Position numbers and translations under genes: made by a program. Below the pieces are notes generated by a model. The model did no database searches, was not told where the DNA came from, and worked only from the letters and a program-made list of their open reading frames with translations. Shown here piece by piece: positions 1-64,000 of a stretch of DNA of 64,000 nucleotides; position 1 is the stretch's first letter, and every line of letters starts with the position of its first letter. The DNA lies in assembly GCF_013408175.1 (NCBI RefSeq), contig NZ_JACBYW010000011.1:1-64000 (forward strand), given 5' to 3'. The stretch is from Actinopolyspora biskrensis. Lineage in GTDB: Bacteria > Actinomycetota > Actinomycetes > Mycobacteriales > Pseudonocardiaceae.

Positions 1-2
1 GG

Positions 3-83
3 GAAACCCGCGACGACATGCACCAAGCCCTCCTCCAACTCGCCCACTGCATGATCCTCGCCCGCAAACACCCCGCATTCTGA
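3..83 (+). CDS. C-terminal end of a transposase (cut by window start)
   Basis: An open frame enters from the left edge and ends at a TGA at 81-83. The 26 visible residues (ETRDDMHQALLQLAHCMILARKH and so on) resemble the last helix of IS5/IS4-type DDE transposases, where an ETRDDxHQ-like stretch lies near the C-terminus. The catalytic residues lie outside the window, so neither the family nor the integrity of the gene can be judged. A copy of the dispersed repeat follows 19 bases downstream. Confidence 0.45.
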   Translation, partial: ETRDDMHQALLQLAHCMILARKHPAF

Positions 84-101
84 AAGCACCCCTAAGTCCA
101 C

Positions 102-130
102 CAACAACTCGACCGGAAGACATCAGCGAG
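102..130 (+). repeat. Dispersed intergenic repeat, copy 1
   Basis: Core is CAAC-AACTCGACCGGAAGACA followed by TCAGCGAG. Related copies lie at 3531-3562 and 36643-36672. The shared block is ACTCGACCGGAARACAYC. All copies are intergenic, which argues against a coding motif. Confidence 0.6.
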
Positions 131-182
131 CCGGGGAGCTCGGGCCGGTGCGATTCCCGGACCACCGGCCCGAGCGTCCCGA

Positions 183-620
183 TCAACCACGGCCACGACG
201 CATGAGCACCAGGGAGCTCATCCCCAAACCGAGCAGCACTATCGCTCCACCCACGATCACGTTGCTGAGCATCATCCCGAGACCGACTCCGGCTCCGACG
301 ATCACGAACGGAGCGATTATCGTCCACGCTCCCAGCAGCGGAACCACCCAGGAGACGGTGTGCGTGCGGCTGTACGCGGAGGCGAAGCCGAGCGCCAGCA
401 CGGCCACCGTCAGACCGATGACCAGATTCCCCATCGCCACGTCGAAACTCGTGGCGCTGAACTGGATCACCCAGGGCGAGATCGCCAGGTACACCCCGGC
501 CAGCAGCGTCCCCCCTTCCAAGGTCTGGCCCTGCGGAGTCTCGCTGGCCTCCTCGTAGCGCGCCCGCATCTCGACGAGATCGGGATGCCTCTCGATCGAA
601 CCGGCTTGCGACATCTCCAT
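183..620 (-). CDS. SPW-repeat small membrane protein
   Basis: A 145-residue protein with a hydrophilic N-terminus of about 45 residues and then about four hydrophobic segments. The first half carries LAISPWVIQFSA, the SPW signature, and the second half a matching WTIIAPFVI, as in the tandem two-helix SPW family of inner-membrane proteins. The function of this family is unknown. The start is taken at the ATG at 620 (MEMSQAG), with an AGGGGT stretch just upstream. The ATG at 614 is also possible, and the longer frame from 707 looks non-coding. The gene stands alone, between the transposase remnant and qcrB. Confidence 0.7.
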   Translation of the reverse strand: MEMSQAGSIERHPDLVEMRARYEEASETPQGQTLEGGTLLAGVYLAISPWVIQFSATSFDVAMGNLVIGLTVAVLALGFASAYSRTHTVSWVVPLLGAWTIIAPFVIVGAGVGLGMMLSNVIVGGAIVLLGLGMSSLVLMRRGRG

Positions 621-950
621 CACCCCTACCGTTCGCCGTTGCAAACGGCCCCCTCTGTCCGGCCGCCTCGATCGGTCGCGGCTCAATCCGCGGAGGTCGT
701 AGGGCACCTCGTCGTTCCGCGGCCGGTTCGGAGAGCCCGCACCGCTACTGTGAACCCGTACACCGCGAATGTCCAGCTACAACCACCCGGCACACCCGAG
801 TATTTTCCGTCGCACCGCCCGCCGGGGTTCGCCCCCGCGGAACCCGCTTCCACCCCTTCTCCGACATCCGGGCACGCACCTCGCGACGAGGGGCCCGGTA
901 CTCGGCCGGACCGGTGGCGGGGCGACGCTCCGAAGCCGGCCCCCGCTGGA
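621..950. other. 330-bp gap without a supported gene
   Basis: Frames are open on both strands here, as expected at this GC content, but none gives a recognisable protein or has a ribosome site. It should hold the promoter of the SPW gene (reading left) and the end of the qcrB transcript. I see no clear promoter or strong hairpin. Confidence 0.4.
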
Positions 951-2609
951 TCAGTCCTCCGAACCTCCCGGGTGACCACTCGTCAGCTCGTCCCGATCCC
1001 GCGACTGCCGCTCCTGCTCCTCCTGCTCGGCCGCCCGCAACTGCTCGGTCTCCTCGGAAGGATCGGGCCACAGCAAACTCCCCGGCATGGGACGTCCGGC
1101 GGCCCCCAGCTTGTTCATCTTCTTCGGAACCGGCGCCCCCTGGTAGGACAGCGGTTCGGGGTGACCGTGCTCGTCGGTGGGGCCCAGCGGTTGGTGAATC
1201 TCGATCACCTCCCCGTGGGGCAGTCTGCGGACGACGCCGGTTTCCACACCGTGCTCCAGCACGTGACGGTCGGCCCGCTGCAGACCCACGCAGATCCGAT
1301 ACGCCGTGTAGTAGGCGATGGGCGGTCCGAGCAGCACACCGATACGGCCCAACCAGGTCATCAGCTCCAACGCGATGTCGAACTTGAAGGCGACGATGTC
1401 GTTGGCCCCGCTTACCAGCACGATCGTGAAGAACGTGATGGCCATGGCCCCCAGCCCGGTCCGGACGGGGACGTCTCTCGGACGTTGGACCAGGTTGTGA
1501 TGAGCGTCGTCACCGCTGAGTTTCCGTTCCAGGAACGGATAGGCCAGCGCCAGCGTGAACACCAGCCCCAGCCCCAGAACGAGCGGGAAGAACGGAGCCG
1601 GAAGTGTGACGCTCCCTCCGAAATAGACCTCCCAGGGTGGCCAGAGCCTTCCCATCCCGTCGGTCCACATCAGGTACCAGTCGGGTTGTGAGGCCGCCGA
1701 CACCTTGGAGGCGACGTAGGGACCGAGGTTCCAGACCGGGTTGATCTGGAAGATCCCGGCCATGATGATGACCACTCCGGCCACCGTCGCGAAGAAGCCT
1801 CCGGACTTGAGCGCGAACACGGGCAGGATGCGCACCCCGACGACGTTGCTCTCCTTGCGGCGCACCCCCGGGAACTGCGTGTGCTTCTGGTACCAGACCA
1901 GCGCCAGGTGGACGGCGATCAGAGCGGCGATTATCCCGGGCAGGAGGAATATGTGGATCATGTAGAAACGCTGGATGATCTCGTCACCGGGGAACTCGCT
2001 GCCGAACAGCAGCCAGTGCAACCAGGTACCGATGACCGGAACGGAAAGCGTGATCCCCGAGGCGATCCGCACCCCGGTTCCCGACAACAGGTCGTCCGGG
2101 AGGGAGTAGCCGGTGAACCCCTCGAACATCCCGGTGATGAACAGCAGTATCCCGATGGCCCAGTTCGTCTCACGCGGGCGGCGGAACGCCCCCGTGAAAA
2201 AGATCCGGAACATGTGCACCACGATCGCGGCCACGAATATGAGCGCGGCCCAGTGGTGTATCTGCCGGGCGAACATCCCACCGCGCACTTCGAAGGATAT
2301 GTCCAGCGTGGATTCGTAGGCACGGGACATTTCGACGCCCCGCATGTCGGTGAACACCCCGTTGTAGGTGACCTCGGTCATCGAGGGGTCGAAGAAATAG
2401 GCGAGATAGGTTCCCGTGAGCAGCAGCAGGATGAATGTGTAGAGGGCTATCTCACCGAGCAGGAAGGACCAGTGCGTCGGGAAGACCTTGTTCATCTGCC
2501 GCCGCGCCCCGGAGGCCAGCTGCAGACGTTCGTCCACTTCGTTCGCCTGACTCGCCGCAATCCGGTAGGCCTTGCTCGACTGCCTCGTCGGCCGTGTCAA
2601 TCTGCTCAT
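951..2609 (-). CDS. qcrB: Cytochrome bc1 complex cytochrome b subunit
   Basis: Cytochrome b of the actinobacterial bc1 complex, which oxidises menaquinol and passes electrons to cytochrome c in the plasma membrane. The 552-residue protein has the family N-terminus, two His pairs for the b hemes ([17 protein letters not shown] and [23 protein letters not shown]), and a PDWY variant of the Qo-site PEWY. A hydrophilic tail of about 100 residues follows the last helix, as in actinobacterial QcrB. The start is ATG 2609; a GTG at 2621 has a better-spaced AAGGG and may be the real one. qcrA and qcrC are not adjacent, so this is an orphan and probably a second copy. The O-methyltransferase gene is divergent. 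Confidence 0.9.
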
Positions 2610-2764
2610 CGCGACGATCACGCCTACCCTTCGGGAGCTCCCCGGTCGGCGGTTTCCGCAATCTCCGCGTGTAAGCGTAAACAGACAGACCACGCTACGC
2701 GACTGCGCCGAGCCGGGTGCCGCGCTGAGTTGCGCAGGTGCCCCGCTCGAGTAGCGTCGGTGAG

Positions 2765-3421
2765 GTGACCCGCAAGTCGGCTCAGCTCGACGAGCAACTA
2801 CACGAGTACCTGCTGGAGCACGGAGCACGGCCGGACCCGCTGCAGCGGGAACTGATCACCGACACCGAACGGTTGTGGCCGGACAGCGCGGAGATGCAGA
2901 TATCGCCGGAGCAGGCCGGTCTGCTGACCCTGCTCGCCAAGGCGATCCACGCGCGGACCGCGGTGGAGGTGGGCACGTTCACCGGCTACTCCGCCCTGGC
3001 CATAGCCCGCGGGCTGGACAAGAGCGGAAAGCTGTTGTGCTGCGACATCAGCACCGAGTACACCGATGTGGCACGGGATTTCTGGCACCGCGCCGGTATG
3101 ACCGAACGCATCGAGCTCAGAATCGGGCCCGCTCTGAGCACGCTGCGTGACCTCGAGGCGGAACCGAAGATCGACCTCAGTTTCATCGACGCCGACAAGA
3201 CGAGCTACATCGCGTACTGGAACGAGATAGTGCCGCGCACCCGTTCCGGTGGCTTCGTCGTCGTGGACAACGTCCTGGCCGGTGGCAACGTGCTGGCCGC
3301 GGAACAGGACGAGAACGCGCACGCGATTCACGAGTTCAACAGGTACGTGCTGCGCGACCACCGCGTGGAACTCACGATGCTGCCGATCAGCGACGGGATC
3401 ACCCTGGCGCGTCGACGCTGA
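2765..3421 (+). CDS. SAM-dependent O-methyltransferase (CCoAOMT-like)
   Basis: A class I methyltransferase of the caffeoyl-CoA/catechol O-methyltransferase family. Motif I reads [18 protein letters not shown], the acidic end of the next strand lies in CCDISTEY, and the metal-binding region has [14 protein letters not shown] followed by DNVLAGG. Members move a methyl group from SAM to a catechol-type hydroxyl using a divalent metal; the substrate cannot be read from the sequence. The N-terminus ([19 protein letters not shown]) is typical of actinobacterial members. GTG 2765 fits that N-terminus; a GTG at 2738 would add nine residues without a ribosome site. It is monocistronic and divergent from qcrB. 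Confidence 0.85.
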
Positions 3422-3436
3422 TCGAGGTCTCCGTTC

Positions 3437-3479
3437 CCCCGCCGTGAGTGGCTGCTGAGCGGAGCATCCCGCGGCGGGG
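3437..3479 (+). terminator. Possible terminator hairpin after the O-methyltransferase
   Basis: CCCCGCCG at 3437-3444 pairs perfectly with CGGCGGGG at 3472-3479 around a 27-base loop, 16 bases after the stop codon. There is no T tract, which is common in actinobacteria. The loop is long, so support is modest. Confidence 0.4.
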
Positions 3480-3530
3480 CCGACGGTCGGGGGTTCCGGC
3501 GCCGCCTGCTCCGGAGAAGTCCCCGACCCG

Positions 3531-3562
3531 ACCAACGACTCGACCGGAAAACACCGGTGAGT
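3531..3562 (+). repeat. Dispersed intergenic repeat, copy 2
   Basis: Reads ACCAACGACTCGACCGG, then AAAACACCGGTGAG. It is closest to copy 1 (102-130) and copy 3 (36643-36672). It lies about 100 bases upstream of the DUF2267 gene, so it could also be in that gene's leader. Confidence 0.6.
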
Positions 3563-3661
3563 TCCCGGCCGGGACGCGGCCCGTGCCGCCTCGCGCGTTT
3601 CGATCAACGTCGGTGCGGGTAGCTCGTCACTGCGAGTTCCCGAAACGACGAAGGGCGAGTC

Positions 3662-4060
3662 ATGACCCAACCGGAGTCCACTGGCCGCACGATGGCCAGC
3701 TTCCAGGAGCAGATCCAGCAGCGCACCGGGTTGACCGACGACACGGAGACCGAGAGGTTGGCCCGTGCGACGATCCGGGCGCTCTCCGAGCGGCTGGCGG
3801 CGGGCCAGCTGAACGACCTGGAACCCGCGCTGCCTCCGGAACTGCACGAGGAGTTGTACCGGTTCGACGGCCAGGCCATCTCCTTCGACAGGGACACCTT
3901 CCTGGACCAGGTCAGCGGGGAGGTGGACACGGTGGACATCGACGAGGTCGAACGCAGGGTCCGTGCCGTCTTCGAGGTGCTGCTGCAGTGGGCCCCCAGC
4001 GAGGAGATCGAGGACACCATCGCACAGCTGCCCCCGGACCTCGCGGAGATGTTCCGCTGA
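3662..4060 (+). CDS. DUF2267 domain protein
   Basis: A 132-residue acidic soluble protein that is almost entirely a DUF2267 domain: MASFQEQIQQRTGLTDDTETERLARATIRALSERLAAGQLNDLEPALPPELHEEL, then DRDTFLDQVS and a C-terminal LPPDLAEMF. The family is all-helical, often described as stress-associated, and has no proven biochemical role. The start ATG has GGGCGAG six bases upstream. There is no operon partner; the DeoR gene converges on it from the right. Confidence 0.85.
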   Translation: MTQPESTGRTMASFQEQIQQRTGLTDDTETERLARATIRALSERLAAGQLNDLEPALPPELHEELYRFDGQAISFDRDTFLDQVSGEVDTVDIDEVERRVRAVFEVLLQWAPSEEIEDTIAQLPPDLAEMFR

Positions 4061-4062
4061 CG

Positions 4063-4100
4063 GAGGTCCTCCGTCGAGGCCGTCGGGCCGGCAGGACCTC
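4063..4100. terminator. Possible bidirectional terminator
   Basis: GAGGTCCT at 4063-4070 pairs with AGGACCTC at 4093-4100, between the convergent DUF2267 and DeoR genes. The arms are perfect and the loop is 22 bases. Confidence 0.45.
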
Positions 4101-4205
4101 GGCGGCCCGGTTCTCTTGTCGCCCCGGTTCACGGGGTGTCCGGTTGGCGGATCCCACGGTCCCGGGAGCGGGTGTCCCGGCCTCGGGAATTGCTTCCGGG
4201 CCGGT

Positions 4206-5000
4206 TCACGCTCCGTCCGTGGGGGCGATCGTCACGTCGATCACGTCGCCCGCCGCCGTGAGCAGTTCCCGGTCGGCCCCGTCGTCGACGACGAGCCTGT
4301 CGTAGTCGCTCAACGGGGCCATCCGGTGCAGGGCCTTGCGCGGCATCTTGCTGGAATCCATCAACAGCACGTTCGTCCCCGCGGCCGAGAGCATGGCCCG
4401 CTTCACCTGCACGAGTTCGTGTTCCTGGTGGAAGGTCATGCTCGCGTTCATCGCCGAAGTCGACACGAAGGCCATGTCCACGGACAGCGCCCCGACCGCT
4501 TCGATGCAGGGCAGCCCGAGGAAGGAGTCGTGCGTCGCCGAGTAGTTGCCCCCCAGGCACATCAGGTGCACCTCGGAGAAGGTCTTGAGCACCTCGATGG
4601 CGGGGAGGTAGTTGGTGGCCACCGTCAGCGGGCCGACGCCTCCGAGCAGACCGGCGAGGGTGAGTGCCGTGGTCGAGTCGTCGAGCAGGATCGACGAGCC
4701 CGGTTCGACCATCTCGAGGGCGACCTTGGCGATGGCGTCCTTGAGTTCGCGATTGGCCCCCATCCGGTACTCGGAGCTTCCCTCGAAGACCGTGGAGGGC
4801 TGGGCCGAGACCCCTCCGTGGAACTTGCGCAGCAAACCGCGTCTGGCCAGCTCGTCCAGATCGCGATGCACCGTCATCAGGCTGACGCCGACCAGCTCGG
4901 CGAGTTCGGCGGCGCTGGCCGAACTCCTGTGGAGGACGTAATCCACGATCTGCTGCTGACGCTGCTCCCTCGAGCGCGTCCCCTTGGATGTCCTGCTCAT
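4206..5000 (-). CDS. DeoR/GlpR-family transcriptional regulator
   Basis: The 264-residue protein has an N-terminal DeoR winged helix (REQRQQQIVDYVLHRSSASAAELAELVGVSLMTVHRDLDELARRGLLRKFHGGV) and a C-terminal sugar-phosphate sensor domain with SSILLDDSTTALTLAGLL and a late KRAMLSAAGTNVLLMDSSK. Such proteins repress sugar or polyol genes and are released by a phosphorylated intermediate. No sugar operon lies in this window, so the target is unknown. The start ATG has TGAGGA immediately upstream. It is divergent from fdxA. Confidence 0.85.
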   Translation of the reverse strand: MSRTSKGTRSREQRQQQIVDYVLHRSSASAAELAELVGVSLMTVHRDLDELARRGLLRKFHGGVSAQPSTVFEGSSEYRMGANRELKDAIAKVALEMVEPGSSILLDDSTTALTLAGLLGGVGPLTVATNYLPAIEVLKTFSEVHLMCLGGNYSATHDSFLGLPCIEAVGALSVDMAFVSTSAMNASMTFHQEHELVQVKRAMLSAAGTNVLLMDSSKMPRKALHRMAPLSDYDRLVVDDGADRELLTAAGDVIDVTIAPTDGA

Positions 5001-5229
5001 TCCTCACGCCTATGCATTGGCCGTTCCGGCGCTCCCCGGCGACCGCGGCACGTGTCGGACCCCGCCGAGAGGTGGTCCCGCCGACCGCCGACACGGCTGC
5101 CGAGAACCCGACCGGGCAAATCTACCAATCGAGCGGAGGATCTTTCGCAGTCGATCTGTGCCCGCATGTGTCGCGTCGGCACCGCGTGGGTATCCCGAGG
5201 CGAAATCCCCCATAGCTGGAACGGTTGCC

Positions 5230-5553
5230 TTGACTTACGTGATCACTCAGCCCTGCGTGGACGTGCTGGACAAGTCCTGCATCGACGAGTGCCCGGTGGA
5301 CTGCATATACGAGGGCGACCGCATGCTCTACATCCACCCCGACGAATGCATCGACTGCGCCGCGTGCGAACCGGTGTGCCCGGTGGAGGCCATCTACTAC
5401 GAGGACGACGTGCCCGACGAATGGGCCGGTTACACCACGGCCAACGCGGAGTTCTTCAACGCCACGGGCCTGGGTTCCCCCGGCGGGGCCGCCAACGTCG
5501 GGAGGACCGGCACGGACGTGGCTCCGGTGTCCGAACTGCCACCGCAGGCCTGA
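5230..5553 (+). CDS. fdxA: 7Fe ferredoxin
   Basis: A 107-residue electron carrier with the FdxA layout: C-x7-C-x3-C-P (CVDVLDKSCIDECPVDC) and CIDCAACEPVCP, which together ligate one [3Fe-4S] and one [4Fe-4S] cluster. The mature start MTYVITQPC matches the conserved family N-terminus and therefore fixes the start at a TTG (5230), which has GGAACGG upstream; the open frame continuing upstream is not coding. It is a cytoplasmic low-potential donor; its partner enzyme is not visible here. The glycosyltransferase operon begins 170 bases downstream. Confidence 0.93.
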   Translation: MTYVITQPCVDVLDKSCIDECPVDCIYEGDRMLYIHPDECIDCAACEPVCPVEAIYYEDDVPDEWAGYTTANAEFFNATGLGSPGGAANVGRTGTDVAPVSELPPQA

Positions 5554-5620
5554 CCCCGGGAGCACTGGCACCAGGAAGGGTGGCGACACACAGCAACGGT
5601 ACGATCGCCAAACGCACACG

Positions 5621-5636
5621 GGAGCGGTACCGTTCC
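5621..5636. promoter_or_regulatory. Candidate operator upstream of the glycolipid operon
   Basis: GGAGCGGTACCGTTCC is a near-perfect palindrome (14 of 16 positions pair) centred about 95 bases before the GTG at 5723. A second ACGGTAC lies at 5596-5602. The binding protein is unknown. Confidence 0.35.
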
Positions 5637-5722
5637 GCGGAGACGAATGGTGCACACACCGGTACTCACGAGCCCGGAACCACCGCCGTCGAGTGCCGAG
5701 ATCGGTGGAAGGACATTGGCCG

Positions 5723-8218
5723 GTGACCCCGCACGATCCACCCGACCGGAAACCGGAACGCGTGCTGCTGCTCAGCGCCGACATAGGTGAGGGGCACAAC
5801 GCGACCGCGCGCGCCACCGAGGAAGCGCTGCGGCGGCTGTGGCCGGGGTGCGAAACACTCCGGTTGGACACCCTGAAGGTGATGGGACCCGGTGTGGGGC
5901 CGCTGTTCAGGTGGATCTACGTGCGCAACGTCGAATCCACACCGTGGCTCTACGACCTGTTCTACAACGCGCTGTGGCGTCAACGCTGGTTCGCCGACGC
6001 GTCCCGCGGGTTCGTGGGGGCCTGGGTCGGCCCGCTGCTGCGACGACGGATCCGGGACCACGCCCCCGATGTGGTGGTCTCCACCTATCCGATGGCCACT
6101 GCCGGGCTGGACCGTCTTCGCCGCGGAGGTGAACTGGCCGAGGTTCCGGTTTCGGCGATCGTCTCGGACTTCTGCCCCCACCCCTTCTGGGTCTACCCCG
6201 AGATCGACCTGCACTACGTCATGAGCCGGGCCAGTCTGCGGGCTCTCCACCGGGCTCAGCCCGACGCGGCCGGAGCCGTCTGCGTCCCTCCGGTAAGCGG
6301 GGACTTCCGGCCGGTCGCGAAGGAAACCGCCCGGGGCTCGGCCGGCGTGCCGGTGGCGGGGTTCCAACTGCTGGTCGCCTGTGGCTCGCTGTCGTTCGGT
6401 GCCGTGGAACGCGCCGTCGACACGGCACTGGCCGAACCGGGGATCGACCACATCGTGGTGGCCTGCGGCCGCAACGAACAACTGCGCCGGCGGCTGCTCG
6501 AACGCCCCGATCCCACCGGGAAACTGCTCCCGCTCGGCTGGCGCGACGACATGCCCGAGCTCACGGCCGCGGCCGACCTGGTGCTGTCCAACGCGGGCGG
6601 GGCCACGGCGCTCGAGGCGATGGCCTGCGGGCGCACCGTGCTCATGTTCGAACCGATCGCCGGACACGGCCGGGCCAACGCGGAGCTCATGGCCCGTGCC
6701 GGTCTGGCCGAGCTCTGCCACGACACGGACGAGCTGGCGAAAACGCTGCACGACCTCTCCACGGACGGGCAGCGGCTCGACCGGCGTGAGCGAGAAGTGC
6801 TGCGGCACGCCACTTCCGGGGATTTCACCGAACAGGTGAGCCGCCTCGCCCACCTGCCCCTGCACCGGGGAAGACGCGGACTGCGCGCGCAGGACCGGTT
6901 CTTCGTGCACGCGGCCGAGGCGGCCGTTCCACAGCAGACGGGAGCGATCCTGCGCCTGGACGGGGCGCCGGAGGGCAGCACCGCGCGGGACTGGGCGGGC
7001 CACCTCGCCGAGCTGATCGAACGGCGCGCCCGGCAGCTCCCCGTGCTGCGCAACGTGCTCGTCCAGCGTCGCCTGCGGGCTCCGAGCTGGTACACCGCCC
7101 CCCGGATCGAGCCCTGGCAGCATCTCGATCACCGGGACACCGACGAGCACGAGGCCTCCGGGGTGATCCGGGAGTTCTTCACCTCCGCGGTGCGCACCGA
7201 CCGCCCACCGTGGCAGCTCATGGTGCTGCGCACCCCGGAAAGAACGCTGATCCTGGCCAAGCTCCACCACGCCCTCGGGGACGGCATAGCCGTCACCAGC
7301 ACCCTCGTCCGGCTACTGCGCGACGACGGCGACCGGGGCGAGCAGCACGCCGAGGCCGCGAAACGGCAGGGGAAGTCCGCGGCCGGATCGGCACTGCCCA
7401 CCCTCCTGAGCTCCCGGTTCCGGGAGGTCCGCACGGCGGCACGCGGCTTCCTCAGCCTGGCGAAGGCAGGACCCGCCCCGGACGGCCCCCTGAACGGCCC
7501 GAGCACACCGGGGCGTTCCTTCGACTCGGTCGAGCTCCCGATGCGGGAGGTGCGGGCCGCGGCCAGAGCGCACGGCGTTCCACGCAGCGTCCTGTTGATC
7601 GCTCTGGTCGCCGAGTCGCTGCACAGGGTGCTCGACGAGCACGAGGGCACCACGAGCGGGCAGCGAATGCGCGTCATGGTGCCGCGCACCACGCGCACAC
7701 CGCGCGAGAACGCGACTCCCGAGGTCTTCGGCAATCACACCGTCGCGGTCTCGGTGGACCTCCCCGTCGGGCCGATGAGCCCCGCGGAACGCCTCGAACG
7801 GGTCACACGGCTGCTCCAGGACAGCCAGCGCAGCGGGCAGCCCCTCGCGGCCGGGATCGTCATGTCGGCCCTCGGGCTCCTCCCGACCCCGCTGCACCGT
7901 GGAATCGTCCGCACGATCTACCAGCGGCGGTTCTTCAACGCGATCGTCTCCGCGATGCCGGGCTCGCCCCGCCCACCCCGCGTGTGGGGTGCGCTGGTGG
8001 CCGGGGTCGTCCCGATCCTCCCGCTGGCCTCCGGTGTGGGAGCCGCTGTGGGGGTGATCAGCTGGGGGGAGATGGTCGGTATCGGGGTCACGGTGGACGC
8101 GCACAGCGGCCGCCTCGCCGAACGGCTGGGGCAACGAACACGTGAGGTCCTCGCGGAGCTGTCGAGCTCGCCCAGCGGACCGGAGATCTCACGTCCCATC
8201 CCGGAAGGACGAGGTTGA
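5723..8218 (+). CDS. Fusion: MGDG-synthase-like glycosyltransferase + WS/DGAT acyltransferase
   Basis: An 831-residue two-domain protein. Residues 1-380 are a GT-B glycosyltransferase of the monogalactosyldiacylglycerol synthase/MurG class: VLLLSADIGEGHNATARATEEAL at the N-terminus (the GGGH-like acceptor loop), then VACGSLSFGAVERA and LSNAGGATALEAMACGR, the UDP-sugar site. From about 390 to the end it is a wax ester synthase/diacylglycerol acyltransferase, with the catalytic HHxxxDG as KLHHALGDG and a hydrophobic C-terminal part. The two together suggest sugar transfer to a lipid and acylation by one polypeptide. The start is GTG 5723 with GGAAGG ten bases upstream. The stop overlaps the next start (TTGA). 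The acceptor and acyl donor are not predictable from the sequence. Confidence 0.85.
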   Translation: MTPHDPPDRKPERVLLLSADIGEGHNATARATEEALRRLWPGCETLRLDTLKVMGPGVGPLFRWIYVRNVESTPWLYDLFYNALWRQRWFADASRGFVGAWVGPLLRRRIRDHAPDVVVSTYPMATAGLDRLRRGGELAEVPVSAIVSDFCPHPFWVYPEIDLHYVMSRASLRALHRAQPDAAGAVCVPPVSGDFRPVAKETARGSAGVPVAGFQLLVACGSLSFGAVERAVDTALAEPGIDHIVVACGRNEQLRRRLLERPDPTGKLLPLGWRDDMPELTAAADLVLSNAGGATALEAMACGRTVLMFEPIAGHGRANAELMARAGLAELCHDTDELAKTLHDLSTDGQRLDRREREVLRHATSGDFTEQVSRLAHLPLHRGRRGLRAQDRFFVHAAEAAVPQQTGAILRLDGAPEGSTARDWAGHLAELIERRARQLPVLRNVLVQRRLRAPSWYTAPRIEPWQHLDHRDTDEHEASGVIREFFTSAVRTDRPPWQLMVLRTPERTLILAKLHHALGDGIAVTSTLVRLLRDDGDRGEQHAEAAKRQGKSAAGSALPTLLSSRFREVRTAARGFLSLAKAGPAPDGPLNGPSTPGRSFDSVELPMREVRAAARAHGVPRSVLLIALVAESLHRVLDEHEGTTSGQRMRVMVPRTTRTPRENATPEVFGNHTVAVSVDLPVGPMSPAERLERVTRLLQDSQRSGQPLAAGIVMSALGLLPTPLHRGIVRTIYQRRFFNAIVSAMPGSPRPPRVWGALVAGVVPILPLASGVGAAVGVISWGEMVGIGVTVDAHSGRLAERLGQRTREVLAELSSSPSGPEISRPIPEGRG

Positions 8219-9138
8219 GCGCGGCCGGGGCCTGGTTCACGGTGGCCGTCCCCGCCGCCCTGGTCGGCGCGGCCAGCTTCGGCATGGCGAGCGCGGTACA
8301 GCAACGCGCCACCAAACAGGTCCCCAACATCCGCACGCTCAACCCCCGGCTGCTGTTCGAGCTCGTGCGCAAACCCGTCTGGCTGGCCAGCGTCGGAACG
8401 GTCATCGTCGGACTGTCGCTGCAGGTGGTGGCGCTGGCCTACGGCCCCCTGATGCTGGTGCAGCCGCTGCTGGTCACCAGCGTGCTGTTCGCGGCGGTGC
8501 ACGCGGCGTGGCTGGCCCACAGGCGGCTGGACCGTCTCGTCGTGCTGGGGGCGCTCGCCTGCATGGGAGGGCTGTCCGCGTTCCTGCTGCTGGCCCGCCC
8601 CAAGGGGGGCACCGAGACGCTCGATCCACGGGCCGTTCCGCTGGCGGTGCTGCTGGGGGCGCTCACCGTCGCCTGCCTGCTGGCCGCGTCCCACTTTCCC
8701 GGCGAGATCCGCGTGATCGCCCTGGCGCTGGCCACCGGGGTGATATACGGCGTGACCGCGGCGCTGATGAAGGTCGTGGCCGATCAGTTCCGTACGGGCG
8801 GCATCGCGGCACCGTTCCAGCACTGGGTGCTGTACGCGGTGTGCCTGGTCGGTCCCTGTGGTTTCCTGCTGAGCCAGAACGCCTTCCAGCAGGGCAAGTT
8901 GATCTCCCCGGCCCTGGCCGTGATCACCACCGTCGACCCGCTCGTCGGTGTGGCCATCGGCATCAACTGGTTCGGGGAGAGCGTCAACTCCACACCGGCC
9001 GTGCTCGGCGGTGAGGCGGTGGCCGCGCTCGCCATAGTCGGGGGCATAGTGCTGCTGACCCATCGTGGGGAGACCCTGCGTCGGGTCCTGGAACGGGCCG
9101 ACTCCCCCGGAGACGAGAACGACCGGACGTGGGGGTGA
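8215..9138 (+). CDS. DMT-superfamily membrane protein
   Basis: A 307-residue integral membrane protein with about nine to ten hydrophobic segments, resembling actinobacterial EamA/NIPA-like DMT transporters: an early GAASFGMASAVQQRA, a duplicated helical bundle and a late SPALAVITTVDPLVGVAIGINWFGE. The substrate is unknown. Position between a lipid glycosyl/acyl transferase and an SDR suggests a role in moving or sensing the product of the operon, which is an inference. It begins at a TTG overlapping the previous stop, with a strong GGAAGG upstream, so it is translationally coupled. Confidence 0.8.
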   Translation: MSAAGAWFTVAVPAALVGAASFGMASAVQQRATKQVPNIRTLNPRLLFELVRKPVWLASVGTVIVGLSLQVVALAYGPLMLVQPLLVTSVLFAAVHAAWLAHRRLDRLVVLGALACMGGLSAFLLLARPKGGTETLDPRAVPLAVLLGALTVACLLAASHFPGEIRVIALALATGVIYGVTAALMKVVADQFRTGGIAAPFQHWVLYAVCLVGPCGFLLSQNAFQQGKLISPALAVITTVDPLVGVAIGINWFGESVNSTPAVLGGEAVAALAIVGGIVLLTHRGETLRRVLERADSPGDENDRTWG

Positions 9139-9896
9139 GACCGGTGGGAACCGCGCTGCGCGGACGGACGGTGCTGCTGACCGGCGGTTCTTCCGGAATC
9201 GGAGCGGCCACCGCCGAAGTGCTGGTACGACGCGGCTGTGACCTGGTCGTCACGGGAAGGGACGAGCAGGGGCTGAATCGGGTGGCCGAAAGGACCGGGG
9301 CGCGGACGCTGGCCGCCGATCTCGGTTCGGACGAGGGGCTGCGCCGGGTCGCCGATCGGGCCTCCCACGCGGAGGTCCTGATCAACAACGCCGGAGTCGG
9401 CTGGTCCGGGGAGCTGGAGGCGATGACGGGGCCGGAAGTCCACCGGCTGCTGGCGGTGAACCTGACCGCCCCCGTGGAGCTGACCAGGATGCTGCTGCCC
9501 GCCATGCGTGCCCGCGGCCGGGGCCACGTAGTCTTCGTCTCCTCGATCGCCGCGGTCGGAGTCGGCGGCGAAGCGGTCTACTCGGCGAGCAAGGCCGCGC
9601 TGCGGGCCTTCGCCGCCAGCCTGCGCTACGAGATCTCCGGGGACGGACTCACCGTGACCACCGTGCTGCCGGGCGCGGTTCGCACACCCTTCTTCCAACG
9701 TCGCGGTCTTCCCTACGAACGGAGCTTTCCCCGGATGCTGCCCGCGGAGAAAGCGGCCGAACAACTGGTGAGGGCCGTCGAGCGCGGCAGCGAGGAGATC
9801 TTCCTTCCCGGGTGGCTGGACCTCGCCGCACGTTTCCAGGGGGTGCTGCCCGGGACCTTCCACCGTTTGGGGCGCAGGTTCGGGCAGGTCCGCTGA
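9129..9896 (+). CDS. SDR-family oxidoreductase
   Basis: A classical short-chain dehydrogenase of 255 residues. It has the nucleotide loop TGGSSGIG, the NNAG motif (VLINNAGVGWSG), and the catalytic Ser-Tyr-Lys in VSSIAAVGVGGEAVYSASKAA. The Arg after the second strand (VTGRDEQ) fits NADP(H). The C-terminal GSEEIFLPGWLDLAARFQGVLPGTFHRL is typical of lipid- or sterol-related SDRs. The start overlaps the end of the membrane-protein gene by ten bases, making it the third gene of the operon. GTG 9135 and 9144 are alternative starts. Confidence 0.85.
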   Translation: MGVRPVGTALRGRTVLLTGGSSGIGAATAEVLVRRGCDLVVTGRDEQGLNRVAERTGARTLAADLGSDEGLRRVADRASHAEVLINNAGVGWSGELEAMTGPEVHRLLAVNLTAPVELTRMLLPAMRARGRGHVVFVSSIAAVGVGGEAVYSASKAALRAFAASLRYEISGDGLTVTTVLPGAVRTPFFQRRGLPYERSFPRMLPAEKAAEQLVRAVERGSEEIFLPGWLDLAARFQGVLPGTFHRLGRRFGQVR

Positions 9897-9974
9897 GCGT
9901 CCCTCGCGGGACGGGCTTTCCACACGGCCGGGCACGAGCGCGGCGCTGCCTCGCCGCGGACGGCCGGGATCCGC

Positions 9975-10676
9975 TCAGCGAGCTCCGGACGGGAACGGCA
10001 ACCAGCGCAACAGTCCGGCCGGCGTGACTCCCCCGCCGTCGCCGATCCGCAACCGGATCCCGTGGCCGCGCAGCTCTCTGCGAAACCACAGCAGCGACAC
10101 CACGGCGGCAAGCGCTACCAGTCCGTAGGAACCTGCGGTGCTCACCAGCAGGAACTCCCCGATGGTGCGTTGTGCGAGCATCCACAGCGCTCCCACGCCG
10201 TTGGCGGTGAACACTGCCGCCCACAGCAGCGACACCCGCCTGAAGAACCGCTGCAGCGCCACGTGCCCGATCAGGTGGGGTGGGAAGACGCAGAAGTCGT
10301 CCGCGAGCCGTGCGATGAAGGTTCGTTCGAAGGGCACCGTCGCCAGCAGCACGGCCGCTATGAGGAAGTTCTGCAGACTCGGCTGGAGGAAGTAGAGGAA
10401 GGCACTCTGGGAGACCACCCCCACCACCGTCCGGACGACCAGCAGCGCGGTCGTCAGCATCAGCACGGCGGGAACCCGCATCCGCAGGACCAGACGACAG
10501 GTCACAGCGGCGACCGTCCAGCCGAGGGCGGCCAGCAGGCCGCCCGTCAGATCGGTCAGGCTGAGCAGCAGGTAGAACAACCCGAGCGGCACGAGCGTGG
10601 TCTCGAGGAGTTTCTTACCAGCGTGCGCCAAGTGGGTTCGAATCCCGCTCAGCTGGACGGTGGTCGATGTATGCAT
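9975..10676 (-). CDS. VC0807-like polytopic membrane protein
   Basis: A 233-residue membrane protein with six to seven hydrophobic segments, alternating with short basic loops (LVPLGLFYLLLSLTDLTGG near the start, FLQPSLQNFLIAAVLLATVPFERTFIARLADDFCVFPP in the middle). It looks like the VC0807 family, whose function is unknown. The start is ATG 10676 with GTGAGG upstream; the GTG at 10694 is less likely. It lies 186 bases downstream of hpnH on the same strand, and that gap has a TACAGT -10-like box, so it probably has its own promoter rather than belonging to the hopanoid operon. Confidence 0.7.
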   Translation of the reverse strand: MHTSTTVQLSGIRTHLAHAGKKLLETTLVPLGLFYLLLSLTDLTGGLLAALGWTVAAVTCRLVLRMRVPAVLMLTTALLVVRTVVGVVSQSAFLYFLQPSLQNFLIAAVLLATVPFERTFIARLADDFCVFPPHLIGHVALQRFFRRVSLLWAAVFTANGVGALWMLAQRTIGEFLLVSTAGSYGLVALAAVVSLLWFRRELRGHGIRLRIGDGGGVTPAGLLRWLPFPSGAR

Positions 10677-10862
10677 GCGTACCTCACGCGGCACGTGCGG
10701 GAGGGTCGGTCCCGCACCTGTGCCGTGGACGGTTTCATCGCGCTACGACTGTGCGAACTTGTGCGACGAGCGGCGCGGCGGAAACTTGCCTTGGGCTTTC
10801 ACTGTATCCCGCCGGCACGCTACCGAACCGTCCCGCGTGAGTACAGCCACAACTGGAGACGA

Positions 10863-11864
10863 TCACCCGCGCACGGCGCGCAGGGACTCGCGCAACGAGC
10901 CCATCGTGGCCATGACGGCGGTGGGTTCGTACCCGCAGTGCGCCATGCAGTTCGCGCACCGCGAGTCCCGTCCCCTGCCGTAGGACTCCCAGTCGGTCTC
11001 CTCCAGCAGCTCGCGGTAGGACTGCGCGTAACCGTCGGCCATGAGGTAGCAGGGGCGCTGCCAGCCGTACAGCGAGTAGGAGGGAATGGCCCAAGCGGTA
11101 CAGGCGAAGTCCTTCTTCCCCTCCAGGAAGTCCAGGAACAGCGGCGAGTGGTTGAGTCGCCACTTCTTGCGCTTGCCGTCCGCGAAGGCCTTCTTGAACA
11201 GCTCCCTCGTCTCCTCGACTCCGAGGAAGTGCTCCTGGTCGGGAGCCTTGTCGTAGGCGTAGGCCGGCGAGAGCATCATCTGGTCGACCTGCAGTTCGTC
11301 GTTGAGGTAGTCCAGCACGTCGACGACCGTCTTCGGGGTGTCGGTGCTGAAGAAGGTGCTGTTGGTCGTTATGCGGAAACCGCGCTGCTGCGCGTCCTTG
11401 ATGTTGTCCACGGCCTGCGCGAACACGCCCTGCTTGCTCACGGAGGCGTCGTGCCGCTCCTCGAGACCGTCGATGTGCACGGCCCAGGAGAAGTACGGGG
11501 AGGGTTTGATCTTGTCGATCTTGCGCGGCATCAGCAGGGCGTTGGTGCACAGGTAAACGAATTTCTTCCGCTTGACCAGTTCGTCCACGAGCACCTCGAT
11601 CTCGGGGTGCATCAGCGGCTCACCGCCCGCGATGGAAACCACGGGGGCACCGCACTCCTCGACGGCGGAAAGGGCCTGGTCCACCGGCATGCGCTGCTTG
11701 AGCACGTTGGCCGGGTGCTGGATCTTTCCGCAACCCGCGCAGGCGAGGTTGCACGCGAACAACGGCTCCAACTCGAGAGTCAAAGCGTATTTCTTGCGCC
11801 TCAGAATCTTTTGTTTGGCCAAGTAAGCGCCGACCCTGATGGCTTGGCGGGGTGGAATGCCCAT
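10863..11864 (-). CDS. hpnH: Adenosyl-hopene transferase HpnH (radical SAM)
   Basis: A radical SAM enzyme that joins the 5'-deoxyadenosyl group to diploptene, giving adenosylhopane, the first step of side-chain extension to bacteriohopanepolyols. The 333-residue protein has the cluster motif CNLACAGC (Cys38, 42, 45), SIAGGEPLMHPEI for SAM binding, HIDGLEERHD, and a C-terminal Cys-rich SRCANCMAHCGYEPTA. The length equals the family norm. Its ATG overlaps the hpnG stop by one base (TGATG), so the two are coupled. It is the last gene of the hopanoid operon. Confidence 0.95.
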   Translation of the reverse strand: MGIPPRQAIRVGAYLAKQKILRRKKYALTLELEPLFACNLACAGCGKIQHPANVLKQRMPVDQALSAVEECGAPVVSIAGGEPLMHPEIEVLVDELVKRKKFVYLCTNALLMPRKIDKIKPSPYFSWAVHIDGLEERHDASVSKQGVFAQAVDNIKDAQQRGFRITTNSTFFSTDTPKTVVDVLDYLNDELQVDQMMLSPAYAYDKAPDQEHFLGVEETRELFKKAFADGKRKKWRLNHSPLFLDFLEGKKDFACTAWAIPSYSLYGWQRPCYLMADGYAQSYRELLEETDWESYGRGRDSRCANCMAHCGYEPTAVMATMGSLRESLRAVRG

Positions 11865-12484
11865 CACGGAACCTCTTTGCTCCAGCGAGATCGAACAGTG
11901 TCCTGCGAACCGGGCCCCGCAACGGTGCGGGACCACCGCAGCAGGGGGGCACCGGTGTCGCGTAGCCGCCGCAACGCCCCGACGAGTCGCCACGGCATTC
12001 CGGGGCCGATCAACGGTTGTCGCGGAGTGTCCAGAACGACCCGCACGACCGCGCAGGGGCGTTCCCCCGCCGCCGGGGCCAACACTCCCGACTCCATGTC
12101 CACAACCAGCGCGCCGGTGCGTGCCAGCGCGAGACGTTCGACTCCGGTCACGGGGTGATCGGTCGTCACCACGGTCCCCAGGCGAACGCTCAGACCGGAT
12201 CGACGCAACTCGCGAGCGAGCGGCTCGGGAGCGCACAGCGGTCTGGTCCGCTCCCCCGTGAAGACCCCGGTCCCCACGACCACGTCGCCGGCACGCAACG
12301 TCGGATCGAGTCCGCCACCCAGTCCGGCCACCGCCAGCGCGTCGAAGTCGCCCCCGACGAGCCTCGTGGCCGAACGGGCACTGCGTCGCCGGCCGTATCC
12401 GGTTCGTACGACCCTGGGGCCGGAACCGCGCAACGCTGCGGACTCCACTCGCAGCGGCGCACAGACGAGTAGCTCCGGCCTCAT
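11864..12484 (-). CDS. hpnG: Hopanoid-associated nucleoside phosphorylase HpnG
   Basis: A 206-residue phosphorylase-superfamily protein. The N-terminus (ELLVCAPLRVESAALRG) and VDMESGVLAPAAG, the Met-Glu-Ser nucleoside site, match HpnG, which removes adenine from adenosylhopane to give a phosphoribosyl-hopane. It is shorter and more divergent than purine nucleoside phosphorylases, as is usual for HpnG. It starts eight bases after the shc stop and overlaps hpnH. Its place between shc and hpnH makes the assignment secure despite weak motifs. Confidence 0.88.
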   Translation of the reverse strand: MRPELLVCAPLRVESAALRGSGPRVVRTGYGRRRSARSATRLVGGDFDALAVAGLGGGLDPTLRAGDVVVGTGVFTGERTRPLCAPEPLARELRRSGLSVRLGTVVTTDHPVTGVERLALARTGALVVDMESGVLAPAAGERPCAVVRVVLDTPRQPLIGPGMPWRLVGALRRLRDTGAPLLRWSRTVAGPGSQDTVRSRWSKEVP

Positions 12485-12492
12485 GAACGCAC

Positions 12493-14508
12493 CTATTCCC
12501 CTCGGACGGCCCGCCGGTACCGACCGAGCGCGGCGAGCGGGAAAACCTGCCGGTAGAGGTGGTAGTTGATGTAGAAGTCACCGGGAAAACCCGTTCCCGT
12601 GAACTGCGGCTCCGACCAGTACCCACCCGGTTGCTGGGTCGCCACCAGAAAAGCGATCCCCCCGCGTACCGCTCGCGTGTCGTGGCGCCCCACGGCGAGC
12701 AGGGCGAACAGTGCCCAGGCCGTCTGCGAAGCCGTCGAGTCCCCACGCCCGATCCACGCCGGGTCGTCGTAGGAACGCAGGTCCTCGCCCCAGCCACCGT
12801 CCGGGTTCTGGTGATCCTCCAGCCAACGCACCGCACGCCGCAACGCGTGGTGCTCCGTGGGGATCCCGGCCCGCACCAGGGCGGGGACCGCCGCCCCGGT
12901 GCCGTATACGTGGTTGACGCCCCACCGCCCGTACCACGAACCGTCGCCCTCCTGGTTCTCCAACAACCAGCGCACCCCGTCGCGCACCACCGGGTCGTCG
13001 CGGTCGCCGGTCTCGACCAGCGCTTCCACGACGTGGGCGGTCACGTCGGCGGAGGGCGGATCGATCACGGCCCCGAAGTCGCAGAACGGCAGCTTGTTGA
13101 CCAACCAACGAGTGTTGTCCGCGTCGAAGGCCGCCCACCCCCCGTCCTTGGAGCGCATCCCGCGCAACCAGCGACGTCCCCTGGACACCGCCGAAGCGAC
13201 CCGGTCCTGTTCGGCGTGGCCGGTGCGGGTGAACGCCAGCAGGACCTCGGCGGTGTCGTCTATGTCGGGATAGCCGTCGTTCTCGAACTCGAACGCCCAG
13301 CCACCCCCTCCCGGGAGCGTGGGGCGTCGAACGGCCCAGTCACCCCGGACCATGATCTCCTCACCGCGGACGTACTCCAGGGCGCGGTGCATCGCGGGGT
13401 CCTCCCCCGGGACTCCGGCGTCGTGGAGGGCCTGGATCCCGAGCACCGTGTCCCACACGGGGGACTGGCACGCCTCCATCCTGCGCACCCTTCCCTCTTC
13501 GGTGTCCTCCCTGATCAGGAACCCCTCCAGACCGGTGATCGCCGTACGCAGCACCGGGTGGTCCAGCGGATAACCCAGCAGGTTCAGGGCGATGATCGAG
13601 TACACCCACGGGGGCTGGATACCGCCCCAGCAACCGTCCGCCTCCTGTCGAGCGACGATCCACTCGGCGGCCCTGCGCATCGCCTGCCTGCGCAAGGGAC
13701 GGACCGGGTGGCGGTCATAGCCGTGCAGCACCCGGTCGAGCGTGTGGAACACGGTGTCCCAGGCGGAACTACTCGAGCCCTGCTGCAGCCGCCCGGTCGG
13801 ACCACCCGTGCGCAGTTCCTCGGTCCGCACTCCGAGCTCGCGCTGCGGCCGCAGAGTGCTCACCACCGTCAGCGGGACTATGGTCTGGCGAGCCCAGCAC
13901 CCCCAGTCGGCCAGGTTCAGCGGGAACCAGCTCGGCAGAAAAACGATTTCCGGGGGCATCGTGGGGAGATCGTCCCAGGACCACTGGCCGAACATGGCCA
14001 ACCACATCCGGGTGAAAACCCGGGTGCGCTCGACGCCGCCCTGCCGCAGGATCCAGTCGCGGGCACTGGCCATGTGCTCCTCGGCGACGTCGTCGCCCGC
14101 GATCTTCAGCGCCACATAGGCCTCGACGGTCACCGACAGATCGCCGGGGCCGCCGTAGAAGGTTCCCCACGTCCCGTCGGAGCGCTGCTGGGAGCGTACC
14201 CAGCGCGCGCTCTCGGCCGCCTCCTCCGCCGTGAGGATCCCGAGGAACCGCCGAAGCATCAGATCCTCGGCGTCCATCGTCACGTTGGTCTGCAACTCCC
14301 CCTTCCACCAGCCGTGCTCGTGCTGCAGGGAGAGCAGGTGGTCGCGGGCGGCCTCCATAGCGGCGAGCCAGTCCGGCTCCCCGCTCTCCCACCGCGTGTC
14401 CCCCCGGTCCGCCAGCACGGTGCGCGACCGCTCCCCCGTCTCGGGAGATGTCTCCGTCCCGTGCGCATCGGGCTCGACGGTCTCGGTTTGACGCAGGGAT
14501 CCGGTCAC
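12493..14508 (-). CDS. shc: Squalene-hopene cyclase
   Basis: Cyclises squalene to hop-22(29)-ene and diplopterol as a monotopic membrane protein. The 671-residue product has the catalytic DxDD as DIDDTAE (Asp414-Asp417), many QW repeats (QQRSDGTWG, QEADGCWGG, QEGDGSWYGRWG, QNPDGGWGE), and the central GGGWAFEFEN. The start is GTG 14508, which has GGAGG five bases upstream and overlaps the polyprenyl synthase stop by four bases; the longer upstream frame belongs to that neighbour. It carries an extra charged N-terminus of about 40 residues. Confidence 0.96.
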   Translation of the reverse strand: MTGSLRQTETVEPDAHGTETSPETGERSRTVLADRGDTRWESGEPDWLAAMEAARDHLLSLQHEHGWWKGELQTNVTMDAEDLMLRRFLGILTAEEAAESARWVRSQQRSDGTWGTFYGGPGDLSVTVEAYVALKIAGDDVAEEHMASARDWILRQGGVERTRVFTRMWLAMFGQWSWDDLPTMPPEIVFLPSWFPLNLADWGCWARQTIVPLTVVSTLRPQRELGVRTEELRTGGPTGRLQQGSSSSAWDTVFHTLDRVLHGYDRHPVRPLRRQAMRRAAEWIVARQEADGCWGGIQPPWVYSIIALNLLGYPLDHPVLRTAITGLEGFLIREDTEEGRVRRMEACQSPVWDTVLGIQALHDAGVPGEDPAMHRALEYVRGEEIMVRGDWAVRRPTLPGGGGWAFEFENDGYPDIDDTAEVLLAFTRTGHAEQDRVASAVSRGRRWLRGMRSKDGGWAAFDADNTRWLVNKLPFCDFGAVIDPPSADVTAHVVEALVETGDRDDPVVRDGVRWLLENQEGDGSWYGRWGVNHVYGTGAAVPALVRAGIPTEHHALRRAVRWLEDHQNPDGGWGEDLRSYDDPAWIGRGDSTASQTAWALFALLAVGRHDTRAVRGGIAFLVATQQPGGYWSEPQFTGTGFPGDFYINYHLYRQVFPLAALGRYRRAVRGE

Positions 14509-15515
14509 TGATTCCTCCGGAGAACGAAATCGGCGAGTTCGGTCAGTCCTTCGGTCACGCCTTCGCAGTCGGCGCGGTGCAGTTGGCGGCGCGCGGCCGT
14601 CAATCTGCGTTCCGTCTCGGCTCTGGTCCAGTCCTCGGAACCGGAACGGCGCAGCAGTTCGGCCGCCTGCTCCAGCTGCGTCTCGGTGAGGGGTTCCGGC
14701 TGTTCGTAAAGCTCGCGCAGCCGCTGCCCCGCGTCCGTGCCGGAGTTGAGCGCATGAACCACCGGAACGGACTTCTTGCGAGCCCGCAGGTCGGAAAGCA
14801 CGGGTTTTCCCGTCTCCTCCGGGTCCCCCCAGACACCGAGCAGATCGTCGACGAGCTGGAAAGCCATTCCCAGTTCGAAACCGAAGGCGTGCAGTCTTTC
14901 CACCGTGTGCTCCGAAGCCCCGGCCAGCAGAGCTCCGATGGAACACGAACAGGCGATCAGCGCGGCCGTCTTGCCCGCGATCATGCGCTGGCATTCCTCG
15001 ATGCCGACGTCGATGCGTTGTTCGAAGTCCAGATCCGCCGCCTGGCCCGCGATGAGGCTGCGCACGGTTCCCGCGAGATCACGAGCCGCCCGCAGCGCAC
15101 GCGGCGAGTCCTCCTCCAGCACCACGTCGTTGGCCAGTCCGAGCAGCGCGTCCCCGGCCAACAACGCCGTGGAGCGCCCGAAAACGCTCCACGCGGTCGG
15201 ACGGTGCCTGCGGGAGAGGTCCCCGTCCATCAGATCGTCGTGCAGCAACGAGAAGTTGTGCACCAGCTCGACGGCGGTCGCACCGGCCAACGCGTCACGT
15301 TCCGTTCCGTTCCCCGCACGTGCGGAGAGCAGGACCAGGGCGGGACGCAGCGCCTTGCCCGAACGCTCCTCCGGAGTTCCGTCGGCGGCCGTCCAGCCGA
15401 AGTGGTACTCGCTGACCCGTCGGGTGTCCGGGTCCAGTCGGCCGATGGCCCGGCGCAGATGTGGGTCGACCGTTTCCCTGGCTCCGACCAGGACTGAGGG
15501 AACCGTCGCGGTCAT
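14505..15515 (-). CDS. Polyprenyl synthetase of the hopanoid operon
   Basis: A trans-isoprenyl diphosphate synthase of 336 residues, probably supplying farnesyl (or geranylgeranyl) diphosphate for squalene formation. The first Asp-rich motif is DDLMDGD and the second is DDLLGVWGD, which lacks the last Asp of the usual DDxxD, a known variant in this subfamily. KTAALIACSCSIGALLAG matches the helix-D region. An ideal GGAGGTGA precedes the ATG. It ends in a GTGA overlap with shc, and hpnE ends three bases upstream of it, so it is firmly part of the operon. Chain length cannot be settled by eye. Confidence 0.92.
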   Translation of the reverse strand: MTATVPSVLVGARETVDPHLRRAIGRLDPDTRRVSEYHFGWTAADGTPEERSGKALRPALVLLSARAGNGTERDALAGATAVELVHNFSLLHDDLMDGDLSRRHRPTAWSVFGRSTALLAGDALLGLANDVVLEEDSPRALRAARDLAGTVRSLIAGQAADLDFEQRIDVGIEECQRMIAGKTAALIACSCSIGALLAGASEHTVERLHAFGFELGMAFQLVDDLLGVWGDPEETGKPVLSDLRARKKSVPVVHALNSGTDAGQRLRELYEQPEPLTETQLEQAAELLRRSGSEDWTRAETERRLTAARRQLHRADCEGVTEGLTELADFVLRRNQ

Positions 15516-15518
15516 GCG

Positions 15519-16877
15519 TCACCTCCACGCCACACTGCGATGGCTGTCGATGGCCCGGTCCACTACCCGGGCCGCCGTGTTCCCACTGCGCACAGCCCCC
15601 TCGAGGGTGTCCGGCCAGCCGGTGTCGGTCCACGCCCCCGCCAGCACCAAACCCGGTCGTCCCGTCCGCCCCGAGGGGCGCAGTCGTCCGGTTCCGGGTT
15701 CCGGCAGGAAGGTCGCGGCGGGTTCACGGGTGATGAAGAAATCCAGCACCCCGGCTTCACGTGCTGCCGGGAACAAGCTTTCCACCGCGGGCAGGAACTC
15801 GGCACGCAACCGCGCCGAGCGCACGTCGACTCGATCGTGTGCCGCCGACAGCGAGACCACCAGGTACTGTCCGCTCTCGGCGTTCGCCACCTCGGTGCGG
15901 TCGAACAACCACTGCACCGGCGAGTCGAGCGCAGCCGCCATGGGAAGTCTCGTGACCGGACGGTCGAAGTGGATGTGCACGTTGATGATCGGGGCACGCG
16001 ACAAACCGCTCCAGTCGGGTTCCTCGGGCGTGCGTCGCTGTTCCAGCAGCTTTCCCGCCGCCACGTTGGGCACGGCGAGTACCACGGCATCGGCCGTGAG
16101 CTCCTGGTTCCGGTCCCCTTCCCTGGTCCGAACACGGTAGTCACCGAGTTCGCCGCTCACTTCCAGAACCTTGCTCCGGGGCAACAGCCGCACGCCGGCC
16201 TCGAGCAGTTTCTCCCTGGCAGGATCGCCGTGCACCTCGCTCAGCGGTCGTTCGACGGTCCCGATGTCCCCACCCGCGGCGGTGTCCAGCATTCCGGTCC
16301 GAAACACCTTGACGGCCAGGGCAAGGGAGGCGTGCTCCGGCACGGCGTTGAGCGCGGCCGTGCAGAACAGTTCCCACAACGCTGTTACCGCCCGGCGCGG
16401 CTCCCCGCGGGAACGAAGCCAGGAAGCGAAATCGGTCCGGTCCAGGCTCGGGTCGTCCGGGTCCAACCTCCGCAGCGCGAGCGCCGTGCGCGCGGCGGCG
16501 AGCCGCTCGCGCGGGGACAGCGCCTTGTGTCCGATCAGCGCGGGCAGCAAGTGCGCCGGGGCGGGAAGCCTGCTCCGCCGCAGCGTCCAGCTCGCGCCCG
16601 TGGGAGTGATCACGGGAACGCGGAAGCGCGGTTGGATCCGTACCTTGTCCACCGTTCCCAACCGACGCAGCAGGGCCGTGTACTCCGAATAGCAGCGCAG
16701 GAAAACGTGCTGTCCGGTGTCGACTGTCAGTTCCCCTCTGCGGAAGGAGTAGGTGGCTCCGCCCAGCCGCGCGCGGGCTTCCAGCAGGGTGACTTCGAAC
16801 CCCGCGTCACGACATCCGAGTGCTGCCGAGATGCCCGCCAGGCCACCCCCGACGACGATCACGCGTCCAGGGGTCAT
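15519..16877 (-). CDS. hpnE: Hydroxysqualene dehydroxylase HpnE
   Basis: An FAD-dependent amine-oxidase-fold enzyme that reduces hydroxysqualene to squalene, the last of the HpnCDE steps. The 452-residue protein opens with RVIVVGGGLAGISAALGCRDAGFEVTLLEAR, the FAD Rossmann loop. It continues with GGATYSFRRGELTVDTGQHVFLRCY, typical of HpnE, and ends with GLVLAGAWTDTGWPDTLEGAVRSG, the C-terminal FAD contact. Its ATG at 16877 overlaps the end of the hpnC-hpnD gene (ATGA). The upstream extension of the frame lies inside the neighbour and is not used. Confidence 0.93.
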   Translation of the reverse strand: MTPGRVIVVGGGLAGISAALGCRDAGFEVTLLEARARLGGATYSFRRGELTVDTGQHVFLRCYSEYTALLRRLGTVDKVRIQPRFRVPVITPTGASWTLRRSRLPAPAHLLPALIGHKALSPRERLAAARTALALRRLDPDDPSLDRTDFASWLRSRGEPRRAVTALWELFCTAALNAVPEHASLALAVKVFRTGMLDTAAGGDIGTVERPLSEVHGDPAREKLLEAGVRLLPRSKVLEVSGELGDYRVRTREGDRNQELTADAVVLAVPNVAAGKLLEQRRTPEEPDWSGLSRAPIINVHIHFDRPVTRLPMAAALDSPVQWLFDRTEVANAESGQYLVVSLSAAHDRVDVRSARLRAEFLPAVESLFPAAREAGVLDFFITREPAATFLPEPGTGRLRPSGRTGRPGLVLAGAWTDTGWPDTLEGAVRSGNTAARVVDRAIDSHRSVAWR

Positions 16878-18643
16878 GAGGACATCCCCGCGAAGGAACG
16901 CGCGGCGACCACGGCCTTCTGCCAACCGGACAGACCGGTCCGCCCGCGCATCACCAGGGCCGGGTCATCGGTAATGCGCCGCAGCAGTTCGTGGTAGATA
17001 CCGGCCATCGCGGCACAACAGGCTCGGCTTCGATGATCGAGCATCGGCAACAAGCGGAGTCCTTCCCCGTACCAGCGTTCGGCCCGTTGGCTCTGGAACC
17101 GAACCAGCTCGGCCACCTTCGATTCGTCGTCCGTGAACATTCCCCGCGAGTCCAGGTCGAGAGTCACCCCGAAACGGCGCAGATCCTCCTGCGGCAGGTA
17201 GATCCGGCCACGGCGGCGGTCCTCCAGCAGGTCGCGCAGGATGTTGGTCAGCTGCAGGGCCACTCCCAGCGCGTCCGCGCGCTCGGCTGCCACTCCGGTC
17301 ACCGGATGACCGAACACTCCCAGGGAGAGCCTGCCGATCGAGCCTGCCACGCACCTGCAGTACTGCGCGAGCTGCTCGAAGGTCTCGTAGTCGTTTCCGC
17401 GCACATCCGCTTCGCAGCCGTCTATGAGCTCGTGAAAGGCATCCAGCGGAATCGGCAGTCCGTGCGCGGCGTCGGCCAGCGCCACCAGCATCGGGTCCTT
17501 GGAGTCCCGGTGGATCCCCCGCAACTTCGTCCGCGTGTGGTCGAGTCGCTCGAGCTTCCGCTCGGTCGACAGCGTCCCGTCCCCGATGTCGTCCACTCTG
17601 CGCGCGAAGGCGTACACGGCTGACAGGGCCTTGCGCTTGCCCGCGGGGAGCAGCCGGATCCCGTAGGAGAAGTTGCGGGCCTGCGTTCTGGTGATCTGCT
17701 CGCAGTACTCGTAGGCGCTCTCGGTCCGGTCGTGCCCGCCCCCGCTCGTGGGCGCCAGCGAGAGCCGGGCCCACTCGCCCAGCATCCGCATCCGCCCCGG
17801 GCGGATCCGTACCGCCAGCGGGTCGTGACCTGCGGGCCGGAACGCACGGGCGGTGGCCAGCCCGCCTGCCACATAACCGGCCACGGCCAATCGCGCCAGC
17901 CCGGAGAGTCGCGCGACGAGCGGCTGTCCGGCACGAAGCATCCCGACCGCACGGTCCACTTCGAACCAGACGAGTCCGCGTAATTCGCTCGAGGCCGTGG
18001 AAGTGGCGAGCTCGGCTTCGCCGCAACCGAATTCGTGCAGGTCCTCGGCAGGAAGGTAGATCCGGTCCTGCTGGTAGTCCTCGGCGATGTCCTGCGAGTG
18101 TTCGAGTATCTGCAGCGCGGAGCAGATCCGGTCGGAAAGTTCCGTCAGTTCCGGGTCCGCCCTCCCGAAGATGTAGAGCACGAGCTCGCCCACCGGGTTG
18201 GCCGCGTACGTGCAGTAATCCAGCAGCTCCGCGAAAGTCCCGTAACGTCGCACGTACTGGTCCCGCCGGTTGGCGGTTATCAGCCGGGCGGGAACCTCGC
18301 GGGGAATCCCGCACTCGTGCACCGTGGGCGCGAAGGCCCGGAGCAACGGCAGGCGCGGACTGCCTTCGTAGACGCGAACGAGGTCGGAATCCAGCAGATC
18401 CAGCAGGCCTTCACGAGGCCCGCACGCCTCGTCTCCGGCGTAATCGACGAGCCGGGCGAAGCCGTACACCGCCATCAGGTGCTGCCTGATCCGATACGGC
18501 AGCACCCGAGCAGCGACCGTGAAGTTCTCCGACTGGGCCCGCGCCAGCACGTCTCCCGTTTCGGGCAGTTGGCCGGGCAACACCACCTCGAACGATCGTG
18601 CAGGCTGCCGAGCGGGGCGGGCACGGTCCGGTAGCGCAGCCAT
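16874..18643 (-). CDS. HpnC-HpnD fusion (hydroxysqualene synthase + presqualene diphosphate synthase)
   Basis: One uninterrupted 589-residue frame holds two complete trans-isoprenyl (squalene/phytoene synthase) domains. The N-terminal half (about 25-295) is HpnC-like: ENFTVAARVLPYRIRQHLMAVYGFARLVDYAGDEA and HSQDIAEDYQQDRIYLPAEDL. The C-terminal half (about 305-589) is HpnD-like: TRTQARNFSYGIRLLPAGKRKALSAVYAFARRVDDIGDG and NILRDLLEDRRRGRIYLPQEDL. HpnD condenses two farnesyl diphosphates to presqualene diphosphate and HpnC turns it into hydroxysqualene. They are usually separate adjacent genes. The N-domain's first Asp motif is degenerate (VDYAGDE for xDDxxDE), as can occur in HpnC. The start is ATG 18643 with AGGAGG five bases before; it is the first gene of the operon. 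Confidence 0.93.
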   Translation of the reverse strand: MAALPDRARPARQPARSFEVVLPGQLPETGDVLARAQSENFTVAARVLPYRIRQHLMAVYGFARLVDYAGDEACGPREGLLDLLDSDLVRVYEGSPRLPLLRAFAPTVHECGIPREVPARLITANRRDQYVRRYGTFAELLDYCTYAANPVGELVLYIFGRADPELTELSDRICSALQILEHSQDIAEDYQQDRIYLPAEDLHEFGCGEAELATSTASSELRGLVWFEVDRAVGMLRAGQPLVARLSGLARLAVAGYVAGGLATARAFRPAGHDPLAVRIRPGRMRMLGEWARLSLAPTSGGGHDRTESAYEYCEQITRTQARNFSYGIRLLPAGKRKALSAVYAFARRVDDIGDGTLSTERKLERLDHTRTKLRGIHRDSKDPMLVALADAAHGLPIPLDAFHELIDGCEADVRGNDYETFEQLAQYCRCVAGSIGRLSLGVFGHPVTGVAAERADALGVALQLTNILRDLLEDRRRGRIYLPQEDLRRFGVTLDLDSRGMFTDDESKVAELVRFQSQRAERWYGEGLRLLPMLDHRSRACCAAMAGIYHELLRRITDDPALVMRGRTGLSGWQKAVVAARSFAGMSS

Positions 18644-18734
18644 GTCCACCTCCTACCCCGCACAGTTGTTGAGGGCGTCCATTGTCGACAGCGTAGATCG
18701 CTGATGGACACGGCGCAGGCCTGCTGAGCTCATC

Positions 18735-18753
18735 CGATCGGGTGACTTGAAGT
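18735..18753 (-). promoter_or_regulatory. Candidate operator of the hopanoid operon
   Basis: On the minus strand the site reads ACTTCAAGTCACCCGATCG, about 90 bases before the hpnC-hpnD start. It matches a site at 28577-28595, just upstream of the ABC exporter, in 17 of 19 positions, including an unbroken 11-mer. This suggests shared control by one regulator, an inference from similarity alone. Confidence 0.4.
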
Positions 18754-18790
18754 GGCAGAACCGGCACCCGGAGTACTCGCCCCGGTCCGA

Positions 18791-19600
18791 TCAGTCCTTG
18801 ACCGACCGCACGCTCAGCCGTCCCAACGCGACGGACGCGAGTGCAGTGACCAGCGCTCCGACCGCGAAGAAAAAACCGAGCTGGGCCCAAACCCACGTGC
18901 TCGGAGAGCCGAGCGGGGAACCGATCGCGGTGGCGACACCTTCGGTACCCCACAGCCGGCTCAGGCTGGGGCCGACCAACAGCCAAACTCCTCCTACCAG
19001 AGCAAGAGCACCTCCCATCGCGGCGAGGAAGCGATTACCGGCGGGCCCCAACACGAGCCCGCCCAGCAGAATCGCCACACCGGGCAGCACGCACAGCCAC
19101 AACCGGTCGGCCGTGAACACCCAGGGCTGCCCCGAACCGAACCCGTAACCGAAGTACGGCCCCACGAAAGGGACCAGCCCCGTCCAGAGTCCCAACAACA
19201 CCAGCAACAACCCGCTCACCGCGCCGCGACTGCGCGGCACGGCAGCGATGGAACCTCGTGCGGTGTTCGGAGCCCCCGAGTAGTGCTCGGTCAGCCTTCC
19301 CTCGAACTCGGGGCGCAGCTCGGGGTCCGTCGAAGCCGTGGGAGCGGATCGGACCTGACGTTTGCTCGCACTGACGCGCACGGCGTTCTCCCCGGGACTC
19401 GCGTCGTGCAACGGAACGAAACGCTGCTTGTTCCTGCCGGCTCGAACCACTCCCCAGGTCGGTGATCCCGACTCCGGAGCCAGATAGACCTGTTCCAGGG
19501 TCCCGAGTTTCGAACCGCCCCTGTCGACGACGGTTCTACCGGACAGGCTCGATCCCCGCTGCCCTTCGGAGCGCTCGGGACCGTGGGGTGCGGTGGACAC
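18791..19600 (-). CDS. PRC-barrel-like membrane protein
   Basis: A 269-residue protein. Residues 20-75 (SLSGRTVVDRGGSKLGTLEQVYLAPESGSPTWGVVRAGRNKQRFVPLHDA) look like a PRC-barrel, a small beta-domain. A variable linker follows, and then about four membrane spans in the C-terminal half (GLLLVLLGLWTGLVPFVGPYFGYGFGSG and so on). The function is unknown. The start is GTG 19600, chosen because GGAGG lies nine bases upstream. The channel-like gene next door ends 18 bases upstream on the same strand, so the two are probably one transcript. Confidence 0.7.
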   Translation of the reverse strand: MSTAPHGPERSEGQRGSSLSGRTVVDRGGSKLGTLEQVYLAPESGSPTWGVVRAGRNKQRFVPLHDASPGENAVRVSASKRQVRSAPTASTDPELRPEFEGRLTEHYSGAPNTARGSIAAVPRSRGAVSGLLLVLLGLWTGLVPFVGPYFGYGFGSGQPWVFTADRLWLCVLPGVAILLGGLVLGPAGNRFLAAMGGALALVGGVWLLVGPSLSRLWGTEGVATAIGSPLGSPSTWVWAQLGFFFAVGALVTALASVALGRLSVRSVKD

Positions 19601-19618
19601 GTCCCACCACCTCCACAC

Positions 19619-20503
19619 TTACGTAGCACGATAGGAACCGCCACCGCTCTCGCCGGTGCTCCCACCGGAGCCCTCGGCCCCGCCGGGACTCCGGCGCTGC
19701 TCCCCTTCGGGGGCACCCTGCGGTTCCGGGGTGGTGCTGCCCGCACCGCGCATCGTCCAGCTCTGTGCCGATTCCTCGGTTCCCGTCCCCTCCGTGCCCG
19801 CGCTCGCGCGCTCCTCACCACGGACGGTCTGCCGATAGCTGGAATTGATCATATCGGCGGCGGCCTCACGCCCGCCCAGCCCGAAGGCGATGGCTGATCC
19901 GAGGGCGATGGCCCCCACCAGCGCCACATAAGTCACGGTGACGATCACCGGAGCGATACGCAGCTGCGTGAGGATCATGAAAACACCGATGGCCATCACC
20001 AGAGTCGGAGCCGCTGTCCGGGCCATCCGGCCCACAGGGGTGTTGCCCATCGTGCGGTCCACCAGCGACCCGACCGCTCCGGCCACCGCGGCGGCGAGCA
20101 GGAATATGGCCAGCGCGGCCAGCACTCTGGGGAGGTAGCCCAACACCGCGTTCATGAATCCGGTCAGGGCGGGAATGCCGAGCGTGCCGATCGCGGAGGA
20201 AAGCACGAACAGCATGACCACCGCGAAAACGACCGTGCCGATCAGCCTCGACGGGCTGCCCTGCGGGCTGAGGCTCTCCACGTAACGAGCCCCTTGGCCG
20301 GCTCGGGACATTCGAGCGTCCAGATGCAGCTTGCGCAGCACGCGGGTGACGATCATCCGGAGAACCTTGGCGATCAGGTAACCGATCACCAGCACGAGCA
20401 ACGCGCCGATCAGCTGCGGCAAGTAGCCGACCAGCTGGGTGAAGCCGCTCTGCAGACTGTCCAACACGTTGAACCCGGTTCCTTGCGCGAGGATCATATC
20501 CAT
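19619..20503 (-). CDS. Small-conductance mechanosensitive-channel-like membrane protein (TM-helix repeats)
   Basis: A 294-residue membrane protein built from repeated helix modules: LQSGFTQLVGYLPQLIGALLVLVIGYLIAKVLRMIVTRVLRK, later GFMNAVLGYLPRVLAALAIFLLAAAVAGAVGSLVDRTMG. These are the conserved TM-helix units found in MscS-related proteins. The MscS beta-domain is not evident. Instead a glycine/glutamate-rich tail of about 70 residues ends the protein. The start is ATG 20503, with AGGAGG seven bases before it. It is probably co-transcribed with the PRC-barrel gene and divergent from transketolase. Channel function is assumed from the family. Confidence 0.75.
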   Translation of the reverse strand: MDMILAQGTGFNVLDSLQSGFTQLVGYLPQLIGALLVLVIGYLIAKVLRMIVTRVLRKLHLDARMSRAGQGARYVESLSPQGSPSRLIGTVVFAVVMLFVLSSAIGTLGIPALTGFMNAVLGYLPRVLAALAIFLLAAAVAGAVGSLVDRTMGNTPVGRMARTAAPTLVMAIGVFMILTQLRIAPVIVTVTYVALVGAIALGSAIAFGLGGREAAADMINSSYRQTVRGEERASAGTEGTGTEESAQSWTMRGAGSTTPEPQGAPEGEQRRSPGGAEGSGGSTGESGGGSYRAT

Positions 20504-20699
20504 GGCGCGCCTCCTACTGCCGGCATCGTGTGCAGCCGATTGGAACCCCGCACCCGGGAACGCGCAAATGCAAGCAGTTCCCACTTCCGCGCGGCAGCAC
20601 CCGAGCTCGCCTCGTGTGCCACGAGCACCTCCGGCAGATCCACCCGCGGGTAGCACAAAGCGGGTTTCGCCACCGCGCCGCGCGGGAACCCCCACGAAC

Positions 20700-22526
20700 G
20701 TGGAACGAACGGAATTCAGGCACGAACTCGCCCAACAGCTGCGGGTGGACTCGATCAGGTCCTCCGCCGCCGCGGGATCCGGACACCCGACCTCGTCGAT
20801 GTCGGCCGCCGATCTGATGGCGGCACTGCTGGACGGTCATCTGCGACTGGACTTCAGCCACCCGGACAATCCGGAAAACGACCATCTGATCTTTTCCAAG
20901 GGCCACGCCTCACCACTGCTTTACGCCTGCTTCAAAGCCGCGGGAGCCATCGAGGACGCGGAGATGATGACCTTCCGCGAATTCGGCAGCAGAATGGAAG
21001 GCCACCCCACCCCCGTGCTGCCGTGGGTGGATGTGGCCACCGGCTCCCTCGGCCAGGGACTTCCCATAGGCGTGGGGCTGGGGCTGACCATCAGCGCGCT
21101 GGACAACCTCAACAGCCGAGTGTGGGTGTTGTGCGGCGACAGCGAGATGGCCGAAGGGTCGATCTGGGAAGCGTTCGAACACGCCGCCCACTACCGGCTG
21201 GACAACGTGACCGCGCTCATCGACGTCAACCGGCTCGGGCAGACCGGGGAAACCATGCACGGTTGGGATCTGAGCGCCTACTCGGCCAGGGCACGCGCCA
21301 TCGGTTGGCACGCCATCGAGGTGGACGGGCACGATCCCGCCCAGATAGAGGAGGCGTTCAACGAGGCGGAGTCCACCACGGGGCGCCCGACGGCCATCGT
21401 GGCCCGCACGCTCAAGGGGAAGGGCGTGAGCGAGGTCGAGAACCTCACCGGTAAGCACGGCAAACCGGTCTCGGACTCGGAGGCCGCAGTCACCGAGCTC
21501 GGCGGGTACCGCGACCTCGGTGTCAAGGTCTCCGCCCCGGAGGGGAACAACCGGCCGAGGACCTTCGAGAGCTCCGCCGCCGACCTCCCGAGCTTCGAGC
21601 TCGGTTCCTCCGTGGCCACCCGCAAGGCCTACGGGCAGGGGCTGCGCGCGCTGGGCACCCGGCGCGGTGACGTGGTCGCCATGGACGGCGAGGTGTCCAA
21701 CTCGACCCATTCGGAGCAGTTCCGCGAGGGGCACCCCGAGCGCTACTTCGAGATGTACATCGCCGAGCAGCAGATGCTGGCGACCGCGGTCGGGATGCAG
21801 GTGCGGGGCTGGACGCCGTTCTCCTCCACCTTCGCGGCGTTCCTGACCCGTGCCTACGACTTCATCAGGATGGCGGCCGTCAGCCGGGCCGACCTGTGCC
21901 TGATGGGCTCGCACGCCGGAGTAGCGATCGGTGAGGACGGCCCCTCCCAGATGGCTCTGGAGGACCTGGCCGCCATGCGCGCGGTGCACGGCAGCACCGT
22001 GCTGTACCCGTGTGACGGGAACCAGGCGACTCAACTGCTGGAGCCGATGGCCGACCGGAGCGGGATCTGCTACATGCGCACCAGTCGCGGCGCCTCCCCC
22101 GTGATCTACGGCTCCGACGAGCAGTTCCCCATCGGGGGCTCCAAGACGGTCCGCGGCGGGGACCACGTGACGCTCGTCGGCGCGGGGGTGACTCTCCACG
22201 AGGCGCTGGACGCCGCCGAACGGCTCGAGTCGGAGGGCATCCGCGCACGGGTCATCGACCTCTACTCGATCAAGCCGATCGATTCGGAGACGTTGCGCTC
22301 CGCGGCGAACCAGACGGCCGGGCTGGTCACGGTCGAGGACCACTGGCCCGAGGGAGGACTCGGAGACGCGGTGCTGGCCGCGCTCGCGGATACGGGAACC
22401 CTCGCCCCGGTGCGCAAGCTCGCGGTGTCGGTCATGCCCGGCTCCGGCAAACCGGCCGAACTGCTCGGACAGGCCGGAATCGACGCGGCCGCCATCACCG
22501 AGGCCGCCCGCGAACTCGTACGCTGA
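20700..22526 (+). CDS. tkt: Transketolase
   Basis: A thiamine-diphosphate enzyme that moves two-carbon units in the pentose phosphate pathway. The 608-residue protein has the shorter, animal/archaeal-type layout: SSAAAGSGHPTSSMSAADLMAALL, the TPP motif GDSEMAEGSIWEAFEHAAHYRLDNVTALIDVN, a pyrimidine domain with EQQMLATAVGMQVRGWTPFSSTFAAFLTRAYD, and a C-terminal domain with VRVIDLYSIKPID-like sequence. It could be mistaken for DXS because a hopanoid operon is near, but the order of motifs and the length are those of transketolase. The start is GTG 20700, with only a weak ribosome site. It is divergent from the channel gene. Confidence 0.92.
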   Translation: MERTEFRHELAQQLRVDSIRSSAAAGSGHPTSSMSAADLMAALLDGHLRLDFSHPDNPENDHLIFSKGHASPLLYACFKAAGAIEDAEMMTFREFGSRMEGHPTPVLPWVDVATGSLGQGLPIGVGLGLTISALDNLNSRVWVLCGDSEMAEGSIWEAFEHAAHYRLDNVTALIDVNRLGQTGETMHGWDLSAYSARARAIGWHAIEVDGHDPAQIEEAFNEAESTTGRPTAIVARTLKGKGVSEVENLTGKHGKPVSDSEAAVTELGGYRDLGVKVSAPEGNNRPRTFESSAADLPSFELGSSVATRKAYGQGLRALGTRRGDVVAMDGEVSNSTHSEQFREGHPERYFEMYIAEQQMLATAVGMQVRGWTPFSSTFAAFLTRAYDFIRMAAVSRADLCLMGSHAGVAIGEDGPSQMALEDLAAMRAVHGSTVLYPCDGNQATQLLEPMADRSGICYMRTSRGASPVIYGSDEQFPIGGSKTVRGGDHVTLVGAGVTLHEALDAAERLESEGIRARVIDLYSIKPIDSETLRSAANQTAGLVTVEDHWPEGGLGDAVLAALADTGTLAPVRKLAVSVMPGSGKPAELLGQAGIDAAAITEAARELVR

Positions 22527-22725
22527 GTCACCTTTCGGATGAATTAAGTTCTCCGGCCCCTCGGTTCGCGTGGCGGCACCTCCCGCGGCGGCGCCGGTCG
22601 CTCGGCTGCTTCTACGGCGCCGCCGCGCCACGCCGAGATCGCCCTGGCCCACCCGAACGGCGACAATGGGCGAGAATGCCCTCGCAACAAGGGCCAGCAG
22701 GTCGGTCGAAAGGCTGAACAGGAAC

Positions 22726-25122
22726 GTGACGACGTCGATTCACCAAAAGATCGCCGAGGAGCTCGGTGCACGCGCGGAACAGGTGGCGGCTGCCGTGCAG
22801 CTGCTCGACGACGGGGCCACCGTCCCCTTCGTCGCCCGGTACCGCAAGGAGGTCACCGGCGCGCTCGACGACACACAGCTGCGCACTCTCGAGCAGCGGC
22901 TGCGCTACCTGCGCGAGCTGGAGCAGCGGCGCAACACGATCCTCGAGGAGATCCGCAAGCAGGGCAAGCTCGACGACGAACTGCACACCCGGATCTCCGC
23001 CGCCGACTCCAAGGCTCGGCTGGAGGATCTGTACCTGCCGTTCAAACCCAAGCGCCGCACCAAGGCGCAGGTGGCGCGGGAAGCAGGCCTGGAACCGCTC
23101 GCCGACACGCTGCTCACGGATCCGCAACAGGACCCGCAGGTCGTCGCCGCGGACTACGTCGGCTCCGACAACGGGATCGCCGACGCCTCGGCCGCCCTGA
23201 CGGGAGCCCGTTCGATTCTGGTCGAGCGGTTCGCCGAGGACGGCGACCTGATCGGGGAGCTGCGCGAGCGGGCCTGGGGACGCGGCCTGCTCTCCTCCAA
23301 GGTCCGGGAGGGCGCGGAGAACGGCGGGGCGAAGTTCGCGGACTACTTCGACTTCTCCGAACCCCTGCGAACACTTCCCTCCCACCGGGCGCTGGCGCTG
23401 TTCCGCGGGGAGAAGGAAGAGATCCTCGAGCTGTCCCTGGACCCGGATCCGGAACACGACCCTACGCAGGGCCCCGGTGAGTACGAGACGGCCATAGCGG
23501 CCAGGTTCGACATCCGCGACGCGGGGCGTCCGGCCGACTCCTGGTTGCGCGAGACGGTTCGCTGGGCCTGGCGGACTCGGATCATGGTGCACATCGACAT
23601 CGACCTGCGCGGCAGGCTGCGCCAACAGGCCGAGGACGAGGCCGTCCGGATCTTCGCGGGCAACCTCCGCGATCTGCTGCTGGCCGCTCCGGCCGGACCA
23701 CGTCCCACGATCGGGCTCGATCCCGGGTACCGCACCGGTGTGAAGGTCGCGGTGGTGGACGGAACCGGCAAGCTCGTGGAGACGGCCACCATTCACCCGC
23801 ACGAGCCGCAACGGCGCTGGGAAGAAGCGGTGGCGACCCTGGAGCGGCTGGCCGAGCAGCACGAGGCCGGACTCATCGCCGTCGGCAACGGGACGGCCTC
23901 CAGGGAGACCGACGAACTGGCGGCGCGGGTGGTGGCTTCCCGCGAGAACACGACCAAGGTTTCGGTGTCCGAGTCGGGGGCCTCGGTCTACTCCGCCTCG
24001 GCCTACGCCTCCAGGGAACTGCCCGATGTGGACGTTTCGCTGCGCGGGGCCGTCTCGATCGCCCGCAGGCTCCAGGACCCGCTGGCCGAGCTGGTCAAGA
24101 TCGAACCGAAGTCCATCGGGGTCGGTCAGTACCAGCACGACGTGTCCGAGTCGAAGCTCTCGCAGTCCCTGGACGCAGTGGTCGAGGACTGCGTCAACGC
24201 GGTCGGCGTGGACGTCAACACCGCCTCGGCCCCGTTGCTCACCAGGGTTTCCGGGATCAACGCCGGACTGGCCGAGAACATCGTCGGGCACCGCGATACG
24301 CACGGCCCCTTCCGTTCCAGGCAGGGGCTCAGGGAGGTGTCCCGGCTGGGACCGAAGGCGTTCGAGCAGTGCGCCGGATTCCTGCGCATCACCAACGGTG
24401 ACGACCCGCTGGACTCCTCCAGCGTCCATCCGGAGAGCTACCCCGTGGTGCACCGCATCGTCGATTCCACCGGCGGGTCGCTGACCGAGATCATCGGCAA
24501 CGCGCGGCTGCTGCGCGGACTGCGCCCCGCCGATTTCGCGGACGACTCCTTCGGGCTCCCCACGATCACCGACATCATTTCAGAACTGGAAAAGCCCGGC
24601 CGCGATCCGCGTCCCGAATTCCGCACCGCCCACTTCGCGGAAGGGGTGCACTCGCTGAACGACCTGAAACCGGGCATGGTGCTGGAGGGCGCGGTCACCA
24701 ACGTCGCCGCGTTCGGCGCCTTCGTCGACGTGGGGGTGCACCAGGACGGCCTGGTCCACGTCTCGGCCATGTCGAAGTCCTTCGTCGAGGACCCGCGCGA
24801 GGTGGTCAAACCCGGCGACGTGGTGCGCGTCAAGGTCAGGGAGGTGGACGTGGAACGCAAACGCATCTCCCTGACCCTGCGGTTGGAGGACGAGGTCGCC
24901 GCCGGGAGCGGCAGCACGAACGGTTCCGGCTCCGGCGACGAGCCGACCTCCGGCCGGGGCTCACGTCCACGCCGGGAGAACGGCAGCGGCGGAGGCGGTG
25001 GAACCGGCAAGAACGGGAAGAGCGGAAAGGCGGGCAAGCAGCGGGACGGCAAACGCGAGGGGACCCAGCAGGGCGCCCTGGCCGACGCCCTGCGGCGCGC
25101 GGGTTACGACGCGGGCTCCTGA
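22726..25122 (+). CDS. tex: Tex-family RNA-binding protein
   Basis: A cytoplasmic nucleic-acid-binding protein with Tex architecture in 798 residues. It has an N-terminal helical region (IAEELGARAEQVAAAVQLLDDGATVPFVARYRKEVTGALDD), a YqgF-like RNase-H fold (IGLDPGYRTGVKVAVVDGTG), helix-hairpin-helix repeats (VSGINAGLAENIVGHRDTHGPFRSRQGL), and an S1 domain (GMVLEGAVTNVAAFGAFVDVGVHQDGLVHVSAMS). A disordered tail of about 60 residues, rich in Gly, Ser, Lys and Arg, ends the protein. The start is GTG 22726 (VTTSIHQK). An ATG at 22667 would add about 20 unconserved residues. Its end overlaps the convergent small gene by 19 bases. Confidence 0.92.
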   Translation: MTTSIHQKIAEELGARAEQVAAAVQLLDDGATVPFVARYRKEVTGALDDTQLRTLEQRLRYLRELEQRRNTILEEIRKQGKLDDELHTRISAADSKARLEDLYLPFKPKRRTKAQVAREAGLEPLADTLLTDPQQDPQVVAADYVGSDNGIADASAALTGARSILVERFAEDGDLIGELRERAWGRGLLSSKVREGAENGGAKFADYFDFSEPLRTLPSHRALALFRGEKEEILELSLDPDPEHDPTQGPGEYETAIAARFDIRDAGRPADSWLRETVRWAWRTRIMVHIDIDLRGRLRQQAEDEAVRIFAGNLRDLLLAAPAGPRPTIGLDPGYRTGVKVAVVDGTGKLVETATIHPHEPQRRWEEAVATLERLAEQHEAGLIAVGNGTASRETDELAARVVASRENTTKVSVSESGASVYSASAYASRELPDVDVSLRGAVSIARRLQDPLAELVKIEPKSIGVGQYQHDVSESKLSQSLDAVVEDCVNAVGVDVNTASAPLLTRVSGINAGLAENIVGHRDTHGPFRSRQGLREVSRLGPKAFEQCAGFLRITNGDDPLDSSSVHPESYPVVHRIVDSTGGSLTEIIGNARLLRGLRPADFADDSFGLPTITDIISELEKPGRDPRPEFRTAHFAEGVHSLNDLKPGMVLEGAVTNVAAFGAFVDVGVHQDGLVHVSAMSKSFVEDPREVVKPGDVVRVKVREVDVERKRISLTLRLEDEVAAGSGSTNGSGSGDEPTSGRGSRPRRENGSGGGGGTGKNGKSGKAGKQRDGKREGTQQGALADALRRAGYDAGS

Positions 25123-25406
25123 CCGCCGACCGCGTGGCCGGGGCGGAACTCGTAACCGCTGATCCTGGTGAACGGCCACTGGTGCACCGGACGGGCGAGC
25201 AGCTCTCCGGGAGGGTCCGTGAGCTCTTCCGGTGCACCGTCGAAATGCGCGAGGACGACCACCCGGTCCTGTCCGCCGCGGTAGACGGTCGCGTCGCGGC
25301 ACGAGCCGTGCTCGCTCATCTCCGCCAGGGCGTTTTCCGCCCACCCGACCAGCTCTTCCAGCTTCCCCTCGGCGGCGCGGGCCTCCCACATGAGGGCCTC
25401 CGTCAC
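25104..25406 (-). CDS. Small protein at the end of the decarboxylase operon
   Basis: A 100-residue protein not firmly recognised. MTEALMWEARAAEGKLEELVGWAENALAEM followed by DRVVVLAHFDGAPEELTDPP suggests a dimeric alpha-beta barrel of the antibiotic-monooxygenase type (strand, helix, strands), which is a guess. The GTG at 25406 overlaps the vdcD stop (GTGA) and has GGGGAG upstream, so it is the fourth gene of the operon. Its 3' end overlaps tex on the other strand. A role in handling the aromatic substrate or the released phenol is conceivable. Confidence 0.65.
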   Translation of the reverse strand: MTEALMWEARAAEGKLEELVGWAENALAEMSEHGSCRDATVYRGGQDRVVVLAHFDGAPEELTDPPGELLARPVHQWPFTRISGYEFRPGHAVGGQEPAS

Positions 25407-25645
25407 GGCGTCTCCCCCCTCGCCTCGGCACGCAGCTCCGGTATCGCGGGGACCTGCGGGGCGTTGTCGATGTCGGCCCTGCTCATCCGGAACCGCTCGG
25501 GGTAGGCCTCCCGGGTGCTTCGCCGTGCTGGTTCGCTGGTGCGCCAGGTGTACAGGCACAGGTCGCAGCGCAGCACCTTCCACACCCCCGGCACGGGCGA
25601 GGCGGTGAGCTCGCTGACGTTCTCATCGGCACAACGTGGACACAT
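25403..25645 (-). CDS. vdcD: Non-oxidative hydroxyarylic acid decarboxylase subunit D
   Basis: An 80-residue protein of the VdcD/BsdD family, the small third component of vanillate/4-hydroxybenzoate decarboxylases. MCPRC and CDLCLYTWRTSEP form the two CxxC pairs expected for a zinc knuckle. It ends in an ERFRMSRADIDNAPQVPAIPEL tail also seen in the family. The ATG has GGAG 11 bases upstream. Located between the ubiD-like gene and the small operon-end gene, which makes the assignment solid. Confidence 0.88.
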   Translation of the reverse strand: MCPRCADENVSELTASPVPGVWKVLRCDLCLYTWRTSEPARRSTREAYPERFRMSRADIDNAPQVPAIPELRAEARGETP

Positions 25646-25678
25646 CGTCTGCTGTCTCCGGTTTCCTCGTTCGGTGGT

Positions 25679-27118
25679 TCAGCGGTTCTCGCTCGCCCGT
25701 TCGGCGATCAGCGACGAGAGCTTGTCGATCCAGGCGCCGGTTTCGGGAAGGTCCGTGACCGGCTGGCCGTAGCGGCCGCGGTCGTCCGGTGCCACGGGGG
25801 TGGTCGCGTCGATGACGAGCTTGTTGGTCACCCCGGGCGGCTGCGATCCGGGATCCAGTTCCAGCACCGACATGTTCGGCAGGTTGACCAGGTCGGAAGC
25901 CGGGTTGACCTTGGTGGACAGCGCCCACATGACCTGGGGCAGGTCGAAGGGATCGACGTCCTCGTCGACGACGATGACCATCTTGCAGTAGCCGAGTCCG
26001 TGCGGGGTGGTCATGGTGCGGAGACCGACCGCGCGGGCGAAGCCGCCGTAGCGCTTCTTGGTGGACACGATCGCCAGCAGCCCGTGGGTGTACATCGCGT
26101 TGACGGCCTGCACCTCGGGGAAGTCGGCCCGCAGCTGCTGGTAGAGCGGAACGCAGGTGGCGGGGCCGATCAGGTAGTCGACCTCGGTCCACGGCATCCC
26201 GAGGTACAGCGACTCGAAGACCGGGGAGGTGCGGTAGGAGATCCGGTCCACGCGCAGCACCGTCATGCCGCGCCCGCCCGAGTAGTGTCCGGTGAACTCG
26301 CCGAACGGCCCCTCGATCTCGCGTTCGCGCCCCTCGATGACTCCTTCGAGCACGACTTCGCTGCCCCACGGCACGTCGAGCCCGGTCAGCGGGGCCTTCG
26401 CGATCGGCTCCGGCGTGCCCCGCAGCGCGCCGGCCATCTCGTACTCGGACTGCTCGTACCCGAGCGGAGTTCCCGCCACCACGGAGATCACCGGCTCGTT
26501 GCCCAGGGCGACCGCGACCGGAAGGTCCTCTCCGCGCTGTTCCGCCGCGTTGAGGTGCAGCGCGATGTCGTGCATCGGCACCGGCTGGAGCCCGAGGCGG
26601 TCGGTGCCCTTGACCTCCATCCGGTAGGTGCCCACGTTCTGCTTGTCGAAGTTCTCGGGGTCATCCGGGTCACGGGAGACGACGGCGGCCTTGTCCAGGT
26701 AGAAACCTCCGTCTCCGTCGTTGAGCCGGAACAGCGGGAGCACGTCGAACAGGTTCGCCTCCCCGCCGCTGACGGAGTTCTCCGCCCACGGCGGGTTCTC
26801 CCTGCGCTCGACGGGAGCGGGGAAGTTCTCCCAGCGCCGGATGAACTCCTCCACCTGCCCCCTGGTCGAGGTGTTGGGGGGAAGGTCGAACGCGACGGCG
26901 TGATTGGCCCACGAACCGTGCGTGTTCAACGCGATCCGGGGCTCGTCGAATCCGGTGACGTTGTCGAAGTACAGCGCCGGGGCCCGTTCACCGAGCCTGT
27001 TGGCCGCGTTGGCGGCGGCCCCCAGGTCGGGTTCCGGGGCGACCTGTTCCTCGACGTGCAGCAACTGTCCCTGCCCGTCTAGGGCTTCGAGGTAGGAACG
27101 CAGATCGTCGTGGGGCAT
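25679..27118 (-). CDS. vdcC: UbiD-family decarboxylase (hydroxyarylic acid decarboxylase subunit C)
   Basis: A prenyl-FMN-dependent decarboxylase of 479 residues that removes CO2 from aromatic acids such as vanillate or 4-hydroxybenzoate. It has the UbiD family N-terminus (MPHDDLRSYLEALDGQGQLLHVEEQVAPEPDLGAAANAANRL) and the body motifs TYRMEVKGTDRLGLQPVPMHDIALHL, EGPFGEFTGHYSGG and MPWTEVDYLIGP. The conserved Glu in the EGPFGEFTGHY block belongs to the active-site region. It lies next to the flavin prenyltransferase that makes its cofactor and to the D subunit, so it is the VdcC/BsdC type rather than the ubiquinone UbiD. AGGAGAG precedes its ATG. The exact substrate is not readable. Confidence 0.92.
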   Translation of the reverse strand: MPHDDLRSYLEALDGQGQLLHVEEQVAPEPDLGAAANAANRLGERAPALYFDNVTGFDEPRIALNTHGSWANHAVAFDLPPNTSTRGQVEEFIRRWENFPAPVERRENPPWAENSVSGGEANLFDVLPLFRLNDGDGGFYLDKAAVVSRDPDDPENFDKQNVGTYRMEVKGTDRLGLQPVPMHDIALHLNAAEQRGEDLPVAVALGNEPVISVVAGTPLGYEQSEYEMAGALRGTPEPIAKAPLTGLDVPWGSEVVLEGVIEGREREIEGPFGEFTGHYSGGRGMTVLRVDRISYRTSPVFESLYLGMPWTEVDYLIGPATCVPLYQQLRADFPEVQAVNAMYTHGLLAIVSTKKRYGGFARAVGLRTMTTPHGLGYCKMVIVVDEDVDPFDLPQVMWALSTKVNPASDLVNLPNMSVLELDPGSQPPGVTNKLVIDATTPVAPDDRGRYGQPVTDLPETGAWIDKLSSLIAERASENR

Positions 27119-27154
27119 GTGGCACTCTCCTGATGTTCGAGCGGCGAGGTGGGG

Positions 27155-27739
27155 TCACGAATCCGTCCGACGCGCGGCGTCGAGACCTCGCCAGCGTCCG
27201 GCCGCGGAGCTCGACAGGCCGAACTGGTCGAGCACGCGGGTCACGACGTGGTCGACGACGTCGCCGACGACTTCCGGGTGGTTGTAGAAGGCGGGCATCG
27301 GCGGCACCAGCACGGCTCCCATGCGGGCCAGCGCGAGCATGTTCTCCAGGTGGATCTCGTTGAGCGGGGTTTCCCTGGGCACCAGAACGAGCTTGCGGTG
27401 TTCCTTGAGAGTGACGTCGGCGGCTCGACCGATGAGGCCGTCGGCGTAGCCGGTGCGTATCCCGGCGACCGTCTTCATGCTGCAGGGCAGAATCACCATG
27501 CCGTCGGTGTGGAACGACCCCGAGGAGATCGTGGCCGCCTGATCCCCCGGCCCGTGCACCTCGTCCGCCAGTTTGGTGAACTCCCGCGCTCCGTATCCGG
27601 TTTCCAGTTCGACCGTGGCCCTGGCCCACCTGCTGAGCACGAGATGAGTGCGCACGTCCGGGTCGCCCCGCAGCGCTTCGAGCAGCCCCGCGGCCAACGG
27701 AGCCCCGGTGGCTCCGGTGACGCCCACCACCAACCGCAT
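27155..27739 (-). CDS. vdcB: UbiX-family flavin prenyltransferase (decarboxylase subunit B)
   Basis: Makes prenylated FMN from FMN and dimethylallyl phosphate for the UbiD partner. The 194-residue protein starts MRLVVGVTGATGAPLAAGLLEAL, the FMN phosphate loop, and continues with SSGSFHTDGMVILPCSMKTVAGI and LVLVPRETPLNEIHLENMLALARMGAVLVPPMPAFYN, all family signatures. The start is ATG 27739 with GGAG six bases before; the GTG at 27745 is too close to that site. It is the first gene of the operon and is preceded by a palindromic operator. Confidence 0.94.
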   Translation of the reverse strand: MRLVVGVTGATGAPLAAGLLEALRGDPDVRTHLVLSRWARATVELETGYGAREFTKLADEVHGPGDQAATISSGSFHTDGMVILPCSMKTVAGIRTGYADGLIGRAADVTLKEHRKLVLVPRETPLNEIHLENMLALARMGAVLVPPMPAFYNHPEVVGDVVDHVVTRVLDQFGLSSSAAGRWRGLDAARRTDS

Positions 27740-27753
27740 CCTCACTCCAAAAT

Positions 27754-27784
27754 CGTTCGTAGACGAACGTTCGTGTACATACTA
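27754..27784 (-). promoter_or_regulatory. Promoter and operator of the vdcBCD operon
   Basis: Minus strand: a -10-like TAGTAT (27784-27779) is followed directly by overlapping palindromes, ACGAACGTTCGT (27774-27763, perfect) and CGTTCG-TAGA-CGAACG (27769-27754), ending about 15 bases before the vdcB ATG. A site between -10 and the ribosome site is typical of repression. The divergent MarR gene is one candidate regulator; an IclR protein is another. Confidence 0.6.
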
Positions 27785-28095
27785 ACACTGGGTGAGGCCG
27801 GGTCGCACGGGGTCGCGGCCCGACTCCGCGAAACGACCGCCCCGCGGGACGAACACGCCTCCCGAGCGGACGATGCTTCCCGGCAGGACGGACACACCGC
27901 AGCGGGACCTCTGCCGAGATCTCCCCGTCGAGCCGACGCCCCGCTGCCCTTCGGCGCGGCAACGCGGAAACGGCCACGCTGCCAGCAGGCGGCGCCGCGA
28001 GGGGCCCCGCCGACCGAGCACCTGAGACGGGGGAGAGCGGAAAACTTCAATAAGATGCACGAGCCCCCGACGACGACCGACTGCGAGAGAACACA
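27785..28095. other. Gap between vdcB and the MarR gene
   Basis: No gene is supported. AACTTCAA at 28043-28050 repeats eight bases of the site in front of the ABC exporter (28576-28583) and lies about 50 bases before the MarR start, so it may be an autoregulatory half-site. The rest is GC-rich without a clear signal. Confidence 0.4.
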
Positions 28096-28566
28096 GTGGA
28101 ACTGGACGCGGCCGTCTTCCACCTGCTGCGCCGCACGCTGCAGGAGCACAACGCCAACTGGCAGGCACAACTGCCCGAGCTGACCAAACCGCAGTACGCG
28201 GTGCTGCGCGCGGTGGACGAGCACCCCGGCATCGAACAGGCCACCGTCGGCCAACAGGCGGCCATCGACAAGGCCACCCTGGCCTCGCTGCTGCCGAGGC
28301 TCGAACAGCGCGGACTGCTGTCCCGCACGATCGACAGCGGCGACCGCAGACGACGTCTGCTCCACCTGACCGAGCAGGGCCGGAGCGTCCTGCTTCAGGC
28401 GGACTCGGTCGCGGAATCCGTGAACGGGGCCATGCTCGCCCGCCTGTCCGAGGCGGAGCACGACCAGCTGCGCCGCCTACTGCTGAAGCTGGCCGACGAG
28501 CAGGACAGCTCCACCACCCCGAACCAGCAGGACGCCCCGCCCCATCGATCCCCGAAAAACTCTTGA
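28096..28566 (+). CDS. MarR-family transcriptional regulator
   Basis: The 156-residue protein has the MarR winged helix: LTKPQYAVLRAVDEHPGIEQATVGQQAAIDKATLASLLPRLEQRGLLSRTIDSGDRRRRLLHLTEQG, with the DxRxR-type wing. Flanking helices form the dimer. It begins at GTG 28096. It lies 65 bases upstream of an ABC exporter in the same direction and is divergent from the vdc operon, so it may control either; the palindrome before the exporter favours the first. Ligands of this family are often phenolic acids or salicylate. Confidence 0.88.
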   Translation: MELDAAVFHLLRRTLQEHNANWQAQLPELTKPQYAVLRAVDEHPGIEQATVGQQAAIDKATLASLLPRLEQRGLLSRTIDSGDRRRRLLHLTEQGRSVLLQADSVAESVNGAMLARLSEAEHDQLRRLLLKLADEQDSSTTPNQQDAPPHRSPKNS

Positions 28567-28595
28567 CTTCCAGTGAACTTCAAGTCATCTGATCG
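28563..28595 (+). promoter_or_regulatory. Promoter/operator in front of the ABC exporter
   Basis: TTGACT (28563-28568) overlaps the MarR stop codon. ACTTCCAGT and ACTTCAAGT (28567-28586) form an imperfect inverted repeat with a GA spacer. The block ACTTCAAGTCATCTGATCG at 28577-28595 recurs at 18735-18753 upstream of the hopanoid operon. Confidence 0.5.
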
Positions 28596-28631
28596 AACGA
28601 CACCGATCCCACCACGAAGAAAGGTGCCGGC

Positions 28632-30608
28632 ATGGACAACGGAGTGAGCTGGGCGACGATGCGGTCGCTGACCAGGGACAGTTCGGTCACCCGACAACGG
28701 CTCCCTCCCGGCCTGGCGAAACGGATACTGGGATACGCACGGCCCTACCTCGGCGTGATCGTGCCCTTCCTGCTCATGGTCGCGGCCACGGCCGTGCTCG
28801 GAGTGGTCACTCCCCTGCTGTTCAAGGCGATCATCGACCGCGGGGTCGTGCCGGGGCGCATGGGAGTGGTCCTCTGGCTCGCCGTGGCGGTGGCCGGGGT
28901 GGCCCTCGCAGAGGCGGTGCTGACACTGCTGCAGCGCTGGTACTCCTCCCGCCTCGGGGAGGGGCTGATCTACGAGCTGCGCCGCGACGTGTTCGACCAC
29001 GTGCAGCGGATGCCGCTGGCGTTCTTCGTCCGCGCGCAGACCGGGGCGTTGACCAGCAGGCTCAACAGCGACGTCATCGGGGCGCAGCGCGCCCTGACCA
29101 GCACGCTGTCCTCCGTGGTGTCCAACGTGCTGAGCCTGGTGCTGGTCCTGGCCGCGATGTTCGCGCTGTCCTGGAAGATCACGCTGATCGCGCTGGCCCT
29201 GCTGCCGCTGTTCCTGTTCCCGGTCCGCTGGGTCGGCAAGAGGCTACAGCGCGTCACCCGCGAACAGATGGCCGTGGACGCGGAGATGAGTTCGCTGATG
29301 ACCGAGCGCTTCGGGGTCGGCGGCGCCATGCTGACCAAGCTCTACGGCAGGGCCGACGAGGAGACCGAGCAGTTCGCGGGCAAGGCCGCGCGGGTGCGCG
29401 ACCTCGGTGTGCTGTCGGCCATGTACAGCCGGGTCTTCTTCGTCGGGCTGACACTGCTGGCCGCGCTGGCCACCGCGGTGGCCTACGGCCTGGGGGGCAC
29501 GCTGGTGATCGACGGTTCGCTGCAGCTCGGCACCCTGGTGGCGCTGACCTCGCTGCTCACCCGCCTGTACGGTCCACTGACCTCGCTGTCCAACGTGCAC
29601 GTCGACGTGATGACGGCCCTGGTCAGCTTCCACCGCGTGTTCGAGGTGCTGGATCTGCAGCCGATGATCCGCGAACGGGAGGACGCGATCGAACTCCCCT
29701 CCGGGGTGAACAGCCTGGAGTTCGATTCGGTCTCGTTCCACTACCCCGGTTCCGACGAGGTCTCGCTGGCCTCCCTGGAGTCGGTGGCGCGCCAGGAGAG
29801 CACGCCCGCGCACCAGGTCCTGCACGACGTCTCCTTCCGCGCCGATCCGGGGGAGATGATCGCACTGGTCGGGCACTCCGGAGCGGGCAAGACCACGATC
29901 GCCCAGCTGGCAGGCAGGTTGTACGAGGTGGGTTCGGGAAGTGTCCGCGTCGGCGGGCACGACGTCCGGGACGTCACCCTGGCCTCGTTGTACTCCACCA
30001 TCGGCGTGGTCACCCAGGAAGCGCACCTGTTCCACGACACGATCCGGGCGAACCTCGCCTACGCGCGTCCCTCCGCCACCGACGCGGAACTACTGGAGGC
30101 GCTGCGGACCGCCCAGCTCGAGGAGCTGCTCACCGAACTCCCGGACGGGTTGGACACCGTCGTCGGTGACCGGGGATATCGGCTCTCCGGCGGGGAGAAG
30201 CAACGCATCGCCATCGCGAGACTGCTGCTCAAGCAACCGCCCATCGTCGTGCTGGACGAGGCCACCGCGCATCTCGACTCGGAGTCCGAGGCCGCGGTGC
30301 AGCAGGCGCTGCGCGGAGCGCTCTCCGGGCGCACCTCGCTGGTGATCGCCCACAGGCTGGCCACCATCCGCCGGGCCGACCGCATCCTGGTGATCTCGGA
30401 GGGACGCATCGCCGAGCAGGGGACCCACACCGAGCTGCTGGAACACGACGGGCACTACGCCGAGCTGTACCGGACCCAGTTCGCGGACGGAGCGGAGTCC
30501 CGCTCCTCGGCAGCGGCGGACGGGGCCGAGCCCGGTCTGGCGGAGATCGCCGAGCACTCCGGGATCGTCGAAAGCGGGGACAACGGGCAGACAGCACGGC
30601 GGAGCTGA
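28632..30608 (+). CDS. ABC exporter, fused permease/ATPase
   Basis: A half-size exporter of 658 residues that should work as a homodimer in the membrane. Residues about 35-330 form six spans of the MsbA/BmrA type. The ATPase follows, with Walker A GHSGAGKTT (about 413), signature LSGGEKQRIAIARLLL (about 517), Walker B PIVVLDEATAHLDSES, and the switch His in VIAHRLATIRRADRI. The MarR gene upstream suggests an inducible drug or lipid exporter. The ATG is preceded by AAAGGTG. A hairpin terminator follows the stop. Confidence 0.9.
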   Translation: MDNGVSWATMRSLTRDSSVTRQRLPPGLAKRILGYARPYLGVIVPFLLMVAATAVLGVVTPLLFKAIIDRGVVPGRMGVVLWLAVAVAGVALAEAVLTLLQRWYSSRLGEGLIYELRRDVFDHVQRMPLAFFVRAQTGALTSRLNSDVIGAQRALTSTLSSVVSNVLSLVLVLAAMFALSWKITLIALALLPLFLFPVRWVGKRLQRVTREQMAVDAEMSSLMTERFGVGGAMLTKLYGRADEETEQFAGKAARVRDLGVLSAMYSRVFFVGLTLLAALATAVAYGLGGTLVIDGSLQLGTLVALTSLLTRLYGPLTSLSNVHVDVMTALVSFHRVFEVLDLQPMIREREDAIELPSGVNSLEFDSVSFHYPGSDEVSLASLESVARQESTPAHQVLHDVSFRADPGEMIALVGHSGAGKTTIAQLAGRLYEVGSGSVRVGGHDVRDVTLASLYSTIGVVTQEAHLFHDTIRANLAYARPSATDAELLEALRTAQLEELLTELPDGLDTVVGDRGYRLSGGEKQRIAIARLLLKQPPIVVLDEATAHLDSESEAAVQQALRGALSGRTSLVIAHRLATIRRADRILVISEGRIAEQGTHTELLEHDGHYAELYRTQFADGAESRSSAAADGAEPGLAEIAEHSGIVESGDNGQTARRS

Positions 30609-30621
30609 GCCCGAGACCGCC

Positions 30622-30651
30622 GGCCGGTTCGGAGGCGTTTCCGAGCCGGCC
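30622..30651 (+). terminator. Terminator hairpin after the ABC exporter
   Basis: GGCCGGTTCGGA (30622-30633) pairs with TCCGAGCCGGCC (30640-30651) around a six-base loop, with one T-G pair. It starts 14 bases after the stop. No T tract. Confidence 0.7.
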
Positions 30652-30779
30652 CACTCCCCGTCCCGAGTTCGCGTCACCTCCGTGCCCTACCCGTCACCGC
30701 GCGAGCGTCCTCCGGGAGCCCGGGCGGAGAGATCCGTCCGAGCGGAAAGCTCCGGCGGACTCGCTTGCGCCCACCCAGA

Positions 30780-30797
30780 AGTGAATGTACAGTCACT
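30780..30797. promoter_or_regulatory. TetR operator, copy 1
   Basis: AGTGAATGTACAGTCACT is an 18-bp palindrome with one mismatched pair, five bases before the tetR ATG. The same sequence with one change lies at 31435-31452 before the neighbouring epimerase-like gene. This arrangement implies autoregulation and control of the neighbour. Confidence 0.75.
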
Positions 30798-30801
30798 CAC
30801 C

Positions 30802-31365
30802 ATGAGGGCGGGTTCGAGGGCGACGGCCGGAGAGCGTCGGCGCGCGGTCATCCGCAGCGCGGTGACCGTGTTCGCTCGCCGTGGCTACGACACCAGCCCG
30901 GTCACCCGGGTCGCCGAGCACGCGGGCATCTCCTCGGCGTACGTCATGAAGCTCTTCCCGCGCAAGGTCGACCTGTTCGTCGCCGCGATCGAGGACTGCT
31001 ACGACCGCATCGTGGGCACGCTCGAGGAGGCCGCCGACCAGGCGGAAAGCCCGGACAGCGCCGAGATCCTGGACCGCATGGGGGCGCGGTACGCCGAGCT
31101 GATCGCCGACCGCGACCTGCTGCTGCTCCAGGTGCAGGCACTGGCCTCGACCCAGACCCCGGAAGTGGCCTCGGCCGTGCGCGACGGCATCGGCAGGATC
31201 ACCTCGCTGGCCGTTTCCAGGGCCGGAGCGGACGCGGCCCAGGCTCAGAACTTCCTCGCTCGCGGCCAGCTGTGCCACCTGCTGACCGCGATCGACGCGT
31301 TCGACACCGCCACCGACTGGGCGGCCGCGCTCACGGAGGGCTTCCGGCACAGTCCGTCTTCCTGA
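30802..31365 (+). CDS. TetR/AcrR-family transcriptional regulator
   Basis: The 187-residue repressor has the DNA-binding domain RRRAVIRSAVTVFARRGYDTSPVTRVAEHAGISSAYVMKLFPRKVDLFVAAIEDCYDRI and a helical ligand domain. The start is ATG 30802; the frame runs upstream to 30682, but that part is not conserved and contains the operator. Two copies of its probable operator flank it, one before its own start and one before the next gene. The ligand is unknown. Confidence 0.9.
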   Translation: MRAGSRATAGERRRAVIRSAVTVFARRGYDTSPVTRVAEHAGISSAYVMKLFPRKVDLFVAAIEDCYDRIVGTLEEAADQAESPDSAEILDRMGARYAELIADRDLLLLQVQALASTQTPEVASAVRDGIGRITSLAVSRAGADAAQAQNFLARGQLCHLLTAIDAFDTATDWAAALTEGFRHSPSS

Positions 31366-31434
31366 CTCGCGCGACGGTTCCACGCCCAGTCGAAGGGCTC
31401 CGAGAGAACGGGCACCGCTTGTCCTGCCCTCAAA

Positions 31435-31452
31435 AGTGAATGAACAGTCACT
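31435..31452. promoter_or_regulatory. TetR operator, copy 2
   Basis: AGTGAATGAACAGTCACT differs from copy 1 (30780-30797) at a single base and lies 21 bases before the ATG of the epimerase-like gene. Confidence 0.75.
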
Positions 31453-31473
31453 CACGAAATTGAAGGAGTACTG

Positions 31474-32448
31474 ATGACCACGACCACCGGTGAAACGCAC
31501 GTCGTGCTCGGCGCAGGTCCGGCGGGAAAGACCATCGTGGACGAACTGCTCGCACGCGGGCTCCGGGTGCGCCACGTCAGCCGCAGTCCGCTCGAGGAGG
31601 CCCCCGCCGGGGTCGAGACGGTGCGTGCCGACATCTCCTCCGCCGACCGGGCCGTCTCCGCGACCGCGGGTGCCGCGGCGATCTACCACGCCGTCAACGT
31701 GCCGTACCACCTACAGGTCGAGCAGCTGCCGGAGATCGGCCGAGCGGTGCTCGCCGCCGCGGGCCGGAGCGGCGCCCGGCTCGTGGTGCTCGACACGCTC
31801 TACCCGTACGGCGAGGCGGACGGCACGGCCATCACCGAGCACACCCCCTGGGCGGCGACGAGCCGCAAGGGACGGATGCGCGCCGCGCTGGACCAGTCCT
31901 ACCTGGACGCGCATCACGCCGGACACGCCAACGTCGTGCTGGGCCGTGCGGCCGACTTCTACGGTCCTCGCGTGCTGAACTCCACCCTCGGCGGGGCGTT
32001 CTTCCCCGCCGTGCTGACCGGGGAGCCCGCGCTCGGGCTCGGCGACATCACGCTGCCGCACAGCTACTCCTACCTGCCGGACGTCGCCCGTGGTCTCGTC
32101 GACCTCGGCACCACCACCGACGAGGCCGCCACCGGCCGGGTGTGGCACCTGCCCACCGTGCCCGCGGTCAGCACCGAACACCTCCACGATCTCGTCGAGC
32201 GGATCACCGGAAGCGAGATCACCGCACGAGTACTCGACCGGCCCACCGCCGCGGGCCCGTTCGACGAGCGGTTCATGAACGAGTACGCCGAGCTCTTCTA
32301 CCAGCACCTCGTCCCGCAGAACATGGTCTCGGCACCGTTCGAGCGGCACTTCGACCGGCGTCCCACCCCACTCGTGGACGGGCTGCGGGCCACCCTCGAC
32401 TGGTATCGCGACTTCCTGGCCGCCCAGTCGGCCGCGGAAAGCGCCTGA
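31474..32448 (+). CDS. NAD(P)-dependent epimerase/reductase-like protein
   Basis: An atypical extended SDR (NmrA/epimerase type) of 324 residues. HVVLGAGPAGKTIVDELLARGLRVRHVSRSP is the nucleotide-binding start, with the final Gly of GxGxxG replaced by Ala/Lys context. LVVLDTLYPYGEADG and NVVLGRAADFYGPRVLNSTLGG follow the second half of the fold. The usual YxxxK is not obvious, so a classical epimerase reaction is doubtful. Its operator shows that it is the target of the adjacent TetR. GAAGGAG precedes the ATG. Confidence 0.8.
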   Translation: MTTTTGETHVVLGAGPAGKTIVDELLARGLRVRHVSRSPLEEAPAGVETVRADISSADRAVSATAGAAAIYHAVNVPYHLQVEQLPEIGRAVLAAAGRSGARLVVLDTLYPYGEADGTAITEHTPWAATSRKGRMRAALDQSYLDAHHAGHANVVLGRAADFYGPRVLNSTLGGAFFPAVLTGEPALGLGDITLPHSYSYLPDVARGLVDLGTTTDEAATGRVWHLPTVPAVSTEHLHDLVERITGSEITARVLDRPTAAGPFDERFMNEYAELFYQHLVPQNMVSAPFERHFDRRPTPLVDGLRATLDWYRDFLAAQSAAESA

Positions 32449-32553
32449 GCGGAAAAGAGCTCGGATCACGCCGAGACGCGAGCGCGGTGAGCACGCCCGT
32501 CACGAACGTGGGCCTCACCGCACCGTGCCCGGCCCCGTCTCCGGCGAGGTCGG

Positions 32554-32787
32554 TCAGTGCGGAGCGTTCCGGGTCAGCCCGCGCCGCCGGAGTCGGGGGG
32601 CGCGCCGCTTCACTCCGGCCAGGAACCTCTCCCACTCCGCGGCTCCCACCCGCAGTGCCGGCCCCTCCGGGGCCTTGGAATCCCGCACCGCCGCGGTGGC
32701 GGCACCCAACGCCACCTCGGCGCGATCCGAACCATTGCTGCTGTGACTCGACTTCCGCCACTCCGAACGGTGATCGGCGGTGGCCAC
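32554..32787 (-). CDS. DUF397 domain protein
   Basis: A 77-residue DUF397 protein: WRKSSHSSNGSDRAEVALGAATAAVRDSKAPEGPALRVGAAEWERFLAGVK. These small proteins pair with an adjacent XRE-family DUF5753 regulator in actinobacteria, often as an antisigma-like or toxin-antitoxin-like unit. Here the partner immediately upstream is broken (32789-33150), so this is an orphan. The C-terminal basic tail RRAPRLRRRGLTRN is unusual. It starts at GTG 32787 without a clear ribosome site. Confidence 0.75.
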   Translation of the reverse strand: MATADHRSEWRKSSHSSNGSDRAEVALGAATAAVRDSKAPEGPALRVGAAEWERFLAGVKRRAPRLRRRGLTRNAPH

Positions 32788-32788
32788 A

Positions 32789-33150
32789 CTTGCTGCGCCT
32801 CTCCACTTGGACCGGAGCCTCCGCGCGAGCCCTGATCACTCCGAGCGATTCCTCCTGTGAATGCGCGATAGAGCGCAGTGCTTCGGCGTTTCGGGTGTAA
32901 CCGGTCACCTGGTCCTGATCCCGGACATGGATCGCCCCGTCCGGGACCTCCACATATCCGATCGACTGAGCCGCGTCGAAATCCAGCACGGTGAACCGTC
33001 CCTCCAAACCGTCGCGTCTACCAACGCTCGTGGGAGAACCAGCACCTCGACATTGGACCAGCACGCCAGTTCGAGTAGATGTTCGAACCGTGCCCGCATG
33101 ATTTCGGTACTCCCGGTCGGCCGATCCCGGAGAAACACGTCTGATGTGGG
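32789..33150 (-). pseudogene. Remnant of a DUF5753 (XRE-type) regulator
   Basis: Two frames together give the C-terminal sensing domain of an XRE/DUF5753 protein. The first runs from about 33150 to 33020 (FLRDRPTGSTEIMRARFEHLLELACWSNVEVLVLPRAL). The second runs from about 33020 to 32789 (GRFTVLDFDAAQSIGYVEVPDGAIHVRDQDQVTGYTRNAEALRSIAHSQEES). A frameshift near 33020 separates them, no stop codon follows in the second frame, and the N-terminal helix-turn-helix is missing. The order regulator then DUF397 is the normal one, so this was once an intact pair. Confidence 0.7.
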
Positions 33151-33201
33151 CTCAGGGCCCGTGATCGGACTTCGCCCGGGGCCGGTTGCCGGCCGCGAGC
33201 C

Positions 33202-34002
33202 TCACCGCGCGCTGCTCCCGGCCTGCGGGGCCACCCGCAGATCGGCCTCGATCCTGGCCGCCGTCTCCAACAGCGGCGGAAGGAGCTCCTCGCGCGCCTG
33301 CTCGGGGCCGGTCCTGCTGGCGTGCGAGGAAACGTTCACGGCAGCCACCACCCGGTCGGAGCGGTCCCGGATGGGGGCGGCCACCGAACGCAGTCCCGCC
33401 TCCAGTTCCTGGTCGACGATCGCCCACCCCTGGGACCGGATGCGCTCCAGTTCACGGCGCAGCTCCCCCGCGCTGGTCACGGTCTGGGGGGCCAACGGCT
33501 CCGGGCGAACACGGTCCAGGTACTCCGCCAGCTCCGCCTCGTCGAGGCTCGCCAACAGCACCCGTCCCATCGAAGTGGCATAGGCCGGGAAGCGGGTGCC
33601 GATGTTGATGGCCACGGTCATGATCCGCGAAGTCGGCACCCGCCCCACGTAGACGATCTCGTCCCCGTCGAGCACCGACACCGACACCGACTCGTGCACC
33701 TGGGCGGTCAACCGCTCCAGATGTGGCTGGGCGATCTCCGGCAGGGACAGGCTGGACAGGTAGGAGAAACCGAGTTCGAGCACCCTGGGGGTCAGGGCGA
33801 ACAGCCGACCGTCGGTCCAGACGTAGCCGAGCTGCACGAGGGTGTGCAGAAAACGACGGGTGGAGGCGCGGGAGAGACCGGTGGTGCGGGCGACCTCGCT
33901 GAGGGTCATCTCCGGACGCGTCTCGTCGAAGGCTCGGATCACCATGAGTCCACGAGCCAAGGACTGCACCGGCCCCACCCCGGAATCGGCCTCCGGCTCC
34001 AT
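33202..34002 (-). CDS. pcaR: IclR-family regulator of the pca operon
   Basis: The 266-residue protein has the PcaR/PobR-type layout: VQSLARGLMVIRAFDETRPEMTLSEVARTTGLSRASTRRFLHTLVQLGYV is the winged helix. The effector domain has ATSMGRVLLASLDEAELAEYL, GWAIVDQELEAGLRSVAAPIRDR and VVAAVNVSSHASR. Members of this group bind protocatechuate or beta-ketoadipate and activate pca genes. It is the last gene of the pca cluster, 21 bases beyond pcaL. ATG 34002 is used; the GTG just before it is an alternative. Confidence 0.88.
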   Translation of the reverse strand: MEPEADSGVGPVQSLARGLMVIRAFDETRPEMTLSEVARTTGLSRASTRRFLHTLVQLGYVWTDGRLFALTPRVLELGFSYLSSLSLPEIAQPHLERLTAQVHESVSVSVLDGDEIVYVGRVPTSRIMTVAINIGTRFPAYATSMGRVLLASLDEAELAEYLDRVRPEPLAPQTVTSAGELRRELERIRSQGWAIVDQELEAGLRSVAAPIRDRSDRVVAAVNVSSHASRTGPEQAREELLPPLLETAARIEADLRVAPQAGSSAR

Positions 34003-34023
34003 CACGCCACCCCCTCGTGGATC

Positions 34024-35220
34024 TCAAGCACCGCTCTGCTCGTCCTCTTCGGACAGTATCCGGTCGGCGAGCGCGAAGGCACTGTTGGCCTTGGGCACAC
34101 CGGCGTAGACGGCCACGTGCATCAGCACCTGCCTGATGGTCTCCACGGCCACGCCGTTGCGCCGAGCCGCTCGAACGTGCATCGCGAGCTCGTCGTGATT
34201 ACCGGTCGCCGCCAGGATCGCGAGGGTGACGCAGCTGCGGGTCGGCCGGTCCATCTCCTCCGAGGCCCAGAGCTCGCCCCAAGCGTAACGGGTGATGAAG
34301 TCCTGGAAGGGCGCGGTGAACTCCGTGGTCCGCTCGTTGGTCCGATCGACGTGGGCGTCGCCGAGCACCTGCCTGCGAACGGCCGTTCCGGTGCCGGTCC
34401 TGCCCGGGGCCGACCCGTCACCGGCGGCTTCCTCGGCACCGAGGGACATGCGCTGTTCCTCACCCGCGAAATGCTCGCCCAGCAGACGATCGACCTGCTC
34501 GGGCCGCTCCACATTGGCCAGGTGCGCGGCGTTTTCCAGCACCTCCAGGCGCGCACCGGCGACACTCCCGGCGATGCGCTCGGCGTGCTCGGGCGGTGTC
34601 GCCCGGTCATCATACCCCGCCACCACGAGCGTGGGAGCGGTGATCCCGGCCAGCCGCTCGTCCAGCTCCATCGTCGCGATGGCTTCGCAGCACCCCGCGT
34701 AGCCCTCGTCGTCGGTGGCCGCGATCATGGCGCCGTACTTGGCGGACACGTCCCGCCTGGAAGCCAACTCGGGCGTGAACCAGCGTTCCAGAGTGGACCG
34801 CACCATCGCCGAGGTGCCGTTCGTCCGCACGAACTCGGCACGCTCCCGCCAACCGGACGCGGGCCCGAGGGCCGCGGAGGTGCACAGCAGGGCGAGCCGG
34901 TCGATCCGTTCCGGCGCGTTGCACGCCAACCACATGCCGGTCATCCCCCCGAGCGAGACACCGGCGAAGTGAGCTCTTCCGATCTCGAGGTGATCCAGCA
35001 GATCGAGCACGTCACGCCCGAGCAGCTCCAGGTCGTAGGGACCGGACGTGGCCGGGGTCTTTCCGTGACCACGCTGGTCGTAACGCAGCACCCGGAACCG
35101 CGCGGACAGGGCGGGCAGCTGCGCGTCCCACATCGTCCGGTCCGTGCCCAGCGAGTTGGACAGCACCAACACCGGGGCATGCGGCGGACCGGTCAGTTCA
35201 TAGTCCGGAATCACCGGCAC
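34024..35220 (-). CDS. pcaL: PcaL: 3-oxoadipate enol-lactonase / 4-carboxymuconolactone decarboxylase fusion
   Basis: A bifunctional enzyme of 398 residues for the two steps from 4-carboxymuconolactone to 3-oxoadipate. Residues 1-260 are an alpha/beta hydrolase (PcaD) with nucleophile elbow GVSLGG and the late His in ENAAHLANVERPEQV. After a linker, residues about 285-398 are a carboxymuconolactone decarboxylase (PcaC): TEFTAPFQDFITRYAWGELWASEEMDRPTRSCVTLAILAATGNHDELAMHVRAARRNGV. The fusion is known in actinobacteria. GTG 35220 gives MPVIPDYELTG; it overlaps the pcaB end by 23 bases. Confidence 0.95.
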   Translation of the reverse strand: MPVIPDYELTGPPHAPVLVLSNSLGTDRTMWDAQLPALSARFRVLRYDQRGHGKTPATSGPYDLELLGRDVLDLLDHLEIGRAHFAGVSLGGMTGMWLACNAPERIDRLALLCTSAALGPASGWRERAEFVRTNGTSAMVRSTLERWFTPELASRRDVSAKYGAMIAATDDEGYAGCCEAIATMELDERLAGITAPTLVVAGYDDRATPPEHAERIAGSVAGARLEVLENAAHLANVERPEQVDRLLGEHFAGEEQRMSLGAEEAAGDGSAPGRTGTGTAVRRQVLGDAHVDRTNERTTEFTAPFQDFITRYAWGELWASEEMDRPTRSCVTLAILAATGNHDELAMHVRAARRNGVAVETIRQVLMHVAVYAGVPKANSAFALADRILSEEDEQSGA

Positions 35221-36544
35221 TCGTCTCCTTCCAACGCGCGTACGCCTCCAGCGCACGGTCGACGAACTCCCCGGAGGAGCCCAGATAGCCCTCCGGGTCG
35301 GTCACCTCCAGCACGGCCTCCTCGGACAGCACCGAACGCACCGTCGGATCGTCGAGCAGCTCCGCACGCAGCCCGCCCTCGTCGTCCCCGATCCTGCTCA
35401 CCAGCCCGGTGACCAGTTCCTTGGCCCGCCGCGCACCGAGCTCCGGCGCGAGGACCGCGGAGACGCGCTCGGCGAGCAACGCCCCCTTGGTGACGTCCAG
35501 GTTGGTGCGCATGGCCGTGGTGCTCACCCGCAGATCGACCAGCATCTCCCTGGTCAGCGAAGCCGCGGACCCCGTGAGCCGCAGCAGCTCCGTGAACGGT
35601 TCCCACTCGGCCTGCCAGTTCCCCGCACCCCGCTCGTGCTCCTGGGGCATGGCCGAGAGCAACGTGGCGACCAGGCCGGGAACCCGCCGCGCCACGGCCG
35701 TCACGCGAACGGCACGGACCGGATTCCGCTTGTGCGGCATCGCCGAGGAACCACCGGAACGCCCTTCGGAGAGCTCACCCAACTCGGTCTGGGCACCCAG
35801 CTTGACGTCCAGCGCGATCTTTCCGAGCGTCCCGGCCACGGTGCCCAGGGCGGAGGCCAGTTCCCCCGTCCTCGTACGTTCGGTGTGCCAGGGAAGCACC
35901 GGCTCGGCCAGCCCCAGGCGTTCGGCCAGCGCGGCCGCGACCGGGACTCCGTCCGTCCCCAGCGTGGCCAGCGTTCCCACCGGGCCCCCGAACTGGACCG
36001 CGAGCCGTTCCCGCCGCAACCGCGACACCGACTCGGTCGCGTCGACCACCCCGCCGAGCCAGCTCGCGGTCTTCCTCCCGAAAGTGGTCGGCAGCGCCTG
36101 CTGCAACAGGCTCCGGCCCGTCATCACGGTGTCCCGGTGCTCCCGCGTGAGTCGCGCGCACTCGTCGGCCACACCGTGCAGCTCCTCCAGCAGCAGGTCC
36201 AGGGCCGCACGAGCCACCAGCATGGCGGCGGTGTCCACGACGTCCTGGCTCGTGGCCCCCCGGTGCACCCAACCGGACACGTCCTCCGGCACCCGTTCGG
36301 TCAGATCGCCGACCAGGGGAATGACCGGTGTCGCCGAGGCGGCCGCGCGTTCGGCGATCGAGTCGGCGTCGAACCCGTCCACCACGCACTCGCGGGCGAT
36401 CCGCTCGGCGACTTCCGGGTCGAGCACTCCGACGTCGGCCTGTGCGCGGGCCAGCGCGGCCTCGAAGTCGAGCATGGCGGCCAGCCACGCGCGGCGGTCG
36501 GTGCACGCGGCGAAGCGTTCGGTGACGAACGTTGGGGTGAACAA
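35198..36544 (-). CDS. pcaB: 3-carboxy-cis,cis-muconate cycloisomerase
   Basis: Converts 3-carboxymuconate to 4-carboxymuconolactone. The 448-residue member of the fumarase/argininosuccinate lyase superfamily carries the signature GGSSAMPHKRNPV, the upstream RGATSQDVVDTAAMLVAR, and TGRSLLQQALPTTFG. The start is a TTG at 36544 with GAGG nine bases before it; no ATG fits the conserved N-terminus MFTPTFVTERFAACTDRRAWLAAMLDFEAALARA. It lies between pcaG and pcaL. Confidence 0.95.
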   Translation of the reverse strand: MFTPTFVTERFAACTDRRAWLAAMLDFEAALARAQADVGVLDPEVAERIARECVVDGFDADSIAERAAASATPVIPLVGDLTERVPEDVSGWVHRGATSQDVVDTAAMLVARAALDLLLEELHGVADECARLTREHRDTVMTGRSLLQQALPTTFGRKTASWLGGVVDATESVSRLRRERLAVQFGGPVGTLATLGTDGVPVAAALAERLGLAEPVLPWHTERTRTGELASALGTVAGTLGKIALDVKLGAQTELGELSEGRSGGSSAMPHKRNPVRAVRVTAVARRVPGLVATLLSAMPQEHERGAGNWQAEWEPFTELLRLTGSAASLTREMLVDLRVSTTAMRTNLDVTKGALLAERVSAVLAPELGARRAKELVTGLVSRIGDDEGGLRAELLDDPTVRSVLSEEAVLEVTDPEGYLGSSGEFVDRALEAYARWKETSAGDSGL

Positions 36545-36595
36545 GCCGTGCCCGTCCTCACTGATGTTCGCTGTTCGGGTCGTCGTGGGTCCGCC

Positions 36596-36643
36596 GGAGC
36601 GGAACCTCCGCTGCCGCTGAGCCGGTGCCCCGAGCCATCGGGG
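36596..36643. other. Two short hairpins between pcaG and pcaB
   Basis: AGCGGA-ACC-TCCGCT (36597-36611) and CCCCGA-GCCA-TCGGGG (36628-36643) are perfect small stem-loops in the 127-bp intergenic stretch, beside copy 3 of the dispersed repeat. They may belong to the repeat element. Confidence 0.4.
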
Positions 36644-36672
36644 AGCGACCGACTCGACCGGAAGACACCGGT
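36643..36672 (+). repeat. Dispersed intergenic repeat, copy 3
   Basis: GAGCGACCGACTCGACCGG followed by AAGACACCGG. It reaches to the pcaG stop codon. It shares the core with copies at 102-130 and 3531-3562. Confidence 0.6.
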
Positions 36673-37247
36673 CATACCGCGAAGAAGACGGTCTCGCCGG
36701 TTCCCTGCAACCTGATGTCGAAGCGGAAGGCCCCGTCCTCGACGCCCGCGATCAGGGTGCCGCGACGTTGTTGGTCCACCGTGGACAGCACGGGGTCGGC
36801 GGCGTTGGCCTCTTCCTCGTCCGGGAAGTAGATCCTGGTCACCACCCGGTCGAGCAAGCCGCGGGCCAGCACGGTCACGTCGATGTGCGGGGCCTCCCAC
36901 TCCCCCTCCGGGGTGGGAAGCGCACCGGGCCGGACCGTGCGGAACCAGAACTCCCCGTCCGATCCGGTGGCGCACCGCCCGAAACCGCGCGCGGAGGTGC
37001 TCGAACCGCGCGGGTCGTCCGGGTGGGCGAAACGACCGTGCTCGTCGGCCTGCCACATCTCGACCAGACCGTCCGGAACCGGTTCACCGGCGCCGTCGAG
37101 CAGGCGCCCCCGCAGCAGGAAGGCGTCCTCCGTGTCCGGGCCGACGACTTCGGGACCGTCCGGCCACGGCAAACCACCCGGCAGCGCGAAGAAGGGCCCC
37201 ACCGTCTGGGACGGCGTGGTCGCGGGACCGCCGTGCTCAGTCGTCAT
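36672..37247 (-). CDS. pcaG: Protocatechuate 3,4-dioxygenase, alpha subunit
   Basis: The non-catalytic alpha subunit of the intradiol dioxygenase that opens the ring of protocatechuate. The 191-residue protein begins TPSQTVGPFFALPGGLPW and has the intradiol core LLRGRLLDGAGEPVPDGLVEMWQADEHGRFAH, FGRCATGSDGEFWFRTVRPG and APHIDVTVLARGLLDRVVTRIYFPDE. The Tyr and second His iron ligands of the beta subunit are absent, as expected. Its start overlaps the pcaH end by 11 bases. Confidence 0.95.
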   Translation of the reverse strand: MTTEHGGPATTPSQTVGPFFALPGGLPWPDGPEVVGPDTEDAFLLRGRLLDGAGEPVPDGLVEMWQADEHGRFAHPDDPRGSSTSARGFGRCATGSDGEFWFRTVRPGALPTPEGEWEAPHIDVTVLARGLLDRVVTRIYFPDEEEANAADPVLSTVDQQRRGTLIAGVEDGAFRFDIRLQGTGETVFFAV

Positions 37248-37992
37248 CGTCGTCCTCCTCGTTCTCGAACGGGGTCGCCCTGCTACCGCGCAGCACGATG
37301 TCGAAGTGGTACGACAGCGCCCATTCCGGGATCGTGCTGTCCAGATCGAACTCGCAGATCATCCGCTCGCGCGCCTTCGGGTCGCGCACCGAGTTGAAGA
37401 TCGGGTCCTGATGGAACAACGGATCCCCGGGAAAATACATCTGGGTGATCAGCCGCTGCGTGAAGGCGCGCCCGAACAGCGAGAAATGAATGTGCGCCGG
37501 GCGCCAGGCGTTGTCGTGGTTCCGCCACGGGTAGGCACCGGGCTTGATCGTGACGAACCGGTAGCGACCGTGCTCATCGGTCATGCAACGCCCGACACCG
37601 GAGAAGTTCGGATCCAACGGGGCCGGGTGCCGGTCGCCCGCGTGCCGGTACCGGCCCGCGGCGTTGGCCTGCCAGGCCTCGACCAGCGTGTCCGGCACGG
37701 GTTTGCCGTCCGAGTCGAGCACCCGCCCACTGACAACTATCCGCTCGCCCAGCGGCTCGCCTTCGTGCTGGATCGTCAGGTCGTGGTCGGTTTCGGACAC
37801 CCGCTCGTGGCCGAGCACCGGTCCGGTGACCTCGGTGAGGTTCTGCGGTAAACGTTGAAGCGGTTCACTCGGGTGACGCAGCGACGTGGACCTGTACTCG
37901 GGGGTGTCCAGCGCCGGATGGCTGGAGTCATCACGCGCGTAGCTGGGCAGGAGCAGCCGGTCGGCCTGCCCCTCGATCGAGTCAGTGGACAT
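37237..37992 (-). CDS. pcaH: Protocatechuate 3,4-dioxygenase, beta subunit
   Basis: The iron-bearing subunit that cleaves protocatechuate to 3-carboxymuconate. In 251 residues it shows VVSGRVLDSDGKPVPDTLVEAWQANAAGRYRH (Tyr ligand), GRCMTDEHGRYRFVTIKPGAYPW (second Tyr region) and RPAHIHFSLFG (His ligands). A short run of Asp/Glu ends the protein and carries the ribosome site of pcaG. ATG 37992 has GGAG six bases before it; the GTG at 37998 is not usable. The 141-base gap before it holds a folded hairpin. Confidence 0.96.
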   Translation of the reverse strand: MSTDSIEGQADRLLLPSYARDDSSHPALDTPEYRSTSLRHPSEPLQRLPQNLTEVTGPVLGHERVSETDHDLTIQHEGEPLGERIVVSGRVLDSDGKPVPDTLVEAWQANAAGRYRHAGDRHPAPLDPNFSGVGRCMTDEHGRYRFVTIKPGAYPWRNHDNAWRPAHIHFSLFGRAFTQRLITQMYFPGDPLFHQDPIFNSVRDPKARERMICEFDLDSTIPEWALSYHFDIVLRGSRATPFENEEDDDDD

Positions 37993-38063
37993 GCTCACTC
38001 CCGACGTCTATAGGGTTTTCCCGTTCCTCGTTGAGGTTTTCCGCTCGGGTTGCCGGTTGGGCC

Positions 38064-38106
38064 GGGGGTTTCCTTCCGGCGCTCCCAGCGCCGGAACTTC
38101 CGCCCC
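38064..38106 (-). repeat. Structured hairpin between pcaF and pcaH, related to the TnpB left end
   Basis: Minus strand order: GGGGC, GGAAG, inner stem TTCCGGCGCT / loop GGG / AGCGCCGGAA, then GGAAA and CCCCC. The inner stem is a perfect 10 bp and the outer one 4 bp. The TnpB left end (39327-39366, plus strand) has the same plan: TCGGC, GGAAG, CCCCGGCG / CTCA / CGCCGGGG, AGGAA, GCCGA. Stem bases differ in a pairing-conserving way (CC-GG against TT-AA). It may be a leftover end of a related element, or a terminator. Confidence 0.55.
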
Positions 38107-38133
38107 GGCCGTCAACACGACAGAGAGCACCGG

Positions 38134-39315
38134 TCACGCGCGCAGCACGACGGCAAGGCCCTGACCGACCCCGATGCAGATCGCGGCGAGCCCCCAACCA
38201 CCCCCGCTACGGCGCAGCTGATGCGCCAGCGTGGTGAGGATGCGCGCCCCCGAGGCTCCGAGCGGGTGGCCGATGGCGATCGCGCCTCCCCGCTGATTGA
38301 CGATCTCCGGATCGAGCTCGGGCCACTCCGCCAGGCAGGCCAACGACTGCGCCGCGAACGCCTCGTTGAGCTCGACCGCGCTCAGATCACCCCATCCGAT
38401 CCCGGCCCGCTCCAGCGCGGTGCGCGCGGCCTCCACCGGTCCGATGCCGAAGACGTCGGGGTCCACGGCCGCGACCCCCCTGCTGACGACCCGTGCCAGC
38501 GGTTCGGCACCGGCCTGCTCGGCTCCCCGCTCGCTGCCGAGCAGCACGGCGGCGGCACCGTCGTTCATCGGGGAGGAATTGCCCGCGGTGACCGTTCCCC
38601 CCGAGCGGAAGACCGGCTTGAGCTTGCCGAGCTTGTCCGGCGAGGAATCCGTTCTGACCCCTTCGTCCTCGGTGAGCTCGGTCCCCGGAACCGGCACCAC
38701 CTCGTCGGCGAAGAGACCGTCACGCCAGGCGGCAGCGGCCCGCTCGTGACTGCGCGCGGCGAACGCGTCCTGATCCGCGCGGGTGATCCCGTAACGATCC
38801 GCCAGGACCTCCGCGCTCTCCCCCAGGGAGATGGTCCACTCCGGCGGCATCTCGGGATTGACCATGCGCCACCCCAGCGTCGTGGAGTGCAGCGTTTCGT
38901 GTCCCCGCGGGTAAGCGCGTTCCGGCTTCTGCAGCACCCACGGAGCGCGGCTCATCGACTCGACTCCGCCGGCCAGCACCACGTCCCCGTCACCGGTCTG
39001 CACGAACCTGCTCGCCTCGATGACGGCTTCCAGCCCCGAGCCGCACAACCGGTTGACCGTGGCCCCCGGGACACCGGTGGGAAGTCCTGCCAGCAGCGCG
39101 GCCATCCGCGCCACGTTGCGATTGTCCTCGCCCGCCCCGTTGGCGTCGCCGAACAGCACGTCGCACACCCGGGCCGGATCCAGTTCGGGGCTCCTGTCCA
39201 GCAGTGCCCTGACGGTGTGCGCGGCGAGGTCGTCTGGACGGACCTCGGCGAGCCCCTTGCCGTAACGCCCCACCGGGGTGCGTACCGCGTCGAGTACGTA
39301 TACCTCGTTGCTCAC
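38134..39315 (-). CDS. pcaF: Beta-ketoadipyl-CoA thiolase
   Basis: The last step of the pathway, splitting beta-ketoadipyl-CoA to succinyl-CoA and acetyl-CoA. The 393-residue thiolase has the nucleophilic Cys in TVNRLCGSGLEAV, the active-site GHPLGASGAR, and the C-terminal Cys in AAICIGVGQG. GAGEDNRNVARMAALLAG is typical of PcaF-type thiolases. The start is GTG 39315 with GGAG six bases before. Its ribosome site lies only about 12 bases from the edge of the TnpB element that separates it from pcaJ. Confidence 0.95.
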   Translation of the reverse strand: MSNEVYVLDAVRTPVGRYGKGLAEVRPDDLAAHTVRALLDRSPELDPARVCDVLFGDANGAGEDNRNVARMAALLAGLPTGVPGATVNRLCGSGLEAVIEASRFVQTGDGDVVLAGGVESMSRAPWVLQKPERAYPRGHETLHSTTLGWRMVNPEMPPEWTISLGESAEVLADRYGITRADQDAFAARSHERAAAAWRDGLFADEVVPVPGTELTEDEGVRTDSSPDKLGKLKPVFRSGGTVTAGNSSPMNDGAAAVLLGSERGAEQAGAEPLARVVSRGVAAVDPDVFGIGPVEAARTALERAGIGWGDLSAVELNEAFAAQSLACLAEWPELDPEIVNQRGGAIAIGHPLGASGARILTTLAHQLRRSGGGWGLAAICIGVGQGLAVVLRA

Positions 39316-39425
39316 CTGTTCTCCTATCGGCGGAAGCCCCGGCGCTCACGCCGGGGAGGAAGCCGATCCCGAGTGTTGTTGGGTGCCCACGCTCCGGACT
39401 TACTCGTGATCGACTGTCGTGTAAA

Positions 39426-40589
39426 ATGATCAGCATGCGGACGGCGTACAAGGTTCGGGCTTACCCGACCCCCGAGCAGGCGGCCCAGCTGGGCCGCACG
39501 TTCGGGTGCGTGCGCCTGGTGTGGAACAAGACCCTCGATGCGCGGCACCGCCGCTACCACACCGAAGGCCGCATAACCTCGTACAAAGAGACCGACGCGC
39601 AGCTGGCGGCGTGGAAACGCACCGATGATCTGGCGTTTTTGTCCGAGGTCTCCAGCGTGCCGCTGCAACAAACGCTGCGGCACCAGCACACCGCTTACGC
39701 GAGCTTCTTCGCCGGACGGGCGAAGTATCCGCGTTTCAAGTCCCGCAACGGAGGCCAGTCGGCGCACTACACGCGCTCCGCGTTCAAGCTCCGCGACGGG
39801 AAGCTGACGCTGGCCAAGCAGACGGCGCCGCTGGAGTTCGTGTGGTCCTGGGAAGCCGACCTGCTGGAGTCGTTGACCCCGACGATGGTGGTCGTCGCCC
39901 GCGAGCCGGACGGGCGCTGGTACGTGACCTTCGTCGTGGACACCGACGAGCCCGAACCCGCTCCACGCACGGGCGAGACTATCGGCGTCGACCTCGGAGT
40001 GAAGGACTTCGCTACCCTGTCCACCGGCGAGACCATCGCCAACCCGCGCCACCTGGACCGCAAAGCCCGCAACCTGGCCCGCTACCAGCGTCAAATGGCC
40101 CGCAAACAGCGCGGCTCCGCGAACCGGCGCAAAGCCAAGAAGAAGGTGGCACGGGCGCACCGCAAGGTTCGCCACGCCCGGCAGGATTTCCTGCACCGCA
40201 CCACCACGAACCTCGTGCACCGGGCCGACACGATCGCGATTGAAGACCTCAACGTGTCCGACATGACCAATAGCGCACGCGGCACCGAGCAGCAGCCCGG
40301 CCGCAACGTCAAGGCCAAGGCCGGGCTCAACCGCGCCGTGCTGGACGCCGCGTTGGGCGAGTTCCGGCGTCAGCTGGAGTACAAGACCAGCCGCGCGGGC
40401 ACGACCCTCGCGGTGGTCGACCGCTGGTACCCGTCCAGCAAGACCTGCTCCGCGTGTGGATACCTGCTGGAGAAGTTGAGTCTTTCCACCCGGGCGTGGA
40501 CGTGTCCCGACTGCGGCACCCGGCACGACCGGGACCACAACGCCGCGAAGAACATCCTTGCCGCTGGTCGAGCGGTAGCCGGGCCGTAG
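39426..40589 (+). CDS. tnpB: TnpB RNA-guided nuclease (IS605 OrfB family)
   Basis: A 387-residue TnpB, a programmable DNA nuclease guided by an RNA from the element's right end and an ancestor of Cas12. It has the N-terminal helix-turn-helix region (YKVRAYPTPEQAAQLGRTFGCVRLVWNKTL) and a RuvC domain with all three acidic residues: Asp189 in IGVDLGVKD, Glu273 in IAIEDLNVSDM, Asp370 in HDRDHNAAKN. The zinc finger is CSACG and CPDCG (Cys341, 344, 360, 363). Length and spacing match active homologues, so activity is plausible. An ATG nine bases downstream (MRTAYKV) is an alternative start. Confidence 0.92.
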   Translation: MISMRTAYKVRAYPTPEQAAQLGRTFGCVRLVWNKTLDARHRRYHTEGRITSYKETDAQLAAWKRTDDLAFLSEVSSVPLQQTLRHQHTAYASFFAGRAKYPRFKSRNGGQSAHYTRSAFKLRDGKLTLAKQTAPLEFVWSWEADLLESLTPTMVVVAREPDGRWYVTFVVDTDEPEPAPRTGETIGVDLGVKDFATLSTGETIANPRHLDRKARNLARYQRQMARKQRGSANRRKAKKKVARAHRKVRHARQDFLHRTTTNLVHRADTIAIEDLNVSDMTNSARGTEQQPGRNVKAKAGLNRAVLDAALGEFRRQLEYKTSRAGTTLAVVDRWYPSSKTCSACGYLLEKLSLSTRAWTCPDCGTRHDRDHNAAKNILAAGRAVAGP

Positions 40590-40717
40590 CCGGGCGAAGC
40601 CTGTGGAGCCGATGTCAGCCTGCAAGGGTCCTCCCTTCAGCAGTCGGCAACGAAGCAGGAAGCATCGGGTGCGAGCCCGATGGGAATCCCCCGCCCCCAG
40701 GCAGGGGAAGAAGTCAA
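40590..40717 (+). ncRNA. Candidate reRNA (omega RNA) scaffold, with guide from 40718
   Basis: In TnpB elements the guide RNA overlaps the 3' end of tnpB and runs to the right end; the bases just beyond the element are the guide. Here hairpin CATCGGG-TGCGAG-CCCGATG (40663-40682), GGAAT, and CCCCCGCC-CCCA-GGCAGGGG (40688-40707, one mismatch) precede GTCAA. By analogy the guide would be 40718-40737, which is the antisense of the pcaJ 3' end. The RNA's 5' end probably lies inside tnpB. No expression evidence exists here. Confidence 0.6.
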
Positions 40718-41514
40718 GACGACTCTCCGTTCCCGAGGGTTGCCTTCAGTTCCCGCAGGACCGTCAGTTCCCGCTCGGTGGGCGGTTCCTGCGTTCCCAC
40801 CTCGTCAGCGGTGCGCAGCGGCCAGCCGGTGGCAGCACGTACCTGTTCCACCTCGACCTCGGGAGCGACCCGGCTCAGGACCAGCTCCCCGGTCGCGAGG
40901 TCCGGTTCCAGCACACCGAGGTCGGTGATCACCCGTACCGGCCCCTTGCCCGGCAGTCCCAGCTGTTCGCGCGCACGGCCGTCCCTGCCGTATCCCACCG
41001 AGGTGACGAAGTCCACCGCGGAGACGAACGCCTTCGGGTTGTGCCGCATCACGATGAGCACCTCACCGCAGGAAGTGGCGATCTCCGGCGCGCCTCCCGC
41101 ACCGGGAAGACGGACCTTCGGGTCGTGGTAGTCCTCCCCGATGACGGTGGTGTTGATGTTGCCGTAACGGTCCACCTGAGCACCGCCGAGAAAACCGACG
41201 TCGACCCTGCCCGGCTGCAACCAGTAGTTGAAGATCTCGGGAACACCGACCACGGAGTCAGCGGTCTCCGCGAGGACACCGTCCCCGATGGACAGCGGCA
41301 ACCGTTCCGGTTCGGCACCGAGAGTACCGGACTCGTAGATCAGCACCAGTCCCGGAGCGTGGGTGCGACGCGCGAGGTTGGCCGCCGTGCTCGGCAGGCC
41401 GATCCCGACGAAACACACCGCCTCGTCACGCAGCGAGCGGGCGGCGGCCACGGTCATCATCTCGTCCGAGGTGAACTCGCCCCCGGTTGCGGAATCGGAT
41501 CGAGGACTGCTCAT
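40714..41514 (-). CDS. pcaJ: 3-oxoadipate CoA-transferase, subunit B
   Basis: With PcaI it moves CoA from succinyl-CoA to 3-oxoadipate. The 266-residue protein has the CoA-transferase beta signature YESGTLGAEPE, an upstream GIGLPSTAANLARRTHAPGLVL, and FLGGAQVDRYGNINTTVIGEDYHDPKVRLPGAGGAPEIAT. Its ATG overlaps the pcaI stop (ATGA). The last residues (TLGNGESS) run into the TnpB element, whose terminal TCA supplies the stop codon. The original stop may have been different but very close. Confidence 0.95.
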   Translation of the reverse strand: MSSPRSDSATGGEFTSDEMMTVAAARSLRDEAVCFVGIGLPSTAANLARRTHAPGLVLIYESGTLGAEPERLPLSIGDGVLAETADSVVGVPEIFNYWLQPGRVDVGFLGGAQVDRYGNINTTVIGEDYHDPKVRLPGAGGAPEIATSCGEVLIVMRHNPKAFVSAVDFVTSVGYGRDGRAREQLGLPGKGPVRVITDLGVLEPDLATGELVLSRVAPEVEVEQVRAATGWPLRTADEVGTQEPPTERELTVLRELKATLGNGESS

Positions 41515-42332
41515 CGTGCGCTCCTCCCCGCGCCGTGAATCTCGGTGTCCAACCATTCCCGGAACCGCTCCCGGTCCCGGCCGATCGCGTCCCAGTCCTG
41601 GTAGTAGCCGTTGTCCCTCTCGTAGTACCCCTGGGCGTAGGAGGGATGCGCGCCTCCGGGGACCTCGGCCACCGCGGTGACAGCCCAGGTTGGCAGGACC
41701 ACGGCCCCCGGCTGTTCCGGCAGTTCGTCGACCACCTCCTCGACGGTCACCAGCGACCGCGCCGAGGCGAGCACGGTTTCCTTCTGCACTCCCGTGATGC
41801 CCCAGAGCTGCACGTTGCCCGCCCGGTCCGCGCGTTGGGCGTGGACGATGCCGACGTCCGGGTTGAGGGCCGCGACGGCGGCCAGTTCCTCCCCCGTGAA
41901 AGGACAGCGGACCGTGCTGATCGTGTCGGTGTGGTTCGGCAGATCGGTGCCCGCGTAGCCACGCAGCACCGCGAACGGCAGTCCGGAAGCCCCCGCCACG
42001 TAACGATTGGCCATGCCGGCGTGGCTGTGCTCCTCGATCTCCAACGGCACGGGCCAGGAGTGCTGCACGGCGTCCCTGAACCGGTGCAGCGAGCCAACCC
42101 CTGGATTGCCGCCCCAGGAGAAGACGAGCTTGTCCGCGCACCCGGCCCCGATCAGCTGATCGTAGATCACGTCGGGGGTCATCCTGACCAGCGTCAGATT
42201 CCTGGTCCGTTGCCGGATGATCTCGTGTCCCGCCGCGACCGGAATGAGATGTGTGAATCCTTCCAGAGCGACGGTGTCCCCGTCGTCGACCAGCTCGGCC
42301 ACCGCCGTGTCGAGCTGCAGAATGCGTGCCAC
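41511..42332 (-). CDS. pcaI: 3-oxoadipate CoA-transferase, subunit A
   Basis: The alpha subunit of the CoA-transferase, 273 residues: TAVAELVDDGDTVALEGFTHLIPVAAGHEII, FSWGGNPGVGSLHRFRDAV, RADRAGNVQLWGI. The start is GTG 42332, with GGAG eight bases upstream and the usual N-terminus ARILQLDTAV; the ATG at 42371 is unlikely. It is the first gene of the pca operon, so the promoter region to its right should control all eight genes. Confidence 0.95.
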   Translation of the reverse strand: MARILQLDTAVAELVDDGDTVALEGFTHLIPVAAGHEIIRQRTRNLTLVRMTPDVIYDQLIGAGCADKLVFSWGGNPGVGSLHRFRDAVQHSWPVPLEIEEHSHAGMANRYVAGASGLPFAVLRGYAGTDLPNHTDTISTVRCPFTGEELAAVAALNPDVGIVHAQRADRAGNVQLWGITGVQKETVLASARSLVTVEEVVDELPEQPGAVVLPTWAVTAVAEVPGGAHPSYAQGYYERDNGYYQDWDAIGRDRERFREWLDTEIHGAGRSAR

Positions 42333-42392
42333 TGGCCACTCCGTTCCGCGGTGTTCGCACAGAATCCGCACGGATCGCCGTCAGCCAACCTT

Positions 42393-42440
42393 GTTCGCTG
42401 AGAGAACGTACGTGCTTCATGCGAACATAATCGTGCGTTC
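42393..42440 (-). promoter_or_regulatory. Probable promoter and IclR-type boxes of the pca operon
   Basis: GTTCGCTGAGAGAAC (42393-42407) has GTTC/GAAC arms with seven bases between. GCGAACATAATCGTGCGTTC (42421-42440) has GCGAAC and GCGTTC ends around ATAATCGT, similar to the GTTCG-ATAATCGCAC-type sites bound by PcaR/PcaU proteins in proteobacteria. GATTAT (42431-42426, minus strand) could serve as -10. The likely binder is the IclR protein encoded at the operon's end. Confidence 0.5.
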
Positions 42441-42592
42441 CCCTCCGGTCAATACCGCCGCACGACCCGCGTTCCGCCACGGCCCGACCACCGCGGGGAC
42501 CGCGCACGACGAGGGGAGCACCGGACCGCTCGGTGCCCGGGGAGTCCCCCGGACGAAGCGATACAACCCGGCTTGCGGGAGGAGTCGAACCA

Positions 42593-42612
42593 CCGGCGGG
42601 GATCCCCGCCGG
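42593..42612. repeat. 20-bp perfect palindrome
   Basis: CCGGCGGGGATCCCCGCCGG is fully self-complementary. No gene start is near (cysC ends 354 bases to the right and pcaI begins 260 bases to the left), so the role is unclear. Confidence 0.5.
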
Positions 42613-42923
42613 GCAGAGGAGGGCGGGATCGGAGCGTTCGCGGGTCGACGCTTTCCGACCCCGCCCGGCGAAGTCCGCCGTCGGCGGATCGCTTTCGGGC
42701 ACCGCGGAGGCCCGCCGCATCGCCCGGACGACCCGCACGACTCGGCGGGCGGGACGAGCGCCACGGACACGCGCTCCCCGCGCGAGAGCCGCGATCCAGC
42801 TCCGCGTGTCCGGGCGACGGCGCCGCGAGGTGTTCTCTCAGCCCCGGAACGGGAAAGAACGAAACCCCGTTCCACCTGCTCGTGGAGGCTCCCGCGCACC
42901 TTCCGCGCTCTTCCGGATCCCGG

Positions 42924-42947
42924 CTCCGGAATCGGGGGCCTCCGGAG
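42924..42947 (-). terminator. Probable cysC terminator
   Basis: CTCCGGA (42924-42930) pairs with TCCGGAG (42941-42947) around a ten-base loop, 19 bases beyond the cysC stop. Confidence 0.45.
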
Positions 42948-42965
42948 AACGGGTCCCGACGACGA

Positions 42966-43574
42966 TCACAGCGGGTACAACCGCTTGCCCCCGTCGAGGA
43001 CCTCCTCGTCACCTTCCGTGAAGGACAGGTGCGCGGACGAGGCCACCGCACGCGTCAACATTCCCAGCACGGCGTCCCGCGCCGTGGCTATGTCGGTGGT
43101 GGTGGTGTCCAACCGCAGATCGGGCTCGCCGGGCTCCTGGTACTCGGCGTCGTATCCGGTGAGGCCGGACAGCTCCCCTGCCGCGGCACGCCGGTAGAGC
43201 CCCTTGGGATCACGGCGCATGCACTCCGCCGCAGGAGTCGCCACATGAACCTCGAAGTAGGGGCACCCGTGCGCCTCGTGCTGTTCGCGCACACCGGAAC
43301 GCACCTCCGAGTAAGGCGCTATCACGGGCACGAGAACGGTGACCCCGTTCGTGGCCAGCAACCTGGCCACGAACCCCGTACGGCGGACGTGCTCCGCCCG
43401 ATCCGCCGCGCTGAATCCGAGATCGGCCGACAGGTTGGTGCGCAAGCGATCCCCGTCGAGGATCTCCACTCGCGCGCCCCGCCCCCGAAGGCTCTCCCCC
43501 ACCGCTTCGGCGATGGTGGACTTGCCCGCCCCGGGTAAGCCGGTCAACCAGAGCGTAGCTCCCGAGAAATCCAT
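42966..43574 (-). CDS. cysC: Adenylyl-sulfate kinase
   Basis: Phosphorylates APS to PAPS, the sulfate donor of sulfotransferases. The 202-residue protein has the P-loop GLPGAGKST (about 12-20), LDGDRLRTNLSADLGFSAADRAEHVRR (APS site), and DPKGLYRRAAAGELSGLTGYDAEYQEPGEPDLRLDT. It is a stand-alone kinase, not fused to CysN. ATG 43574 has AAGGA eight bases before. The divergent gene encodes a sulfotransferase, so the PAPS is probably for sulfation rather than for cysteine synthesis. Confidence 0.95.
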   Translation of the reverse strand: MDFSGATLWLTGLPGAGKSTIAEAVGESLRGRGARVEILDGDRLRTNLSADLGFSAADRAEHVRRTGFVARLLATNGVTVLVPVIAPYSEVRSGVREQHEAHGCPYFEVHVATPAAECMRRDPKGLYRRAAAGELSGLTGYDAEYQEPGEPDLRLDTTTTDIATARDAVLGMLTRAVASSAHLSFTEGDEEVLDGGKRLYPL

Positions 43575-43889
43575 CGTCGGTTCCTTCCCGTACGACACTG
43601 AGGTGGAACTGGCGGTGCGATCATCTCGAAACGCCCCAACCCGTACGCATACGTGGTGGCTACTGTACAGAAAACCGGACCCCCCGAGTCACCCTTTCAG
43701 GGGACCTCTAAGCCCCTCAGGAGGGAAAACCATTCCCGCTCGTTCCCGCCCGCGGAAGTGCCCGTCCCTTCCTCCGCGGCGCTCCCGATGATCACCCCGT
43801 GAGCGCCTCCCCGGGGTGGCCCGCGGGATTGTTAGGCTGTCGCACTCCGTTCAGCGTGTGCCCCCGAGTCATCACCGACTGGAGAATCG
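43575..43889. other. Divergent promoter region of cysC and the sulfotransferase
   Basis: 315 bases without a gene. Relatively AT-rich around 43640-43680 (GTACGCATACGTGG, CTACTGTACAG), where TACTGT could be a -10 on the plus strand. GGACCCCCCGAGTC-type runs follow. No clear operator is visible. Confidence 0.35.
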
Positions 43890-45095
43890 ATGAACCCTGC
43901 AGGTCCCGAACGGGTCTACATCCACCTCGGCTCGCCCAAAACCGGGACGACGTACTTACAGGAAGTCCTCTGGAACAACCGAACGGACCTCCGCCGTGCG
44001 GGAGTGTTGTATCCGGGAAGCCGTCCCGACGCGCATTTCCACGCGGCCTTGGATCTGCAGCACAAACAGTTCCAGTCGGACTGGTTCGACGAGAACGTGC
44101 CGCACGCGTGGAGTCGTCTCGTGGCGGAGGCGGCCGAGTGGCCGGGGACCGTGGTGATCTCCCACGAGCTGTTCTGCACCGCCACCCCGGAACAGATCGA
44201 ACGGGCGATGAACGACCTGTCCTCCGCGGAGGTGCACCTGGTGTGCACGGCGCGGGACCTGCTGCGCCAGCTCCCGGCCGTGTGGCAGGAGGACGTCAAG
44301 AACCGCCACACGCTGTCCTTCGAGGAGTTCGTCGGGGGCATCCGAGGAACGACCGAGGAGACGAACCCGCTCAGCGAGTTGTTCTGGCCGCGCCAGGACA
44401 CGGCCGCGATCCTGGACAAGTGGGCCGCCGACGTTCCCGCGGAACGGGTGCACGTGATCACCGTTCCCCCCAGGGGCGGTGATCCGACCACGGTCTGGAA
44501 CCGTTTCGCGGAACTCATCGGTGTCCAGCCGGAAGCGTTCGACACCGCGGTGCGTCGGCCCAACCGGTCGCTCGGCGTGGCCGAGACCGAAGTCATCAGA
44601 AAGCTCAACCAGCGGTTGAACGAGCGCATCCCCTGGTCCGAGCACGACGAGACGGTCAAAACCCGCATAGCGGGCGGCATCCTCGGCGGCAGGAAACCGC
44701 GGACCCCCCTCGAGGTCCCCGCCGAACACCGGCAGTGGATCGGTGAACAGTCCGAACGGATGATCTCCGAACTGGCCGAGAGCGGCTACCACGTGATCGG
44801 CGATCTGGCGGAGCTGCGCCCCGGGGAAAGCTCCACCGCCCCGCTGTCCCACCCGGACGCCGCCGACCCGGAGGAAACGACCGAGGTGGCCGTCGAGCTG
44901 CTGGCGGAGTTGATCAGCGATCCGCCCGTCCGCGTGCTGGAACCGGAGCCGGACCCACGGGATCCGGCACCCACCGGAGTCAGGCAGAGCCTGGTGCACC
45001 TCTGCGAGCAGCATCCGGCCTCCCGGAAGGCCCTGGAACTCTACCGCGGGGGCAGGCGAACGCTGCGGGAAGCGCGATCCCGTTCGACGCGGTGA
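43890..45095 (+). CDS. PAPS-dependent sulfotransferase-like protein
   Basis: A 401-residue cytoplasmic protein. VYIHLGSPKTGTTYLQEVLWNNRTDLRRAGVLYPG carries the 5'-phosphosulfate loop (GSPKTGTTYLQ, residues 14-24), and VHLVCTARDLLRQLPAVWQE matches the region of the 3'-phosphate-binding Arg and Ser. The middle and C-terminal parts are unlike characterised enzymes, so the acceptor is unknown; an acidic stretch of about 50 residues precedes the tail. Pairing with a divergent APS kinase supports the reaction type. The ATG lacks a strong ribosome site (GGAGAATCG). Confidence 0.82.
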   Translation: MNPAGPERVYIHLGSPKTGTTYLQEVLWNNRTDLRRAGVLYPGSRPDAHFHAALDLQHKQFQSDWFDENVPHAWSRLVAEAAEWPGTVVISHELFCTATPEQIERAMNDLSSAEVHLVCTARDLLRQLPAVWQEDVKNRHTLSFEEFVGGIRGTTEETNPLSELFWPRQDTAAILDKWAADVPAERVHVITVPPRGGDPTTVWNRFAELIGVQPEAFDTAVRRPNRSLGVAETEVIRKLNQRLNERIPWSEHDETVKTRIAGGILGGRKPRTPLEVPAEHRQWIGEQSERMISELAESGYHVIGDLAELRPGESSTAPLSHPDAADPEETTEVAVELLAELISDPPVRVLEPEPDPRDPAPTGVRQSLVHLCEQHPASRKALELYRGGRRTLREARSRSTR

Positions 45096-45127
45096 CCTCT
45101 CGGGAGCGCGTCCCGCGGGAAGGTCGT

Positions 45128-45745
45128 TCAGGTGTTCAGCCAGGCCGCGGCCCGCTCCAACGCTTCACCGGTGATCTCGTGCCCACCCCGGTGGCGATGT
45201 GCGGTCACCTCGGCGCCGCGCTCCCGGAGCGTCCCGGTCAACCGATCCACCGCGGGCAACGGTGCCATCGGGTCCCGTTCCCCGTTGGACATCCACACCC
45301 TGCTGCCCGTGAGCTCGTGCCACGGCGGATCGCCGACCGGCAGCATGGCCGCGAACAGAACGGCCTCACTGAGCACGTCCGGCCGCAACAGGGTCATCGC
45401 CGCCGCGATGTTGGCTCCGTTGGAGAAACCGGCGGCGACGATCCTGCGGTCGGTGAGCCCGTAGTGCTCGCGCGCCCGTCGGACGAACTCGGCCAGTTCC
45501 TCGGTGCGTTCGCGCACGTCGGCCTCGTCGAACACTCCCTCGGCGTGCCTGCGGAACCACCGGGCCGCTCCGTTCTCGGAAACCGGCCCCGCAGGGGCGA
45601 GCAGGGTCGCCGAGGGGGCGATCCGCTGACCGAGCACGGCGATGTCCTCGGGGCCACCGCCGGTGCCGTGCAACAGCAGCAACACCGGGGAACCGGGCTC
45701 CCCCTCGGCGAAACCGTGGCGCAGGAAAAGCCCGTTCGAGGTCAT
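45128..45745 (-). CDS. Alpha/beta hydrolase (MhqD-like carboxylesterase)
   Basis: A serine hydrolase of 205 residues, phospholipase/carboxylesterase type: LLLLHGTGGGPEDIAVLGQRIAPSATLLAPAGPVSENGAARWFRR, nucleophile AAGFSNGANIAAAM, and final His in HRHRGGHEITGEAL. In Bacillus MhqD has this fold and is encoded with a ring-cleaving dioxygenase, MhqO. Here the same pair exists: its ATG overlaps the dioxygenase stop (ATGA). It should act on a ring-cleavage product or an ester of a hydroquinone; the substrate is inferred. Confidence 0.85.
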   Translation of the reverse strand: MTSNGLFLRHGFAEGEPGSPVLLLLHGTGGGPEDIAVLGQRIAPSATLLAPAGPVSENGAARWFRRHAEGVFDEADVRERTEELAEFVRRAREHYGLTDRRIVAAGFSNGANIAAAMTLLRPDVLSEAVLFAAMLPVGDPPWHELTGSRVWMSNGERDPMAPLPAVDRLTGTLRERGAEVTAHRHRGGHEITGEALERAAAWLNT

Positions 45746-46710
45746 GAAGCCAGCCTTTCCGGGTTGTTCTCGCTCGGCAAGTCGAGCCGCGGCAGGGTCG
45801 CCTCGATCTGTTCCCTGTTCGGCTCCAACCACGGCGGGAGTTTGAGCGCCCGTCCCAGTTCGAGCAGCGGTTCGTCCGCGGTGAACCCCGGCTCGTCGGT
45901 CGCGATCTCCAGCAGCGTTCCGCCCGGCTCGCGGAAATAGACGGAGCGGAAGTACTGCCGATCCAGCACGGAGGTCACCGACACCCCGCTGTCCACGAGT
46001 TCGCTCCGCCAGGCGGCCTGGGTGGACTCGTCCGGGGCGCGCCACGCGACGTGGTGCACGGTGCCCGAAGCCACCAGTCCCCGCTCGGCACCCGGACGTA
46101 CGACGACGTCCACGAACGCGCCCGGTCCGCCGGCTCCGGCGGCGAAGCGCAGCCGGTTGCCCTCCTGGCCGGACAGCGTGAGCCCCATGCCACCGAGCAT
46201 CTCGGCCGTGGCCTCCTCGCTGTCCACCGAGAGAGTGACCGAGTGCAGCCCGCGAATGCCGTGCTCGGCGGGTACTGCACCGTTGTCCCAGGGATCCCGC
46301 GGGTCCGGCTGGGGATGCGCCACGAGCGACAGGACGAGCCCGTCGGGGTCGTGGAAGGTCAGCACGTCCTCGCCCTCACGGTTCTGCACCCGGCTCGCCT
46401 CGACCCCGGCCTCGTTCAGATGCCGTTGCCACCAGCCGATGGACTGCTCCGGCACCGAGAATGCGGTCGCCGTCGCCTGTCCGTTCCCGTGCTTGCCCGG
46501 AGGGGCGCCGTGGAAGGGGAAGAAGGTCATCAGCGTGCCGGGGCGCCCCGCCTCGTCACCGTAGTAGAGGTGGTAGGTGCCCGGGTCGTCGAAGTTGACG
46601 GTGGTCTTGACCATCCGCAGACCGAGAGTGCGCAGGTAGAAGTCAGCGTTGCGCTGCGGATCACCCGCTATCGCGGTCACGTGGTGCAGTCCGCTGGTGG
46701 AGATGGTCAT
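45742..46710 (-). CDS. Ring-cleaving dioxygenase, VOC family (MhqO/LinE-like)
   Basis: A 322-residue protein with two tandem VOC (glyoxalase/extradiol) modules: GLHHVTAIAGDPQRNADFYLRTLGLRMVKTTVNFDDPGTYHLYYGDEAGRPGTLMTFFPF in the first, and GIRGLHSVTLSVDS with VHHVAWRAPDESTQ and YFREPGGTLLEIATDEPGF in the second. His (HHVT, HHVA) and Glu (LLEIATDEPG) are the iron ligands of the family. Known relatives cleave hydroquinones. GGAGG lies five bases before ATG 46710. Confidence 0.9.
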   Translation of the reverse strand: MTISTSGLHHVTAIAGDPQRNADFYLRTLGLRMVKTTVNFDDPGTYHLYYGDEAGRPGTLMTFFPFHGAPPGKHGNGQATATAFSVPEQSIGWWQRHLNEAGVEASRVQNREGEDVLTFHDPDGLVLSLVAHPQPDPRDPWDNGAVPAEHGIRGLHSVTLSVDSEEATAEMLGGMGLTLSGQEGNRLRFAAGAGGPGAFVDVVVRPGAERGLVASGTVHHVAWRAPDESTQAAWRSELVDSGVSVTSVLDRQYFRSVYFREPGGTLLEIATDEPGFTADEPLLELGRALKLPPWLEPNREQIEATLPRLDLPSENNPERLAS

Positions 46711-46869
46711 ACTCGACCTCCTGACTGGTGTGTTGTCCGTTCGGGCTGTCGTGGGTGACGGAAAGCGGCTGCACCGCTCACCCGACGACCGACCCGCGTG
46801 GAGCACCTCGCCCCTCCGGAGTGCTCGCCACCCGGACGCGGGAGCCGGACGTGCTCGGGCGGGAGCGCC

Positions 46870-47484
46870 TCAGGCCGCACCGTCACGCAGCGCGCGAGCG
46901 ACGTCGACGACGCGGCGCGCCTGCACCGAAGCGGCCTGCCGGGTCTCGGCGTCCACCTTGAGCTCCCCCTGTCCGTCGACGTGGCTGGTCCCGTACGGAT
47001 TTCCGTCGACGAACTTCGAACCGTCCGTGTACCCGGGGGCCACCAGGATCCCGCCGAAGTGGTGCACGCTGTTGTACAGCGCCAGGAGCGTGGACTCCTG
47101 CCCACCGTGCTTGCTCGCGGTCGAGGTGAAACCGCTGTAGACCTTGTCGGCGAGCAGCCCCTGCTGCCATTGCGGTCCCAGCGAGTCGATGAACTGCTTC
47201 AGCTGCGCGGCGACGTTGCCGTACCTGGTCGGAGTACCGAAGATCACCGCGTCGGCCCAGACGAGATCGTCCGCGGTCACCTCGGCGACCGAACGGGTGG
47301 CCTCGAGGTTGGCGCGCCATGCCGGATTGGAGTCGACGGCTGAGTCCGGGGCCAGTTCGGCGACACGACGCAGCCGGACCTCGGCACCCGCCGCCTCCGC
47401 TTCGGAGACCAGCGCGTTGGCGATCTCGGCGATGGTTCCCGTGGCCGAGTAGTAGACGACCGTGAGCTTCACCGGTGTGCTCAT
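46870..47484 (-). CDS. wrbA: NAD(P)H:quinone oxidoreductase, WrbA type
   Basis: An FMN flavodoxin-like enzyme that reduces quinones by two electrons, avoiding semiquinones. The 204-residue protein shows LTVVYYSATGTIAEIANALVSEAEAAGAEVRL (FMN loop), VIFGTPTRYGNVAAQLKQFIDSLGPQWQQGLLADKVYSGFTSTASKHGGQESTLLALYNSVHHFGGILVAPGY. These match WrbA closely. ATG 47484 has GGGAGC upstream. It is divergent from a MarR gene and upstream of the dioxygenase/hydrolase pair on the same strand. Confidence 0.95.
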   Translation of the reverse strand: MSTPVKLTVVYYSATGTIAEIANALVSEAEAAGAEVRLRRVAELAPDSAVDSNPAWRANLEATRSVAEVTADDLVWADAVIFGTPTRYGNVAAQLKQFIDSLGPQWQQGLLADKVYSGFTSTASKHGGQESTLLALYNSVHHFGGILVAPGYTDGSKFVDGNPYGTSHVDGQGELKVDAETRQAASVQARRVVDVARALRDGAA

Positions 47485-47529
47485 CTGGACAGCTCCCGTG
47501 TTTCGGGGTCGAACCGATCGACCCGCTTC

Positions 47530-47588
47530 CTCTTGCAACAGAAGACTACCATAAAACTTCTCGCTAGCAAGAGTTTTCTTTGCAAGAG
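47530..47588. promoter_or_regulatory. MarR operator region between wrbA and marR
   Basis: CTCTTGCAA (47530-47538) and its exact complement TTGCAAGAG (47580-47588) flank a 21-bp imperfect palindrome at 47555-47575 centred on GCTAGC, with arms AACTT-CTC and AAGAGTT. On the minus strand TATGGT (47553-47548) may be the wrbA -10. Three related sites in 59 bp fit cooperative MarR binding that controls both directions. Confidence 0.65.
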
Positions 47589-47648
47589 TTATTACGGTGG
47601 GAGTTAGACTGCGTGAAGCGAAACAAACACGAGGAGAAAGGCGGCCAG

Positions 47649-48143
47649 GTGGGAACCGAGGACATCGCCCCCGCACCCCCGGCGGCGACCGACAAGGACA
47701 CCGACGACGACGAGATCGTCACCTGGTGGGGACTCGTGATCGAGGGCTACCACACCACCCAGGAAAGACTCATGTCCGAGATCGCCGAACGATTCGAACT
47801 CACTCCGGGTGCCTTCGACATCCTCGTAAGGCTCGTGCGCTCACCGGAATGCCGCATGCCCATGACCAAGCTGGCCAAGGAGGCGGCGCTGAGCAGCGGA
47901 GGGTTCACCAAGGTGGCCGACAGGTTGGTCTCGGCCGGCCTGATCCGGCGGGAACCGTGCGACACCGACCGCCGGGTCACCTACGTCGTGCTGACCGAAC
48001 ACGGGCGCACGACGGCCGAGGAGGCCAAGCACGCCTGCGCCGAGATCCTGCGTCGTACCGTTCTCGATCCCCTCGGGCCGGAGAACTCGGAACAACTGGC
48101 CAACGCGATGCGCACGCTGCGCGCCGCCAACGCGGACGCGTGA
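47649..48143 (+). CDS. MarR-family regulator (MhqR/quinone-sensor type)
   Basis: A 164-residue MarR protein: TWWGLVIEGYHTTQERLMSEIAERFELTPGAFDILVRLVRSPECRMPMTKLAKEAALSSGGFTKVADRLVSAGLIRREPCDTDRRVTYVVLTEHGR. It has Cys in the SPECRMP loop before the recognition helix, at the wing (REPCDTDRR) and in EAKHACAEI, which quinone-sensing MarR proteins such as QsrR or YodB use for adduct formation; here this is an inference. GTG 47649 is chosen (AAGG nine bases before); GTG 47613 and TTG 47580 are alternatives, but 47580 lies in the operator. Confidence 0.85.
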   Translation: MGTEDIAPAPPAATDKDTDDDEIVTWWGLVIEGYHTTQERLMSEIAERFELTPGAFDILVRLVRSPECRMPMTKLAKEAALSSGGFTKVADRLVSAGLIRREPCDTDRRVTYVVLTEHGRTTAEEAKHACAEILRRTVLDPLGPENSEQLANAMRTLRAANADA

Positions 48144-48178
48144 ACCCCCGCGCCGCATCCCCCCCACCCGGACGAAAC

Positions 48179-48223
48179 GTGGGCCCCTGTGCCGCACGGC
48201 GCACGTGCTTCACAGGGGCCCAC
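48179..48223. terminator. Bidirectional terminator between marR and tauE
   Basis: GTGGGCCCCTGTG (48179-48191) and CACAGGGGCCCAC (48211-48223) form a perfect 13-bp stem with a 19-base loop, between two convergent genes. Confidence 0.8.
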
Positions 48224-48244
48224 GAACGGATCGCCCTCGACGGG

Positions 48245-49165
48245 TCAGGCCCTTTCGTAGAGGCTCCGGGGATCGGCGGCGGCCACTTCCGACCGGGCGA
48301 TCCTGCGCTGGTGCAGCTCGGCGCGCACCGCCCAGACCAGCCCCACGAGCCAGGCCAGGCCGAGAACAGCACTGACGAATCCGACCGCGAGCGCGGGGAC
48401 GCCGAGCGAGTCCAACAGCAGCCGCACGTTCGTGAAAACGATCAGTCCGCCCGCACCGACCCCCAGCACGCGCACCGGCAACAAGCGCACCAACCACGCG
48501 GCCAGCGGAGCGGCCACCACTCCACCGATGAGCAAACCGAGGATCACGGACCACTTCCAGGCCCCTCCCCCGTTGTGCACCAGGAATCCCGAGGTCGCCC
48601 CGAGCGAGACGATCAGCTCGCTGGCACTGACCGTTCCCACGGTGCGCCGGGGCTGAATCCGTCCCGTGCTCAGCAGAGTGGAGGTGGTGACCGGCCCCCA
48701 ACCGCCACCACCCACGGCGTCCACGAAACCGCCCACGCCCCCCAGGGGAACCAACCAGCGCCTCCCGGACGGGGTGAACCCCGATCCGCGAACGGGCTTC
48801 GACCAGGCGGAGAAGCGCAGCACGACATAGCTGCCCAGCACCACCAGCAGCACCGCCATCCAGGGGCGGGCCGATCCGGCCGCCACGGACGAGAGCGTCG
48901 AGGCCCCCAGGAACCCCCCGAGCCCTCCGGGGACGGCCAGCCAACCGACCATCCGCCAGTCCACGTTCCGCATTCCCCAGTGCGCGGCTCCCGAAGCGAT
49001 CCCGGTGCCGATCTTGGCCAGGTGAACCGAGGCCGAGGCCATCACGGGCACGGTTCCCACAGCCAGCAGCCCGGTTGTGGCCGTTACACCGAACCCCATG
49101 CCCAGCGAACCGTCGACCAGCTGGGCGAGAAACCCGGCCACCGCCACGAGTAACAGAGTGGGCAC
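48245..49165 (-). CDS. TauE/SafE-family sulfite/organosulfonate exporter
   Basis: A membrane protein with about eight spans in two repeats: LLLVAVAGFLAQLVDGSLGMGFGVTATTGLLAVGTVPVMASASVHLAKIGTGIASG and LVPLGGVGGFVDAVGGGGWGPVTTSTLLSTGRIQPRRTVGTVSASELIVSLGATSGFL, the family's duplicated signature. Homologues export sulfite or sulfoacetate-like anions. GTG 49165 is favoured: GGAGG lies six bases upstream and the family N-terminus begins there. The ATG at 49213 has no ribosome site and overlaps an operator-like palindrome. It is probably controlled by the adjacent Rrf2 regulator. Confidence 0.88.
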   Translation of the reverse strand: MPTLLLVAVAGFLAQLVDGSLGMGFGVTATTGLLAVGTVPVMASASVHLAKIGTGIASGAAHWGMRNVDWRMVGWLAVPGGLGGFLGASTLSSVAAGSARPWMAVLLVVLGSYVVLRFSAWSKPVRGSGFTPSGRRWLVPLGGVGGFVDAVGGGGWGPVTTSTLLSTGRIQPRRTVGTVSASELIVSLGATSGFLVHNGGGAWKWSVILGLLIGGVVAAPLAAWLVRLLPVRVLGVGAGGLIVFTNVRLLLDSLGVPALAVGFVSAVLGLAWLVGLVWAVRAELHQRRIARSEVAAADPRSLYERA

Positions 49166-49216
49166 CAACGCCTCCAGACCGTTTCCGCCCGTCCCGGTAA
49201 CCACGGGCAGCATTTA

Positions 49217-49227
49217 CAACTAAGTTG
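49217..49227. promoter_or_regulatory. Rrf2-type operator candidate upstream of tauE
   Basis: CAACTAAGTTG, an 11-bp palindrome around a central A in a local AT-rich stretch (TTTA before, ATAAAA after), lies about 55 bases before GTG 49165. Rrf2 proteins of the CymR type bind AT-rich dyads near sulfur genes, so the neighbour is a candidate. Confidence 0.45.
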
Positions 49228-49303
49228 ATAAAAACGGTACACTTTCCGGTGGACCGGTCAAGCCACTCCCATGACTCGGGACGATCGGCACGCTCGGACA
49301 CGC

Positions 49304-49759
49304 TCAGCGCGACTCCCAGACCCCGCTCTCGCTGGTTCGCGCCGCCACGTCAGCCGGGAGCTCACCGGAGACGAGCTGGGCTATGGTGACATTCTCGAGC
49401 ACCTCGCGCAGACTGCTGCGCACAGCGATCCAGACCCACTGCAGGACGGCTACCGAGGGATCGTACTGCACATCCTCCGCCCGGATGCCGTGTATGCTCA
49501 CCAGCGGTCCGTCGGTCGCCCGAATCACGTCGGCTATCGAGATGGTGGCCGCATCCCGGTCCAGCACCCATCCGCCGGACTGCCCTCGTCGGCTCGCCAC
49601 GAACCCGGCCCGCCGAAGATCACTGAGCACCGCCTGCAGAAAGTTGCGCGGAATCTGCTGGGCGTGAGCCACGTCCTCGGCGCTGACCGGCCCGGTCTCC
49701 GCGCGGGCTATCTGCACCAACGCGCGCAGCGCGTAATCCACCTTGGCCGAAATCCGCAT
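49304..49759 (-). CDS. Rrf2-family transcriptional regulator
   Basis: A 151-residue winged-helix regulator: MRISAKVDYALRALVQIARAETGPVSAEDVAHAQQIPRNFLQAVLSDLRRAGFVASRRGQSGGWVLDRDAATISIADVIRATDGPL. No Cys occurs in the protein, so it cannot bind an Fe-S cluster as IscR or NsrR do and fits the CymR-like group that responds to sulfur status through a partner or metabolite. The ATG at 49759 starts the conserved region; 49777 and 49774 are alternatives. It lies on the same strand upstream of tauE with a 138-base gap. Confidence 0.87.
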   Translation of the reverse strand: MRISAKVDYALRALVQIARAETGPVSAEDVAHAQQIPRNFLQAVLSDLRRAGFVASRRGQSGGWVLDRDAATISIADVIRATDGPLVSIHGIRAEDVQYDPSVAVLQWVWIAVRSSLREVLENVTIAQLVSGELPADVAARTSESGVWESR

Positions 49760-49848
49760 GACTCGATTGTTCATCACCGAAAGAGCGACAGTGCCGCCAG
49801 CCCGTGATCGACACGCTCACCGGGGGCACGACAACAGGGACACGACAG

Positions 49849-49888
49849 CATCGGGGCCGTCCGTCTGATTCGACGGACGGCCCCGATG
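49849..49888 (-). terminator. Strong terminator of the serine protease gene
   Basis: Two 17-base arms, 49849-49865 and 49872-49888, are perfectly complementary around the loop TGATTC, 41 bases beyond the protease stop. It is one of the strongest hairpins in the window. Confidence 0.85.
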
Positions 49889-49929
49889 GCTCACGGACTC
49901 ACACCCCAGAGGTGCTCCTCCGGATGAGG

Positions 49930-51069
49930 TCAGCCGGTGACCAGACTCAGTCCGTAGGCGCTCAGCGCCTCGTTGACGGGCTGGAAGTACGTCGTCCCAC
50001 CGTAGGTGCAGTCACCCGAACCGCCGGAGGTCATCCCCTGGGCCTGGTTGCCGGAGATGAACGATCCGCCGGAGTCACCGGGCTCGGCGCACACGTCCGT
50101 GCGGGTCAGTCCCGAAACGGTCCCACTCGGATAGCTCACGGTCTGGTTCTTGGCCTCCACGGTGCCGCAGTGCCAACCCGTGGTCTGACCGGAGCGGCAC
50201 ACGGAGGAGCCGACGGGGGCCGACTGGGACCCCTGAACCGTGCGGGTGGATCCGTCGTGCGTGTCCACCAGCGGCCGGGGGGTGTCGTCGGAGCCGGTCT
50301 CCACGTAGGCGTAGTCGTCACCGGGGAACGACGACCCCGCGAACGAGCCGCTCGGGCTGTTCGTGCTGTCCCCGGGGCTTCCGCAGTGCCCCGCGGTGAC
50401 GAAGCCGCCGGAAACGGAGAACCCGGTGGAGCAGATCGTCGATCCGTTGATGGTGTAGCGCTGCCCGCCGATCACGTCCGCGTAGGTGCGCGGTTGTTCA
50501 CCGGACTCGACCACGCGCACCGCGTCGGTCGATGCGCCGGAGGACTCGACGAACCGCTCGGCTTCGTCGGCCGTTCCGAACCCGGTGGTCATGACCACCG
50601 AGTTGCTGGCGGAATCCACGTACCACCCGGTCACCGACTCCGGGGCCTGCTGTGCGTGCGCGTCCAACGTGGAACTGGCGCTCTCGAGGTCGGCACGGCT
50701 GTCGTCCACCAGTCGCGGGACCGCCCCGGTGGACCTCACCTCGTCGAACTGGGCCCGATCGGTGACGCCGACGACGAGATCTCCGCTCTCGGCCTTGTAG
50801 TGGAACCCGCCGAAACCGTTGCCCAGCATCCCCTTGACACGGTCGGCGATGTCCCGCGCCTCGGCCTCGTCGGCGATCCGCTGTTCGGCCTGAGCGTGAG
50901 TCAGTCCCAGATCGCGTTGCATGGCCTGCATCATCGTAGTCGCCCGCTCGGGGGCCTCGTTCTCAGGAGCAGCCGCGGTGTTCGCCGTGGCTGGAGCCGC
51001 CATGGCGGTCAGGGTTCCAGCCGCCAGCAGCGCGGTCGCGGCCATACGGCCGGCCATTTTCCGTTGCAT
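49930..51069 (-). CDS. Secreted S1 serine protease (streptogrisin type) with prodomain
   Basis: A 379-residue preproenzyme. A signal peptide (about 1-30, MQRKMAGRMAATALLAAGTLTAMAAPATA) precedes an alpha-lytic-type prodomain that aids folding (RDLGLTHAQAEQRIADEAEARDIADRVKGMLGNGFGGFHYKAESGDLVVGVTD). The mature part begins near residue 198 (ADVIGGQRYTING). The triad is His228 (TAGHCG), Asp252 (FPGDDYAYV) and Ser333 (CAEPGDSGGSF). Six Cys (213, 229, 291, 301, 327, 354) allow the three disulfides of streptogrisins. Substrate specificity is open. The gene is monocistronic. Confidence 0.95.
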   Translation of the reverse strand: MQRKMAGRMAATALLAAGTLTAMAAPATANTAAAPENEAPERATTMMQAMQRDLGLTHAQAEQRIADEAEARDIADRVKGMLGNGFGGFHYKAESGDLVVGVTDRAQFDEVRSTGAVPRLVDDSRADLESASSTLDAHAQQAPESVTGWYVDSASNSVVMTTGFGTADEAERFVESSGASTDAVRVVESGEQPRTYADVIGGQRYTINGSTICSTGFSVSGGFVTAGHCGSPGDSTNSPSGSFAGSSFPGDDYAYVETGSDDTPRPLVDTHDGSTRTVQGSQSAPVGSSVCRSGQTTGWHCGTVEAKNQTVSYPSGTVSGLTRTDVCAEPGDSGGSFISGNQAQGMTSGGSGDCTYGGTTYFQPVNEALSAYGLSLVTG

Positions 51070-51264
51070 CCGTGTTCTCCCTAACTACGAAAACGGATCG
51101 TCTTCGGTGACCGGCAAGTTTCCGGAGAAAAGGGACGGGCGACAATACTGCGTTTGCAGCAGCGCTCGCAAAAGGAGCAATCCCGAAAGATCACGATGCG
51201 TAAAAACCCAACGGAAATTACGAGCATAAATCACGAAAAAATTAAGATCATTTCCTTCGCGTTG
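51070..51264. other. AT-richer region upstream of the protease and of the 51265 promoter
   Basis: Contains the protease leader (reading left) and, from 51170 to 51260, an A/T-rich stretch (CATAAATCACGAAAAAATTAAG) that could serve as an UP element for the promoter reading right. No gene is supported. Confidence 0.4.
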
Positions 51265-51292
51265 TTGACATCACGCCGGAACCGGCTAGAGT
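51265..51292 (+). promoter_or_regulatory. Strong sigma-70-type promoter reading right
   Basis: TTGACA (51265-51270), a 16-base spacer and TAGAGT (51287-51292), behind an A/T-rich stretch. No convincing coding frame follows before a terminator hairpin at 51618, and the next gene (gltD) is on the other strand. Confidence 0.65.
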
Positions 51293-51617
51293 AGCTTGGC
51301 TCTTTCGCGGCGTCTCACCGGAATAACCTGGGGTTTCACGTCCACGCAACATACCCGTCGGTCGTTCCTCCTGGCGAAAACACGACGAACACACTGGGTG
51401 GCACCGCTGACCATCCAGCGCGCCGATGCCGGAGAAGAACGCGAAAAACGGCAACGAAGAACGTGTCCGGACGAGGGTGGACCGCCCGCGGCGAAGAAGC
51501 AGGCCCGGTTTCCCGCCGTTCGCCCGCCCTACAGGAAGGACGCAGCACGACGGTTCGAGGTTGCTTCCGCGAAGCCCGAAAACGACGACGCCCCACATCG
51601 GCCGCCTCCGGGACAAG
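51293..51617 (+). ncRNA. Candidate small RNA or unannotated short transcript
   Basis: The stretch between the 51265 promoter and the 51618 terminator, about 320-350 bases. Frames across it (from 51296, 51426 and 51463) are Arg/Pro-rich, run on into gltD antisense and look non-coding. I cannot assign a known RNA family. Confidence 0.3.
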
Positions 51618-51650
51618 AAAAGTGGGGCCCCGATTCCGGGACCCCACTTT
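51618..51650. terminator. Terminator of gltBD, possibly bidirectional
   Basis: AAAGTGGGG (51618-51626) pairs with CCCCACTTT (51642-51650); the stem continues inward as CCC-GATTC-GGG. It lies 22 bases beyond the gltD stop, and the A and T flanks suit termination in both directions. Confidence 0.8.
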
Positions 51651-51672
51651 CGAACGCCCTACGACTCGGGAG

Positions 51673-53124
51673 TCAGGAAAGCGGCCGATCGGTCGGAGCG
51701 ATGGGCGCCGGAAGCACATCGCGTCCGGTCAGATAGCGGTCGACGCCCGCGGCGGCGGAACGCCCCTCCGAAATCGCCCACACGATCAACGACTGCCCGC
51801 GTCCCATGTCGCCCGCGCTGAACACACCGTCCACGCTGGTCATGAACGAATCGTTCCGCGCGACGTTGCCCCTGGGGTCGAGTTCCACACCCAGCTCGTC
51901 GATCAGTCCCGCCCGCTCCGGACCGACGAACCCCATGGCCAGCAGAACCAACTGGCAAGGCAGTTCCCGCTCCGTGCCTTCCACCGGAACGAACGCGCCG
52001 TCCTCCCGGCGAACCTCGACCAGGCGCAGCGCGCGCAGATCACCCTGCTCGTCGCCGAGGAACTCCTGCGTGTTCACCGAGAACAACCGCTGTCCGCCCT
52101 CCTCGTGCGCCGAGGAGACCCGGTAGAGCATCGGGTAGGTCGGCCACGGCTGAGTGTCCGGCCGCTCCCCAGGAGGAGTGGGCATGATCTCCAGCTGCGT
52201 AACGGAGGCCGCGCCCTGCCGATGCGCCGTGCCCAGGCAGTCGGCACCGGTGTCACCACCTCCGATGATGACCACGTCCTTGCCCGCGGCATCGATGGGC
52301 GAACGCTCCAGGTCGCCCTCCTGCACCCGGTTCGCAGGCGGTAGGTACTCCATCGCCTGGTGCACACCGTTGATCTCCCTGCCCGTGGTCGGAAGATCAC
52401 GGGAGCGGGTGGAACCACCGGCCAGCACCACGGCGTCGTGTTCCTCGCGCAACTGCTCGACCGTGAGATCCACACCCACGTTCACGCCGGTCCGGAACTC
52501 GGTCCCCTCCGCACGCATCTGATCGAGCCTGCGCTCCAGCCGGAACTTCTCCATCTTGAACTCGGGGATGCCGTAGCGCAGCAGCCCGCCGATCCGGTCG
52601 GCGCGTTCGTAGACGACCACGCGATGCCCCGACCGGGTGAGCTGCTGAGCGGCGGCCAGTCCCGCCGGTCCCGAACCGACCACGGCCACGGTGTGCCCGG
52701 TCCGCGCCTCGGGGGGCTGCGGCTGGACCCAGCCCTCCTCCCAGGCCCGGTCGACGATCTCGATCTCGACCTGCTTGATGCTCACGGCATCCGAGTTGAT
52801 GCCGAGCACGCAGGCGGCCTCGCAGGGAGCCGGGCACAACGTCCCCGTGAACTCGGGGAAGTTGTTGGTCGCGTGCAACCGCTCGATGGCACCGCGCCAG
52901 TCCTCACGCCAGACGAGGTCGTTCCACTCCGGGATCAGATTGCCCAGCGGACAGCCCTGGTGGCAGAACGGGATCCCGCAGTCCATGCAGCGACCGGCTT
53001 GCTGCTGCAGGTTCTGCTGGGAGAACTCCTCGTAGACCTCCCGCCAGTCCTTGAGTCGGATGTCCACCGGACGGCGCCGCGGGGTCTCGCGCGGCGTGGT
53101 CAGAAAGCCCTTCGGATCAGCCAT
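51673..53124 (-). CDS. gltD: Glutamate synthase, small (beta) subunit
   Basis: The NADPH-oxidising FAD subunit of glutamate synthase, 483 residues. The N-terminal Fe-S Cys groups are [23 protein letters not shown] and [12 protein letters not shown] binding is [52 protein letters not shown] binding [23 protein letters not shown], and the final FAD contact [19 protein letters not shown]. It works with GltB, making glutamate from 2-oxoglutarate and glutamine. ATG 53124 overlaps the gltB end by eight bases. Confidence 0.97.
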
Positions 53125-56100
53125 GTGCGGCCTCCATGATCGCCTCGTTGACGTCGCGGCCGTCGCGTTCGGCATCGGCCTTGGCATTGAGCACGCGCTT
53201 GAAGTCCTTCGGCATGACCCTGACGAAACGCCGCACGGCGGAGTCCCAGTCAGCCAGCAGGTCGCGCGCCACGGTGGAGCCCGTCTCCGCACGGTGCTTG
53301 TCGATCAGTTCGGCCAGCTCCCGCCGGTCCCCCTCTTCGAGCGGATCCAGATCCACCATCTCCTGGTTGACCCGCTCGGGACGCAGGTCGAGAACGTAGG
53401 CGAGGCCACCGGACATGCCCGCCGCGAAGTTGCGTCCCGTGTCGCCCAGAACCACGACACGGCCACCCGTCATGTACTCACAACCGTGGTCGCCCACTCC
53501 CTCGACGACCGCGAAGGCACCCGAGTTCCGCACGGCGAACCGCTCGCCGACCATCCCGCGGACGAACATCTCGCCGCCGGTGGAACCGTAGAGCAGCACG
53601 TTGCCCGCGATCACGTTCCGCTCGGCCGCGAAGCCCGCGTCCTCCTGCGGACGCAGCACTATCCGGCCACCGGACAACCCCTTGCCGACGTAGTCGTTGG
53701 AGTCGCCGACCAGCCTCAGCGTGATGCCGCGCGGTACGAAGGCACCGAACGACTGGCCCGCCGAACCGGTGAAGGTGAGGTCGATCGTGTCGTCGGCCAG
53801 TCCGGCTCCACCCCACTTCCGGGTGAGCTCGGAACCGAGCATGGTGCCGACCGAACGGTTCACGTTGCGTACCGGCATCTCCAGCCGCAGCGGGGACCCG
53901 TCCGACAGCGCCCCCTCGCTGAGCTGGATCAGGGTGTTGTCCAGCGCCTTCTCCAGCCCGTGCTCCTGCTTGCCGGTGCAGTGCCTCGCCTCGCCCTCGG
54001 CGACCTCGGGGACGTGCAGGATCGGTGAGAGATCGATGCCCTCGGTCTTCCAGTGCTTGGAGGCCGGATCGGTGTCGAGCACCTCCGTGTGCCCGATGGC
54101 TTCCTCGATGGAACGGAAACCGAGCGCGGCGAGGTGCTCCCTGACCTCCTGGGCGATGAACTCGAAGAACTTGACGATGTAGTCGGCCCGCCCGTCGAAC
54201 TTGGCCCGGAGGTCGGGATTCTGCGTCGCCACCCCGACGGGGCAGGTGTCCAGATGGCACACCCGCATCATGACGCAGCCGGACACCACCAGCGGCGCGG
54301 TGGCGAAACCGAACTCCTCGGCCCCGAGCAGGGCCGCGAGTACCACGTCCCGGCCGGTCTTGAGCTGGCCGTCGGTCTGCACGACGATCCGGTCGCGCAG
54401 CCCGTTTGCCAGCAACGTCTGCTGCGTCTCGGCCAGTCCGAGTTCCCAGGGAGCACCCGCGTGCTTGATCGAGGACAGCGGCGAGGCACCCGTGCCGCCG
54501 TCGTGCCCCGAGATGAGCACGACGTCCGCGTGTGCCTTGCTCACACCGGCGGCGACCGTACCGACGCCGACCTCGGAAACGAGCTTGACGTGCACCCGCG
54601 CCCGTGGATTGGCGTTCTTCAGGTCGTAGATGAGCTGGGCTATGTCCTCGATCGAGTAGATGTCGTGGTGCGGAGGTGGTGAGATCAGCCCCACGCCCGG
54701 GGTGGAGTGCCGCGTTTCGGCGATCCACGGATACACCTTGTGGCCGGGAAGCTGTCCACCCTCTCCCGGCTTGGCCCCCTGCGCGATCTTGATCTGAATG
54801 TCGTCCGCGTTGACCAGGTACTCGCTGGTCACGCCGAAACGTCCGCTGGCGGCCTGTTTGATGGCGGAACGACGCCAGTCCCCGTTGGAATCCACGGTGA
54901 ACCTGTCGGCGTCCTCACCGCCCTCACCGGTGTTGGACTTGGCGCCCAGCCTGTTCATGGCCACAGCGAGGACCTCGTGCATCTCCTTGGAGATCGAGCC
55001 GTAGGAGATACCGCCGGTGGCGAACCGCTTCACGATCTCGGAAACCGGCTCCACCTCGTCGATGTCGACCGGCTCGCGCGCACCTTCCTTGAAACGCAGC
55101 AGCCCGCGCAGGGTCATCAGCCGTTCGGACTGCTCGTCCACGTAGTTGGTGTATTCCTTGAAGATGTCGTACTGACCGCTGCGCGTGGAATGCTGCAGCT
55201 TGAAGACCGTGTGCGGGTTGAACAGGTGGGGGTCGCCCTCACGGCGCCACTGGTACTCCCCGCCCACGTCGAGTTCGCGGTGGTGGGCCTTGAGCCCGTC
55301 CGCCGGGAAGGTTTTGCGGTGCCGTTCGCCGATCTCGGTGGCCAGCGTCTCGAAGTCGAGTCCGCCGAGCCTGGAGGTGGTACCGGTGAAGCACCGGTTC
55401 ACGATCTCCTCGCCGAGACCGATGGCCTCGAAGATCTGCGCCCCCGTGTAGGAGGCGACCGTGGAGACGCCGATCTTCGACATGGTCTTGCGCAGTCCCT
55501 TGCCGAGAGCCTTGATCAGGTTCTTGGTGGCCTGCTTGCCGTCCACGCCCGAGAGCTCGCCGCGTTCGGCCAGTTCCTCCACGCTCGCCATCGCCAGGTA
55601 CGGGTTGACGGCGGCGGCACCGTAGCCGATCAGCAGCGCGACGTGGTGCACCTCGCGCACGTCACCCGCTTCGACGACGAGCCCGACCTGGGTCCTGGTC
55701 TTCTCCCGGACGAGGTGGTGGTGTACCGCCCCGGTCAGCAGCAGCGAGGGAATCGCCGCGTACTCGGAGTCGGCCCCTCGGTCGGACAGCACGATGATCC
55801 GCGCGCCGTCGGCGACGGCCTCGGAGACCTCGCGGGATATCTCCTCGATCCGCTCCCGCAGCGCCTGTCCTCCGCCCGAGGCGCGGTAGACCATGTGGAT
55901 GGTCACCGATGCCAGTTCGGGGCGGTCGCCGTCGTCGTTGATGTGAACGAGCTTGGCGAGCTCGTCGTTGTCCAGCACGGGGAAGGGCAGCACGAGCTGA
56001 CGACACGCGGCCGGGTCGGTTTCCAGCAGGTTGTGCTCGGGACCGACGTGCGTGCTCAGCGAGGTGACCATCTCTTCGCGGATGGCGTCCAACGCCGGGT

Positions 56101-57688
56101 TGGTCACCTGGGCGAACAGCTGGGTGAAGTAGTCGAACAGCTGCCTGGGGCGCTCGGACAGCGGGGCGAGCGGGGCATCGTTACCCATCGAACCGACCGG
56201 CTCGGCGCCTCCGGTGGCCATGGGCTTGAGAAGCCTGTCCACCTCTTCCGCGGTGTAACCGAACAACTGCTGGTGCTGCACCAGCGAGGAGTGCGTCGGG
56301 ACCTCCCTGGACCGCTGCGGCAGCTCGTCGAGGTGCAGCAGCCCCTCGTCGAGCCACTGCCGGTAGGGGTACTGCGTGGCGAGGTCGTTCTTCACCTCCT
56401 CGTCGGGGACGAGGCGGCCCCGCTCCGTGTCGACGAGGAACATCCGGCCCGGCTGCAGTCTGCCCTTGCGGGCGATGCGCTCCGGCTCGATGTCCAGAAC
56501 ACCGGTTTCACTGGCGAGCACGACCATGTTGTCGTGCGTGATCCAGTACCGTCCGGGGCGCAGTCCGTTGCGATCGAGCACGGCGCCGATCTGCGTCCCG
56601 TCGGTGAAGGTCACGAGGGCGGGTCCGTCCCACGGCTCCATGAGATTGTTGTGGAACTCGTAGAAGGCCCGGCGCTGCTGATCCATCTCCGCGTGGTTCT
56701 CCCACGCTTCGGGGATCATCATCAGCACGGAGTGCGGCAGCGACCGTCCTCCCAGGTGCAGCAGTTCGAGCACCTCGTCGAACGAGGCCGAGTCGCTGGC
56801 CTCCGGTGTGGCTATCGGGTAGAGCCGGGACAGGTCCCCCGGGATCAGATCGGTGTCGAGCATGCTCTCGCGGGTGCGCATCCAGTTCCGGTTCCCGCGC
56901 ATGGTGTTGATCTCACCGTTGTGCGCGATGTAGCGGTACGGGTGCGCCAGGGGCCACGAGGGGAAGGTGTTCGTGGAGAACCGCGAGTGGACCAGCCCGA
57001 TGGCGCTGGTGAAGCGCTCGTCGGTCAGATCCATGAAGAAGGCGTCGAGCTGCGCCTCGGTCAACATCCCCTTGTAGACGAGGGTGCGCGCCGACAGGCT
57101 CGGAAAGTAGACGTCCGCCTCGTGCTCGGCCCGCTTGCGCAGGCAGAAGGCACGGCGCTCCAGCCGCATCCGCTCGTCCCGCCCGTCGGAGTCCACACCG
57201 GAGCCCTCGGTGACGAACAGCTGGCGGAAACGCGGCATCACGCTCCGCGCCAACGAACCGGCGCAATTCGGCTCGACCGGCAACGTGCGCCAGCCGAGAA
57301 CGTTCAGCCCCTCTTCCTCGGCGAGCCGCTCGACCTCGGCCGTGGCTCGCTCGAACTCGGCCTCGTCGTCCGGGAGAAAAGCGTTGCCCACCGCGTAGTG
57401 CCCCGCGGGAGGCAGTTCGAACGGAACAACCTCGCGCAAGAACGCGTCCGGCACCTGGGTCAGGATTCCCACCCCGTCACCGGTGTCCGGATCGGCGCCT
57501 TTCGCGCCCCGGTGCTCCAGATTACGCAGCGCTTCCAGCGCGTTGCGCACGATCGCGCGATCTTTGCGTCCGGTCATGTCGGCGACCAGCGCCACACCGC
57601 ACGCGTCGTGATCGTTGGCGGGGTCGTAGAGCCCCGCGCCGTCGGCGCCCCGTTGCGTCCGACCTCTCGCATTCTGGGAAACCGGCAT
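53117..57688 (-). CDS. gltB: Glutamate synthase, large (alpha) subunit
   Basis: A 1523-residue amidotransferase. The N-terminal nucleophile Cys30 ([12 protein letters not shown]) becomes residue 1 after removal of a short propeptide, beginning the class II glutaminase domain ([33 protein letters not shown]). The central and FMN-binding domains follow ([47 protein letters not shown]). The [3Fe-4S] Cys are in [23 protein letters not shown]-terminal GXGXG beta-helix ([16 protein letters not shown]-like repeats) completes it. ATG 57688 has GGGAGG seven bases before. It is the first gene of gltBD. Confidence 0.97.
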
Positions 57689-57808
57689 TCGGATCCTCCC
57701 GTCGTCAGGCAACGATCTCAGCCGCACGAATACGACAGGCGAGACCGTGAAAACCTCTCCGGAGCTGACAAGAAGGATGCGCCGTTGCATTCTTGTTCAG
57801 TTTGCGGA

Positions 57809-57858
57809 ACTATACAGATTTCCGGGTCGTGCGACTACGCGTAAGTAACACGTGTTAC
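57809..57858 (-). promoter_or_regulatory. gltB promoter with a 14-bp palindrome
   Basis: TATAGT (57814-57809, minus strand) is a good -10. About 30 bases upstream lies GTAACACGTGTTAC (57845-57858), a perfect palindrome. Its GTnAC ends recall the half-sites of the nitrogen regulator GlnR, but the spacing (4 rather than 6) is different, so another factor is equally possible. Confidence 0.55.
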
Positions 57859-58753
57859 ACCCACACGCCCGCGTCCCACATCCCGGGACACTTTGATCAC
57901 GTTCCGCGATCGCGCGCACACGCCAACGACGCCGAGCGGGGGTCGCCACCTCCGGCGCCGGACGCCACGACCACGGCACTCCGCCGGAGCACCGCCGAGT
58001 CCGCGGCTGTTCCGCCTCGCGGGACCACGTGAGGATCACTCACTCGTCCCCGCGCTCGATGATAACCAACCACGTCCACACGGCAATGATTTTTTTGAGC
58101 ACTGAAAACACGAACACTACGGACACAGCTGGTCACACGGTTGGCAGCCGCACAGCCCCACCGCAGGACCTGCCGGGGCACGCGAACGCCGTGCGTCCCC
58201 GGCCGATGTTTCAGCCCCGGACCGAACGTTCGGCGAAAAAGTTCCTCCCCGTGGAAAACCGACCCCGAAAATCGACTCCCCGCAAAGCAACGGACGAGAA
58301 AAGTTCCCCCGAAGAAACATTCCGCGTCGTTCGGTGGACGAAAACGCACACGAACGAGCGATCGGCGGTGGCCGAATCGTGTTTCCCCGGACGACGGTGC
58401 GCACCGGAGCACGAACCACGCTTCCCACCGCCCCGGCGCGCGGGGATCGGGCGGAACTTCCCACGGGACGACTCCGCCTTCCCGGGAGGCCTTCCCGTGA
58501 GCTCGGCACCCTCCCCGGAGGGAGGACCACAAGACTTCGTGCCGCCGATCCCGCACGGTCGGCGGAATCGGCGGCACGGACGTTCCCCGCTGAACGCACG
58601 GGACCCCTGCGGGACGGCCGCCGACGAGGCCGGGCGGCCGGTTCCCGCGAACCCCCGCCCCACGAGCACGGCACTCACGGCGAACCGAGCTCACGACCGG
58701 GGTTCACGACCTCGGATCCCGACGGGGACCGGTGCGCCACGCGGAAGGACCGC
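57859..58753. other. About 900-bp gap between the gltB promoter and the pterin dehydratase gene
   Basis: The longest non-coding stretch here. Frames of up to 265 codons on both strands are Arg/Pro/Ser-rich, lack ribosome sites and match nothing I know, so I support none. It contains a T8-like run near 58090, A-rich patches (58230-58310) and one strong hairpin: CGTGCCGCCGAT (58538-58549) pairs with ATCGGCGGCACG (58567-58578) around 17 bases. That hairpin could end the pterin dehydratase transcript. Confidence 0.4.
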
Positions 58754-59041
58754 TCAGCCCTCGCGATGAAGCCCTTCGATGCGCTCGGCCAGGGCCAGGT
58801 CGTTCTCCGTTACACCGCCCGCGGAATGCGTGGTGATACGCACCGTGAGCCGGTTGTAGTCGTGCACGGACAGGTCGGGGTGGTGGTTGGCCTCGTTCGC
58901 CAGATGAGCGACGGCGTTGGCCAGGCTCATCGCGGAGAGGAAACCCTTGAGCTGCCAGGTCTTGTGCACCGCGCCGTCACGGTACTCCCAGCCGGAAGCG
59001 AGCCGCTTCTCGATCGTGTCCTGCTGCAACAACTCGGGCAC
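58754..59041 (-). CDS. 4a-hydroxytetrahydrobiopterin dehydratase (PCD/DCoH family)
   Basis: A 95-residue protein with the family signature EANHHPDLSVHDYNRLTVRITTHSAGGVTENDLALAERIE. The two His in NHHPD and the later THSAGG His are the catalytic set. It dehydrates the carbinolamine pterin left by aromatic amino acid hydroxylases; no such hydroxylase is in this window, so the role could be another pterin process. The start is GTG 59041 with GGAGG seven bases before. Confidence 0.93.
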   Translation of the reverse strand: MPELLQQDTIEKRLASGWEYRDGAVHKTWQLKGFLSAMSLANAVAHLANEANHHPDLSVHDYNRLTVRITTHSAGGVTENDLALAERIEGLHREG

Positions 59042-59106
59042 TACGGGACCTCCTCACTCTCGTCCTACGTCGGCGGAGATGCTTTTCCGGAGGGAGCACC
59101 ACGGAT

Positions 59107-59322
59107 TCATCCGGAGGACGACTCCTGCTCGGGACGTTGCGGAACGGCGCTCTCGACCTCCGCACTGTCCCGGTACGTGCCTTCGGGCAGCGTCCGCAGC
59201 GCGCGCAGAGTCCGCGAATCGGCCTGGCGCTCCTCGGCGTAGCGAAGCAACCGCTCCTTGTCGGCCGGGAACTCCAAGCCCTGCAACGCCTTGTTCACAC
59301 GGCGTTCGTCAGCATCCGTCAT
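59107..59322 (-). CDS. DUF2795 domain protein
   Basis: A 71-residue acidic protein: RVNKALQGLEFPADKERLLRYAEERQADSRTLRALRTLPEGTYRDSAEVESAV, the DUF2795 pattern of small helical actinobacterial proteins of unknown role. GAGGAGG precedes ATG 59322. It lies 65 bases upstream of the dehydratase gene on the same strand and may share its transcript. It is divergent from cutA, with a 12-bp inverted repeat between them. Confidence 0.8.
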   Translation of the reverse strand: MTDADERRVNKALQGLEFPADKERLLRYAEERQADSRTLRALRTLPEGTYRDSAEVESAVPQRPEQESSSG

Positions 59323-59356
59323 GGCACCCTCCTCGAGGCAAGGTACGTCCGGAGCC

Positions 59357-59390
59357 GCGCCGTTGATCACCCCGGGGCGATCAACGGCGC
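59357..59390. promoter_or_regulatory. Perfect 12-bp inverted repeat between DUF2795 gene and cutA
   Basis: GCGCCGTTGATC (59357-59368) and GATCAACGGCGC (59379-59390) are exact complements around ACCCCGGGGC, itself partly palindromic. It lies in a divergent promoter region, so an operator or a hairpin in the DUF2795 leader is likelier than a terminator. Confidence 0.5.
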
Positions 59391-59481
59391 GCGCGCTCTC
59401 CGCCAAGGGGATACCGTCCGGTGAACGCGGGTAAACGTGCCTGCCGGATCTTTTCACTCGTTTTGCGGCTAGCCTGAGATC

Positions 59482-59799
59482 ATGGCGGAATACGCACAGG
59501 TCATCACGACGACCGATTCGGAGGAGACCGCCGCCGAACTGGCGCGCGGTGTCGTGGCGGGCCGCTTCGGCGCGTGCGTCCAGGTGGTACCGATTCGCAG
59601 CTTCTTCCGCTGGGAAGGGGGCGTGCAGGACGAGCAGGAGTGGCAGCTACAGGTCAAGACTTCCCGCGACCGCGTCGAAGACCTGATCGAGCACCTCAGG
59701 CAGCGGCACAACTACGACGTACCGGAGGTGATCGCCACCCCGATCGTCACGGGCGCTGCCGATTATCTCTCCTGGATCGACGAGGAAACCGGTTCGTAA
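59482..59799 (+). CDS. cutA: Divalent-cation tolerance protein CutA
   Basis: A 105-residue CutA1 protein, a very stable trimer with a ferredoxin-like fold: QVITTTDSEETAAELARGVVAGRFGACVQVVPIRSFFRWEGGVQDEQEWQLQVKTSRDRVEDLIEHLRQRHNYDVPEVIATPIVTGAADYLSWI. All family motifs are present, including the Cys in ACVQ and the YDVPEVIA turn. The family is tied to copper tolerance in E. coli, but its role elsewhere is uncertain. The ATG has only a weak ribosome site. Confidence 0.95.
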   Translation: MAEYAQVITTTDSEETAAELARGVVAGRFGACVQVVPIRSFFRWEGGVQDEQEWQLQVKTSRDRVEDLIEHLRQRHNYDVPEVIATPIVTGAADYLSWIDEETGS

Positions 59800-59982
59800 C
59801 ACCACCACCCCGAAAAGCGCACTCCGCGATCATCGACACGGACCGAGGCGCCGGCCTGCGCACCCGAAAGCGGTGAAGTGGAATCGCTCCGATTCCACTC
59901 GCCGGTCAGCGCGCGGCGGAGGGCGAGCACCGTTCGAACAGCGCGTGCCGCCCCAGCGACGACCAGGCAAGGATCCATCCGG

Positions 59983-60300
59983 ATGAAACAGCCGACCATC
60001 ACCCGCACGGACATCTACACGGCGACGGCCGCACCGGCCGCGGGACTGCTCCTCGCCATGTTCACCCTGCACTGGAACTGGCTCGTCACAGGAGTGCTCG
60101 TCGCCGTCGCGGGACTGGTGCTGAACCGGTTACGGGGGGCCAGGGCGAACTGGTCCGTGCGGATCGGGGTGCTGGCCCTGCTGGCCGGCTTCCTGCTGTG
60201 GTTGTGGTTCGGTGACGGCCGCTGGGCGGTCCTGGGCGCCTTCCCCCTCGTGTTCGTGTTCATCCGCGAACTCGCCGCGGTGGTCGATCGACGGGGCTGA
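59983..60300 (+). CDS. Small membrane protein, three to four spans
   Basis: A 105-residue protein with hydrophobic segments AAPAAGLLLAMFTL, LVTGVLVAVAGLVLNRL, IGVLALLAGFLLWLWFG and WAVLGAFPLVFVFIREL. I do not recognise the family. ATG 59983 follows CAAGG by ten bases; the longer frame from 59878 has an unlikely Arg-rich leader. It follows cutA by 183 bases in the same direction. Confidence 0.65.
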   Translation: MKQPTITRTDIYTATAAPAAGLLLAMFTLHWNWLVTGVLVAVAGLVLNRLRGARANWSVRIGVLALLAGFLLWLWFGDGRWAVLGAFPLVFVFIRELAAVVDRRG

Positions 60301-60463
60301 GCCGAACGGACGTTCCCGCTCCGCAGGCGGCGGATCCGAACGCTCGCGGCGAACACGCACAGTACCGGCCGCTCACCGCCGAAGATCAGCACTATCAGCC
60401 GGCTTCCGTCCAGCGAAAGAATTCGTTTCTTCACAGCGACGAAACGTGTCCCGCACTGTCCAG

Positions 60464-60544
60464 TTGATCAGACGCGTGTCAACATTCGGTGATCAAACCA
60501 ACTTCGACGCCGACGGTTCCCGCTCGCACAGCGCGCTGATCAAA
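60464..60544. promoter_or_regulatory. TGATCAA boxes upstream of nupC
   Basis: TTGATCA (60464-60470) and TGATCAA (60490-60496) form an inverted pair with a 19-base spacer, and a third TGATCAA lies at 60538-60544, 33 bases before the nupC GTG. The spacing of about two helical turns fits a dimeric repressor. Confidence 0.45.
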
Positions 60545-60577
60545 GAACCGGGCGAACCGTAGGAAAGGACTGTCTTC

Positions 60578-61912
60578 GTGCACGTGCTATGGGGTATCGG
60601 CGGCATGCTCGTGCTGCTGCTGATCGCGGTCGCCCTCTCCACGAGCCCCCGCTCCATCCGTCCCCGCACGGTTCTCGGGGCGCTGGCCCTGCAAGTGATA
60701 TTCGCTTTTCTGGTGCTGCGTTGGGAAGCGGGAAGAGCGGTCCTGAGCACGATGGCCGACGGGGTCGGCAAAGTGATCGACTCGGCCAACGAGGGCATCG
60801 ACTTCATGGTCGGCCCCCTGCTCGAGAATCTCGACGAGAACACCACCCTGTTCGCCTTCCAGGTACTGCCGATCATCGTGTTCATCGCCTCGTTGACCGC
60901 CGTGCTCTACCACTGGCACATCCTGCAGTGGGTGGTCCGCATCATCGGGGGCGGCCTGCAGAAGGTGCTGGGCACGACCAAGGCCGAATCGATGAACGCC
61001 ACGGCGAACATATTCGTGGGGCAGACGGAAGCCCCGCTCGTTGTCCGCCCCTACCTGCCCCGGATGACGCACTCCGAGTTCTTCGCCGTCATGGCCGGCG
61101 GACTGTCCACCGTAGCCGGGACGGTGCTGGTCGGTTACTCGCTGCTCGGGGCCGATCTGGAGTACCTGATCGCGGCGAGCTTCATGGCGGCGCCTGCCGG
61201 TCTGCTGATGGCCAAGATCATCGTCCCCGAGACGGAGGAGGCCGACAGCGACCAAGCGGTGGTGGCCAGCACGAAGACAACCGATTCCGACGCGCAGGTG
61301 CCCGATTCCTCCTCGGAGGAGCAGGAGCCCGAACCGTCCGCGGAGGAGCGGGCCTCCGAATCCGAAAGCAGCACGGAATCCGCGGAGTCGGACAAACCGC
61401 GGAACGTGATCGACGCCGCGGCGGTCGGCGCCTCGGACGGGTTGAAGCTCGCGCTCAACGTGGGAGCGATGCTGTTCGCCTTCATCTCCCTGATCGCGCT
61501 GCTCAACCTGATCATCGGAGGTCTGGGAGGTCTGTTCGGACTGGAGGACCTCACCTTCCAGCGAATCCTCGGCTACGTCTTCTCACCCGTGATGGCCGCC
61601 ATCGGCGTTCCGCTCGACGAAGCGGTGGAAGCCGGAAGCTTCCTCGGGCAGAAGCTCGCGCTCAACGAGTTCGTCGCCTTCGCCGACTTCGGATCGGCCG
61701 CCTCCGAACTGTCCGACCGGACCACTGTCATCGTCACCTTCGCGCTCACCGGATTCGCGAACTTCAGTTCGCTGGGCATCCTCCTCGGCGGACTCGGTGG
61801 ACTGGTCCCCAGCCGTAGGCCGTTGATCGCCAAGTACGCCATACGAGCCGTGCTGGCGGGCACCCTGGCGAACCTGATGAGCGCCGCCATCGCGGGCATC
61901 GTGATCGCCTGA
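60578..61912 (+). CDS. nupC: Concentrative nucleoside transporter, NupC/CNT family
   Basis: A cation-coupled nucleoside importer of 444 residues. The CNT core is visible: VLYHWHILQWVVRIIGGGLQKVLGTTKAESMNATANIFVGQTEAPLVVRPYLPRMTHSEFFAVMAGGLSTVAGTVLVGYSLLG, and later GQKLALNEFVAFADF and ALTGFANFSSLGILLGGLGGLVPSRR. Between the two halves a loop of about 60 residues (221-283) is extremely acidic and Ser-rich, more than in usual NupC proteins. The start is GTG 60578 with AAGGA upstream. Confidence 0.93.
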   Translation: MHVLWGIGGMLVLLLIAVALSTSPRSIRPRTVLGALALQVIFAFLVLRWEAGRAVLSTMADGVGKVIDSANEGIDFMVGPLLENLDENTTLFAFQVLPIIVFIASLTAVLYHWHILQWVVRIIGGGLQKVLGTTKAESMNATANIFVGQTEAPLVVRPYLPRMTHSEFFAVMAGGLSTVAGTVLVGYSLLGADLEYLIAASFMAAPAGLLMAKIIVPETEEADSDQAVVASTKTTDSDAQVPDSSSEEQEPEPSAEERASESESSTESAESDKPRNVIDAAAVGASDGLKLALNVGAMLFAFISLIALLNLIIGGLGGLFGLEDLTFQRILGYVFSPVMAAIGVPLDEAVEAGSFLGQKLALNEFVAFADFGSAASELSDRTTVIVTFALTGFANFSSLGILLGGLGGLVPSRRPLIAKYAIRAVLAGTLANLMSAAIAGIVIA

Positions 61913-61920
61913 CCCGATGA

Positions 61921-61958
61921 CCGGCCCGACTCCGGCCTCCGGACCGGGGTCGGGCCGG
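61921..61958 (+). terminator. nupC terminator
   Basis: Arms 61921-61935 and 61944-61958 pair over 15 bases with one G-T, around an eight-base loop, nine bases after the nupC stop. Confidence 0.8.
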
Positions 61959-62109
61959 CCGGGTATCCCCGGGCCGAAAAGCCGGACGCCGACTCCCCGC
62001 GCACCGCAACCGTGCTCCGGGACCGGGCTCGGGACGGAAACGGCGTTTCTCCGGCCACCGCCCGGCTCCCACCCGCGTGGAGCTAGGCGGAGTTTGGCAG
62101 GCTACTGCC

Positions 62110-64000
62110 ATGACCGCAGCCGATACGTTTCCTCGTCACAGCGCCCGGACCCAGGGGTTCACATTGGGGGCGCCGCGCAATTTCACCGTTTCACCGGACG
62201 GCCGGCGGGTGCTGTTCCTGCGGTCGGCGAGCGGTACCGACCGCAGCAACGCGCTGTGGATGCTGACCACGGAAGACGGCACCGAGCACCTCGTGGCCGA
62301 CCCGGCCCGGCTCGACGAGGTCGACGCCGCCTCCCCCGAGGAACTGGCCCGGCGCGAAAGAGCCCGCGAACGGGCTTCGGGGATCACGGAGTACACGGTG
62401 GACGCCACGGTGTCCACCACGGCGTTCGCGCTGTCCGGTTCACTGTTCGTCGTCGACGCGGACACCGGACAGGTGACAAGACTGCCCGCGCAGCGCCCGG
62501 CGGCCGATCCCAGGCTCAGCCCGAACGGCGACCGCATCGCCTACACGACCAACGGCGCGCTGCGCGTGATCGGATCCGACGGCCTCGGAGACTGCCCCGT
62601 CGCCGAGCCGGAGCACGAACGGGAGCGCTGGGGCACGGCCGAGTTCATAGCCGCCGAGGAGATGAACAGGGGACGCGGCTACTGGTGGGCTCCGGACGGT
62701 TCGGCGATCCTGGCCGCCAGGGTGGACGAGTCGGAAGTCGCCCGCTGGAACCTCGCCGACCCGGCCGAACCGGCCCAATCGCCGAACACCATGCCGTATC
62801 CGGCGGCGGGTGAGGCCAACGCCGACGTCGCGCTCGAGCTGTTCGGGCTCACCGGCACGCGGGTCACCCGGCGCACCTCGGTGAGCTGGGACCGGGACGC
62901 CCACCCCTACCTGGTCGCCGTCCACTGGTCCGAACACGGCGCTCCGCTGCTGGCGGTGCAGAGTCGCGATCAGCGCAGCCAACCGGTGCTCGCCCTCGAC
63001 CCGGGGACCGGGGGGACCCACGAGCTGCACCGCGAAACCGACCACAACTGGGTCGAGATCAAAAGCGGCTGGCCCGCCTGGACCCCAGGCGGATCGCTGG
63101 TCCGGATCTCGCCCGTGGAAGGGGCCTATCGGCTGCTGGTCGACGGGGAGGACCGCACGGGGGCGGAACTCCAGGTTCGTGCGGTGCTGGACATCGACGA
63201 GACGGACATCCTGGTCGCCGCCTCCGAAGCCGACCCGTCACAGGTGCACGTCTACCGGGTCGGCGAGCTGGGAGTGGAGCGCCGCACCGAAACGCCCGGA
63301 GTGCACGGCGCCGCACGCGGCGGTCCCGTCACCGTGCTGTCCTCGGCCGGTCTGGAAGAACTCCGCACCAGGGTGCGCGTGCTGCGCGACGACGCCCCGG
63401 TGACCGAGATCGCCTCCCACGCCGAGGACTGTTCGTTGGTTCCCCGGGTCGAGCTGCTCCGGCTCGGCGCCCGAGAACTGTCCAGCGCCCTGCTGCTTCC
63501 CCGTGACCACGATCCCGGGCACGGACGGCTCCCGGTGCTGCTGGACCCCTACGGGGGCCCGCAGGCACAACGCGTGCTGCACCGTCGGCACGGGTACCTG
63601 ACCTCGCAGTGGTTCGCCGATCAGGGGTTCGCCGTGCTGATCACGGACGGACGCGGCACGGGCGGGCGCGGCCCCGACTGGGACCGCGCGATCGCGGGGG
63701 ACGTCGCGGGGCCCGCGCTGCAGGACCAGGTGGACGCGCTGCACGCCTGCGCCTCCGAGCGCACCGACCTGGACCTGAACCGGGTGGCGATCCGCGGGTG
63801 GTCCTTCGGCGGCTACCTGGCTGCCCTGGCCGTGCTGCGCCGTCCCGACGTGTTCCACACGGCGATCGCCGGGGCCCCGGTCTGCGACTGGCGGCTCTAC
63901 GACACCCACTACACCGAGCGCTACCTAGGCGATCCGAACACGTCCCCGGAGACCTACGCCGCGAATTCGCTGCTGTCCGACGCCGGGGACCTGAACGGGC
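62110..64000 (+). CDS. S9 family peptidase (DPP IV-like), cut by the window end
   Basis: A cytoplasmic prolyl oligopeptidase/dipeptidyl peptidase IV-type protein; 630 residues are visible. The N-terminal beta-propeller includes FTVSPDGRRVLFLRS and WWAPDGSAILAARVDESEV, and has the EE motif (AEFIAAEEMNRGRG) that anchors substrate N-termini in DPP IV. The hydrolase domain starts near residue 465 (LPVLLDPYGGPQAQ), with the nucleophile in GWSFGGYLAALAVLRRPDVF and ERYLGDPNTSPETYAANSLL after it. The catalytic Asp and His lie beyond the window. The start is ATG 62110 with GGCAGG upstream. Confidence 0.92.
   Translation, partial: MTAADTFPRHSARTQGFTLGAPRNFTVSPDGRRVLFLRSASGTDRSNALWMLTTEDGTEHLVADPARLDEVDAASPEELARRERARERASGITEYTVDATVSTTAFALSGSLFVVDADTGQVTRLPAQRPAADPRLSPNGDRIAYTTNGALRVIGSDGLGDCPVAEPEHERERWGTAEFIAAEEMNRGRGYWWAPDGSAILAARVDESEVARWNLADPAEPAQSPNTMPYPAAGEANADVALELFGLTGTRVTRRTSVSWDRDAHPYLVAVHWSEHGAPLLAVQSRDQRSQPVLALDPGTGGTHELHRETDHNWVEIKSGWPAWTPGGSLVRISPVEGAYRLLVDGEDRTGAELQVRAVLDIDETDILVAASEADPSQVHVYRVGELGVERRTETPGVHGAARGGPVTVLSSAGLEELRTRVRVLRDDAPVTEIASHAEDCSLVPRVELLRLGARELSSALLLPRDHDPGHGRLPVLLDPYGGPQAQRVLHRRHGYLTSQWFADQGFAVLITDGRGTGGRGPDWDRAIAGDVAGPALQDQVDALHACASERTDLDLNRVAIRGWSFGGYLAALAVLRRPDVFHTAIAGAPVCDWRLYDTHYTERYLGDPNTSPETYAANSLLSDAGDLNG

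Follow-up and report, generated by a model that had tools for sequence, protein, structure and literature searches.

Hopanoids are the bacterial counterpart of cholesterol. Among sterols, a polycyclic lipid is combined with a sugar and an acyl chain in plant acylated steryl glycosides and in the cholesteryl acyl-glucosides that some bacteria make, and we propose this architecture here for a hopanoid. To our knowledge, no gene has been assigned to the N-acylglucosaminyl-bacteriohopanetetrol (BHT) of Alicyclobacillus, and the literature matches listed in our search held no such assignment. This compound is cited in the accessible part of PMC8537080, so acylated glycosyl hopanoids exist. The available portion of a 2025 paper states that BHT derivatives find extensive use as biomarkers and that the enzyme turning ribosylhopane into BHT ‘has not yet been established’ (PMC12583986). 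For Kutzneria albida, a hopanoid cluster is named without gene details in the text available from PMC4210621. Among the matches listed in searches of titles and abstract openings, drawn mostly from outside subscription journals, none described a fusion of a glycosyltransferase (GT) with a wax ester/diacylglycerol acyltransferase (WS/DGAT), a hopanoid acyltransferase or a hopanoid SDR. Here we describe a locus with such a fusion and with candidates for the other two, found in a 64,000-nucleotide stretch of Actinopolyspora biskrensis DNA (the window).

A glycosyltransferase-acyltransferase fusion and its two partners

Positions 5693–8218 (+) form a single uninterrupted frame of 841 codons, or 831 when counted from a GTG at 5723, which alignment makes the more likely start; Pfam residue positions below refer to the 841-residue form and motif positions to the 831-residue form. 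Pfam, alignment, AlphaFold2 and Foldseek identify the gene as a fusion of a GT-B glycosyltransferase (MGDG-synthase/UgtP-like) with a WS/DGAT acyltransferase. The GT half (5723–6850, +, the latter edge approximate) matches MGDG_synth (residues 35–179; 54 bits against a cut-off of 25) and Glyco_tran_28_C (226–368; 39.6 against 22), and the WS/DGAT half (6851–8215, +) matches WS_DGAT_cat (397–629; 49 bits) and WS_DGAT_C (680–823; 56.9 bits), both likewise above their curated cut-offs. The AlphaFold2 model (mean pLDDT 83.6, pTM 0.65) retrieves solved WS/DGAT structures (6chj, which ranks first, and 7nxg) and MGD1 (4wyi and 4x1t, the latter matching the GT-B fold). In the GT half, the motifs GEGHN (residues 22–26) and GGATALE (292–298) include residues invariant across 17 aligned fusions (G22, G24, H25, G292, G293, A294, T295, L297 and E298). 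The acyltransferase motif HHALGDG occupies residues 515–521, at about 7265–7285; H515, H516, D520 and G521 are invariant in the same 17 of 17, and HHxxxDG is present in all 20 fusions sampled, while both histidines are kept in only 5 of 15 other WS/DGAT paralogues that served as a control. The single open frame, the Pfam domains and this invariant site bear out an earlier note on this DNA, which had described a GT-B domain joined to a WS/DGAT domain with an intact HHALGDG.

That note had also placed a DMT-type membrane protein and an SDR downstream in overlapping frames, and the coordinates agree. The DMT/NIPA-like protein (8215–9138, +; NCBIfam NF038012, DMT_1, 104.8 bits against a cut-off of 50), a candidate flippase, starts at a TTG at 8215, 4 nt inside the 3′ end of the fusion. 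The SDR (9129–9896, +), a candidate ribosylhopane reductase, starts at a GTG at 9129, 10 nt within the DMT gene, and carries TGGSSGIG, NNAG and YSASK, which we take to be classical SDR motifs.

The domain pair recurs in relatives. Both domains lie in one frame at 73 of 80 loci (the best 80 of 105 found), which are spread over many genomes, and the same-strand order fusion-DMT-SDR is kept at 58 of these 73. Full-length matches cross the junction in 20 of 61 relatives. The suspicion that a sequencing or assembly error had joined two genes near 6890–6900 is refuted by this recurring frame, and we found nothing in its favour. The halves are also not always separate with unrelated neighbours, the other outcome that the note had set against its reading. 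Unfused GT or WS genes do occur as well, several of them beside hopanoid genes or in genomes positive for squalene-hopene cyclase (SHC); where a locus has only an unfused GT, a DMT gene lies next to it in 10 of 13 cases, 6 of these 10 in one genus.

Linkage and co-occurrence with hopanoid genes

Converging on the trio is a hopanoid operon (10863–18649, −) that the earlier note had overlooked. It comprises HpnC and HpnD in a single ORF (16874–18649, −; 432 bits against 250 and 414 against 279), the hydroxysqualene dehydroxylase HpnE (15519–16880, −; TIGR03467, 396 against 283), a polyprenyl diphosphate synthase (14505–15515, −), SHC (12493–14433, −, start uncertain; TIGR01507, match 12508–14364, 749 against 431), an HpnG-like phosphorylase (11864–12484, −) and the adenosylhopane synthase HpnH (10863–11840, −; TIGR03470, 511 against 225). 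HpnH, SHC, HpnE, HpnC and HpnD are each over their curated cut-offs; the HpnG-like gene is a weak profile match (TIGR03468, 78.4 bits, cut-off 187.1), and relatives repeat its placement between HpnH and SHC. A VC0807-family gene (9975–10694, −; profile match, 93.8 bits against 65) has relatives at 40 of the 73 fusion loci. On the upstream side, genes for DeoR, ferredoxin, H132, an O-methyltransferase and qcrB travel with the trio, among the loci examined, only in Actinopolyspora, Halosaccharopolyspora and partly Halopolyspora; because their link to the trio is confined to these genera, we exclude them from the proposed cassette.

The fusion is present in 20 of 27 SHC-positive relatives and in 0 of 34 SHC-negative ones (Fisher p = 1.4e-10 by genome and 8.5e-7 by genus, neither of which accounts for the tree). 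At the 73 fusion loci taken from the best 80 of 105, the fetched flank holds at least one hopanoid gene at 65 and SHC itself at 61; the fetched flank of the other eight lacks hopanoid genes; seven of those eight genomes encode SHC elsewhere, while no SHC was found in the genome of the eighth, a MAG (L105). We checked for SHC in 17 genomes with no linkage, a cut contig or an unfused GT, and 16 had a match, 15 of them over cut-off. A class sample of 394 genomes contains two with the fusion, both among the 90 with SHC. In a phylum sample of 366 genomes (E 1e-40), both halves are matched only in G000 and the GT half only in 10 others; in one of these ten, G551, the match extends to residue 425. 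Some class genomes, L131, L136 and L144 among them, have SHC and no piece of a GT-WS-SDR cassette in the fetched stretch; the cassette is therefore dispensable for hopanoids as such.

We are thus highly confident that the fusion and its trio are connected to hopanoid biosynthesis. The earlier idea of an acylated glycolipid route survives insofar as the fusion and trio fit it, but not as a free-standing lipid operon, since neighbourhood and co-occurrence tie it to hopanoid genes.

Possible substrates and competing readings

We lean towards reading the trio as a hopanoid-tailoring cassette and, to a similarly modest degree, towards a fusion that both glycosylates and acylates a hopanoid, with the substrates deduced from context. 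HpnH and HpnG are expected to yield ribosylhopane, which the SDR would reduce to BHT. Judging by fold and neighbourhood, the GT-B half would then transfer a sugar from a nucleotide-sugar to a BHT hydroxyl, and the WS/DGAT half, given its fold and intact HHxxxDG, would use a fatty acyl-CoA to esterify the glycosylated hopanoid. With both halves on one chain, the lipid would be handed from one site to the next on the membrane’s inner face, and the DMT protein may flip the product outward. As an O-acylated glycosyl hopanoid, the predicted product would be a bacterial analogue of eukaryotic acylated steryl glycosides.

The role of the SDR can be considered separately. A close match (at least 149 bits) was found in 73 of 80 genomes with SHC and in 1 of 80 without it; 57 of the 73 have it within 15 kb of SHC. 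Members of the SDR clade are present in SHC-negative G094 and G072. The SDR accompanies hopanoid genes at loci without the fusion, including beside HpnH, so we dropped the idea that it serves the fusion’s product; its target is therefore probably the side chain of the hopanoid, not a glycolipid. Its distribution, linkage and motifs make it a plausible ribosylhopane reductase forming BHT, an assignment to which we give somewhat less than even weight. An HpnO-like aminotransferase, which would provide an alternative fate for ribosylhopane, is found in 6 of 7 SHC-positive genomes without the SDR, a pattern that comes mostly from one genus. The HpnO query was presumptively named from its position, and among the 25 NCBIfam matches listed it hit general aminotransferase models only, none over cut-off; because no family model confirms it, we lowered our confidence in the reductase slightly, from a level already just short of even. 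At our threshold the SDR is absent from five of seven sampled genomes of genus g73 (taken as Streptomyces), and in the remaining two it is far from SHC or on a different contig. BHT is among the hopanoids determined in S. coelicolor work, according to the accessible part of a review (PMC10301674); another BHT route may therefore exist there.

The GT half raises the question of the acceptor. Its best solved relatives, processive diacylglycerol glucosyltransferase (9wde) and MGD1 (4wyi), use diacylglycerol, which is therefore still a possible acceptor, and its nearest NCBIfam models are diglucosyl diacylglycerol synthases, although it falls far below the cut-offs of these equivalogs (PRK13609, 119 against 500 bits; PRK13608, 55.5 against 557). 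A glycerolipid route merely co-resident with hopanoids would run from a monohexosyl-diacylglycerol made by the GT, through addition of a third acyl chain by the WS/DGAT half, to flipping by the DMT protein, with the acyl-glycolipid packing alongside hopanoids in the membrane and the SDR acting as a separate hopanoid enzyme. Seven Amycolatopsis loci, in six of which the GT has an adjacent DMT gene (the seventh is at a contig end), are in keeping with such a route in that none has a hopanoid gene in the fetched flank; all seven genomes nonetheless carry SHC, and on this account the restriction of the fusion to SHC-positive relatives would be unexpected. We regard a glycerolipid route as a serious but unlikely alternative.

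The WS/DGAT half bears on two further explanations. Its Pfam domains and intact HHxxxDG site would also be expected of an accidental gene fusion that serves ordinary wax ester or triacylglycerol synthesis, but at 181.9 bits the fusion does not reach the cut-off of 309.95 for TIGR02946 (acyl_WS_DGAT, the wax ester/triacylglycerol subfamily) and is therefore not filed there, whereas all five other WS/DGAT proteins tested pass (344–515 bits), including L002 from the window’s own genome. In the tree, 15 other WS/DGAT paralogues form a clade (support 100/99) that excludes the fusion, which moreover co-occurs with SHC, and we think neutral-lipid synthesis very unlikely. The two halves might instead work independently, the WS/DGAT half directly esterifying a hopanoid or BHT while the GT half glycosylates another hydroxyl or a separate molecule. 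A WS/DGAT gene beside HpnH with no GT detected (L039), nested within the fusion clade of the tree, speaks for this, as does a second type of WS/DGAT fusion, to PAP2_3, which was matched in 8 of 394 class genomes, all eight with an SHC match (seven over cut-off); this second fusion equally favours the hopanoid-tailoring reading. Against independent action, most rows sampled within the fusion clade retain the GT-WS fusion, and the tree fits a single origin of the fusion with the GT lost in L039; such prolonged retention suggests coupled steps and makes independent action improbable.

A broader form of the hopanoid-tailoring reading is more tentative, and we think it less likely than not: a modular actinobacterial system for acylated head groups, in which the WS/DGAT fold has been joined separately to a GT and to PAP2_3 (possibly a phospho-head-group transferase), each limited to hopanoid producers, with a dedicated DMT flippase and the SDR as ribosylhopane reductase. 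The locus supplies a candidate for the missing step from ribosylhopane to BHT. From it we further predict that Saccharopolyspora, Actinopolyspora, Pseudonocardia and their relatives contain an O-acylated glycosyl hopanoid; hydrolytic work-ups could overlook such esters, and the GT-WS and PAP2-WS fusions offer gene markers for seeking acylated hopanoids.

Comparison with known systems

The hopanoid cluster of L144 (genus g73) has relatives of HpnE, polyprenyl synthase, SHC, HpnG and HpnH in a row, as in the window; unlike the window’s, it runs on into IspG (540.6 bits against 345), DXS (606.7 against 466) and an HpnO-like aminotransferase, and no fusion, DMT or SDR match lies within the 19 kb fetched. 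Acylated steryl glycosides and cholesteryl acyl-glucosides are, unlike the product proposed here, made by separate enzymes of other families, and HpnI is a glycosyltransferase of a different kind from the GT half of the fusion. In the HpnI-HpnK-HpnJ route to BHT cyclitol ether, BHT is glycosylated by a glycosyltransferase, as we propose here, but the available portion of that account names no acyltransferase (PMC12583986). The Alicyclobacillus compound, as far as the accessible text describes it, is N-acylated (PMC8537080), whereas the WS/DGAT half predicts an O-ester; both would be acylated glycosyl hopanoids. With MGDG synthase and processive diacylglycerol glucosyltransferase (MGD1, 4wyi/4x1t; 9wde) the fusion shares the GT-B fold, the GxGH and GGxTxxE signatures and Pfam scores above cut-off; it differs in its added acyltransferase, its tie to hopanoid genes and its distance below the diglucosyl-diacylglycerol equivalogs. 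With WS/DGAT acyltransferases (6chj, 7nxg) it shares the fold and the HHxxxDG site, but it forms a clade separate from the 15 paralogues, scores below TIGR02946 and has a glycosyltransferase attached.

The fusion gene and the hopanoid genes around it

The frame at 5693-8218 (+) of the window is a single gene, and because the Pfam domains MGDG_synth, Glyco_tran_28_C, WS_DGAT_cat and WS_DGAT_C all score over their curated cut-offs within it, the glycosyltransferase-WS/DGAT (GT-WS) fusion claimed in the earlier note is borne out. In profile searches against solved structures, the first half best matches a processive diacylglycerol glucosyltransferase and MGD1, and the second half two bacterial wax ester synthases; an AlphaFold2 model built from 17 fusions (mean pLDDT 83.6) matches 6chj, 7nxg, 4x1t and 4wyi in Foldseek. 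The overlapping frames described for the trio are also present: the DMT membrane protein gene (8215-9138; start TTG) overlaps the fusion frame by 4 nt, and the SDR gene (9129-9896; start GTG) overlaps the DMT frame by 10 nt. Directly downstream, on the opposite strand, is a hopanoid operon with HpnH, an HpnG-like protein, squalene-hopene cyclase (SHC), a polyprenyl synthase (14505-15515, -; under the model for the family 2 encapsulin cargo polyprenyl transferase it scores 430 bits, the cut-off being 450), HpnE, and HpnC and HpnD in one ORF of 591 codons (16874-18649, -).

We ran the domain-pair search that the earlier note had called for. Of 61 genomes chosen as relatives, 20 have a full-length fusion match: all ten from the genus, nine other genera of the family and a single genome of another family. 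A scan of named genomes supplied a further set of loci, the best 80 of 105 relatives found; 73 of these have both domains in one frame, and the remaining seven are Amycolatopsis with the GT alone. Most relatives have the same hopanoid partners around the fusion. Within fetched stretches of at most 10 kb per side, at least one hopanoid gene lies near the fusion in 65 of the 73 loci, SHC in 61, HpnH in 56, the DMT gene in 70 and the SDR in 69, and the one-strand order fusion-DMT-SDR is seen in 58. Where more than 20 kb of sequence is available, SHC is present in 53 of 59 fusion loci and was not found near the fusion in L078, L084, L093, L098, L107 and L124. A genome-wide SHC search of 17 genomes (those of five of these six misses, not L124, of five loci on cut contigs and of seven GT-only Amycolatopsis) gave a match in 16, 15 of them over the curated cut-off; the only genome without a match was the MAG carrying L105, and in L068 the match consists only of two pieces, both under cut-off. 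Eight of the 73 loci have no nearby hopanoid gene, and seven of those eight genomes have an SHC match.

Several other arrangements were seen in the fetched loci. An HpnG-like phosphorylase and IspH (LytB) form a single ORF in the hopanoid operons of L067 (890-2452, -) and 37 other loci, for 38 such ORFs in all, some from loci that share one genome. In Pseudonocardia loci (L091:8655-10013 (-), L102, L111, L037 and others), a second MGDG-like GT adjoins the fusion and is divergently transcribed; the four copies sampled group in a clade of their own. Several Amycolatopsis loci (L114, L115, L120 and L124) show the fusion's WS half as two separated or shortened pieces.

Co-occurrence with SHC and origin of the two halves

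SHC scores over cut-off in 27 of the 61 relatives, with ten further relatives that have weak, sub-cut-off matches counted as negative. The fusion is found in 20 of the 27 SHC-positive relatives versus 0 of the 34 others (Fisher p 1.4e-10) and, by genus, in 11 of 18 versus 0 of 32 (p 8.5e-7), neither value taking account of shared descent. Across 394 genomes sampled from the class, 90 have an SHC match at E 1e-100, of which 88 pass the cut-off. The fusion is present in only two of these 394, both SHC-positive, and among 366 genomes sampled from the phylum it occurs in the window's genome alone; the cassette is therefore an elaboration of hopanoid synthesis confined to some lineages, and not part of the core pathway. 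The GT half alone (E 1e-40) is found in nine further class genomes, seven of them SHC-positive.

A tree of 46 WS domains (two short extra pieces dropped) contains three separate groups: PAP2-WS proteins (10 rows, 99/95), other WS/DGAT paralogues (15 rows, 100/99) and GT-WS (100/99). The first is counted with L148, which has a long branch and no motif, and the PAP2 part of L148 and L150-L154 was assigned by search match, not by Pfam. The GT-WS group comprises 20 fusions and, nested among them, the WS domain of L039 (8763-10463, +), which adjoins HpnH with no GT detected; its position suggests an apparent loss of the GT half. The second His of the acyltransferase site motif, HHxxxDG, is kept in all 20 sampled fusions. 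Both are kept in 5 of the 15 other paralogues, and the second is replaced (HQ, HP or HA) in ten: L002 (the window genome's own, C13), L156-L159, L162-L164, L166 and L167. All five of these other paralogues that were tested pass the TIGR02946 cut-off. In the GT tree, the GT-only genes of Amycolatopsis lie within the fusion clade, next to the fusions of that genus, and have therefore lost the WS half. A 100/100 branch parts them from the unfused GTs that neighbour other hopanoid operons (L041, L042, L129, L134, L138), which argues for separate recruitment. The DMT gene adjoins the GT in 10 of the 13 loci having only an unfused GT, six of the ten being Amycolatopsis.

A second fusion, in which a PAP2_3 domain precedes WS/DGAT in one frame, lies near hopanoid genes and on the same stretch as SHC in two relatives that have SHC but not the GT-WS fusion (L043:13897-15933, -; L040:13348-15345, -) and in two loci from the class sample (L130:11876-15016, -; L132:1-3939, +). 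With an E-value limit of 1e-60, a PAP2-WS query matches 8 of the 394 class genomes. All eight are among the 90 with SHC, seven over cut-off (G357 under); the chance of this overlap is 5.8e-6 if the two are independent. Both domains are spanned in five of the eight, with partial matches in G114, G396 and G357. Among the 61 relatives, both are matched in G023, G035 and G057, all with SHC; in G033, also with SHC, the match is over the PAP2 part, and in four others matches are found only in short PAP2-sized frames, one of these genomes (G047) being SHC-positive.

The SDR and an HpnO-like aminotransferase

SDR relatives adjoin HpnH or SHC in loci without the fusion too; none was found in the fetched stretches, some of them short contigs, of L130, L131, L136, L139, L143, L144 and L147. 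We searched 80 of 116 SHC-positive genomes, leaving out seven congeners and 29 of genus g73, which we take to be Streptomyces. The SDR matched at E 1e-30 in 73, every one at 149 bits or more; it is no more than 15 kb from SHC in 57 of these, on another contig in 15 and 244 kb away in one. Of 80 genomes without SHC, hand-chosen out of those samples, 20 contain an SDR of some kind at E 1e-30, but only one reaches 149 bits (G094, 169 bits). The tree of 61 SDRs has a clade of 46 (90/97) that takes in 37 of the 38 rows from hopanoid loci, together with the two g73 SDRs, two other-contig SDRs and three paralogues from SHC-positive genomes, and two SDRs (L168 from G094, L169 from G072) from genomes without detected SHC, which nest next to a genome of their family that has SHC. 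The 38th (L107), picked as the top match left where the locus had no clear SDR, lies outside with another long branch.

We call the aminotransferase of L144 HpnO-like because it follows HpnH, IspG and DXS; no NCBIfam model confirms the name. Used as a query, it matches 15 of those 80 genomes strongly and one weakly (G021). With G021 left out, matches occur in 6 of 7 SDR-negative versus 9 of 73 SDR-positive genomes (Fisher 1e-4). Five of those six are g73, which brings the pattern nearer to two events than to six. G155 has neither match.

A proposed pathway and its main rival

We propose that HpnH and HpnG make ribosylhopane, which the SDR would reduce to bacteriohopanetetrol (BHT); the GT half would then add a sugar, with BHT as its putative acceptor, the WS half may add an acyl chain and the DMT protein may flip the product. 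In passages of a 2025 paper, the function of HpnH is established, HpnG is termed a putative phosphorylase and the enzyme converting ribosylhopane to BHT is described as not established (PMC12583986). The chief alternative is an acyl-glycolipid built on diacylglycerol and occurring alongside hopanoids, since diacylglycerol is the substrate of the closest GTs that have been studied; restriction of the fusion to SHC-positive genomes makes this less probable.

Some observations count against the proposal, namely the two SHC-negative genomes in the SDR clade and the eight fusion loci without a nearby hopanoid gene, with no SHC detected in one such genome. In addition, five of seven sampled g73 genomes are without this SDR; because a passage of a review recounting work on S. 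coelicolor names BHT (PMC10301674), either another reductase acts in g73 or the SDR has another role.

A literature search of titles and abstract starts found no description of the GT-WS fusion, of its hopanoid context or of the PAP2-WS fusion, PAP2 not being among its subjects. The GT-WS/hopanoid proposal carries an unusually testable prediction, and each of the protein families is already known.
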